DNA of 39,684 bases from Candidatus Kapaibacterium sp. (GTDB lineage Bacteria; Bacteroidota; Ignavibacteria; Kapaibacteriales; Kapaibacteriaceae), in contig VERF01000017.1 in assembly GCA_018882895.1 (NCBI GenBank), positions 1 to 39,684 of the forward strand. The letters run 5' to 3'. The notes beneath the pieces were generated by a model. The model had not been told where the DNA came from and did not search any database. It worked only from the letters and a program-made list of their open reading frames with translations. Position numbers and translations under genes: made by a program. Below, piece after piece: positions 1 through 39,684 of this stretch; within the stretch, counting starts at the first letter, position 1; every line of letters begins with the position of its first letter.

Positions 1-126
1 ATGACTGATGACTGATGACTGATGACTGATGACTGATGACTGATGACTGATGACTGATGACTGATGACTGATGACTGATGACTGATGACTGATGACTGAT
101 GACTGATGACTGATGACTGATGACTG
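1..126. repeat. Heptanucleotide tandem array, unit ATGACTG, 18 copies
   Basis: Eighteen perfect copies of the 7-base unit ATGACTG run from the window edge, so the array may continue to the left. The unit contains TGA, and because 7 is not a multiple of 3 the array places stop codons in all three plus-strand frames every 21 bases. It ends 4 bases before a hairpin repeat (131-155). It resembles in type the heptanucleotide STRRs known from heterocystous cyanobacteria, but I cannot link the sequences. Confidence 0.97.
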
Positions 127-130
127 GGTC

Positions 131-155
131 GTCATTCCCGCGAAAGCGGGAATCC
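131..155. repeat. REP-like hairpin, GTCATTCCC type
   Basis: An inverted repeat with core ATTCCCGCGAAAGCGGGAAT, preceded by GTC and followed by CC. It is one of several related intergenic hairpins in the window (1546, 1638, 3531, 3561, 3640, 18892, 19198) that keep the GTCAT and ATCC flanks while the stem bases vary. Positions 156-249 hold no gene; GGAGGG at 237-242 is the ribosome binding site of the next gene. Confidence 0.85.
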
Positions 156-249
156 GGGCTCTGTCCGAGATGTGCCGCGCGGAGGTGTTTTCTCTATATT
201 CGGCAGCATAGACCTACACCTTGTCCTACCACTTATGGAGGGTTGAGTT

Positions 250-1479
250 ATGAAACAGTGTTTTCTGCACTTAGGTATCGTGACGTTGCTGATGCTGACG
301 TCACACTCTGCGCAAGCGCAAGCGGATTTCGAGCAAGTATGGGCCGAGGGCGGCTCGGTGAAGATTGCTCATACAAATACAGGTATAACGGGGCTTGACG
401 TTCGCAATAGCCGCGACGGTTTGCAGTGGGGCCTTGCTCCCAATCATGGGTTTCTCTTTGGCTCAGGCGTATGGCTTGGCGGACAGATCAGGGTCGAGGG
501 CCAGCCGAAGAAGCGCACGTTCATTACCTATGATCCGAATTCCGGACAGAGTTGGTCAAACCCTACCTCTGCGATCACAAAAAAAATGTCCGGGAAAACC
601 AGCATTTACACGTCCACGTTCGATGATGCAGATCTCAGCAAGTACACACGAGGTGCGGCAGTTGCCCTCGCCGATTCAATGCCGCTGGGCATGAGCTTCC
701 GTCAGACGCTAACGATCAATCCTTTGGATAATGTTACCGATCTGATCATTGTCCGGACCGTTGCTCGCAATGTTCATCCGTGGAGGACGATCGAGCTGGC
801 CGCCATGGCTAATGTGGTGGACCCGGATATCGTAAGCCAAAGTGAAGGTACAGCAAGGGGCGATGATTTCGCAGTGAGAGTGGGTGATGAACAAATGCAG
901 GTTGTCAAGATTTATTCCGGCAATGATCCTTTGGGATCCTGCATGTACTCGATTCTCGACCCACGAGAGGCAAAGCTTACAACTATGCGCGGGCTGTCGA
1001 TAGCCTTCGATCCAATTGAACATGAAGACCGGTATTACTTCATGACAAGCGGCATCATCAATCCCTCCATCGGGCCGGCGGACGTAAGGTTTGTCTTGAC
1101 CGGCCGTCCCCGCGATCTCGCACCCGGTGATTCGATTGCGCAAACGATCATCTTTCTGCTCTCGCGCACCGGTACGGCCCAGCGCGACGCCGAAGTTGTC
1201 GATCTCTTCAAGCGCTACACAGGTACGACGTCTGTCAATGAAGACCAACCTGCTGCGCCGTTGATGTTCCCCAACCCTACCAACGGAGCTTCATCTGTAG
1301 AACTTGTGGGCGGCACGGATTTCACCTCAGTGGAGTTGATCGATCTGACCGGCAGCGTGCTATCCCGAATGCCGTCAACCCGACAGCTGCCAGTTTCCGA
1401 CCTTGCCCCGGGTGTTTACAGCGTCCGCTTGCACTCGGCCACCGGTTCGGTCACTTCGAAGCTGGTTGTTACTCGGTAG
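250..1479 (+). CDS. Secreted protein with T9SS type A sorting domain
   Basis: A 409-residue exported protein. Residues 1-24 form a signal peptide (basic start, hydrophobic core, AQA site). The last 80 or so residues form a T9SS C-terminal sorting domain: a TSVNED linker, FPNPTNG, a 'LIDLTGSVL' strand, 'LAPGVYSVRL' and a short basic end. This predicts export by Sec, then passage through the type IX system to the cell surface or medium. I do not recognise the central 300 residues; they look beta-rich and hold no catalytic motif I can name. The start is well supported: GGAGGG lies 7 bases before the ATG. The gene stands alone between repeat regions. The sorting domain is secure, the function unknown. 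Confidence 0.88.
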   Translation: MKQCFLHLGIVTLLMLTSHSAQAQADFEQVWAEGGSVKIAHTNTGITGLDVRNSRDGLQWGLAPNHGFLFGSGVWLGGQIRVEGQPKKRTFITYDPNSGQSWSNPTSAITKKMSGKTSIYTSTFDDADLSKYTRGAAVALADSMPLGMSFRQTLTINPLDNVTDLIIVRTVARNVHPWRTIELAAMANVVDPDIVSQSEGTARGDDFAVRVGDEQMQVVKIYSGNDPLGSCMYSILDPREAKLTTMRGLSIAFDPIEHEDRYYFMTSGIINPSIGPADVRFVLTGRPRDLAPGDSIAQTIIFLLSRTGTAQRDAEVVDLFKRYTGTTSVNEDQPAAPLMFPNPTNGASSVELVGGTDFTSVELIDLTGSVLSRMPSTRQLPVSDLAPGVYSVRLHSATGSVTSKLVVTR

Positions 1480-1501
1480 CATTTACGCATTGGATCCCAA
1501 A

Positions 1502-1664
1502 GCCCCGGGCCAAGTCCCGGGGCTAATATTGATCGTCAATGCGCATGGATCCCCGCGTTCGCGGGGATGACGGGTGAACACGTGGATCCTCGCACCCCGG
1601 GCCAAGGCCCGGGGCTATTATTGATCGTCAATGCGCATGGATCCCCGCGTTCGCGGGGATGACG
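1502..1664. repeat. Two copies of a 71-bp two-hairpin module
   Basis: The same composite element occurs at 1502-1572 and 1594-1664, 92 bases apart. Each copy has a first hairpin close to CCCCGGGCCAAGTCCCGGGG, a spacer containing GATCGTCAATGCGCATG, and a second hairpin GATCCCCGCGTTCGCGGGG followed by ATGACG. The second copy differs by a few bases, including T to G in the first hairpin, which restores a pair. No T tract follows, so this reads as an intergenic repeat rather than an intrinsic terminator, though the first hairpin lies only 22 bases past a stop codon. A decayed third copy is at 7402-7472. Confidence 0.85.
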
Positions 1665-1672
1665 AGCTCCCT

Positions 1673-1696
1673 CCGTAACTCCGTAATTCAGTAATT
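1673..1696. repeat. Short 8-base degenerate tandem repeat before the dioxygenase start
   Basis: Three imperfect 8-base units: CCGTAACT, CCGTAATT, CAGTAATT. They end 6 bases before the ATG at 1703, so they occupy the place where a ribosome binding site would be; none is visible. The unit resembles the CCGTAAT heptamer at 19231-19320. Confidence 0.6.
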
Positions 1697-1702
1697 TCTT
1701 CA

Positions 1703-2776
1703 ATGCTTTACTACTCCGACTACCTTGCCCTCGACTCCATACTTGGTGCTCAGCATTTGGAGAGCGCCAAGCACGGGACGCCTGCCCACGAGGAGATGCT
1801 CTTCATCATCACGCATCAGACATTTGAGCTGTGGTTCAAGCAGGTGCTGTTTGAGGTGGACTCGGTGATCACACTGCTGGACCGGCCGTATGTGCCGGAG
1901 TCGGATCTGGCGGTGTGTCTTTCGCGCATTCAGCGGGTGAACCGCATCATGGAGCATCTGGCTCAGCAGTTTACGCTGATCGAGACCATGACGCCGGGTG
2001 AGTTCATGGAGTTTCGTGCCTTTCTGAATCCGGCCAGCGGATTTCAGTCGGTGCAGTGGCGCGTGCTGGAACGCACACTGGGTCTGCCGGAAACAAAACG
2101 CGTCATGCGTCATTACACCGAACCATTCACGCCGGAGCAGCTCAAGCAGCTGGATGATGCCAGCAACAGAACCACACTCTTTGCGGCCGTGCAGCGGTGG
2201 CTGGAGCAGATACCGTTCATGGAGCACGGGAGTTATGCCTTCTGGGACGCCTATAAGACGTCGGTGCGAAATATGCTCGACAACGATCGCGCCGAGCTTC
2301 GCCGGTTGTCGGAGGCTGAACATACTGACCCGACAATGTCACTCGAGCAGATCGATGCTAACGAACGGGGCTTTTTGGCCCTCTTTGATGCCGACCAGTA
2401 TGCCGAGCTGCAGAGTCAGGGAACGCGCCGCATGTCGCAGCGGGCTACTCTGGCTACGTTGTTCATCTCCACGTATCGGGATCGCCCCCTGCTGCAGATC
2501 CCCTATCGTTTTGTTGATGCGATCATCGAGCTCGATAGACTTGTCTCGCTTTGGCGTTACCGCCACACGATGATGGTGAGCCGGATGATCGGGATGCGCG
2601 TTGGTACAGGGGGATCGAGTGGACACGACTATCTCATGCAGACCACTGTGCGTCAGCGGGTCTTTGATGACCTTACATCGCTATCGTCCTACCTCGTGCC
2701 ACCACAGCACACTCCTGAGCTGCCGGCAGAGATCGAAGCGCGACTTCAATTCGTGAACGAAGCACGCAACGGATAG
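1703..2776 (+). CDS. kynA: Tryptophan 2,3-dioxygenase
   Basis: A haem enzyme that opens the indole ring of L-tryptophan with O2 to N-formylkynurenine, the first step of the kynurenine route; cytoplasmic. At 357 residues it has all the family blocks: LFIITHQTFELWFKQ (residues 33-47, with the active-site F34 and H38), MTPGEFMEFR (96-105, carboxylate-binding R105), NPASGFQSVQWR (109-120), and WRYRHTMMVSRMIG with haem ligand H288, followed by GTGGSSG (301-307). The position matching Tyr113 of the Xanthomonas enzyme seems to be Phe101. Start at 1703 gives the normal family N-terminus; no Shine-Dalgarno is visible. No other kynurenine gene is in the window. comF follows 37 bases later on the same strand and may be co-transcribed, without an obvious functional link. 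Confidence 0.95.
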   Translation: MLYYSDYLALDSILGAQHLESAKHGTPAHEEMLFIITHQTFELWFKQVLFEVDSVITLLDRPYVPESDLAVCLSRIQRVNRIMEHLAQQFTLIETMTPGEFMEFRAFLNPASGFQSVQWRVLERTLGLPETKRVMRHYTEPFTPEQLKQLDDASNRTTLFAAVQRWLEQIPFMEHGSYAFWDAYKTSVRNMLDNDRAELRRLSEAEHTDPTMSLEQIDANERGFLALFDADQYAELQSQGTRRMSQRATLATLFISTYRDRPLLQIPYRFVDAIIELDRLVSLWRYRHTMMVSRMIGMRVGTGGSSGHDYLMQTTVRQRVFDDLTSLSSYLVPPQHTPELPAEIEARLQFVNEARNG

Positions 2777-2813
2777 CGTCACGTTTATCGCCCGAACGTG
2801 CTCATGATGCTTC

Positions 2814-3527
2814 ATGAAGCACATCTTTCGACGATTCGTCGACATTCTCGACGACGTCCTCTACCCGCGTCACTGTCTGCTCAGTGGCGATCACATTACT
2901 GATCCGTTCACACTGCTGCCGGGTGTAAGCACCACTGCTCTTGCACGAGAACAAGCCGCCCCCTACGGCCCCGCCCTTGAGGTGCTGGTGCAACGTCACG
3001 TTGATGCCGACGACTTTTTGCTGTTTCGTGTGTCATCGTGTTGGGCCGTGCACCGCAGCTCACGCATCGATGCCGTGATCTATGCCATCAAGTATGGCGG
3101 ACGCGCAGAACTAGCCGAATGCCTCGGAGCTCTCATGGCCGAGCATGTTGACATGCAGGATCTGCCCGATGATGTGATCATCGCCGGCGTACCTATCCAT
3201 CCCGCCCGACGCCGCGAACGTGGATACAATCAGGCGCATCTTCTGGCAAGGGGGCTTGCCACGGCCCGCTCGGCTACTCTCTTGGACGAAGGCATCATCA
3301 TCCGACGTCGATACACACCCACGCAGACCTCACTCGACCAGCACCAGCGTCAGAGCAACGTCGAGGAAGCCTTTGCCGTTGCCCAACCGGAGCTCATCCG
3401 CGGCCGGCACATCGTCCTTGTTGATGACGTCCTCACCACAGGTGCAACGCTAAACTCCTGCGCCACCGCCCTCATCGAAGCCGGCGCTCGGCGAGTAGAT
3501 GCGATGACCGCGTGTGTGGCGGTGTAG
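2814..3527 (+). CDS. comF: ComF family protein (phosphoribosyltransferase fold)
   Basis: A 237-residue member of the ComF/GntX family, linked in naturally competent bacteria to handling of imported single-stranded DNA. Diagnostic parts are VPIHPARRRERGYNQAHLLA (residues 126-145) and the PRPP-binding loop IVLVDDVLTTGAT (200-212). The usual N-terminal four-Cys zinc site is not intact: only Cys21 lies in the expected stretch (LYPRHCLLSG). The gene follows the dioxygenase by 37 bases and ends against a repeat cluster. dprA, another DNA-uptake gene, lies 8.5 kb away, so competence is possible in this organism. Confidence 0.9.
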   Translation: MKHIFRRFVDILDDVLYPRHCLLSGDHITDPFTLLPGVSTTALAREQAAPYGPALEVLVQRHVDADDFLLFRVSSCWAVHRSSRIDAVIYAIKYGGRAELAECLGALMAEHVDMQDLPDDVIIAGVPIHPARRRERGYNQAHLLARGLATARSATLLDEGIIIRRRYTPTQTSLDQHQRQSNVEEAFAVAQPELIRGRHIVLVDDVLTTGATLNSCATALIEAGARRVDAMTACVAV

Positions 3528-3587
3528 GCCGTCATCCCGGCGAAGGCCGGGATCCATGCCGTCATCCCGGCGAAGGCCGGGATCCAT
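3528..3587. repeat. Exact 30-bp tandem duplication of a REP-like hairpin
   Basis: Two identical 30-base units lie back to back at 3528-3557 and 3558-3587. Each holds the hairpin TCCCGGCGAAGGCCGGGA flanked by GTCA and TCCAT. The first unit starts one base after the comF stop codon. The hairpins lie between convergent genes, a usual place for REP-type repeats, and could act as a transcription end or mRNA stabiliser. Confidence 0.9.
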
Positions 3588-3615
3588 GCCGTTACCTATA
3601 CAATGACGCAGATGG

Positions 3616-3666
3616 GCCCCGGCCTGCGCCGGGGCGACGATGGATTCCCGCTTTCGCGGGAATGAC
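3616..3666. repeat. Two further hairpins in the convergent intergenic gap
   Basis: GCCCCGGCCTGCGCCGGGGC at 3616-3635 is an 8-bp stem with a 4-base loop. At 3640-3666 there is an ATTCCCGC...GCGGGAAT hairpin in the opposite orientation to the copy at 131-155. Together with the previous entry the gap holds four hairpins and no gene. Confidence 0.8.
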
Positions 3667-3674
3667 GAGGATAC

Positions 3675-3730
3675 GGGCGAGACTGCGTCTCGCCCCTACG
3701 CGCCCCTGCGCGCCCCTACGCGTCCCTACC
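3675..3730. repeat. Inverted repeat GGGCGAGAC/GTCTCGCCC followed by 10-bp tandem units
   Basis: GGGCGAGACTGCGTCTCGCC (3675-3694, plus a final C) is a 9-bp stem with a TGC loop, and lies 3' of the aminopeptidase gene. It is followed by four near-identical decamers (CGCCCCTACG and variants, 3691-3730) that run into that gene's stop codon at 3726-3728. The same inverted repeat with the same CCTAC tail recurs at 38151-38176. Confidence 0.8.
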
Positions 3731-5135
3731 GGGGTGCCGTCATCAGCCGTTCGACATCGTCGGCGGTTCGGGCAAGGGCAGCCGAGAGATTGACCGGGCC
3801 GGTGGGGGTGATAAGGATGTCGTCTTCGATGCGGACGCCGATGTTCCACCAGCGTTTATCGCATGGGGAGCCGGCCGGGATATAGACGCCGGGTTCGACG
3901 GTGATGATGCTGTTTTCTCGAAGGGGGCCTCCGGTGCCGGGATCGTGAACGTCCAGCCCCAGGTAGTGCGAGGTGCCGTGCATGAAGTACTGACGAGCTT
4001 CTTCTGCCTTGCTGATGATGCCGAGTTCCAGGAGTCGACGTTGAACAACGCGCATGGCGGCGGCATGAGGTGCGCGAAAGGGGCTTCCCATGGTCGAGGC
4101 TGCGATACCTGAGTCCTGAGCTTCGAGCACCACTTCATAGATCGTCCGCTGGTCCTTGGTGAATCGGCCCGTCATCGGAAACGTCCGCGTGATGTCGGCC
4201 GTGTACCCGTGGTACTCGGCGCCGCAGTCGGCCAGCACAAGATCGTTCTTGCCCGTTCCGCGGCGGTTTGTTGTGTAATGGAGGATACATGCGTTGTAGT
4301 TCGAGCCAACGATCGACGGATAGCCAACGTCCTGAGCGCCCTGTCGGCGGAACGCATATTCCATCAACGCTTCGAGTTCGTATTCCTTCATGCCGGGGCG
4401 AGCCCCCTTCATGGTCTCGCGGTGACCCAGCATGCTGATCTCGATGGCCTTGCGCATCAGGCGCATCTCACAGGTGTCCTTGACCTCTCGCATGGCACCG
4501 ATGGCCCTGATGGGCGTCTTCAGGATGCACTGCGGATTGCTCTCCTTGAGCCAACGCTTGATCTCACTCTCGGTGTAGAGATTCTTTCCAACGATGGGAA
4601 CTCCCAGAGCGCGCGTTGGGAGTGTTGAGACGTACAGTGTATCGACGGACTTGACGAGACTGTCAAGAATGCTCCGCATCTGCTTGACGGAAATGGCAGT
4701 GTCGACCCCGAGATGCACCATAGCCTCTGCCGGACCCATTGCCACGCCCTGCCATACCTCCTGCTCCTGGTTGCGGTCCGGCATGAACAAGACCTCCTTG
4801 AAGACCCGTCCACCGATTGTCACCCCGTCTTTGACCAGCAACAGCGTCGAACCCGGCGTGGGGCTACCACACATGTAAAGCATGTCGGAACTCTGACGAT
4901 ATTCATAGTCGACGTCGTTCTGACGATTGCGCACATCCGCAGACAACACAATGCTCGCCGTACGCGGCGCCATCGATGAGAGCAATTGCTCGCGTCTTGC
5001 CTTGTACACCGAGGGGGCTGGCCGGTCGTTGTCAAAGACTTCATACGGAAAGGTCTGGGCTATAGCCGAGGCCGCCATAACGATGGAAAGAGCAATGGCG
5101 CAGAGCCAGTGCGTCAACTGATCTCGATATCTCAT
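3726..5135 (-). CDS. Secreted Xaa-Pro aminopeptidase (M24B)
   Basis: A two-metal aminopeptidase that removes the residue before proline at peptide N-termini. Residues 1-27 are a signal peptide (LCAIALSIVMAASAIAQ), so the enzyme acts in the periplasm or at the surface, unlike cytoplasmic PepP. The N-terminal domain spans about 30-210 and the pita-bread catalytic domain 215-450. The five metal ligands can be placed as D303, D314, H390, E414 and E437, with H397 in the catalytic position (SHYLGLDVHDPG). Length 469 is normal for the secreted Bacteroidota form. It lies 71 bases downstream of a thioredoxin-like gene on the same strand and may share its transcript. No clear Shine-Dalgarno precedes the ATG. 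Confidence 0.94.
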   Translation of the reverse strand: MRYRDQLTHWLCAIALSIVMAASAIAQTFPYEVFDNDRPAPSVYKARREQLLSSMAPRTASIVLSADVRNRQNDVDYEYRQSSDMLYMCGSPTPGSTLLLVKDGVTIGGRVFKEVLFMPDRNQEQEVWQGVAMGPAEAMVHLGVDTAISVKQMRSILDSLVKSVDTLYVSTLPTRALGVPIVGKNLYTESEIKRWLKESNPQCILKTPIRAIGAMREVKDTCEMRLMRKAIEISMLGHRETMKGARPGMKEYELEALMEYAFRRQGAQDVGYPSIVGSNYNACILHYTTNRRGTGKNDLVLADCGAEYHGYTADITRTFPMTGRFTKDQRTIYEVVLEAQDSGIAASTMGSPFRAPHAAAMRVVQRRLLELGIISKAEEARQYFMHGTSHYLGLDVHDPGTGGPLRENSIITVEPGVYIPAGSPCDKRWWNIGVRIEDDILITPTGPVNLSAALARTADDVERLMTAPR

Positions 5136-5206
5136 GACACGAATCTATGAATCCCCGCCACGCGTATCCCGGGCCAAGGACAGCGAGCATTACAGATGAT
5201 CTCTCG

Positions 5207-6733
5207 TCACTCGACAGCGATTGATTGACGATACCAGTGAAGTTCGCGATTTGTTCCTTCCTTCACCACTCTGCAAAGAAATCGGCCGCGATGCATACGA
5301 AGTGGAGTTACTCCAAATGGGAACTCAGTTATGGATCGGACCTTCCCGGTTTTCATATCCAGAACAACTGCGACTCGGGTCCAGTCGCGAGCAGAATGCG
5401 GTGCGACGCCGGTAAGATGTTCAATTGGCACAAAGTGAGTGATCGCCACGAGCCCGGATTCCTGATCCATCATCAAGCCGTCCGCCTCTGAATATCTCGT
5501 ACGAGGGTCTCGAATGAGCTCTGTTGAGTCCAGCATCAACTTTAACCAAGGCATCGGATCAGCATGGTAAACTGACGGCAGTCGGCAGGATATCTCGGAG
5601 CTATCTCCGGTGCGAATCGAATACCTCGTCAGCACACCCGAAAAAGAGTTCATGGTCCAATAAAATTCGCCACTGGTAGAAACCTCTATGTTCGTCAGCG
5701 ACGGGAGCGTCTTCCCCTCGTACCACGTCGGCCTGCGCCCTGCAAACCTGAATGAGCCTCCACTGTACATGGCAAAAGTAGAGGGATCTTGCTTCCACGT
5801 AAATGTTGGCACGCTGTCGTTTCGCAGACCCAGAATAATGATCCCTGATGTTGGATTATATGCGGCGGCTTGATTCAGGCTCGACTCAATCTGGTCGATG
5901 TCACTGACATTCGTTATGCTGTTGTTGGCCCGCCAGTACCAATACACATAATTCGATAGAGTCAGCGGATCAATGTCCAACATCAAGATTGAATCGGCTT
6001 TTTCAGAGAACCATACCATTAGCGGATTTTTTGATCGACGAGCGCCGAGATTCGGGGCTGCCATCCACTGATCAATAAGCCTACCTGTTGAGTCCAACAG
6101 ATACATCTCAAAGGGAAGAAAGCAGTTGTAGAAGAGAATATTGCCTGATTCCCGATGAAATCGGACCCGCATTTCAGCCCATGGATCGGGACCGATGGTG
6201 TCGGGCAGCGCCAATCGCACCACGCCATCGAAGACGGCATGATATTCCGCAGGCCCGTAGAACACATCTGAAGGCCCCCTCATTTCCGGTGAGCCAATCA
6301 TTGCAATAACTTCGCCTAAATCCAGACTTGTTGCACCGGGCACTCCTTTGGCGAGGACCTTGCCGGAACCACCCACAACAATGAGCATCGGGGCGACCCG
6401 CATCCGGTAAAGATCCGCATACACCCCGAGCTCATCATCGACTAACTCAATATTTGGACACTGTTTCTTTAGCTGCAGCCATGATGGAGAGAACCGACCA
6501 GACCGGATGTAAACGACGATTGGAACCGATAACGTGCCACATCGCTCAGCAATTTCGCGTAGTTCCACCATACAGCCGGCACATGCTACCGATGGGCTAA
6601 AGACCAGAACCGCTCCCTTGGCACGCATGGTTTCCTTCAAGGGGATGGTATCGCCCACACGAGTATCATGTGCATACCCTGTCGACAGAGAAAACGTGAA
6701 CAACGTTAAAGTAATGATCCACCATCGGGCCAT
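5207..6733 (-). CDS. Exported thioredoxin-like protein with 6-bladed propeller-type C-terminal half
   Basis: A 508-residue protein in two parts. After a signal peptide (residues 1-21, ending SLSTGYA) comes a thioredoxin-like fold, about 22-150, with a CAGC (CxxC) site at C51-C54 and the phrase 'MRVAPMLIVVGGSGKVL', where thioredoxins have the cis-Pro loop. Residues 160-508 hold regular beta repeats typical of the secreted 6-bladed propeller proteins of Bacteroidota. A role in extracytoplasmic thiol redox or sensing is inferred only. The start has a good ribosome site (AGGAG). The gene follows a small Cys-containing secreted protein by 15 bases, suggesting one operon and perhaps one system. Its DNA looks more AT-rich than its neighbours. 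Confidence 0.78.
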   Translation of the reverse strand: MARWWIITLTLFTFSLSTGYAHDTRVGDTIPLKETMRAKGAVLVFSPSVACAGCMVELREIAERCGTLSVPIVVYIRSGRFSPSWLQLKKQCPNIELVDDELGVYADLYRMRVAPMLIVVGGSGKVLAKGVPGATSLDLGEVIAMIGSPEMRGPSDVFYGPAEYHAVFDGVVRLALPDTIGPDPWAEMRVRFHRESGNILFYNCFLPFEMYLLDSTGRLIDQWMAAPNLGARRSKNPLMVWFSEKADSILMLDIDPLTLSNYVYWYWRANNSITNVSDIDQIESSLNQAAAYNPTSGIIILGLRNDSVPTFTWKQDPSTFAMYSGGSFRFAGRRPTWYEGKTLPSLTNIEVSTSGEFYWTMNSFSGVLTRYSIRTGDSSEISCRLPSVYHADPMPWLKLMLDSTELIRDPRTRYSEADGLMMDQESGLVAITHFVPIEHLTGVAPHSARDWTRVAVVLDMKTGKVRSITEFPFGVTPLRMHRGRFLCRVVKEGTNRELHWYRQSIAVE

Positions 6734-6748
6734 GCTATCTCCTGAGTC

Positions 6749-7243
6749 TTAAGGGCGAACAGCAACGAACATAGTGACTCGACCCTGACGGTCGACTGTG
6801 TGACCTTTGAGATCAAAGGTAAGTCCCTCTAAACGCGAATCCTTCGAACACTCGTCAATCCGGAACAGCAGTTCATTTTCGCCGAATGTTCGACCAACCG
6901 GCGACACTTCCGTCGTATGCGAACCGCCGTCACGAGTCACGAATGTAATGGATGCGATTTCGAGAGTAATGAGATATCCACCAGGAGCATCTTCGACCTT
7001 CGGATCCGATTTTAGTTCCGCGGTAATGCACTTGCAGGTGTTGCCGGGCTTCGGACAGTTGTTGGCCCAGCCATTGTCGTCCCGAGGAGCGTTCGGGACA
7101 TATTCGAGATTGAAATCTGGCGTGTTGGGGCCAATCGGCATTATCATGTGACCTTTACACGCAACATCAGGATGAGGACGGGCGTTTGAAAGCGTCGTAC
7201 TAGCTACGAACGCTACTGCGATGACCGCAATGAGCTTGAACAT
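6749..7243 (-). CDS. Small secreted Cys-containing protein of unknown function
   Basis: A 164-residue protein I do not recognise. Residues 1-21 form a signal peptide (MFKLIAVIAVAFVASTTLSNA). The mature part has Cys at 29, 63, 70 and 72 (CPKPGNTCKC) and one more near 132 (DECSKD), enough for disulfides or a metal site. The second half looks beta-rich. A good ribosome site (AAGGTG) precedes the ATG. It is first in a minus-strand cluster with the CxxC thioredoxin/propeller gene 15 bases downstream, so it may be a redox client or partner of that protein. The arrangement recalls, without clear homology, the small secreted NVEALA-type proteins found beside 6-bladed propeller genes in Bacteroidota. 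Confidence 0.75.
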   Translation of the reverse strand: MFKLIAVIAVAFVASTTLSNARPHPDVACKGHMIMPIGPNTPDFNLEYVPNAPRDDNGWANNCPKPGNTCKCITAELKSDPKVEDAPGGYLITLEIASITFVTRDGGSHTTEVSPVGRTFGENELLFRIDECSKDSRLEGLTFDLKGHTVDRQGRVTMFVAVRP

Positions 7244-7363
7244 AAAAACACCTTACGAATAATGTGTGAAGTGCCGCCGACACTCGTCATGCGGCTTGTC
7301 GATTCAGAGTAACAGTTGCAGCATTTACATGGATGTGGTGCATTCCATTAACACCCTGAACAT

Positions 7364-7384
7364 ACACACACACACACACACACA
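7364..7384. repeat. AC dinucleotide tract
   Basis: About ten AC repeats lie in the 319-base gap between the small secreted protein (minus) and the glmM-like gene (plus). These genes diverge, so promoters for both should lie here; I could not assign one with confidence. The rest of the gap holds a decayed two-hairpin module and a heptamer array. Confidence 0.9.
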
Positions 7385-7401
7385 AGCGATACTTTTCCAC
7401 A

Positions 7402-7472
7402 ACCCCGAGCCAAGGCCCGGGGCTATTGTACTCTGTCATAACGCATAGAATCCCTCGTTCTCAGGATTGACG
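7402..7472. repeat. Decayed third copy of the two-hairpin module
   Basis: The order of parts matches 1502-1572: a first hairpin (CCCCGAGCCAAGGCCCGGGG), a spacer in which CAATGCGCATGG has become CATAACGCATAG, and a second hairpin reduced to AATCCCTCGTTCTCAGGATT plus GACG. The mismatches weaken the second stem, so this copy seems no longer under selection for structure. Confidence 0.7.
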
Positions 7473-7493
7473 AAGTTGCCTGCACCAGTATCT

Positions 7494-7556
7494 AGTAGCT
7501 AGTAGCTAGTAGCTAGTAACTAGTAACTAGTAACTAGTAACTAGTAACTAGTAACT
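7494..7556. repeat. Heptanucleotide array, AGTAGCT x3 then AGTAACT x6
   Basis: Nine 7-base units, the first three AGTAGCT and the last six AGTAACT, so variants are grouped in blocks as expected from slippage or local duplication. The array ends 6 bases before the glmM ATG and fills the expected 5' leader. Both strands contain stop codons in every frame. Confidence 0.95.
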
Positions 7557-7562
7557 TGCACG

Positions 7563-8906
7563 ATGCTTATACGCTCGATTTCCGGACTCCGTGCCACTCT
7601 TGGTGATGATCTGACCCCGGAGGTAGTGGCGCGGTATGCGGTTGCCTTCAGTGCCATCCTTCCTGAGGGGCCCATCGTTGTTGGGCGGGACGGACGTCCG
7701 AGTGGAGTGTGGATGGAGCAGGTGCTGATTGGTGCATTGCGCGCCTGTGGTCGCACGGTGCGGCAGCTCGGGATGGTGCCCACTCCAACGGTTCAGTTGC
7801 TTACTGAGCACACCGACGCCGTTGGTGGCATTGCAATCACCGCGTCGCACAACCCGGCGCCGTGGAACGGACTGAAGTTCGTTGATGCCGGAGGCGTATT
7901 TCTTGATGCCGAGGACAACCAGAGACTATGGAACCAGGTCGACCAACGCGGCGGAGAACTCTCACCGCTTCAGCAGGCCGGCTCTTTCGAAGTCGTCAGT
8001 GACGCCATAGAACAGCACATTGATCGTGTGCTCTCCCTGTCGGCCGTGGCTGCTGCGCCCCCTGCCGCAGGACAGACCGTGGTGGTCGATGCCGTCAATT
8101 GCTCCGGTTCAGAGATCGTTCCGATGCTGCTCGAGCGTCTTGGCTATCGTGTGGTGCGGCTGCATGCCGATGGATCTGGCATCTTCCCGCATGTGCCCGA
8201 GCCCCTTGCCGAAAATCTTATGGGGCTTGGCAGAGCGGTCCTTGAACACGGGGCCGCCTTTGGCGTGGCCGTCGATCCTGATGCCGACCGGCTCGTCCTC
8301 TTCGACCGTTTTGGCGCTGCCATCGGCGAGGAGAAGACCGTCGCCCTGGCTACCAGAGCTGTGCTATCGGCCGGACATCTCGGACCGGTGGTGGTGAACT
8401 TCTCATCATCGCGCATGACCGATGACGTGGCGGCCGAGTTCGGTTGCAGCGTCGAGCGCGCCCCTGTGGGCGAGATCAACGTAGTGCGACACATGCAGCG
8501 CATCGACGCCGTGATAGGGGGCGAGGGAAGCGGCGGCGTGATCTATCCGGCATGCCATGCCGGACGTGACAGTATTGTGGGTCTGGCTCTGATCAGCGCA
8601 ATGCTCCGCCGCGAGAACATCACGCTGGAAGATGCGTGCGCACGCCTGACGTCCTACACCATGATCAAGACCAAGATCGATCTTGCCTCGCGCGTCGATT
8701 TGGAGCCTATTCTGCAGCGGATCACAGAGCGCTTTGCCGATGCGATCGATTCGACGCTCGATGGTATCTACTTGCGATGGAGCGACCGTTGGGCGCATAT
8801 CCGTGCCTCCAACACCGAGCCCATCATGCGAGTGATCGCCGAGGCTCGCAGTGAGCAAGATGCGCGCGACATTGTTTCGTCGATCTCCTCACTGATCGGT
8901 GGCTAG
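7563..8906 (+). CDS. glmM: Phosphoglucosamine mutase / phosphohexomutase (GlmM-like)
   Basis: An alpha-D-phosphohexomutase of 447 residues. The GlmM reaction turns glucosamine-6-P into glucosamine-1-P for UDP-GlcNAc, hence peptidoglycan and LPS. Visible sites are the phosphoserine loop TASHNPAPWNG (S95), the metal loop DPDADR (238-243), the sugar-specificity loop GGEGSGG (319-325) and the phosphate loop RASNTEP (414-420). The N-terminus (LIRSISGLRAT) is that of Bacteroidota GlmM-type enzymes, supporting the ATG at 7563. Phosphomannomutase activity cannot be excluded from sequence, but murD in the same gene block favours a cell-wall role. No Shine-Dalgarno is present; a heptamer array fills the leader. 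Confidence 0.9.
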   Translation: MLIRSISGLRATLGDDLTPEVVARYAVAFSAILPEGPIVVGRDGRPSGVWMEQVLIGALRACGRTVRQLGMVPTPTVQLLTEHTDAVGGIAITASHNPAPWNGLKFVDAGGVFLDAEDNQRLWNQVDQRGGELSPLQQAGSFEVVSDAIEQHIDRVLSLSAVAAAPPAAGQTVVVDAVNCSGSEIVPMLLERLGYRVVRLHADGSGIFPHVPEPLAENLMGLGRAVLEHGAAFGVAVDPDADRLVLFDRFGAAIGEEKTVALATRAVLSAGHLGPVVVNFSSSRMTDDVAAEFGCSVERAPVGEINVVRHMQRIDAVIGGEGSGGVIYPACHAGRDSIVGLALISAMLRRENITLEDACARLTSYTMIKTKIDLASRVDLEPILQRITERFADAIDSTLDGIYLRWSDRWAHIRASNTEPIMRVIAEARSEQDARDIVSSISSLIGG

Positions 8907-8910
8907 CCCC

Positions 8911-11900
8911 ATGGCGTCGAACGGGATCGCACTTGCACGACGCGTGCTTGCCAAATGCCTGCAGTCGGCCGTTGGCGGTGAAGGCTCACGACACGTCATT
9001 GAGGAATACAGCAGCGTCGAAGGATCCTTCCGCGTGCTGCGCGATGCATCGACGAATCGGGCCATTGCTGTAGTTGACGCAATTCTTCCTTCTGAAAGTC
9101 CGTTCGACGAAGTTCCGCGCGACAGACTGCGTGCGGTGGCAACGCGCCTGCAAGCCCCGTACTTCATCCTGACCAATTTTCGCCGCGTCGTAAGCTACCG
9201 TACTGAAGGCGTGCTCAAGAGACTGCCCGACGAGCAGCACACCGTAGGATGGCAGAATGCATCCGACGTGCGGGCGGTGGCCGACGCCGAAGCATCCGGA
9301 ATGCAGATCGGGATCACGTCGGCGCTGCGCCAGGCAATCCTCTGGCTTGGCGTCGACGAATCGCTCTCAGCGCAGCAGCGCGTCACTGACGCGTCCGGCT
9401 TCTTCAGCGAGCGCGTGCTGGCGCTCTTTGATGATCTCGTGCAGTGCTGCGAGTCAGGGGGCGAGCACCGCGATGCCGTGCTCCGACTCGGAACGAGCAT
9501 CCTTGCCTACGTTCTCATGCACGTGCGCGACCGGGAGAATCTCGATCGATTGTCTCTGCCCTATGGGCTCGGCAGTGCCGAGCTTATGACCGATCTGGTG
9601 GGCGCCTTCTTCCGTCAGGCCCGTCGCCGCGGCCACACAATGTTGCCCGAATCGGTGAACGACATTCGCATTGTAGCCGGCCGCGAGGGCGTCTTCCGAA
9701 TGACGCTGTCGGACCTGATCGACTTTCTGCATCGGTTCGATCCCGAGCGACTCTCGGACCACGATCTGCACCGTGCGGTCGACGCTGTGCTGCAACGCTG
9801 CGCGCGCATTGCCAGAGCCTCCGTGCCAACCATCGACGCGCTGGATCTGGCGCTCAGGATGTCGTTGCATGCGGGAGCAACTTCTGCGGGACCGCAACCG
9901 GCGCGTCAGCGTCTGCTCGAGATCGGCCAAACACAGGGTCTGGCCAGCGTCCGCCACTTGCTTATGTCAGGCGATGCCCCCTGCGAGGCGCGCGTCTATG
10001 CACGCACGGCCGAGGACGAGAGGGCCATCGTTTTGCGATCAAGCGGACGTCTTGGCGTGGAAGCCGACGTGCAGATCCTGCGTGAAACGCGCTTCGTCCG
10101 CAGCCCATGGAACATGGTCGTGGCCACGTCCACCGATGTGCGCGAGCGGCATCGACTGCGCCTTCTGCTGGAGCGCCTGCCGATCGACGTTGGTGGTACG
10201 GTTGTACTCTTCTTGCCGATCTCGGCCTTGCACGACGAGAGATATGATGCCGTGCGAACGGTACTTGCAGACCGGTTCGCCATCGAGTGGCTTGTGGTGA
10301 GCGATGCAGAAGCGCTTGCCGAGCCCGACACGGGCGTGTGCTTCATCGTGGCTCGACGCGTCAACGGGGTCGACCCCGATCATGCCGCCCGATGCGTGTA
10401 CCTGCGCCGCCCCATAGCGGCCTTCTTCCCTTCCTCGAAGGCCTCGCGCGACCTTGAGCAGCATCGCCTGCGGGCACTTGACACCTTTGTTGCCTATCTC
10501 GACGCATCACGTCAGGGTAAGCTCAACGACGAAGCCGTTGTGCGCATGATCCCCCAGGAGATCCTCCGACGTCACACGGTCTGGGAAGACTTCCTTGTTC
10601 CGCCCGACGTGCTGAGCTCCATCATGAGCAAGACGCTGCCGCACGTGCGCCCCTTACGGGAGTTGGCCGACGTGTCAGGGGGCTTGCGCACCGGTGCGTT
10701 TGATGTGTTTGCTCCCGACACTCAGCAGATCGCATCGGACGACATTGAAAGTCAATTCTGGCAGCGCGTTGAAGCCGACGGCAGCCTGGTTGACAATCTC
10801 ATTCTTATGTCGGGCGACGAGATCGAATCAATGTTCGGACTCCCCGATGCCGACCGGCGGTTGCTCTGCCTACCGAAGGATCGAGCGCAGATGAGCGGAA
10901 CCAATGCGCTGACGCGCATCGAGCGTGCCGAACGTGATGGTGTGCACCTGCGCACATCGGTGCGCCATGCCCAGCACTGGTGGCATATTCAGCCCCCTGA
11001 AGCCCCACATCTTGTTGTACCGAAGCAGCAGGCGCAGCGTTGGGTGGTGGCTGTCAACTCCGTGCGTGCGTATGCGGCCGATGCGTTTGTGTGCGTCACG
11101 CTGCAGCGGCCGGAGCTAACCGACCGCATTGCACTGTGGATGAACTCCACCATCGGGCTGTTTCTGAGCGAACTCATGCGCGATGGCTCGCATGTGCAAA
11201 GCATTACCGTTCGTGATGCGCAGGAGTTTCCGATCGCCGCAGAGGAAATCCTTCAGCGCATCGACCAGTCCGCCTTTACGGGGCTTACCCGGCGTCGGGT
11301 TACGACCCTTGCCGATGAGTTTGGAGCACTCTCCTACGACAGTATCCGGCCGGAGACGATCCTTCGGGACAGGCGCAAGCTGGATGCCTTCATCATGACG
11401 GACCTGCTGGGTCTTACCGATGAAGAGCAGCGGTGGGTGTATCGATTCGCCTACTCGTGGTGGTCCCGTGCATCGAACATCCGTCACATTGCCAACGCCA
11501 TGATCCATGAATTGGAGCGCCGCTATCGCGTGAAGCCCCTTCGCACATGGTACTGGCCGCGCATCGATCAGCTTCCGGACGGGAACCGTCGTCAGATCGT
11601 GCTCGATACTGCTCCTGTGAACGTGAACGTATCGGCCACCATGTTCGGTTGGCAGGTTCGTATAGAGATGACCTCCGGAGACGATCTGCTCATCGACACG
11701 TCCGGAGCCGAGGAAGCAGAGTGCATCGGCCTATTCCTGCGCATGGGGGTCAGAGCCGTTGAGATCCCATCCGATGCCGTGCTCATCGCCGAGGTTCTTC
11801 CACTGCTGCGCTCGTATGTTGACATTGTTGAAGAGCATCTGCCTGAGATGCTTGCCCCCTTCCCCGATGATATGCGCCAGGCCATCAGGTATGATGTGGC

Positions 11901-11922
11901 CCGCGCCTTGTGTTCGCGCTGA
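8911..11922 (+). CDS. Large restriction-modification-like protein with degenerate nuclease and methyltransferase motifs
   Basis: A 1003-residue protein with the layout of a type IIG or large N6-adenine methylase, apparently without catalytic residues. Residues 1-110 resemble a restriction nuclease N-domain (LQAPYFILTNFRRVVSY), but the strand that should carry E-x-K reads AVVDAI (D56). A helical region follows, about 130-330, then a methyltransferase-like core, about 330-500: 'VYART..DERAIVLRSSGRLGVEADVQIL' sits where the SAM-binding strands should be, the NPPY position reads ATST (405-408) after WNMVV, and the post-motif stretch GGTVVLFLPISALHDERYD is family-like. No DPACGSG-type motif I is seen. 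Residues 530-770 look like a target recognition domain (WWHIQPPEAPHLVVPK; MNSTIGLFLSELM). Start: the ATG 4 bases after the glmM stop; a GTG at 8899 is possible. Base use matches the neighbours. Perhaps a DNA-binding, non-cutting descendant. Confidence 0.72.
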   Translation: MASNGIALARRVLAKCLQSAVGGEGSRHVIEEYSSVEGSFRVLRDASTNRAIAVVDAILPSESPFDEVPRDRLRAVATRLQAPYFILTNFRRVVSYRTEGVLKRLPDEQHTVGWQNASDVRAVADAEASGMQIGITSALRQAILWLGVDESLSAQQRVTDASGFFSERVLALFDDLVQCCESGGEHRDAVLRLGTSILAYVLMHVRDRENLDRLSLPYGLGSAELMTDLVGAFFRQARRRGHTMLPESVNDIRIVAGREGVFRMTLSDLIDFLHRFDPERLSDHDLHRAVDAVLQRCARIARASVPTIDALDLALRMSLHAGATSAGPQPARQRLLEIGQTQGLASVRHLLMSGDAPCEARVYARTAEDERAIVLRSSGRLGVEADVQILRETRFVRSPWNMVVATSTDVRERHRLRLLLERLPIDVGGTVVLFLPISALHDERYDAVRTVLADRFAIEWLVVSDAEALAEPDTGVCFIVARRVNGVDPDHAARCVYLRRPIAAFFPSSKASRDLEQHRLRALDTFVAYLDASRQGKLNDEAVVRMIPQEILRRHTVWEDFLVPPDVLSSIMSKTLPHVRPLRELADVSGGLRTGAFDVFAPDTQQIASDDIESQFWQRVEADGSLVDNLILMSGDEIESMFGLPDADRRLLCLPKDRAQMSGTNALTRIERAERDGVHLRTSVRHAQHWWHIQPPEAPHLVVPKQQAQRWVVAVNSVRAYAADAFVCVTLQRPELTDRIALWMNSTIGLFLSELMRDGSHVQSITVRDAQEFPIAAEEILQRIDQSAFTGLTRRRVTTLADEFGALSYDSIRPETILRDRRKLDAFIMTDLLGLTDEEQRWVYRFAYSWWSRASNIRHIANAMIHELERRYRVKPLRTWYWPRIDQLPDGNRRQIVLDTAPVNVNVSATMFGWQVRIEMTSGDDLLIDTSGAEEAECIGLFLRMGVRAVEIPSDAVLIAEVLPLLRSYVDIVEEHLPEMLAPFPDDMRQAIRYDVARALCSR

Positions 11923-11990
11923 CGCGTCACGTTCTGTTGGTTGGTTCACTCGTAGAAGCATGACGACTCACCGTCGCAAACGGAGGAATC

Positions 11991-12998
11991 ATGCTGAACC
12001 ACCACGCGATCGTCGCCCTGCGGCTGATCGCACGTCTACCCAACGACACCATACGAAACCTGAGCTCGGAATGCTCGGATCTTGATGACGCGCTGCAGCG
12101 CATCGGCCGGCATCCGATGGATCTGTTCGATCGAGCCAACCAACAGTTGGAGCGATGTCGGCAGATCGGCGTACGCGTGATCCCATGGAACGACGAGCAC
12201 TATCCGCGCAGGCTTCTTGAGATCGGCTCGCCCCCTGCCGTGATCTTTGTGCGAGGGGGCCTGCCCGATGAATCGAGACCAACACTGGCGATCGTCGGCA
12301 CCAGGTCATGCACGATCCACTACGGCAAGCCCGTGACCGATGTGCTTGTAGAGTCATGGACGCAGCGCAGCGCCGTCATCATCAGCGGCCTGGCGCACGG
12401 GATCGACACCGTGGCACATGAGGCCACGCTCAGGATGCGCGGTATCACGGTGGCCGTCATCGCCAGCGGGATCGACCGCATCACGCCCGTGGTGGCGCAG
12501 CGTCTGTCGGACCGGATCGTCGAGGCCGGCGGCTGCATCGTCACCGAGCACCCGTGCGGTGTAGCAGCGCTTCCTCCGGCCTTTCCGGCGCGCAATCGCA
12601 TCATCTCGGGCATGAGCGACGCCGTGGTGGTGGTCGAAAGCAAGAGTCGCGGAGGCGCCCTCATCACGGCCGAGTTTGCGCGTATGCAGGGTCGACCCGT
12701 CTATGCCGTTCCCGGACCCATCACTTCGACGCGCAGCGACGGTTGCAACGCCCTGATCGCCACCGGAGCGGCACGCCTTCTGACGTCGGCCGATGACGTC
12801 GCAGAGCTCCCGCCGATGCCTGCGCAAAGGGCCCCCATGGAGACGATCGAGGGACTCGACACCGGGAGTCCTCGACATGTTGACGACATAGCAATGCTCT
12901 GGAACTGCAGCGCTGCCGAGGCCATGGGCAGGCTTCTCGACCTTGAGCTTGGCGGACGTGTTACGCGCCTTCCGGGCAACCACTTTCTGGCGCGATGA
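11991..12998 (+). CDS. dprA: DNA processing protein DprA
   Basis: DprA loads RecA on single-stranded DNA during natural transformation. The 335-residue protein shows the Rossmann-like core: IVGTRSCTIHYG (101-112), SGLAHGIDTVAHEATL (132-147), FPARNRIISGMSDAVVVVES (198-217) and SRGGALITAEFA (219-230). An N-terminal helical domain (1-60) and a C-terminal winged-helix-like part (about 285-335) complete the usual long form. GGAGG at 11982-11986 supports the start. A 68-base gap separates it from the degenerate methylase gene. With comF nearby this suggests DNA uptake, though many non-competent bacteria keep dprA. Confidence 0.95.
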   Translation: MLNHHAIVALRLIARLPNDTIRNLSSECSDLDDALQRIGRHPMDLFDRANQQLERCRQIGVRVIPWNDEHYPRRLLEIGSPPAVIFVRGGLPDESRPTLAIVGTRSCTIHYGKPVTDVLVESWTQRSAVIISGLAHGIDTVAHEATLRMRGITVAVIASGIDRITPVVAQRLSDRIVEAGGCIVTEHPCGVAALPPAFPARNRIISGMSDAVVVVESKSRGGALITAEFARMQGRPVYAVPGPITSTRSDGCNALIATGAARLLTSADDVAELPPMPAQRAPMETIEGLDTGSPRHVDDIAMLWNCSAAEAMGRLLDLELGGRVTRLPGNHFLAR

Positions 12999-13019
12999 TC
13001 CTGATTGTAACTTGTGGTG

Positions 13020-14045
13020 ATGTCTATCCCCAACAGAAAGCGTTCACACGTCGACCTTGCCATTGGCGGCGACGTGGCATTCCGGAGCAAGAGCACCGGC
13101 TTAGAGCGCTACAGCTTCCAGTACAATGCGCTCCCCGAGATCGACCTTGCCGACGTCGACACGTCGACCTCGTTTGTGGGGCGCCCCCTGCAGCTTCCTC
13201 TTATCATCACGGGCATGACAGGGGGCTATCCGGAGGCTGAGCGCATCAACACCGAGCTGGCCGAAGCCTGCGCCACACTTGGCATTGCCATGGGCGTCGG
13301 ATCGATGCGTGCCGCCCTTGAGGATCCGGCGCTGGCGGCCTCGTTTGCATGCGTTCGACCCTTTGCTGACGCTGTGCCGATCATTGCAAACTTCGGCGCC
13401 GTGCAGGCCACGAGGTGGCGTAGTGCTGGCAGGCTTGACGAGATGATGCAGCGAGCCGTTGAGATGACCGGGGCCGCCGCCCTGACGGTTCACCTCAACC
13501 CTTTGCAGGAGCTTGCGCAACCCGAAGGCGAGCCGGAGTTCCGCGGCGTACTCGAGACCATCCATCAGATGGTCGGCACCTGCCCCGTGCCGTTGGTGGT
13601 GAAGGAAGTTGGTGCAGGACTCTCTGCAAGCGTGGTGCAGCGCCTGCGCGAGGTTGGCGTAGAGATCATCGACATTGCCGGTGCCGGCGGCACGTCGTGG
13701 GCCGGCGTCGAGATCCTCCGTCACAACTCCCCTTCAGACGTTGAGCATCTCTGGGACGTGGGCATTCCAACGGCCGAGTGCATCATCGTCAATCGCGATC
13801 TCGTTCCAACGATGATCGCATCCGGTGGTATATCGAGCGGCACGGATGTGGCGGTGTGCATCGGACTCGGCGCGAACCTTGTTGGCGCTGCGCGCCCGGT
13901 GCTGCAAGCGCAGCACCACGGTGGCGTGGGCGGCGTAGTAGATTTTATCACTTCATGGCGAACTGCCTTGAGACAGTGGATGTTTCTGACCGGTAGCCCG
14001 ACGATTGATGAACTGCGCAAGGCTCCACTTATCCTCGTATCTTGA
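13020..14045 (+). CDS. fni: Type 2 isopentenyl-diphosphate delta-isomerase
   Basis: The FMN- and NADPH-dependent enzyme that interconverts IPP and DMAPP, the building blocks of all isoprenoids; cytoplasmic. Family signatures in the 341-residue product are RKRSHVDLA (6-14), the FMN segment ITGMTGG (63-69), MGVGSMR (91-97), HLNPLQELAQPEGEPEF with the metal-binding Glu (158-174), VKEVGAGLS (194-202) and IAGAGGTSWAGVE (219-231). I prefer ATG 13020; two in-frame GTG codons precede it at 13014 and 13017. The gene lies 21 bases after dprA and 6 before a prenyl synthase that consumes its products, so the pair makes a small isoprenoid unit within the long block. Confidence 0.95.
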   Translation: MSIPNRKRSHVDLAIGGDVAFRSKSTGLERYSFQYNALPEIDLADVDTSTSFVGRPLQLPLIITGMTGGYPEAERINTELAEACATLGIAMGVGSMRAALEDPALAASFACVRPFADAVPIIANFGAVQATRWRSAGRLDEMMQRAVEMTGAAALTVHLNPLQELAQPEGEPEFRGVLETIHQMVGTCPVPLVVKEVGAGLSASVVQRLREVGVEIIDIAGAGGTSWAGVEILRHNSPSDVEHLWDVGIPTAECIIVNRDLVPTMIASGGISSGTDVAVCIGLGANLVGAARPVLQAQHHGGVGGVVDFITSWRTALRQWMFLTGSPTIDELRKAPLILVS

Positions 14046-14051
14046 GTGTCA

Positions 14052-15071
14052 ATGCCCATGTCGAGCCAGTCAGCACACACAGATAATTTCGCCCCCTACC
14101 GTGATCGCATAGAGTCGGCCCTTATCGATGCTCTTGCCGAGTTTCGTGAGCCACATTGCCTTTACGATCCCGTTCACTACCTCTTCGAGGCAGGGGGCAA
14201 ACGGGTCCGCCCGGTCCTTACGCTGCTTGCCTGCGAAGCCGTCGGCGGCGCGGCCGAGCATGCACTGCCGGCATCAGTGGCCATTGAGCTGCTGCATACC
14301 TTCACGCTTGTGCATGACGACATCATGGACAGCTCGGCCAAGCGGCGCGGGCGCGACACGGTGCATCGCAAATGGAACACCAACACCGCTATCTTGTCAG
14401 GCGACGTGATGATGGGCATGGCCATGCGTCTTCTGCTGCGAAGCGCGGCACATGCACCACGTCCGCTCGACGTGGTGGATGCATTTTCGACGGGGCTCAT
14501 CGACGTATGTGACGGACAGGCTCTCGACATGGAGTTTATGCTCCGCTCCGACGTCAGGGCCGACGAGTACTTCATGATGATCGAGCGCAAGACGGCGCGC
14601 CTGCTTGAGACATCGGTGGCCATAGGTGCCAGCATCGGCGGTGCCGATCAGCATCAGCGCGAATCGCTGCAGAGATTTGCCCGCGAGATCGGCCTGGCAT
14701 TTCAGATGCAGGATGACATCCTTGATGTGATCGGTGCGGAGAAGTTTGGCAAGGCACGTGGCGGAGACATCATCGAGGGCAAGCGCACATGGCTCATGCT
14801 TGAGTGCTGTGCACGCGTCGAATCCGATGTCAACGCCTCCGGCGAGCATCGACATCTGGTGGCGATGTTCCGCTCCGGAACGCCCCTTACCAAGGATCAC
14901 GTTGATGCGGTGATCGGCATGCTCGAGGCCTACGGGATCATGGAAGCAGCAACGTCCATCGTTGGGCATCACACCGAGAACGCCTACGATTCCCTCCAGC
15001 GCCTGCCGGCCTCGGATTCCAGAGATCGACTGCGCCAGCTGGCGGCATCGCTCATGGAGCGGACCCACTAA
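14052..15071 (+). CDS. Polyprenyl diphosphate synthase (trans-isoprenyl, GGPP/FPP type)
   Basis: A head-to-tail prenyl synthase that condenses IPP with allylic diphosphates. It shows GGKRVRPVL (48-56), the first Asp-rich motif LVHDDIMD with D89, D90 and D93, and the second, FQMQDDILD, with D221, D222 and D225. The first motif lacks the two-residue insertion of typical bacterial FPP synthases, and the residue five before its first Asp is Phe, which usually limits chain length; a C15-C20 product is my inference. Length 339 is normal. Start ATG 14052; a GTG at 14046, directly after the fni stop, is also possible. Products could feed menaquinone (menG at 25737) and carotenoids (CrtI-like gene at 26447). 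Confidence 0.92.
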   Translation: MPMSSQSAHTDNFAPYRDRIESALIDALAEFREPHCLYDPVHYLFEAGGKRVRPVLTLLACEAVGGAAEHALPASVAIELLHTFTLVHDDIMDSSAKRRGRDTVHRKWNTNTAILSGDVMMGMAMRLLLRSAAHAPRPLDVVDAFSTGLIDVCDGQALDMEFMLRSDVRADEYFMMIERKTARLLETSVAIGASIGGADQHQRESLQRFAREIGLAFQMQDDILDVIGAEKFGKARGGDIIEGKRTWLMLECCARVESDVNASGEHRHLVAMFRSGTPLTKDHVDAVIGMLEAYGIMEAATSIVGHHTENAYDSLQRLPASDSRDRLRQLAASLMERTH

Positions 15072-15096
15072 GATTTGCCGCCGTATTTTTGGCGTC

Positions 15097-16425
15097 ATGC
15101 GTATATCCGTCATCGGTGCCGCCAAGAGCGGCATCGCAGCAGCAGAACTTGCCCAACGTCAGGGTCACGACGTATTCGTCAGCGAATCTCGATCTTCCGA
15201 TTCTGCCTCGGAAGTTCACTCGCGTCTTGCATCCGCCGGCATTGTGGCGGAATTCGGCGGACACTCCGACGAGGTCTACCGCGCCGATCTGATCATCGTC
15301 TCCCCCGGTGTGGTGCCATCGCATCCCGTGCGCATTGAGGCCGATCGCCGCGGCATTGAGCTTATTGGTGAGCTTGAGTATGCCAGCAGGCATCTGACCA
15401 ATCCGATCATTGCCATCACCGGGACCAATGGCAAGACCACAACAACGGCGCTGACGGCATACATCCTTCAGCAGAGTGGACGGCCGGCCGTTGCCGCAGG
15501 TAACATCGGAACACCACTTTGTTCGCTGGTTGGCACCATCACACCCGATACCGTCATCGTGGCTGAGTGCAGCTCTTACCAGCTCGATACCATCAAGACA
15601 TTTCGGCCGCAGGTCAGCATGATCCTTAACATCACGCCTGACCATCTCGCGTATCACGGGACGTTTTCCAACTACGTTGAAGCAAAGTGGAAAATTGCTT
15701 CGAATCAGCAGAGCGATGACATTGTAATTTTGAACGCTGATGATCCGGCGGTTGCGCCGGCAGCATCAGCAGTCCGAAGTTCGGTACGCTTCTTCAGCAC
15801 CACTCGTGAGGTTGAAGGGGCATTCATCCGGGGGGGTGAAATCGTTCTTCGGGATCAGCAGCATAATGAGGAGATCCTTATGTCCTTGAGACGTCTTGGA
15901 TTGCCCGGAGTTCACAACGCAGCAAACTCCATGGCATCCACCCTGGCGGCCCGTGCCTTTGAGGTACGCAATGAGAATATTCGCGATTCGCTGATGACCT
16001 TCAGCGGCGTCGAGCACAGGCTCGAGGGCGTGCGAATCATCAAAGGTGTCCGCTACGTGAACGATTCGAAAGCCACCAACGTTAACGCCACGTGGTACGC
16101 GCTTTCCAGCTATGACAGACCGATCGTTTGGATCGCAGGCGGACGCGGGGACAGCAACAATTATGCTGAACTCGACGAGCTTGTGTCAGCCAACGTCAAG
16201 TCGATCGTCTGCATCGGTGAGGAAGCCGACGCCATCTTCAGTCACTGGTGCACGACCAAGCGCTGTGTGAAGGCAGAAACGATGGAAGATGCCATCCGAA
16301 TCGCCTCCGACATGGCACTTGCCGACGATGTTGTGCTCTTTTCCCCTGCCTGCAAGTCCTTCGACATGTTCGCCAACTACGAAGAACGCGGTCGCGCATT
16401 CAAGCGCCTTGTGGCAACACTGTGA
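15097..16425 (+). CDS. murD: UDP-N-acetylmuramoyl-alanine--D-glutamate ligase
   Basis: MurD adds D-Glu to UDP-MurNAc-L-Ala with ATP, a cytoplasmic step of peptidoglycan synthesis. The 442-residue protein has an N-terminal UDP-binding domain (ISVIGAAKSGIAAAELA, 3-19), the ATP loop GTNGKTTTT (109-117), ECSSYQL (157-163), NITPDHLAYHG (178-188), a Lys in YVEAKWK (about 197) at the carbamylation position, VNDSKATN in the C-terminal half and the end motif FSPACKSFDMFANYEERG. The open frame extends upstream to 14962, but ATG 15097 starts exactly at the conserved N-terminus and clears the preceding gene by 25 bases. No other mur gene is adjacent. Confidence 0.96.
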   Translation: MRISVIGAAKSGIAAAELAQRQGHDVFVSESRSSDSASEVHSRLASAGIVAEFGGHSDEVYRADLIIVSPGVVPSHPVRIEADRRGIELIGELEYASRHLTNPIIAITGTNGKTTTTALTAYILQQSGRPAVAAGNIGTPLCSLVGTITPDTVIVAECSSYQLDTIKTFRPQVSMILNITPDHLAYHGTFSNYVEAKWKIASNQQSDDIVILNADDPAVAPAASAVRSSVRFFSTTREVEGAFIRGGEIVLRDQQHNEEILMSLRRLGLPGVHNAANSMASTLAARAFEVRNENIRDSLMTFSGVEHRLEGVRIIKGVRYVNDSKATNVNATWYALSSYDRPIVWIAGGRGDSNNYAELDELVSANVKSIVCIGEEADAIFSHWCTTKRCVKAETMEDAIRIASDMALADDVVLFSPACKSFDMFANYEERGRAFKRLVATL

Positions 16426-16431
16426 TCACAC

Positions 16432-17349
16432 ATGTCGCAACCTGTCATTGAGATCCGTGAGCTTCGCAAGAGCTACGGTGACTTCAAAGCCGTCAACGGG
16501 CTCAGTCTGACCGTCAATCAGGGTGACGTTTACGGGTTTCTTGGTCCGAACGGAGCAGGAAAAAGCACCACCATACGCATGCTGATGTCCCTGATCGCCC
16601 CCTCCTCGGGCTCGATCAAGGTCTTCGGAATGGATCTGCAGACGCATCGCACGGAGATCCTCGGCAGGATCGGCGCGATCGTCGAACGTCCGGACTTCTA
16701 CAACTACCTCACAGCCCGCCGCAACCTTGAGTTGCTGGGCAGGCTCAGCGGTGCGGACATTTCCCGATCGGCCACAACACGCATACTTGGCATGGTTGGC
16801 CTCGATGCGCGCGCCGAAAGCAAGGTCAAGACCTTCTCGCACGGAATGAAGCAGCGGCTCGGCATCGCACAGGCACTGTTGCATTCGCCGGACCTGATCG
16901 TGCTTGATGAGCCCACGACCGGACTCGATCCGCACGGCATGGTCGACATGCGCGATCTGATACTTGAGCTTGCGGCCGACCACAAGAAGACGATCTTCCT
17001 TTCCTCGCACATTCTGCCGGAGGTCGAACTCACGGCCAACCGCATGGTGATCATCAACCGAGGTCAGGCCATCATTGAAGGGGCTGTGCAGGACCTGCTC
17101 AATGCCGGCAGGTTGAAGGTGACGATCGAAACACCAGACGCGGCCAAGGCTCTGGACGTGGTGAAGGCATCGCCTCTTGCCGATCATATTCACTCGCACA
17201 CGGACAATGCTCTGATTCTTATGCTGGAGCAGTCCGAGATCCCGCACGTTGCCTCTATGCTCGCGTCTGCCGGCGTGGCCTTGCGTGGAATCGTTCCTGT
17301 AAGGTCGCTCGAAGAGTACTTCATTTCGCTCACCAGGGAGGCGGCATGA
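16432..17349 (+). CDS. ABC transporter ATP-binding protein
   Basis: The 305-residue ATPase subunit of an ABC-2 type exporter. Walker A is GPNGAGKST (38-46), the signature is SHGMKQR (136-142), Walker B is LIVLDEP with E160 (155-161), and the switch His is in SSH (191-193). The C-terminal 70 residues form the extension typical of the CcmA/NatA-like group. It starts 6 bases after murD and overlaps the permease gene by the 4 bases ATGA (17346-17349), so the two are translationally coupled. The substrate is unknown; the LolA-like gene after the permease hints at an envelope or lipid job. Confidence 0.95.
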   Translation: MSQPVIEIRELRKSYGDFKAVNGLSLTVNQGDVYGFLGPNGAGKSTTIRMLMSLIAPSSGSIKVFGMDLQTHRTEILGRIGAIVERPDFYNYLTARRNLELLGRLSGADISRSATTRILGMVGLDARAESKVKTFSHGMKQRLGIAQALLHSPDLIVLDEPTTGLDPHGMVDMRDLILELAADHKKTIFLSSHILPEVELTANRMVIINRGQAIIEGAVQDLLNAGRLKVTIETPDAAKALDVVKASPLADHIHSHTDNALILMLEQSEIPHVASMLASAGVALRGIVPVRSLEEYFISLTREAA

Positions 17350-18185
17350 TCCTGACGGCCTATCGCGTTGAAATGTCGAAGATCTTCTCCAAGTGGAGAA
17401 CCTTCATCGGCTTTCTGGCTCTCGCAGTCCTGATTCCGATCGTCGTTGTTGGCATGAGCATGCAGGGTGAGCAGTTCTTCAAGTTTGCCACGGCTGGACT
17501 GAAGGACAACTTCGAATTCAGCGGCCACCTGCTCAACGGCTATGCCGTTGCCTACATCATCTTCTCGTCGCTCTACCTCCACGTGCCGTTTCTCATCACG
17601 TTGGTGGCCGGTGAAGTTCTTGCCGGCGAGGCAACGGCCGGCACGTACAGATTGTTGCTAACTCGCCCCCTGTCGAGAGCAACCATGGTCAACGCGAAGT
17701 ATCTCTCGACGCTTACGTATACCTTTCTGCTCGTTCTTACGATGGCAATACTCTCGCTTGGGCTTGGCATTGGATTTCTAGGAACCGGAGAGGTCTTCAT
17801 CATTCGTCAGCAGATCACGATCCTGCAGGCCGATGATCTGTTGTGGCGATTTGCCTATGCCTACGGATGGGCCTTCCTTGCAATGGCCACAGTGTCGAGC
17901 GTGGCATTCCTTTGCTCGTCATTGGTTGAAAACGCCATCGGCCCGATCATGACGACGATGTCGATCATCATTGTTATGACGATCATTTCGGCCATCGACG
18001 TGCCTCTGTTCGACTACGTACGTCCGCTCTTCTTTACCAATCACATGAACAGCTGGAAGTTCTTCTTTGATGATCCCGTGCGATGGGACCGGATCGTTCC
18101 GTCGTTCATTGCGCTGATGACCCACATCGTTGGGTGTTATGTGGCGGCGCATGTCATCATCCGCCGAAAGGACATTCTGACGTGA
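17346..18185 (+). CDS. ABC-2 type transporter permease
   Basis: A 279-residue membrane protein with about six hydrophobic segments: near residues 17-38, 60-82, a stretch after LLLTRPLSRATM around 115-140, 160-185, 195-215 and 250-275. The phrase VLAGEATAGTYRLLLTRPLSRATMVNAKY is typical of the ABC-2 membrane family (NatB/YhaP-like). It partners the upstream ATPase, whose stop codon it overlaps, and its own stop overlaps the GTG start of the next gene (GTGA, 18182-18185). These overlaps indicate a three-gene coupled unit. Confidence 0.92.
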   Translation: MILTAYRVEMSKIFSKWRTFIGFLALAVLIPIVVVGMSMQGEQFFKFATAGLKDNFEFSGHLLNGYAVAYIIFSSLYLHVPFLITLVAGEVLAGEATAGTYRLLLTRPLSRATMVNAKYLSTLTYTFLLVLTMAILSLGLGIGFLGTGEVFIIRQQITILQADDLLWRFAYAYGWAFLAMATVSSVAFLCSSLVENAIGPIMTTMSIIIVMTIISAIDVPLFDYVRPLFFTNHMNSWKFFFDDPVRWDRIVPSFIALMTHIVGCYVAAHVIIRRKDILT

Positions 18186-18856
18186 TACGCCCCCTGCTGA
18201 TCCTGGCACTCGCGATCTCATGCGTTCAGCATCTTGTGGCAGCTCCGCCACCCGATGCAAAGACACTTCTCCTCTCAATACGTAAGCGCATGGAGTCGAG
18301 CGGCAAGTACTCCGCCGATCTGCGTCTAAAGGTCGACATTCCCTTTATCAAAGCCCCCGAGGCACGGGCCACGCTTGCCTTTACGCCTCCGAATTCGACG
18401 AAGATCACGGCAAAAGGATTTGCCATGATCCCCAAGCAAAGCACCGATCTGAGCGCTCTTTCGCTTCTCTCCGGCGAGTTTGCTGCCATCGACATGGGTA
18501 CTGAGAATTGGAAGGGGCAAACCCTGCGCAAGATCAAGGTCATCCCCGCCGATGAGTCAGCCAACATCGTCCTGGCCACCTTGTTCATTGACGCCGACGC
18601 GCTCCTTACCCGCAAGGTCGTGGCAACATCCAAGGCCGGTGGCTCGGTCACTGCCGAAATGATCTACGACAACGCTAAGGCAGCCGCCTTCTGCCTTCCA
18701 TCCTATATGAAGATCATGATGGAAGTGCCCAACTTTGAGATTCCCCGCACCATCACGGGTGACTTCAACGAATCATCCCAGCCCAAGAAACCAGCAGACC
18801 CGAATGGCAAAACAAAGGCCACGGTGGAGATCTGGTATGAGACGTATAGGTTTTAG
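18182..18856 (+). CDS. Periplasmic protein, LolA-like fold (putative)
   Basis: A 224-residue exported protein. Starting at GTG 18182 gives a clear signal peptide (VIRPLLILALAISCVQHLVAA), whereas upstream starts lie inside the permease gene. The mature part reads like the outer-membrane lipoprotein carrier (LolA/LolB) fold: 'TLLLSIRKRMESSGKYSADLRLKVDIPF' at its start, then repeated beta strands. A role in handling a lipid or lipoprotein moved by the adjacent ABC system is inferred. The final codons, including the stop, lie inside a TTTTAGG heptamer array, so the C-terminus ends where the repeat begins. The fold assignment is moderate; export and operon membership are solid. Confidence 0.7.
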   Translation: MIRPLLILALAISCVQHLVAAPPPDAKTLLLSIRKRMESSGKYSADLRLKVDIPFIKAPEARATLAFTPPNSTKITAKGFAMIPKQSTDLSALSLLSGEFAAIDMGTENWKGQTLRKIKVIPADESANIVLATLFIDADALLTRKVVATSKAGGSVTAEMIYDNAKAAAFCLPSYMKIMMEVPNFEIPRTITGDFNESSQPKKPADPNGKTKATVEIWYETYRF

Positions 18857-18885
18857 GTTTTAGGTTTTGGGTTTTGGGTTTTAGG
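18851..18885. repeat. Heptanucleotide array TTTTAGG/TTTTGGG
   Basis: Five 7-base units: TTTTAGG twice, TTTTGGG twice, TTTTAGG once. The TAG in the first unit (18854-18856) is the stop codon of the preceding gene. The unit resembles telomere-type repeats only by chance; it is internal and short. Confidence 0.92.
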
Positions 18886-18891
18886 TGCCCT

Positions 18892-19000
18892 CGTCATTCC
18901 CGCGAAAGCGGGAATCCATGATGATATCTGCTGCCCGATAAACTATCTCCGCATAACTGCCCAGGGCTTCAGCCCTGGGAAACTGGGGGGCATGCCCCCT
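18892..19000. repeat. Three hairpins in the convergent intergenic cluster
   Basis: The gap between the LolA-like gene and exonuclease III (convergent, 462 bases) holds no gene. At 18892-18918 lies an ATTCCCGCGAAAGCGGGAAT hairpin, identical in core to 131-155. At 18960-18979 lies CCCAGGGCTTCAGCCCTGGG, a 9-bp stem. At 18986-18999 lies the perfect palindrome GGGGGCATGCCCCC. Any of these could end transcription from either side, though none has a T tract. Confidence 0.82.
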
Positions 19001-19037
19001 ACCAATTTCTCCTCATGATTATCATACCGCCTTGCTT

Positions 19038-19190
19038 TCCCATGGCTGAAGCCATGGGCTGAGCTGCAGCATGGCGTGTCAGGCGTTGTGCATCATTTGT
19101 CACTTGTCCCATGGCTGAAGCCATGGGCTGAGCTGCAGCATGGCGTGTTTGGCGTTGTGCATCATGGCGAGTTAGGCGTTGTGCAACATT
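19038..19190. repeat. Two 59-bp direct repeats plus a third partial copy
   Basis: Near-identical 59-base copies at 19038-19096 and 19107-19165 each begin with the hairpin CCCATGGCTGAAGCCATGGG and continue with GCTGCAGCATGGCGTG and GGCGTTGTGCATCAT. A third partial copy (TTAGGCGTTGTGCAACAT) ends near 19190. The hairpin has the same plan as CCCAGGGCTTCAGCCCTGGG at 18960, with paired base changes. Confidence 0.85.
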
Positions 19191-19197
19191 TGGTGTT

Positions 19198-19224
19198 TGG
19201 ATCCCGGCCTGCGCCGGGATGACG
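19198..19224. repeat. REP-like hairpin GATCCCGGCCTGCGCCGGGATGACG type
   Basis: ATCCCGGCCTGCGCCGGGAT is an 8-bp stem flanked by TGG and GACG, the reverse orientation of the GTCAT...ATCCA family. It lies 7 bases before a heptamer array and downstream of the exonuclease III gene, where it could end that transcript. Confidence 0.82.
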
Positions 19225-19230
19225 ATCGTT

Positions 19231-19320
19231 GTAATCCGTAATCCGTAATCCGTAATCCGTAATCCGTAATCCGTAATCCGTAATCCGTAATCCGTAATCC
19301 GTAATCCGTAATCCGTAATC
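19231..19320. repeat. Heptanucleotide array GTAATCC, about 13 copies
   Basis: Ninety bases of uninterrupted 7-base repeat. Its last two bases are part of the exonuclease III stop codon (19319-19321), so the array abuts the gene exactly. The plus strand carries TAA in each unit; the minus strand has no stops and so stays open in all frames, which creates a spurious repetitive reading frame. Confidence 0.96.
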
Positions 19321-20086
19321 AGACTATCACGATGCCTACCGGACAATGGTCCGAGCCCATGACGTCGGGGAGGATGAAGGCGTTCTTGAGGCGTGGGCGC
19401 AGGTCTTCGGTGATCCAGTGATAGTCGATGCGCCAGCCGACGTTGCGTTCGCGGGCGTGGGTGAAGTAGTCCCAGTACGTGTAGTTGTCCGGCTCGTCGG
19501 GGTGGAACTCTCGGAATGAGTCAAGCCAGCCGTCGGCCGCCATGCGGTCGAGCACGACGCGTTCCTCGGGTAGGAAGCCCGTGTTGGTTTGGTTCTCCTT
19601 CGGGCGTGCCAGGTCGATCGGGTGATGGGCGATGTTGTAATCTCCGCAGACCACAATGCCCCTTCCCTGCTTGCGCTGTTCAGCGCATCGAGCAAGTAAT
19701 GCATCGTAGAACCGCAGCTTGAAGGGCACACGCGAGTTGCCCACCGAGCCATTGGGGAAATACACGTTGTAGAGCACGAACGAACCGAAGTCAGCCTCGA
19801 TGATGCGACCTTCGCCATCGAATTCGTCGATGCCGATCTTGGTGTTGACTGAAAGGGGCTCTGTGCGACTCATGATGCCCACGCCGCTGTAGCCGCTCTT
19901 GATGGTACAGGAATGCCAGTACGTGTGCCAGCCGGGATGGTTCTTCACCTCGTTGGGAATCTTCTCCACGTCGGCCTTGGTCTCCTGCAGGCAGATCACG
20001 TCGGCCTTCACTTCATCGACCCATTCAAGAAAGCCCTTCTTCTGGACGGCGCGAATGCCGTTGACGTTCCAGCTGATGATCTTCAT
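19319..20086 (-). CDS. xth: Exodeoxyribonuclease III (AP endonuclease, Xth family)
   Basis: A Mg-dependent 3'-5' exonuclease and AP endonuclease of base-excision repair; 255 residues, a normal length. Active-site residues fall at the expected positions: N7, E35, Y109 (NVYFPNG), D149 and N151 (GDYN), D221 (RIDYHW) and the D246-H247 pair (GSDHCP). Its ATG overlaps the pyrE stop by 4 bases (ATGA, 20083-20086), so it is translated after pyrE from one message. The 3' end touches the GTAATCC array. Confidence 0.96.
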   Translation of the reverse strand: MKIISWNVNGIRAVQKKGFLEWVDEVKADVICLQETKADVEKIPNEVKNHPGWHTYWHSCTIKSGYSGVGIMSRTEPLSVNTKIGIDEFDGEGRIIEADFGSFVLYNVYFPNGSVGNSRVPFKLRFYDALLARCAEQRKQGRGIVVCGDYNIAHHPIDLARPKENQTNTGFLPEERVVLDRMAADGWLDSFREFHPDEPDNYTYWDYFTHARERNVGWRIDYHWITEDLRPRLKNAFILPDVMGSDHCPVGIVIV

Positions 20087-20607
20087 CGTCCGGCCTTCAG
20101 ATCGGTCATCGTGCAGAGCGACGTCAGACGATATCCTGCCTCTTCGAGCTTTGCCCTGCCCCCTTGCTCGCGATCGATCACGCAGAGCACATCGTCGGCC
20201 TGAGCACCGAGCGAGCGCAGGTCGTTGCCCGAGATGATCACCTGTCCGCCGCTTGTGATCACGTCCTCGACGATCAGCAGGCGCTTGCCGGAGATATCCG
20301 GACCCTCAGCAAGTTTACATGTTCCGTAGTCCTTTGCCTTCTTGCGGACAAAGACCACCGGCAGACCCGATGCGATGGACAGCGCCGTGGCAATGGCCAG
20401 CCCGCCCATCTCCAAGCCTGCAAGCATCTCTGTTCCCGGAGGGACGAGCGGCACAAGCTCTGCGGCGATTGCCTGCAGAAGCTTCGGATCGCTCTCAAAC
20501 TGATACTTGTCGAAATACTCGTTGCTTATGATTCCACTGCGGAGTTTGAACTCTCCGGTGATGTGTGCCACGTCATAGATCGCGGCAATGAGGTCTGATT
20601 TTATCAT
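20083..20607 (-). CDS. pyrE: Orotate phosphoribosyltransferase
   Basis: PyrE joins orotate to PRPP giving orotidine-5'-phosphate in UMP synthesis. The 174-residue product shows GEFKLRSGIISNEYFD (18-33), VRKKAKDYGT (87-96), which supplies the catalytic Lys, and the PRPP loop LIVEDVITSGGQ (111-122). I start at ATG 20607; the open frame extends to a TTG at 20634, which would add nine residues unlike the family. The gene is first of a two-gene unit with xth, a pairing with no obvious metabolic logic. Confidence 0.94.
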   Translation of the reverse strand: MIKSDLIAAIYDVAHITGEFKLRSGIISNEYFDKYQFESDPKLLQAIAAELVPLVPPGTEMLAGLEMGGLAIATALSIASGLPVVFVRKKAKDYGTCKLAEGPDISGKRLLIVEDVITSGGQVIISGNDLRSLGAQADDVLCVIDREQGGRAKLEEAGYRLTSLCTMTDLKAGR

Positions 20608-20635
20608 AGGGCAAATTTCAGACTTCGAAAGCAAA

Positions 20636-20664
20636 CGGCGATGCCGACCGGGTCAGCATCGCCG
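20636..20664 (-). terminator. Putative intrinsic terminator of the T9SS propeller gene
   Basis: CGGCGATGC and GCATCGCCG form a 9-bp stem with an 11-base loop. Read on the minus strand, the stem is followed by TTTGCTTT, a modest T-rich tail. It lies 27 bases past the stop codon of the gene ending at 20691 and just before pyrE on the same strand. Confidence 0.6.
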
Positions 20665-20690
20665 TCATGTTGAAAAGTTGTTCGCCGTTG

Positions 20691-23600
20691 CTACGGCACG
20701 TAGATCAGTGGTCGCATGATCTCGCCCGCGACTGTGCGCAGACGCACCAGATACGTACCGGAGGCCGGCAGCATGCTTGCGTCGAGATTCATCGAGTATG
20801 CGCCGTCTGATCCGATCATGAATGCGCTGCTGGCGACTTCACGTCCGGCCACATCGATGATAGTGATACTTGCCGGACCGCTTGCAGCGCCCCCTACCGA
20901 GAGCACGGATGATGAGTGAAGGGGCATCGGAGCGATACGCATCGAGATGCCTGACGCGTCTTCATCGACCGATGTCGGGTTATCGCGATACACCGAAAGG
21001 TTACAGGCATTGGAAACATCAGTGCCACACTCGTTGCGAAGAACGCACACATAGCGTCCGGCATCTGAGAGCTTCACCGACGGAATGGTCAGCGTCGGCA
21101 GAGTCGCTCCCGGAATGTCCCTACCGTCAAACGCCCATTGGTACGTGACGGGAGCCGATCCGCTCTTGAGCGTAATGGAGATCGTGGCAGTAGAGTTCTC
21201 CTTGAGGCGCAGTTCAAAGGGTGGCTGCAGGCCGATCTGCGGCTTGACAATGTTGCCCATCGTGACGCTGCGCGAACGCGCAGTCTGTCCGCATGCACCG
21301 GTCACAACAACATGATAGCTGCCGGCCTCACGTGATGAGTAGGTCGGGAACGTCGCCAACGGAATGGCGGCCTCATTCCGGAACCAACGATACGAGAGGT
21401 TCTCTCCTTCGGCAACCACTCCGAATTGGAACAGCATGCCTGTGCAAAGCGTATCGGTGGCCTGACCGTTGGGTGCCGAAGGCTGACGTGTGATCTGCGG
21501 AGCCGGACGGACGACAACGTTGACCGTTCGTGATGCCAGGCGGAACAGAGACGGAACCCCCGTCACCAAGCAGGTATAGCGCCGTGAATCCGAAGCGGTT
21601 GCGCGCACAATACGCAGCACATTGCTTGTAACACCGGAGATACGGTCACCGTTTACCAGCGGGGTGCCGTCATCGACGCGCCACTGATAGCCAACACCAG
21701 CATCGCCGCCGGATGACGATGCATTGATGCGCAGGAAGATGGTATCACCCGGACAGACAACGGTGTCAAGGGGCTGCTGGCTGATGGTGATCTTCGGAAT
21801 CAGCACCCGTGCATTGCGCGAGCGAACCGACGAGCAGCCGCCCGTAACGGTGCAGTAGTAGGTACTGGATGTGTCGGACAATGTCACATTTCGGATCGTA
21901 AGTGACGCAGTGGTGACTCCGCTGAACTTCTGATCATTGGCAAGAGCCGTCGTTCCTCGGAACCACTGCAAACGCTCTCCTGCCGTTGTTGTGGCTACGA
22001 GGTTCAGTGTTGCCGTCGTTCCAGCATCAACCTGTGTCAGCGATGGTGGCTCGGTGGTGATGCGCGTGCGGGTGAACACCGTGAGATTGGTTGGTCGGGT
22101 CGTAACAGCAATTCCCGTTCCTGACTGAACGCGGCACGTGTAGGCGCCGGCGAACGATGCGTTGACAACATCGAACGCATAGGTACCGCCCGTGGCACCG
22201 ACCACTGCGACGCCATCTTTGAACCATTGGTAGTTCAGTGCCGATCCCCCGGCGGTAACCGTCAGCGTCAGACGATCCGGGATGCACTGAACGATCGATG
22301 CAGCGGGCTGCGTCAAGATGCGCGGTACGCGCACCCCGTATGCGCTGAGTGTGCCACTGACCTCGTTGCTTAGAAGGAGCATGTCAGCATTGTTCGGACT
22401 TTCCGTGGACGGAACATGGATCAGAACCTCGGGGCCGAGATCACCGACGGTTGCATTGTCGATGTTGGCCAGACTTGGCGTGACGCTGAAGTTCCGGGCA
22501 TTGAGATAGTCAACAAATCGTGCATTTGTCGGATCCGTGATGTTGTACATGAACACGCCGCCGATACGCTCCAGTCCAACAAACACATAGGCTGAGTCAT
22601 TGATCATAGAAGCCGCAATTGCCTCAGGCTCAGGTCCCTTGTTATCGGAGCGATCATCCATGGCATTCGTGGTGTGGCCCGTGTTGAAGTTCGACGGATA
22701 CAGTGCTGCGAGCCTTGTTTCGAAGTCACTGCCAGTATCGAAGAGAAGATTACCATCGGTATTCCACACCGAGAACGACCTACCACCCAGGGTATAGATC
22801 TCGTCGAAGTCACCGTCTGCATCGATATCGCCCAGGTTGTTCACCACATTGAGTCGACCCAGCAGCTGGTTGGTCTTCAGACCTGGCCATGCGTTGAGCA
22901 GGTCATTGTCGATAATGTAATTGGCAGCGCCGCCACGGACCTCCTCGACGAATGTTCCCCACTCGCGAGCGTCACCTTCATTGGCAGTCACCAGCACCGT
23001 CGACGAGCCAATGGTCACGGCCGAGATGGCATCGGGCTGGTACATGCCATAGACGGGGTAATTCTGGATCTTTATGCTGGCTCCGGTGCCGGCGGCGTTA
23101 TCACGATCGCTGGCATCCAAGCCATTCGGGCGATCGAAGGTGATGAGGCCAAGGATGGGGTCGGCATTTGGGTTGACAGTGATGGAGCCGTTTGGTGGCG
23201 TCGGCAGAATGGAGCCGCCCACACCAAAGTCGTTGTCATTGATCACGGCGAACGTTGTGGCATTGATGCGTGCCAGACCCTCGACCTTATCGACACCGCC
23301 ATAGCCCACTCCCGGCAGGTACACAGCCTTGGCTTTCTTGACCGGACGCACACCAATGGTTGCCAGTTCGGCAAAGGTCATCGACTCCCACGAGCGGCCT
23401 GCCGGCAACAGGGCGGCTGCATTTACGAGGTTGGTCGCCCCCTTCAGATTGATCTCGAAGATGTACTTACGTGCGCTAAGACCCGTGGCATCATCACGCT
23501 CAACCACGAAGAACTTGCCACCACCGAGCGCCACGGCATCGCCGATCTTATCGCATGCTCCGAACTTTTCGAACATCGGATAGAGGTATTCACCAACGAC

Positions 23601-25157
23601 CTGCTTGGTGATGGTATTGAATGCAAGGATGCGGCACCATGTTGATGCACGTGAGTTTGCGTCATTGGCAACATCGGGGTTGTCGATACTGCTCTGAATG
23701 AATGCATACAGGATATCGCCTTCAATTGCACATGCCTCAAAGCCACGGTTTGCGCGGCGCTGAGCGTATACTGCCGGAAGTGCCTCGTTGCCGAATGCTC
23801 CGACTGCTGCACTCACAGAGGCGGCGGTACCGGCCGGTACATACCGCTCGATCAGGCGACCGGCACTGTTGAAGTTGTAAATGGCTGGACGATACTCGTC
23901 AACCATCCACCAGGTGCCTGCTGCGTCCACGCTGATGCCCTCGAGGTCAGCACCAAAAGGATCGTTAGCAAGGTCGTTTCCGTTGAGGTCGATCGGCAGC
24001 TCGTCCGTGTATGCAAGACCCTGGGCGCCAGCTTGGAGATTTGGCAGACCCGTGATCGGTGTTGTTCCGTCGGCGCGCGTGAGCTTCACCCTTTCGATGA
24101 TCGTGAATGCTCCCGTTACGCGATCCAGTTCAAAGCGCACTACTTCGCACTGGAAGTTCGGAAGGGCAAAGGGGCGACGTGTTGCGCCACGCCATGTGAA
24201 TGGCTCACCATTCGGCCCGCGGTCAGGATGCGTCAAGAACCGTAGCTTATTGGTGTCGGCACCAAAACCTTCGAACCACAGACCTGAGAACCCACCAAGG
24301 TTGATGGTCTGTCCAGCCGGCGTTGTACCAAGAACCGGACGGTTACGCCATGTGAAGTTGGTGGACCGTGGAAGCCCCCTGCTGTAATCCTTGTAGCCCA
24401 GTGCGACCACGCGAACAAGAGACGCATTATTGATGTCGATCACTGCAAGCGCATTGTTCTCTTGAAGCGTAACGTAGGCCGTCGATCCATCGGCAGAGAT
24501 GGCAGCGTACTCCGGCTCGAGATCCTGAGCCACCGAGGCATTCAGACCGTAGATGCGCACGCCCATTGCGCGAAGTGAATCCTGGCGTCCGTTCAGAGAC
24601 GTGAACCCAACCGTCTGCACCGTCGGAGCTGTCGGGTTGGTTACGTTAATGATGCTAACGGAACCTTCCGGGTCGACCGTGTAGTTGATCTCCGGTTCCC
24701 CTTCGTTGCAGACGATCACGCGCTGACCATTGGGTGTGAACGTCAGCATGTCCGGCAGGGCGCCAACGGTTACGCTGGAGCGGAAATTGCCGCTCATGTC
24801 GAAGAACACCACACGTCCAGGATTGCTCTTGACGGCATCTTCCATGGCAACGGCCACGAGTCCGTTGCGCACGGCAACCGAGTTCACACCGGCACCGTAG
24901 GGAGCCATGGAGACATCGCGGATGGTCACAGGCAATGCAGGGTTCGTCATGTTAACGTAGCTGATCCGGTTGGCCCGGGCATCCGTCAATATTGCCGTCC
25001 TCGTCGTTGGGTCGTATGTTACTGATTCGGCGGCACTACCATCGTACACTGCCGGACGTTGGGTGTGCCGGCCAAGATGTTGTAGCACAACGCCTTGAGC
25101 TTTGGCACCTAGGGCCGATACACACACAATGACGCACATCGCAAGCAAACGTCTCAT
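20691..25157 (-). CDS. Large T9SS-secreted protein: choice-of-anchor I type propeller with inserted phytase-like domain, Ig-like repeats
   Basis: A 1488-residue surface or secreted protein. A signal peptide (MRRLLAMCVIVCVSALGAKAQ) is followed by a propeller of the choice-of-anchor I kind whose first part covers about 25-265 (YAAISADGSTAYVTLQENNALAVIDI) and whose second covers about 675-940 (ANEGDAREW, FETRLAALYPSNFNTGHTTNAMDDRSDNKGPEPEAI, GDLGPEVLIHVP). Between them, about 285-650, lies a domain like the esterase-like phytase family (FSGLWFEG, DLEGISVDAAGTWWMVDEYRPAIYNF, NRGFEACAIEGDILYAFIQS). Several Ig-like domains with Cys pairs follow (945-1385). The end is a T9SS sorting domain after TSVDED. 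I start at ATG 25157, which has GAGGAAAG upstream; the frame extends to 25211. The substrate is unknown; phosphatase activity is possible but unproven. Confidence 0.85.
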   Translation of the reverse strand: MRRLLAMCVIVCVSALGAKAQGVVLQHLGRHTQRPAVYDGSAAESVTYDPTTRTAILTDARANRISYVNMTNPALPVTIRDVSMAPYGAGVNSVAVRNGLVAVAMEDAVKSNPGRVVFFDMSGNFRSSVTVGALPDMLTFTPNGQRVIVCNEGEPEINYTVDPEGSVSIINVTNPTAPTVQTVGFTSLNGRQDSLRAMGVRIYGLNASVAQDLEPEYAAISADGSTAYVTLQENNALAVIDINNASLVRVVALGYKDYSRGLPRSTNFTWRNRPVLGTTPAGQTINLGGFSGLWFEGFGADTNKLRFLTHPDRGPNGEPFTWRGATRRPFALPNFQCEVVRFELDRVTGAFTIIERVKLTRADGTTPITGLPNLQAGAQGLAYTDELPIDLNGNDLANDPFGADLEGISVDAAGTWWMVDEYRPAIYNFNSAGRLIERYVPAGTAASVSAAVGAFGNEALPAVYAQRRANRGFEACAIEGDILYAFIQSSIDNPDVANDANSRASTWCRILAFNTITKQVVGEYLYPMFEKFGACDKIGDAVALGGGKFFVVERDDATGLSARKYIFEINLKGATNLVNAAALLPAGRSWESMTFAELATIGVRPVKKAKAVYLPGVGYGGVDKVEGLARINATTFAVINDNDFGVGGSILPTPPNGSITVNPNADPILGLITFDRPNGLDASDRDNAAGTGASIKIQNYPVYGMYQPDAISAVTIGSSTVLVTANEGDAREWGTFVEEVRGGAANYIIDNDLLNAWPGLKTNQLLGRLNVVNNLGDIDADGDFDEIYTLGGRSFSVWNTDGNLLFDTGSDFETRLAALYPSNFNTGHTTNAMDDRSDNKGPEPEAIAASMINDSAYVFVGLERIGGVFMYNITDPTNARFVDYLNARNFSVTPSLANIDNATVGDLGPEVLIHVPSTESPNNADMLLLSNEVSGTLSAYGVRVPRILTQPAASIVQCIPDRLTLTVTAGGSALNYQWFKDGVAVVGATGGTYAFDVVNASFAGAYTCRVQSGTGIAVTTRPTNLTVFTRTRITTEPPSLTQVDAGTTATLNLVATTTAGERLQWFRGTTALANDQKFSGVTTASLTIRNVTLSDTSSTYYCTVTGGCSSVRSRNARVLIPKITISQQPLDTVVCPGDTIFLRINASSSGGDAGVGYQWRVDDGTPLVNGDRISGVTSNVLRIVRATASDSRRYTCLVTGVPSLFRLASRTVNVVVRPAPQITRQPSAPNGQATDTLCTGMLFQFGVVAEGENLSYRWFRNEAAIPLATFPTYSSREAGSYHVVVTGACGQTARSRSVTMGNIVKPQIGLQPPFELRLKENSTATISITLKSGSAPVTYQWAFDGRDIPGATLPTLTIPSVKLSDAGRYVCVLRNECGTDVSNACNLSVYRDNPTSVDEDASGISMRIAPMPLHSSSVLSVGGAASGPASITIIDVAGREVASSAFMIGSDGAYSMNLDASMLPASGTYLVRLRTVAGEIMRPLIYVP

Positions 25158-25284
25158 GAAACTTTCCTCAGTAAACTCAATGAATTGGCAGGAGTGCAGA
25201 ATGCGCCGCAAAAGTCCTGATGACGTGTCGCCTAAACGTTATCGCCAGGTTACCTTTCTGTTGACTCCGATTCATGTTTTGGTA

Positions 25285-25764
25285 ATGCATGCATCAAGCC
25301 TATTGCTACCGGTGCTTGTTGCACTCGCAATAGTTGCCACCTCCTGCTCATCGGTCGATGACTGTCTCAAAGGCATCACCGTGCAGAACACCAGCGTTAC
25401 CCTTGAAACCGGCCTTTGCTTTGGGAACTGTCCGGTGTATTCCGGCACCATCCTTGGGGATGGCAACATCATGTATGATGGGCGCCGCTTCACCGAACGC
25501 GAAGGGGTCTACGTCGGCTCTATCTCCCGAGCCAAACTCTGTGAACTGGTCACGCTTCTGCGTCAGACCAACCTTGAAGACCTGCGCAGTGAGACCATTG
25601 AGAACGTCCCCGATGCCCCTATCTCAGAGCTCCGAATCGTCCACTTGGGTAAGGTGCGCTCCTTCAAATGGAACATGCGCACACCTGAACCTCTCAAACC
25701 GATCGTGAGGTTCTTGACCCAGAATACGCATGAGAATCAGGATCTGCGGGCGATGGGAAAGTGA
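25285..25764 (+). CDS. Putative lipoprotein, DUF6438-like
   Basis: A 159-residue protein with a lipoprotein signal: MHASSLLLPVLVALAIVATSC, lipidation at C21. The n-region is short and lacks Lys/Arg. The mature part reads like the DUF6438 family: LETGLCFGNCPVYSGTILGDG, then YDGRRFTEREGVYVGSIS and ELVTLLRQTNLEDL. The two Cys of CFGNC probably matter structurally. The function is unknown. The frame is open from 25102, but only the start at 25285 gives a signal peptide. The 127 bases upstream must hold promoters for this gene and the divergent T9SS gene. Its 3' end overlaps the end of menG on the other strand by 28 bases. Confidence 0.78.
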   Translation: MHASSLLLPVLVALAIVATSCSSVDDCLKGITVQNTSVTLETGLCFGNCPVYSGTILGDGNIMYDGRRFTEREGVYVGSISRAKLCELVTLLRQTNLEDLRSETIENVPDAPISELRIVHLGKVRSFKWNMRTPEPLKPIVRFLTQNTHENQDLRAMGK

Positions 25765-26450
25765 CCCACCACCCCACTATACAGAAACGCAATGCCGCCG
25801 GTGAGTTCGCGGTAGCGGCAGTTTGTGAGGCGTCCGGTGGATGACATGAGGGCGGTGAACTCATCGCGACAAGGGAATGAAGCGGCGGTTGTAGGCAGAT
25901 ACTCGTAGGCTTTGCGATTGCCGGTGAGCATGCCGCCGATAAGAGGTATGACGTGGCGGCTGTAGAGACGGTACGTCAGGCCCATAAGGCCACGGGGCTG
26001 ACCAAACTCAAGCACCACGACGCGGCCGCCGGGTTTGACCACGCGTGCCATCTCTGAAAGGGCTGTGCGCGGATCATCAACGTTGCGGATGCCGAAGGAA
26101 ATGCTGGCCACATCAAACGTTGCATCGGCGTATGGCAGATGCATGGCATCGGCAACTTCGAACTCCACGGCAAGCCCCTTGGCACGAGCCTTTGCAGGAG
26201 CAAACGATAGCATATCGGCGTTGAAATCTGTCCCCAGCACCCTGCCAGTTGGGCCGACGGTTCGCTTAAAGGCAAGTGCCAGATCTCCCGTGCCCGTTGC
26301 GCAGTCGAGGACATGACTGCCGGCACGCGCGCCGCTCTCGGCAACCGTGGCGCTACGCCAGATGTGGTGGATGCCGAGTGAGAGAACAGAATTCGTCAGG
26401 TCATACTTCGGGGCGATGTCCGAGAACATCGAATGCACGGCGTCGCTCAT
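25737..26450 (-). CDS. menG: Demethylmenaquinone methyltransferase (MenG/UbiE family)
   Basis: A SAM-dependent C-methyltransferase acting on the quinone ring, here probably demethylmenaquinone. The 237-residue protein has MFSDIAPKYDLTN (8-20), the SAM loop DCATGTGDLAL (49-59), the post-I acidic segment TDFNADML, FGIRNVDDP and VVKPGGRVVVLEF. The last ten residues (GHFPIARRS) extend past the usual GIAFLYSG end and are encoded in the 28-base overlap with the convergent lipoprotein gene. It starts in the stop codon of the upstream FAD enzyme (ATGA, 26447-26450), so it is the second gene of a coupled pair. Confidence 0.93.
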   Translation of the reverse strand: MSDAVHSMFSDIAPKYDLTNSVLSLGIHHIWRSATVAESGARAGSHVLDCATGTGDLALAFKRTVGPTGRVLGTDFNADMLSFAPAKARAKGLAVEFEVADAMHLPYADATFDVASISFGIRNVDDPRTALSEMARVVKPGGRVVVLEFGQPRGLMGLTYRLYSRHVIPLIGGMLTGNRKAYEYLPTTAASFPCRDEFTALMSSTGRLTNCRYRELTGGIAFLYSGVVGHFPIARRS

Positions 26451-27928
26451 GCGTCAAAGATACGGGCGACGGTGTTCCAGGCACTGAGCATCACGGCGGG
26501 CATGCCCTGACCCGGGAAGGCGCTGTCGCCGATCATGTAGAGGCCATCGAACGGAGTCTGGTTCGGCGGAAGCATGAACAAAGGGCGTCGCACATCGTGC
26601 GGAATGCCGCCCACAAATCCGTCGTGTCGATGCGTGTAGTTCTGCCACGTGATGGGAGTGCCAACGTCAACCCGCGACAGTTCCATGCCATCAAACTCAT
26701 GCATACGTCGTTGGATGACCTCCACCATCGCATCGCGGACCAGCTCACGTCGGCGGGTGTACTCGTCAATGCTCAGCCCCTTCCAATTCTCTGCCTGCGC
26801 ATGAGTACTCACCGTCACAGTGGTCACACCCTGGGGCGTCTTCTGCCGATCGTCGGGATGCGACACCGTTAGAAACAGAGATCGCGAGTGCACATACGGG
26901 ATATCGCCATCAAGGTGTAGCTGCACATACTGACTCGGCAGGCGCGGCACACCCTGCAACGTGAGGTAGAGCGTGATGGCACACCATGCTGAATCAAAGC
27001 GCGATGATAAACGCTCGAAGTACGCGCGTGGTTGCTCATCGGTCAGCCGCGCCATGTTCCAGATGGGGATCGACGAGACCACGCGCTCAGCGAGGTATGT
27101 CTCGCCGTTGTCGCAGCTCACCAGCCACCTGTCTGCCTGACGTGTGATGGCAGTGACGCGGCGGCGGAACTTGATGCGGGCGCCGCGGGCAGTGGCGTGC
27201 CGCATCAGCTGCAGTGCCGGACGATACATTCCGCCAACGGGATAGTAGGTCTCACTCGGATACGTCAGCCCCATGGCACCCGTCAGGTAGGGGGCTGACC
27301 CGGATGTGTTCTGCGTTGAGATCAGAAGCTGCTCGTTGATGAACCGGCCAAACGCCGCGTTGCGATGCACGCCGTGTTTCTCCATGAGCACGTCCATTGG
27401 ACGCAGCAAACCCAGCGACAGTGGAGCGTTGGCAAGCAGCGACGGTCTGACAAGGCGCAGCAGATCAGCCGCGTTGGCCGGAGGAAAATGCGTCAGCCCC
27501 TGCACGAGTGACCAGACGCGCTGCTCCAACCGGTAAAGCTCGCTCCAGAACGCCCCCTGACGTCCACCGGGAAACCGACGCTCTGCTTCGGCAGTCCACG
27601 CGTCAACATTGGCGTGTCGGGTAACGTCAAACTCCGGCATGCGCACAAGCATGCCCGGATCCTGCTTGATGAAGTCCGGAGCGATCCCCAAATGCGCAAA
27701 CACCCGTCCCGCCGGCTGCGTCGGCACCACGCCGCTGACGGTTGTAGCTCCAACGTCGAAGGTGCATTCGCCCACGCGATAGAACGAGGCGCAGCCTCCC
27801 AGCGTGTCATGCGATTCAAGAAGCGTAACCTCATGTCCCTCATGAGCAAGTAGTGCGGCGCACGTCAGGCCCGCATATCCGGCCCCGAGAACCAACGTCG
27901 ATGTCGACTGTGTTTGTGCAGATGTCAT
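26447..27928 (-). CDS. CrtI/CrtISO-family FAD-dependent oxidoreductase
   Basis: A flavoprotein of the phytoene desaturase/carotene isomerase family, 493 residues. The dinucleotide fold is at the N-terminus (LVLGAGYAGLTCAALLAHEGHEVTLLE, about 12-38), followed by LGGCASFYRVGECTFDVGATTV. The family C-terminal block is FDGLYMIGDSAFPGQGMPAVMLSAWNTVARI. Likely substrates are carotenoids or another isoprenoid; which one cannot be read here. I start at ATG 27928; a GTG at 27949 would add seven residues. It is translationally coupled to menG, so both may act on isoprenoid quinone or pigment chemistry. The 107 bases to the divergent gene at 28036 hold both promoters; I could not place them. Confidence 0.88.
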   Translation of the reverse strand: MTSAQTQSTSTLVLGAGYAGLTCAALLAHEGHEVTLLESHDTLGGCASFYRVGECTFDVGATTVSGVVPTQPAGRVFAHLGIAPDFIKQDPGMLVRMPEFDVTRHANVDAWTAEAERRFPGGRQGAFWSELYRLEQRVWSLVQGLTHFPPANAADLLRLVRPSLLANAPLSLGLLRPMDVLMEKHGVHRNAAFGRFINEQLLISTQNTSGSAPYLTGAMGLTYPSETYYPVGGMYRPALQLMRHATARGARIKFRRRVTAITRQADRWLVSCDNGETYLAERVVSSIPIWNMARLTDEQPRAYFERLSSRFDSAWCAITLYLTLQGVPRLPSQYVQLHLDGDIPYVHSRSLFLTVSHPDDRQKTPQGVTTVTVSTHAQAENWKGLSIDEYTRRRELVRDAMVEVIQRRMHEFDGMELSRVDVGTPITWQNYTHRHDGFVGGIPHDVRRPLFMLPPNQTPFDGLYMIGDSAFPGQGMPAVMLSAWNTVARIFDA

Positions 27929-28035
27929 GGCTTGTGATAACACCGCCACAAGCCGGGCCGTTCCTCAGATGTCACAGCTCCTGCCAGGATCGGAAAATCA
28001 AGGTCAACGCGGTGGTTTCCACAGTAGATTTGTGC

Positions 28036-31000
28036 ATGAAGAATATCACCATTCCCTTGCTAGTTCTCTTGGTGCTCGCAGCTGCCGCTTCGGGTGCAGG
28101 AACGGACACAAAGTCGAATGTCGAACACGATGGAGCCGACAAGATCCGTGGTCGATTTCTCGACCATCACACGCGTCGCTTCGGTAATGGCCAGCCCCCT
28201 TCGGAGAACCTGCGTGTAAAGGCTCTTGATGCGCTGCAACGCAAATCCCGAAAGCTCTCTGCCGAAACCCAGGCAGAAGCGCCGCGCTGGGTGCAGAAGG
28301 GTCCGTACGCCGTCGGTGGACGTATCAAGACGATCGCGTTCGATCCCGAGAAGAAAGGCGTGATCTACATCGGCGCTGCTGCCGGTGGCGTGTGGAAGTC
28401 CACCAACGGCGGAGACGAGTGGATGCCGATGATGGACCAGGTCAATGCCATCGCCATGGGTGCACTGTGTATCGACCCGGATGATCCTAAGGTGATCTAT
28501 GCCGGAACCGGCGAGCAGGTGATCAATGCCAACACCTATTTCGGTTGCGGACTCATGCGCTCGACCGATGCCGGGCAGACCTGGAACGTGTTCGCTCTCA
28601 CCAACGTGGGTGCCTTCTCGAGGGTCTTCATCCACCCGAAGAACAAGAACCTGATGATGTGCGGCACCATGGGATCAAGTGCCGGCGTTTGGAAGAGTAC
28701 TGATAAGGGGGCGACGTGGAATCGTATGCTCGCCGGTCAGATCTATGATCTGTCGATGAACCCCGAAGATCCCGATAGCTGGGCCGCAGCTGTTTCGGGA
28801 GAGGGTATCGTGATGTCGAATGATGGCGGCGCGACGTGGACTTCGAGAATGAATGGACTCGTCGGCACCATCGGGCGCATCAGTGTGCAGTTCGCCCCTT
28901 CCCGACCCTCGACCCTTTACTGTCTGGCCGAACTGAACTCGCTTGCAGTGGTGGCAAGGTCCACCAACGGCGGCACATCCTGGACGGTGCAGTACCGCGA
29001 CGCGCAGGGCTGCTTCTTTGCCGGAGCGTGCACACCATCGGCCAGCCAAGGCTTTTATGACAACCTCGTATCGGTCGACCCCAAGAATCCCGATCGTGCA
29101 TTCGTTGGCGGCATTGATCTGTGGCTGACCACCAACGGTGGACAACAGTGGAACAACGTCACCAATGGCTACAGCGATGGTGACGGCGGAAATGCACCGC
29201 ATGTGGATCAGCATGTGGTGGCCTTTGATCCGCACACACCGAACATGATCTATGCCGGCAACGACGGCGGTATGCTGCGCTCTCCGGACGGTGGCAATTC
29301 ATGGTACCCGATCAACGAGAATCTCGCAGTCACACAGTTCTACTCCTTCGACGTCGATCGAACCGCCAGAGAGCGCATGTACGGAGGCACTCAGGACAAC
29401 GGCACGCTCGGCACCGAGGGGATCACAGATTGGGAGCGCGTCTACGGTGGTGACGGAATGACCACGCTTGTTCATCCGACGATTCCGACGATCGTGTACG
29501 GTACGAATCCCAATGGTGCACTGTTCCGCCTTGACTTTGGTGCAGGCCGCGCCGCCTCCATCACCACCGGAATCAACATGGCCGAAGAATGCGAGTGGGT
29601 AGCACCGGTGGCCATTGATCCGTTCAATCCTGATGCCATGATCACCGGGCGCAAGCGTGTGTATATCTCGGAGAGTCGGGGCGATGTTTGGCAAGCAGCC
29701 TCGCCTGCCTTCGAGGCGACGGTTTCGGCCGTGGCGTTTTCCTTGGCCGACCAAGAAGTGCTCTGGGCCGGAGGGCGTCTTGGCGATCTGTTCGTCAGCA
29801 CAGACTATGCAACCACATGGAAACGCGTCGACCAGAATGGTCTGAGTTCAGCATTCATCAGCGATATCGCCTGTCCGGAAAATGACCGTGCAACGGCATG
29901 GATCAGCTATTCATCCTACGGCAAGGAGCATGTATGGCGCACGACCGACCTCGGCCAAACTTGGGAGCCGCGTTGGACGGGCATGCCGGATGTGCCTGTG
30001 AACTCTTTGGACATTCACCCCGATGATGCCAACATCATCTTTGCCGGCACGGACGTTGGCGTGTTCGTGACCTTTGATGCGGGCCTGAACTGGATGCCGT
30101 ACGGCAAGGAACTGCCACGCACTCCGATCCTTGATCTGAAGATCGACGTGGCAAACGGATACATTCGCGCCGGCACGCACGGCCGGTCGATCTGGGAGGC
30201 ACCACTGATGTCGGTGGCTCCTGCCGATCCGATCATCGCCACGCCCATCGGCGGTGAACAGTTCGTTGGCCTCTCGTCAACACGCATCACATGGCGCGGA
30301 GTGCCGGCCCCCTGCCGCATTGAGTACTCCATCGATAACGGGGCTTCGTGGCGCGTGATCGTGGCCGCTGAGCAAGGATCGGCCTTCTCGTGGCAGGTAC
30401 CAAACGCACCGACCATGTTCGCGCTCGTGCGCGTGACGTCCGAGTCGAACCCAGCCATCTTCGCCGTGAGTCGCCCCTTTACCATCAGACAACTACTTCG
30501 TGGCATGGTCGTGTCACAGGCGACCGTGGGGTGGATCCCCTACGGACTCTCGTATGACGGGAAGACATCGATATGGACCACGAACTTTCGCACGAATACA
30601 CTTCACAAACTCGATTACAACACACTGAGGTCAACAAAGACTATCACCATGCAAGGTGCCGGAGATAGTCTGTTCACGGACCTGTGCTATGACCGCGAGA
30701 AGCATGAGATATACGTGCATCGCCTCGAGAGCACGGAAGGTCTCAATACGATCGTGTCGGTGGTCGACACCAATGGCAGGCTTTTGCGGACGTTCCCAAG
30801 TGCCGCGCGGCGCTATGGTCTCGGACTCGAACTGGTCAACGGCGTCCTCTATGGCGCCGAGCGTGATGGTGAGCGCCGGATCGTGGGCATGAACCCGCAG
30901 ACGGGTGCGCAGTTGTCGTCCGTGCCAAACCCATTCCAGCAGTTCTACGGTCCACGCTGCCTGACCTATGATGGCGAAGGAAACTTCCTGCAGGTCTGCA

Positions 31001-31521
31001 CGGGCTTTGCCGATGGTGGAGGCGCACTGATGAATGCTTCGATCGCCGAGATCCCGTCGAGCAATCCAAGGGTCATCAGCCGCTCACTGCCTCTGGAAAC
31101 GCCCAACGGGCTCATCAACGCGCGCGGCGTCGAAGCCGATCTGCGCGACAATACGATGTGGATCAGCGAATACGGCGGGACGATCTTCAAGGTGACCGGA
31201 CTGCGTTTCGAGCCCCCTCCGACGACTTCCGTGGCTGAGGATGTACAGACTCTCGACGGAGTGGTGTCAATCACGCCGCATCCGGTAACGTCCACCTCAT
31301 TCGTGTCGATCAGCTCAGTTGGCGCCCCTCGCACCATCACGCCGTCAATCACCGACGTTACCGGGCGCACCATCTGGGTTGGGCCACGTCACCTGCAGGA
31401 GTCCGATCAGGTGCTGGTGATCAGGATCCCCGATGATATGCTAAGCACCGGAACCTACATCATGTCGCTGGTGGCTCAAGACGGTCGCAGTGTTCGGCGC
31501 ACATTCGTCGTCAACAGATAA
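28036..31521 (+). CDS. T9SS-secreted BNR/sortilin-type repeat protein
   Basis: An 1161-residue secreted protein. The signal peptide MKNITIPLLVLLVLAAAASGA fixes the start at ATG 28036, although the frame is open from 27853. From about residue 85 to 715 it holds at least ten BNR/Asp-box repeats of the form STxxGxTW (WKSTNGGDEW, MRSTDAGQTW, WKSTDKGATW, MSNDGGATW, LTTNGGQQW, WRTTDLGQTW), as in VPS10/sortilin and photosystem-assembly propellers, suggesting two propellers. A short beta domain follows (ITWRGVPAPCRIEYSIDNGASW), then a YncE-like propeller, then a T9SS sorting domain after TSVAED. Such proteins are often called glycosyl hydrolases, but Asp boxes are structural and no hydrolase site is evident. 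A binding or surface role is likelier. Confidence 0.87.
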   Translation: MKNITIPLLVLLVLAAAASGAGTDTKSNVEHDGADKIRGRFLDHHTRRFGNGQPPSENLRVKALDALQRKSRKLSAETQAEAPRWVQKGPYAVGGRIKTIAFDPEKKGVIYIGAAAGGVWKSTNGGDEWMPMMDQVNAIAMGALCIDPDDPKVIYAGTGEQVINANTYFGCGLMRSTDAGQTWNVFALTNVGAFSRVFIHPKNKNLMMCGTMGSSAGVWKSTDKGATWNRMLAGQIYDLSMNPEDPDSWAAAVSGEGIVMSNDGGATWTSRMNGLVGTIGRISVQFAPSRPSTLYCLAELNSLAVVARSTNGGTSWTVQYRDAQGCFFAGACTPSASQGFYDNLVSVDPKNPDRAFVGGIDLWLTTNGGQQWNNVTNGYSDGDGGNAPHVDQHVVAFDPHTPNMIYAGNDGGMLRSPDGGNSWYPINENLAVTQFYSFDVDRTARERMYGGTQDNGTLGTEGITDWERVYGGDGMTTLVHPTIPTIVYGTNPNGALFRLDFGAGRAASITTGINMAEECEWVAPVAIDPFNPDAMITGRKRVYISESRGDVWQAASPAFEATVSAVAFSLADQEVLWAGGRLGDLFVSTDYATTWKRVDQNGLSSAFISDIACPENDRATAWISYSSYGKEHVWRTTDLGQTWEPRWTGMPDVPVNSLDIHPDDANIIFAGTDVGVFVTFDAGLNWMPYGKELPRTPILDLKIDVANGYIRAGTHGRSIWEAPLMSVAPADPIIATPIGGEQFVGLSSTRITWRGVPAPCRIEYSIDNGASWRVIVAAEQGSAFSWQVPNAPTMFALVRVTSESNPAIFAVSRPFTIRQLLRGMVVSQATVGWIPYGLSYDGKTSIWTTNFRTNTLHKLDYNTLRSTKTITMQGAGDSLFTDLCYDREKHEIYVHRLESTEGLNTIVSVVDTNGRLLRTFPSAARRYGLGLELVNGVLYGAERDGERRIVGMNPQTGAQLSSVPNPFQQFYGPRCLTYDGEGNFLQVCTGFADGGGALMNASIAEIPSSNPRVISRSLPLETPNGLINARGVEADLRDNTMWISEYGGTIFKVTGLRFEPPPTTSVAEDVQTLDGVVSITPHPVTSTSFVSISSVGAPRTITPSITDVTGRTIWVGPRHLQESDQVLVIRIPDDMLSTGTYIMSLVAQDGRSVRRTFVVNR

Positions 31522-31533
31522 CCAAATCACCAC

Positions 31534-31743
31534 ATGTCACACATCATCCTTGCCATCATCACGATGGGCGTTGTCTGGTTTGCGTGGACGAACTTCAAGA
31601 AGCTCGGCCGCCTGCGCGCTGCGGACATCGACCTTACGCCCGAAGAGCGGCAACAACGGCAGGTCACGTACGTCATGCGCATCGTCGTGTGCCTTATCCT
31701 GTTGGCCATTCTACCGTTTTTGTTCACGTTCATTATCAAGTAA
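31534..31743 (+). CDS. Small membrane protein, two transmembrane segments
   Basis: A 69-residue protein I do not recognise. Two hydrophobic segments (about residues 4-18 and 48-67) flank a charged loop (KKLGRLRAADIDLTPEERQQRQ). It begins 12 bases after the BNR protein and its stop overlaps the next start (TAATG at 31741-31745), so it is probably translated together with the LOG genes. The coupling argues that it is a real gene. Confidence 0.75.
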   Translation: MSHIILAIITMGVVWFAWTNFKKLGRLRAADIDLTPEERQQRQVTYVMRIVVCLILLAILPFLFTFIIK

Positions 31744-32480
31744 TGTCAGAGAATAATCCGAAGCTCGGCGGTCCCGCACCGAAGGGGACCGAGCGCGAGT
31801 TTCTCTCCGGACCACATTCGAGGTTCAGAGAGTTCATGTTCGTTGTCCGCGTGATGAAGGAATTCATCCGCGGTTTTCGTGTACTGCATTTCGTCGGCCC
31901 ATGCATCACGGTCTTCGGATCGGCACGATTCAAGGAAGATCATCCGCACTATGAATCTTCTCGCAGCGTTGGGGCGCGTCTTGCCGACATGGGTTTTACG
32001 GTGATGACAGGGGGCGGGCCCGGCATCATGGAGGCCGCTAACCGCGGCGCCAAGGAAGCCGGCGGCACAAGCATCGGCCTGAACATTGAGCTACCATTTG
32101 AGCAACATGCCAATCCATGGCTTGATGTGATGGTGACCTTTGAGCACTTCTTCGTCCGCAAGGTCATGCTGGTAAAGTACTCGCTCGGCTTCGTCGTCAT
32201 GCCCGGCGGCTTTGGCACGATGGACGAGCTCTTTGAGGCCATCACGCTCATCCAAACGAAGAAGATCACCAACTTCCCTATTGTGCTGATGGGCACGGAG
32301 TATTACTCGGAGCTGGTCGATACGATTCGCAACCGGATGGTACGGGAAGGCACGATCTCGAAGGATGATCTGGACCTGTTTCTTGTTACCGACAGCATCG
32401 ACGAGATGGAAGACTTCCTGCGCGCACGCGTGGTAAAGCGGTTCGGTCTGAAGCAGCAACTCTTCATTCCGCGCACATGA
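31743..32480 (+). CDS. LOG family (TIGR00730) protein, long form
   Basis: A 245-residue member of the lysine-decarboxylase-like/LOG family, whose studied members cleave the base from nucleoside 5'-monophosphates (cytokinin riboside monophosphate phosphoribohydrolase) or AMP. The fold is marked by ITVFGSARF (55-63), GGGPGIMEAANRGAKEAGG (90-108) and PGGFGTMDELFEAIT (154-168). The N-terminal 45 residues are an extra segment compared with short LOGs. ATG 31743 overlaps the upstream stop; the open frame continues to 31584 inside the upstream gene and is not used. It overlaps the second LOG gene by ATGA (32477-32480). Confidence 0.92.
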   Translation: MSENNPKLGGPAPKGTEREFLSGPHSRFREFMFVVRVMKEFIRGFRVLHFVGPCITVFGSARFKEDHPHYESSRSVGARLADMGFTVMTGGGPGIMEAANRGAKEAGGTSIGLNIELPFEQHANPWLDVMVTFEHFFVRKVMLVKYSLGFVVMPGGFGTMDELFEAITLIQTKKITNFPIVLMGTEYYSELVDTIRNRMVREGTISKDDLDLFLVTDSIDEMEDFLRARVVKRFGLKQQLFIPRT

Positions 32481-33049
32481 ACATCTGCATCTACTGCGGC
32501 TCGCGCAGTGGCACTGACCCCATCTTTGAAGACGTTGCCCGTTGCGTTGCCGGCGAAATACTCCGTCGCGGCTGGAACCTCGTTTACGGTGGCGGCGGGA
32601 TCGGTCTGATGGACATCGTTGCGCGCTCTGTGTTTGAAGGGGGCGGGCATGTGACGGGTATCATCCCTTCGTTTCTGGCTACACGCGAAGTTGCCCTATG
32701 GGAATGTTCGGAGCTGATCGAAGTCCCTTCGATGCATGTGCGCAAGCAGATGATGATCGAGCGCTCGGATGCGTTGGTTGCTCTGCCAGGGGGCTTTGGT
32801 ACCATGGACGAACTCTTCGAGGCCATCACCTGGCGTCAGCTTAAGCTGCATGACCGACCGATCGGGCTTGTGAATGCGGCCGGTTACTTTGATCCGTTGC
32901 TGGCGATGAACTCCCACATGGTTGAGCGCGGATTTGTCGAGCAGCGCCATGCCGACATACTGATGAGCGATGATGACGTGGCACGATTGTTTGACGCACT
33001 CGAGGCCAACCGCGGCGTGATGACGACTGACCTGACGGGTCGCACTTAG
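32477..33049 (+). CDS. LOG family (TIGR00730) protein, short form
   Basis: A 190-residue LOG homologue, the usual length. Motifs: IYCGSRSG (5-12), VYGGGGIGLMDIVA (36-49) and PGGFGTMDELFEAITWRQLKLH (104-125), the last with the Arg and Glu residues of the phosphoribohydrolase site. It is closer to the characterised LOGs than its upstream paralogue, with which it shares perhaps a third of residues by eye. The pair is translationally coupled, suggesting that the two act together or form a mixed assembly; that is inference. Confidence 0.93.
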   Translation: MNICIYCGSRSGTDPIFEDVARCVAGEILRRGWNLVYGGGGIGLMDIVARSVFEGGGHVTGIIPSFLATREVALWECSELIEVPSMHVRKQMMIERSDALVALPGGFGTMDELFEAITWRQLKLHDRPIGLVNAAGYFDPLLAMNSHMVERGFVEQRHADILMSDDDVARLFDALEANRGVMTTDLTGRT

Positions 33050-33060
33050 GACTGCCTATC

Positions 33061-36000
33061 GTGCTTCGCGACCTCTTCTTTCAAAGCGCCACACCCATCA
33101 TCCGGCTGGGGCGCACGCGTCCACTCACACCCGAGGATGCGCCTCTTCTTCCGCAGGGACTGCATCCGGAAGAAGCTGCTCCGGCGTTTGCCTCGCTGCC
33201 AACGGATTCCTTCCGACGTTTTGTCCTGAGCGTATTCTGGGCTACCGGACGTCCGGCCCGCACCGTGTTGGCGATCATCATGATGCGCATTGCCGTGGTG
33301 CTCACAACGCCGGTGCTGCTCCACTCAATGCTATCGCAGCTGCCAACGGTATCGGCCTCTCGGGACCTGCCCGTTGCCGCGATGACCACGGCTGTTGTCC
33401 TTGGGCTTGTTGGCATCCTCGGCGCACTGCTCAACCAGCACATGTTCTTCAACATGCTGAGAGGCTTTGCAACGATCGTCAACGGCCTGAACGACCGCAT
33501 CATCCATCATGCGCTGAAGCTTCGTCGTTCCTCTCGCTCAACAATGCAGACAGGCGATCTGGTCAACCATCTTTCGAGTGACACCGATGCGATGGCCGAG
33601 TCGATGTTCTTCATTCCGGAGTTCTACAATACCATCATCGAGACGGTTGCCGTGATGGCTATGCTCTGGTGGTATCTCGGAGTAGCCGCTCTTGCATCGT
33701 TTGCAACTCTGGCACTTATCGCACCGCTCACGGTGCTGGTTGCCAATCGATATCGACGTCTTGATCATGAGCTGATGGAGTTGCGCGACGAGCGAGTTAC
33801 GCTGATGTCGCAGATCCTGCAGGGCATCCGCGTTGTGAAGTTCCATGCTTGGGAACACAGTGTGCGCCAGGAGGTCAGCAGCGTTCGTCATCGCGAAGTG
33901 GCCACCAAGGTCCGCATCGTGCGCACCGATGCGCTCAGCACAATGATCTTCGTCAGCACCACAACGCTGGTCGGCTTCTCCGGTTTCGGTGCCTACGTGT
34001 ACCTGGGCGGAGAGCTCACAACGCCGCTGATCTTTGCCTGCCTTGCCCTCTTTGCCATGCTCGAAGAACCCTTCGGCATCGTCAGTCACTTGCTCTCGAA
34101 CCTGCAGCATGCTCGTGTTGCCACCGGACGTTTACATCGGTTCTTTACCGCTTCCGTGCGGCCGCAGGATGAGCGTAGCGAATCGGATCCCTTTGTTCCT
34201 GTCGGACTTGTGGCATCGAACCTCTCGCTCACCTATCCTGATGCCGGTGAGTCGGCCCTGCAGGAGCTGGATCTTGACATTGCGCCCGGAGCGAGCATTG
34301 CTATCATCGGAACGGTCGGCGCCGGAAAGAGCACACTGCTTCGTACGCTGGCGGGATTGCATGTGCCGACAACCGGCTCTGTCGTGGCCACAAACATTTC
34401 GCCTGCAGAGCGTCCGCGCATCGGCTACGTCCCCCAGGAAGCGTTCATCATGAACGCATCTGTCGAGGAGAACATCCTCTTTGGCGAAGACATCGATCAC
34501 GAACGCTTGAATGGGGCTATCCATGACAGCGCACTGGATGCAGACCTTCGGCTGATGCCGGCAGGACGTGCCACGGAGATTGGCGAACGGGGCGTAAATC
34601 TCTCGGGTGGACAGAAGCAGCGCGTATCGCTTGCGCGCGCCGCCTACTACCGTCCGGGACTTGTTCTGCTCGATGATCCACTATCGGCCGTGGATGTGCA
34701 TACCGAAGAGGTCCTGGTGGATTCACTGCTCTTCGGTGCGTGGAAGAACATCACCCGCGTCGTTGTAACGCATAGGCTTGCGCACGTGCATCGATTCGAC
34801 ATGATCATCCTCATGGAGAAGGGGTCGGTCATTGCGCGCGGCACCTTCGATGAGTTGCAACACCACGAGGCATTCCGCGATCTTATGCGTCATGAGGCTG
34901 CCGAGCCCCCTAACATGATGACGTCAGAGAAGAGCGCGTTGAAGGACGCCGTGCCGGCGCCGAGTGCATCGGCTGCTACCGACGATTCAACCTCACGCCT
35001 GACGGTCGATGAGGATCGCGTCACCGGGGCAGTTGGCGTAGAGGTGTACAAGACGTATCTGCGTGCCATGGTTGGACGTCGTTGGAGTGCACCGCTTTGG
35101 GCGATGGGGCTTGTCGTAACTGTGTTGATGATCTCCTTCATGCCGATCCTTCAGACGTCGTGGCTCGGACACTGGTCGGACGTGAATGCCGGCCGCACGT
35201 CCACAGACATCTGGTCGAGCATCTTGTCCGTCACACACACCGATACTCTCTCTGCACCAGTTGCAATCATCATCTACGGCGTGCTCGGCACTGTTGTCCT
35301 GCTGGCCTGGGGAATCGAGCGCCTTACCTGGCTCTCGCGCACGGCGGCGGCATCGCGCACAATCCACGACGATGCCTTGCTCGGTGTGCTGCAGGCCCCT
35401 TTGCGGTTCTTTGACAGCACGCCCATGGGACGCATCCTCAACCGCTTTGCGCGCGACATGGAAGGCGTTGATGATCACCTTTCCTGGAACATCGAACAGT
35501 CGTTCAAAGCGCTCACGCAGACGTTGAGTTCGATACTTCTGATCATGAGCGTGCTTCCTCTGATAATCGTCGTGATCATCCCCGTGTTCTGGCTCTACAA
35601 CCGATTGCAACGAGACTACCGCAAGAGTGCGCGTGAAGCAAAGCGTCTGGAGTCGATAAGCCGATCATCGCGCTACTCGCACTTCAAAGAGCTTGTAACG
35701 GGCCTCGACGTGATCCACGGCTTTGCGCGAGAGCAGCATTTCATCGACACGCACCGAGCGATCCTTGGTCGCTATCAGCGCGCCTACTGGTGCAGCATCA
35801 TGCTCAATCGGTGGTTCTCCACGCGCGTGCCCATGACAGGGGGCTTGGTGGCCGTAGGCACAAGCGTGCTTATCATCATGTCGGCATGGAACGGAGCGAT
35901 CTCCCCGGGCCTTGCAGGCGTGGTGATGACATACGCAATCAGCTTTTGGGCTACCCTGAACTGGACCATCCGCGCCTTCAGCGAGGTCGAGTCGCGCATG

Positions 36001-36762
36001 ACGTCAGTTGAGCGCCTCGAAACGTTTGCCACTCTTCCCGGTGAGCCCCCTACCACATCACTGCCCGCGCTCGACGCAGCAGCTCTTTGGCCTTCGAAGG
36101 GGGCCGTGCGGATCGAAGACCTGCATGTGCGATATGCTGAGCACCTGCCAACGGTTTTGCATGGGGTGAGTTTCAGCGTTGAACCTGCAATGAACGTTGG
36201 CATCATCGGACGAACGGGGTCCGGCAAATCCACTCTCTTCCAAACGCTCTTCCGGTTCGTCGAACCCGAGCGTGGACGCATCATGATCGACGGCGTGGAT
36301 ATCACGTCCGTACCACTCGAGCGTTTACGTCGGAGCATTGCCATCATCCCGCAGGATCCGACGTTGTTCATCGGCACGGTGCGGCTGAACCTCGACCGTT
36401 TCTCCGAATGCACTGATGCCGAGATCTGGGAGGCACTGCGTCGGGTGCAGCTTGCAGGTCTTATCCGGGACCTGCCGGGTGGACTTCATGCACCTGTTGT
36501 TGAAGGGGGCGCAAACTTCTCGCAGGGTCAACGTCAGCTTCTGTGCCTTGCTCGCGCCATCCTCATCCGTGCCCGCATCATCGTGCTCGACGAAGCAACG
36601 GCTAGTGTGGACATAGCAACCGACGCGCTGATTCAACGAACCATTCGCGAAGAGTTTCGTGATGTAACCGTGTTGACGATCGCCCATCGCCTCGACACCG
36701 TTGCCGACGCCGACATGATCGTTGAACTGTCGGCCGGAAGAGTAAGCAACATCACCAGGTAA
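33061..36762 (+). CDS. ABCC/MRP-type full-length ABC transporter
   Basis: A 1233-residue single-chain exporter arranged TMD1-NBD1-TMD2-NBD2. The N-terminus (PIIRLGRTRPLTPEDAPLLP) matches the linker of ABCC proteins. NBD1: Walker A GTVGAGKST (417-425), signature LSGGQKQ (514-520), Walker B LLDDPLSAVD with Asp539 where the catalytic Glu should be. NBD2: Walker A GRTGSGKST (1050-1058), signature FSQGQRQLLCLARA (1153-1166), Walker B LDEATASVD with E1178. So site 1 is predicted weak and site 2 active, as in eukaryotic MRP/CFTR-group proteins. There is no TMD0. The start is GTG 33061, 12 bases after the LOG gene; the next ATG lies in the first membrane segment. The substrate is unknown. Confidence 0.93.
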   Translation: MLRDLFFQSATPIIRLGRTRPLTPEDAPLLPQGLHPEEAAPAFASLPTDSFRRFVLSVFWATGRPARTVLAIIMMRIAVVLTTPVLLHSMLSQLPTVSASRDLPVAAMTTAVVLGLVGILGALLNQHMFFNMLRGFATIVNGLNDRIIHHALKLRRSSRSTMQTGDLVNHLSSDTDAMAESMFFIPEFYNTIIETVAVMAMLWWYLGVAALASFATLALIAPLTVLVANRYRRLDHELMELRDERVTLMSQILQGIRVVKFHAWEHSVRQEVSSVRHREVATKVRIVRTDALSTMIFVSTTTLVGFSGFGAYVYLGGELTTPLIFACLALFAMLEEPFGIVSHLLSNLQHARVATGRLHRFFTASVRPQDERSESDPFVPVGLVASNLSLTYPDAGESALQELDLDIAPGASIAIIGTVGAGKSTLLRTLAGLHVPTTGSVVATNISPAERPRIGYVPQEAFIMNASVEENILFGEDIDHERLNGAIHDSALDADLRLMPAGRATEIGERGVNLSGGQKQRVSLARAAYYRPGLVLLDDPLSAVDVHTEEVLVDSLLFGAWKNITRVVVTHRLAHVHRFDMIILMEKGSVIARGTFDELQHHEAFRDLMRHEAAEPPNMMTSEKSALKDAVPAPSASAATDDSTSRLTVDEDRVTGAVGVEVYKTYLRAMVGRRWSAPLWAMGLVVTVLMISFMPILQTSWLGHWSDVNAGRTSTDIWSSILSVTHTDTLSAPVAIIIYGVLGTVVLLAWGIERLTWLSRTAAASRTIHDDALLGVLQAPLRFFDSTPMGRILNRFARDMEGVDDHLSWNIEQSFKALTQTLSSILLIMSVLPLIIVVIIPVFWLYNRLQRDYRKSAREAKRLESISRSSRYSHFKELVTGLDVIHGFAREQHFIDTHRAILGRYQRAYWCSIMLNRWFSTRVPMTGGLVAVGTSVLIIMSAWNGAISPGLAGVVMTYAISFWATLNWTIRAFSEVESRMTSVERLETFATLPGEPPTTSLPALDAAALWPSKGAVRIEDLHVRYAEHLPTVLHGVSFSVEPAMNVGIIGRTGSGKSTLFQTLFRFVEPERGRIMIDGVDITSVPLERLRRSIAIIPQDPTLFIGTVRLNLDRFSECTDAEIWEALRRVQLAGLIRDLPGGLHAPVVEGGANFSQGQRQLLCLARAILIRARIIVLDEATASVDIATDALIQRTIREEFRDVTVLTIAHRLDTVADADMIVELSAGRVSNITR

Positions 36763-36808
36763 GCGAGATCATCAATCCGTCGCTGCTGTTGAGTTGGGAG
36801 CAGTATTC

Positions 36809-38059
36809 TCATTCCACCGTTTCCCATAGTGCTCGTATCGGCACTGCATAGAGTCTTTCGCCAAAGCGAATGCTTGCTTCTCCGTCGTAGAGAACCACGC
36901 CGCACGTGAATCGCTTGCCGACGACGCCTTGCAGCTTGCGGATCGCACGAAAGTCCTTCTCGGTGACGGTCGCTGAGGCCTTTACTTCTACTGCAGCCAG
37001 CGAACGGCCGCCCTGCTCGATCACGAGGTCGACCTCGACGCCGTCTTTGTCCCGAAGGTGATGAAATCGAATATCGTCATCACGCCAACTTGCCTGCCGT
37101 TGTAACTCCTGCACTACGAAGGTCTCCAGCAGCTGACCCAGCAACTCACGGTCCTGTGCAAGTGATGCTTCGTCCATCCCCAATAGCGCGCAGGCAACAC
37201 CGGTATCGGTGAGATGGAGCTTCGGGGTTTTGATCAGGCGACTCAGCCGGTTGCTGTGCCATGGTGGTAGCTCTTCCAGGAGGAACATGCGTTCCAAGAG
37301 AGTCACATACTCTCGAATCGTGGGTCGGCTGAGGTTGAATGGGGCGGCAAGGTCGCTCACGTTGATGAGTCGCGCTGTCTGACTTGCGGCAAGCGCCAGT
37401 AGCCTTGCGATAGCGTCAAGCGACGAGACACGGGCAAGGTCGCGCACGTCGCGCTGTACAAGCGTCTCAACGTAATCACGGTACCACGTAGCACGCCGCC
37501 GAGGAGTGGAACGAGCCAGTGCTGGTGGATATCCACCGGCAACGATGCGTCTGATCAAGTCACTGCCCATCCGCTGGTACGGACGCAGTTTGAATCCGTG
37601 CTCGAAGAGTGCATCGAGGAAACCGGACTCTGCTCCGGACAATTCACATTGTGACAACGGGTGCAATCGCAGGATCTCCATCCGACCAGCAAGGGAGTCT
37701 GCCAGGGTGGGCAGCAAAAGTACATTCGCCGATCCCGTGAGGAGGAATCGCCCCGGACGTCGGTCGCGGTCTACTGCCAGTTTGAGCGTGGTGAAGAGCT
37801 CTGGCGCGCGTTGAACCTCATCAAGAATTGTGCGCTCCGGTAAGTCGTCCACAAACCCGACTGGGTCACTTGTGGCGGCAGATAATGTGACTGCATCGTC
37901 AAAGCTGAAGTAGGAATACCCAAGGTCTTCACCCACCGTCTGAGCAAGTGTTGTCTTACCGCATTGCCGTGGCCCATGGATCAGCACCACCGGAGATTCG
38001 GCAAGCGCCTGCCTCAGGAGTGGCGTAGCTAACCGTAGATATTTCTGCTCCGTATTCAC
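36809..38059 (-). CDS. AAA ATPase with DUF4143 domain
   Basis: A 416-residue member of the widespread AAA_14/DUF4143 family. Walker A is GPRQCGKTT (29-37), Walker B TILDEVQ (D80, E81), and LTGSAN (107-112) is the sensor 1 strand. A winged-helix-like part lies mid-protein (SRPTIREYVTLLERMFLLEELPPW). The C-terminal DUF4143 part carries a nuclease-like D344...E358-V-K360 set (GVEVDLVIE...AVEVK). Its cellular role is not established. I place the start at GTG 38059; the open frame continues to 38437, but that part consists of non-coding repeats of 22-23 and 12 bases. The gene converges on the ABCC transporter with a 46-base gap that shows no clear terminator. GCCCCCT, frequent elsewhere, is absent here, which may fit later acquisition. 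Confidence 0.88.
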   Translation of the reverse strand: MNTEQKYLRLATPLLRQALAESPVVLIHGPRQCGKTTLAQTVGEDLGYSYFSFDDAVTLSAATSDPVGFVDDLPERTILDEVQRAPELFTTLKLAVDRDRRPGRFLLTGSANVLLLPTLADSLAGRMEILRLHPLSQCELSGAESGFLDALFEHGFKLRPYQRMGSDLIRRIVAGGYPPALARSTPRRRATWYRDYVETLVQRDVRDLARVSSLDAIARLLALAASQTARLINVSDLAAPFNLSRPTIREYVTLLERMFLLEELPPWHSNRLSRLIKTPKLHLTDTGVACALLGMDEASLAQDRELLGQLLETFVVQELQRQASWRDDDIRFHHLRDKDGVEVDLVIEQGGRSLAAVEVKASATVTEKDFRAIRKLQGVVGKRFTCGVVLYDGEASIRFGERLYAVPIRALWETVE

Positions 38060-38060
38060 G

Positions 38061-38143
38061 TCGGCCAAATGTAAGTCAGGATATCGGCCAATTGCAAGTT
38101 TTGCCTCGGCTAATTGCAAGTTTTTACCTCGGCTGATTGTAAG
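38061..38143. promoter_or_regulatory. Four iteron-like direct repeats upstream of the DUF4143 ATPase gene
   Basis: A 15-base core, TCGGCYRAWTGYAAG, begins at 38061, 38084, 38106 and 38129, so the spacing is 22-23 bases, about two helical turns. The array lies directly before the GTG start on the minus strand, in the promoter and leader position. The spacing is not a multiple of 3, which argues against coding. It could be a set of operator sites, perhaps for the ATPase itself. Confidence 0.7.
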
Positions 38144-38150
38144 CCCCCGA

Positions 38151-38176
38151 CGGGCGAGACTGCGTCTCGCCCCTAC
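38151..38176. repeat. Second copy of the GGGCGAGAC/GTCTCGCCC inverted repeat
   Basis: The stem-loop and its CCTAC tail are identical to the element at 3674-3699, 34 kb away. Nothing else links the two loci. Confidence 0.85.
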
Positions 38177-38184
38177 AATGCCGA

Positions 38185-38437
38185 TTTTCCGCGAAGCTTC
38201 CCGCCGCGAAGCGGCTTCCCGCGAAGCGTCCCGTTGCAAACGTCCCGCTGCGAAGCAGCTTCCCGCGTAGCGTCCCGCGAAGCGTCCCGCGAAGCGTCCC
38301 GCGAAGCGTCCCGCGAAGCGTCCCGTTGCAAACGTCCCGCTGCAAGCTTCCCGCTGCGAAGCAGCTTCCCGCGTAGCGTCCCGCTGCAAGCTTCCCGCGT
38401 AGCTTCCCGCTGCAAGCTTCCCGCGTAGCGTCCTCAA
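38185..38437. repeat. 12-bp tandem repeats and nested GCTTCCCGC/GCGAAGC words
   Basis: The unit AGCGTCCCGCGA repeats four times and then in part at 38269-38325. Around it, related words (GCTTCCCGC, GCGAAGC, GTTGCAAACGTCCCGCTG) recur in a nested order, and one longer block starting near 38226 is largely repeated starting near 38317. Short palindromes such as GAAGCAGCTTC are frequent. Because the unit is 12 bases long, several frames stay open on both strands and create false reading frames; I see no gene. The AT-rich stretch 38460-38522 leads into the next gene. Confidence 0.88.
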
Positions 38438-38522
38438 TCACCAGACGTTGACCTCGCGCTCGAGCGCGACTTTGGTTGTTGGAGGGAGATAGTTTAGTAA
38501 TTCCTCTTGCTGTAATTCCATT

Positions 38523-39684
38523 ATGTTTTCGCCTGCTTTATTCGATTCAATTATTTACTTGAGGTTCCTATGCGTCTATCCCCCCCGTAGCTCTCGTCAG
38601 CTGCTTCGTGTCCTTAGTGTGATCTGTATGGCCATGGGGCTCCATGTCCAGGCCATTGCGCAGCCGGGGCAGCCGGGCTGCATCCCCGGAGATCGCATAC
38701 ACAACAATCTGCGTGTTATCAATCAGGCAGGTGTGAACAACGCACAGTGTTTTAACTGTCAGACAAGTCCACCGCCGGACGTGCTCCTTGACCTGATCCA
38801 CAAGTACAAGCCGATTATTCGCCTTGCATCAAACTTCGACGGCCTCGGTTGCCAGGGTCGGTCGGGAACGTTAAGTCTTCACAACAACACCGGACAGCGT
38901 TTCTCTGCTCTTGAACAGGAATACGATCTTGCTCTCGTTGCATCACCGTCGATCAACAACCTCCTTTTGAGTACACGAAACCACAACGCCTCGATCAAAT
39001 TTGCAACGACGCCTCTGCTGAATGCGCCGGACCAGGAACGCATGCGGATAACGCCGGAGGGGCACGTTGGTATTGGTGAAGAGAGCCCCAGAGAATTGCT
39101 GCACGTCGGTAAGAGAATGACTTTCCACGTCGGATTCGAGGACGACTATATCGGCTACAACGTATTCAGGGATGCGACATATGTTAACGGTCAAATCGAC
39201 CGCCAGTTCGACAGGCTGATTCCGCGCTCACTCGAAGAACAACGGTTCAACGCACCTCCGCTCAAGATCGGAATGTCGCGTCATGGCTATCTCGAGCTTG
39301 GAGCCGGTGCTGCGTCGGATAACAACCCAGAAGTCGACTGGTATGAGGGTGGCAGCACGTTTGATCGTTTCGCCGGGCTGACTCTTCGGAACATCGACGG
39401 CAAGGCCTGCGCCAGCTTGGGCAACTACTACCCATGGCCGGACACCCGTCTGCTTGTCAAGGCATTTGAGCGTGCAACCACAGCCACCAATGCTCTGGTG
39501 GTTTTGTCATCGAATAACACAGATCTGCTGCGGGTTCGCAACGATGGTCATGTGGGCATTGCTCGAGCAATGCCGATGGAGCGTCTTCACATCGGCGACC
39601 TCATAACCTTCCACGATGGTGGGGGTAAGTTTATGGGCTTCAACACCTACTATAACGGGCAAAGCAATCGTCTGGAAAACATCC
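38523..39684 (+). CDS. Tail-fibre-like secreted repeat protein, 3' end outside the window
   Basis: The frame is open from ATG 38523 to the window end (387 codons read). Near codons 33-49 is a signal-peptide-like stretch (VICMAMGLHVQAIAQ), followed by a Gly/Cys-containing mature part. Two copies of a block repeat about 161 residues apart: TPEGHVGIGEESPRELLHVG near residue 180 and RNDGHVGIARAMPMERLHIG near 340, each followed by an F..G(Y/F)N segment. This is the GxVGIGTxxPxxxLHV pattern of tail-fibre-like surface proteins of Bacteroidota, often T9SS cargo. The start is uncertain: ATG 38570 has GAGG 5 bases upstream and would give a classic signal peptide (MRLSPRSSRQLLRVLSVICM) if the C7 run at 38580-38586 had six C; as written that frame stops at once. 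Confidence 0.75.
   Translation, partial: MFSPALFDSIIYLRFLCVYPPRSSRQLLRVLSVICMAMGLHVQAIAQPGQPGCIPGDRIHNNLRVINQAGVNNAQCFNCQTSPPPDVLLDLIHKYKPIIRLASNFDGLGCQGRSGTLSLHNNTGQRFSALEQEYDLALVASPSINNLLLSTRNHNASIKFATTPLLNAPDQERMRITPEGHVGIGEESPRELLHVGKRMTFHVGFEDDYIGYNVFRDATYVNGQIDRQFDRLIPRSLEEQRFNAPPLKIGMSRHGYLELGAGAASDNNPEVDWYEGGSTFDRFAGLTLRNIDGKACASLGNYYPWPDTRLLVKAFERATTATNALVVLSSNNTDLLRVRNDGHVGIARAMPMERLHIGDLITFHDGGGKFMGFNTYYNGQSNRLENI

Follow-up and report, generated by a model that had tools for sequence, protein, structure and literature searches.

Restriction enzymes are typically mobile and short-lived in genomes. The type IIG enzyme RM.BpuSI combines a nuclease, a helical region, a methyltransferase and a target-recognition domain (TRD) in one chain, and the fold of its last two domains is also common to M.Eco57I, the M.TaqI-like N6-adenine methyltransferases and PglX of BREX systems. 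Mutation of the asparagine of the NPPY motif in BpuSI abolishes SAM binding, methylation and cleavage (PMC3817140). The stretch of Candidatus Kapaibacterium DNA analysed here (the window, 39,684 nucleotides) encodes a protein with the domain order of RM.BpuSI, but with neither a nuclease motif nor NPPY, with a TRD that is acidic and is its best-conserved part, and with vertical inheritance at a fixed locus. In contrast to M.Eco57I, the M.TaqI-like enzymes and PglX, it has lost the catalytic loop and is accompanied by no BREX or partner genes.

The gene (8911..11922, + strand) begins with an ATG at 8911 and encodes 1003 amino acids with no internal stops, as the initial annotation had stated. 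It is separated by 4 bases from the stop codon of glmM (phosphoglucosamine mutase, 7563..8906, + strand, with Pfam PGM_PMM domains I-IV and supported by synteny), which ends at 8906, and its own stop lies 68 bases before the start of dprA (11991..12998, + strand, with Pfam DNA_processg_A and DprA_WH, also supported by synteny). Farther downstream are an FMN-dependent dehydrogenase (fni-like), a polyprenyl synthetase (14046-15071), murD and ABC transporter genes, each confirmed by Pfam; the position originally described, 4 bases after glmM and before dprA, fni and murD, agrees with the coordinates and with Pfam, the polyprenyl synthetase between fni and murD having gone unmentioned. The spacing, taken by itself, suggests that the gene is expressed in an operon with its neighbours. 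The window also contains 7-bp tandem arrays (ATGACTG x18 at 1-126, the contig end; AGTAACT x10 at 7487-7556, just 5' of glmM; TAGGTTT x6 and GTAATCC x13 at 18847-18886 and 19231-19320), in which heptamer units recur with differing sequences; words from the GTAATCC and AGTAACT arrays are over-represented in the genome sample as well.

Single-sequence searches with the protein gave no matches in Pfam (E up to 1) or in the PDB (E up to 10), and the sole NCBIfam match, to acylphosphatase in one member, was judged to be due to chance; the type IIG-like layout proposed in the initial annotation was thus read without an easy hit. Structure prediction and a fold search, the check suggested at that time, placed BpuSI first: the AlphaFold2 model derived from a 16-orthologue alignment (pLDDT 85.9, pTM 0.78) matched BpuSI in Foldseek over nearly its full length (PDB 3s1s, E 3.6e-22, 953 columns), followed by CamA, M.BseCI and PglX. 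TM-scores were modest (0.41 and 0.46), as expected when domains shift relative to each other. A profile comparison (hhalign) against intact type IIG enzymes from the same order gave 99.6% probability over residues 420-847, and the PADLOC model MTase_II matched 16 of the 16 members tested, the models PglX and REase_MTase_IIG one member each. The protein is not a BREX PglX, its neighbours being glmM, dprA, fni, prenyl synthetase and murD, and NPPY being absent.

A profile search located an intact relative with the same full layout in another family (G066, L109:493-3978), comprising nuclease D..EAK, GQYFT, DPSCGAGTF, NPPY and TRD, with a TAA stop and then a small C-terminal domain. On its 4-kb contig this copy lies beside neither glmM nor dprA; it follows an ORF that resembles radC (by eye). 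Additional intact relatives are found across Bacteroidota (G256, G200, G188 and G405; L114-L117), and other type IIG-like enzymes of Bacteroidota have NFPF or NLPF in place of NPPY (L118, L120, L124, L126 and L127). The intact relatives keep the nuclease ExK, the GxG of motif I and NPPY, whereas the Kapabacteria protein does not, although the sequences can be aligned over most of their length, C-terminal parts included. Together with the nearly full-length BpuSI match, this alignment bears out the type IIG-like layout, and in its predicted fold and aligned sequence the protein shows descent from a BpuSI-like type IIG enzyme.

Residues 1-145 (8911..9345, + strand) form a dead PD-(D/E)xK-type nuclease domain, in which joint alignment with the intact relatives shows all three catalytic residues replaced (D by S39, E by D56, K by I58); the E-x-K place reads V-D-A-I, in agreement with the VVDAI noted initially. 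A helical connector (residues 146-300; 9346..9810, + strand), assigned from the AlphaFold2 secondary structure, is followed by the methyltransferase Rossmann core (residues 301-500; 9811..10410, + strand), which by alignment, model and pattern check has a shortened catalytic loop and no NPPY. The GQxFT place reads SVPT in the window protein. NPPY and its downstream loop are both missing in the joint alignment, and with the catalytic loop deleted and an ambiguous alignment at this point, the residues that correspond to NPPY can be assigned only to within a few positions; of the earlier reading of this place as ATST, the absence of NPPY stands, and the exact residues are known only to within that uncertainty. 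The earlier report of no match to motif I was too strong, since DPxxGxG has become an invariant E337-x-G339-x3-G343 (DNA 9919-9939, + strand, by alignment) at exactly this place in 21 of 21 orthologues. In two of the genomes (G014 and G019) a long stretch has been lost soon after the motif I loop, including the second and third strands.

The motifs of the intact relatives (D..ExK, GQxFT, D[PS]xCGxGTF, and NPPY or NFPF) were sought by pattern check in 21 orthologues and found in none. ExK at the active-site position is absent from all 21, as is motif IV in the methyltransferase core, whether as (N/D/S)PP(Y/F/W) or as NFPF/NLPF; two stray strings resembling motif IV lie outside the core (SLPY at 215, and DPPH in L033). 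The catalytic loss thus extends beyond one copy to both centres of every orthologue tested, no intact motifs turned up elsewhere in the protein, and no orthologue among the 21 has NPPY, so that a recent pseudogene is not supported. Given the inactivity of the BpuSI mutant that lacks the asparagine of NPPY, loss of both activities is a safe prediction; the protein is not expected to be either a restriction enzyme or a DNA methyltransferase, and the features tested argue against classing it among functional type IIG enzymes.

Retained binding of SAM or another nucleotide, which would make the protein a ligand sensor or a methyltransferase acting on another substrate, is quite improbable. The invariant glycines and glutamate at the motif I place, the complete Rossmann strands of the window model, and the family profile's best PDB matches, weak ones (E 0.87 and 1.4) to O-methyltransferases with LEIGTAIG at this place, are in its favour, but two orthologues (G014 and G019) have lost two strands of this fold, SAM binding by BpuSI needs the asparagine of NPPY (PMC3817140), and the methyltransferase core is among the less conserved parts of the protein.

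A six-frame search of 60 related genomes, 23 of the host family (f1) and 37 from other families of the order, detected the gene in 22 of the 23 family genomes and nowhere else at full length, the orthologues being 84% identical within the genus and down to 31% identical between genera. The only family genome without the gene is G006, in which a contig breaks off after the first quarter of glmM and dprA could not be found; its locus is thus evidently unassembled, an assembly gap. The G019 match was flagged for a single local TAG. A collection of 84,980 species yielded 19 loci, all of them on contigs already found in the Kapabacteria family, mostly under the title Candidatus Kapaibacterium or Ignavibacteria bacterium; two with the titles Melioribacter roseus and Bradyrhizobiaceae are probably MAGs that were mislabelled.

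Conservation of the position between glmM and dprA, another check proposed at the outset, holds always for glmM and mostly for dprA: glmM is directly upstream in every family genome with both genes on one contig, and dprA is directly downstream except at contig ends and in three genomes. In G012 and G015 defence genes separate the two, and in G011 dprA is located on another contig, so that the linkage to dprA is not a strict one. The insertion in G012 (L046:10484-14937) encodes an MmeI-type enzyme that looks intact (DPACGSGNF, NPPF) as well as a HipA_C protein, and that in G015 (L045:10460-11437) is an Abi_2 abortive-infection-like gene. In three other families of the order, dprA follows glmM directly on the same strand and the gene is absent (G025, G034 and G041 of f4; G029, G037 and G044 of f8; G031 of f10), which makes insertion in the ancestor of the host family the simplest history. 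Most likely, the ancestor of this one Kapabacteria family acquired a BpuSI-like type IIG gene between glmM and dprA; the nuclease and N6-adenine methylation chemistry of its product would then have been lost, and vertical inheritance as a binding protein would have continued ever since.

Strong purifying selection acts on the gene, which is constrained like its neighbours: in comparisons of the window with its two nearest relatives, dN/dS of the gene comes to 0.080 and 0.089, against 0.147 for glmM, 0.143-0.160 for dprA and 0.096-0.097 for the prenyl synthetase, all values being approximate because synonymous sites are near saturation. In the closest pair (dS 0.43), dN/dS of the gene is still 0.07. 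A decaying, functionless remnant, to which the loss of both catalytic centres might point, is hardly credible for a frame that is open in 22 of 23 genomes at identities down to 31% and is under constraint no weaker than that of its neighbours; a recent pseudogene was rejected on the open frame together with the dN/dS of about 0.08. Purifying selection, conserved position and lost catalytic motifs support the suggestion of the initial annotation that a non-enzymatic role has been kept. Identity between genera is 45% in the TRD and 33% in the methyltransferase core, the reverse of the intact relatives (core 52%, TRD 45%), and these identities show that constraint has evidently moved from the core to the former TRD.

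The former TRD (residues 561-780; 10591..11250, + strand) was delimited by the PADLOC MTase_II match (531-756), hhalign, conservation and charge, and is followed by a helical part and a small C-terminal domain (residues 781-1003; 11251..11919, + strand). It retains the fold and hallmark residues of DNA-binding relatives (G591, G595, W690, N716, R593 and R710), and its near-invariant basic residues are K574, R593, R619, R650, R681, R685, K705, R710 and R768, among which R619, R650, K705 and R768 are newly arisen and invariant or nearly so. The net charge of the TRD is -2 to -14 in 12 of 12 diverse orthologues, whereas close intact relatives have 0 to +11, and lysines of the intact enzymes are reversed to aspartate at 636, 648 and 724. 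As a control, active methyltransferases from the host family were found to be mildly acidic also, so that part of the acidity is a lineage effect; the acidity and the charge reversals argue against ordinary DNA binding, but with these enzymes and the new invariant arginines taken into account, the acidic TRD is weaker evidence against it than at first sight.

A conserved TRD with lost chemistry argues for a binding role. The protein is probably a domesticated pseudo-restriction enzyme, vertically inherited and acting as a binding protein through its rebuilt TRD half. Its ligand may tentatively be taken as DNA, at somewhat below an even chance, which the protein would recognise without modifying it and would handle together with products of the cluster such as DprA. 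A protein ligand such as DprA ranks after DNA as a close second: the former TRD half might bind DprA, or a restriction enzyme that the dead protein inhibits, as a scaffold or decoy. Such a role is possible at lower probability, in keeping with the acidic TRD and its conserved charge reversals, the adjoining dprA gene, and the defence genes that in two genomes separate the dead gene from dprA. DprA of Helicobacter pylori has been reported to inhibit restriction and to stimulate a methyltransferase (PMC4489622), which gives crosstalk between DprA and methyltransferases a precedent. Against a scaffold or decoy are the glycines 591 and 595, W690, N716 and the basic residues 593 and 710 retained from DNA-binding relatives, and the fact that no active methyltransferase partner gene travels with the dead gene.

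For a DNA ligand, the initial annotation had offered the example of sequence-specific binding linked to DNA uptake or replication. To test the uptake idea, over-represented oligomers were sought in sampled stretches, and the octamer ARGGGGCT was prominent in all five family genomes sampled and in none of the five sampled from other families. Whole-genome counts on both strands, with the pattern read backwards as the control, gave 555-2,275 copies in most family genomes. Enrichment (octamer/reversed) is high in G000 (1734/115), G001 (2004/93), G010 (1127/36), G011 (1871/82), G014 (1360/102) and G020 (2275/91), lower in G002 (333/48), G004 (443/62), G007 (548/72) and G013 (457/63), weak in G015 (158/87) and absent in G012 (68/131), G016 (104/104) and G017 (121/182). 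None of 37 genomes of the order's other families has a 2-fold excess, and none of 190 non-family genomes in a 198-genome sample of the phylum (Bacteroidota) has more than 100 copies per Mb together with more than 5-fold excess. The host genome (2.57 Mb) contains 1734 copies, and the window 22 sites versus 1.0 in shuffles (for example 3249, 8200 on the - strand, 10677, 10991 and 11534 on the - strand, and 13220), three of them inside the dead gene. In G013 (L156-L163), where ARGGGGCT is weaker, TCACCGGG is over-represented (45 copies in 160 kb, where 3.5 are expected) and may represent another motif or a family of repeats.

The spacing of ARGGGGCT is roughly one site every 1-2 kb in most family genomes. 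In the complete genome (G014), most of 20 stretches have about 10 sites per 20 kb, roughly evenly divided between strands regardless of GC skew, and a single stretch (L169), overlapping an Eco57I-type match, has none. Sites occur in all six codon phases, for which reason a codon-pair effect was rejected, and their flanks carry little information; a terminator stem was likewise rejected, a complementary arm being present within 40 nt at only 4 of 120 AAGGGGCT sites, and no strand bias like that of Chi or KOPS was seen in the 20 stretches of the complete genome. These traits, read from genome sequence, bear the marks of an uptake sequence more than those of Chi or KOPS. The DNA uptake sequences of Neisseriaceae and Pasteurellaceae are similarly short motifs present in hundreds to thousands of copies, on both strands and in all codon phases, and absence of ARGGGGCT from a sampled stretch with a restriction-modification gene is a further likeness. 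They belong to another phylum and differ in sequence, and PilT was not detected in the Kapabacteria family. ComEC is encoded in 21 of 23 family genomes; the PilT model had no match in 22 of 23 and one weak match below threshold in the other, so that a classical type IV pilus route is doubtful. Literature searches found no uptake or self-recognition sequence described in Bacteroidota, and nothing on a dead type IIG protein or the octamer motif in Kapabacteria.

Both the protein and ARGGGGCT are limited to one Kapabacteria family. Three genomes without the motif (G012, G016 and G017) and the weakly enriched G015 retain the protein, and a tree of five syntenic proteins places these four with G013 in a single clade of weakened octamer, all of whose members keep the protein. 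On this tree, the ancestor of the family would already have had ARGGGGCT, and its loss or weakening would have taken place in that one clade. No clear replacement motif was found in about 66 kb sampled from the motif-free genomes. The ratio of TRD identity to overall identity is 1.22 in distance-matched pairs of motif-positive genomes versus 1.09 in the motif-poor clade, the genomes compared being few and related.

The dead protein could be a cytoplasmic reader whose frozen TRD recognises ARGGGGCT and marks incoming DNA or routes it to DprA, an unlikely reading at present. It is favoured because protein and octamer are confined to the same family, because the octamer is apparently ancestral there and is asymmetric like the sites of type IIG enzymes, and because the TRD is relatively more conserved where the octamer is present. 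If this reading is true, a restriction enzyme would have been turned into a reader of self DNA, and the family would be the third lineage with uptake-type sequences. The search for a target has revealed an octamer that occurs family-wide and has the character of an uptake or self-recognition sequence. A type IIG enzyme that is fixed in a housekeeping cluster throughout a family after apparently losing both activities would be a clean case of domestication, and the dead protein offers a testable non-enzymatic use for the type IIG scaffold.
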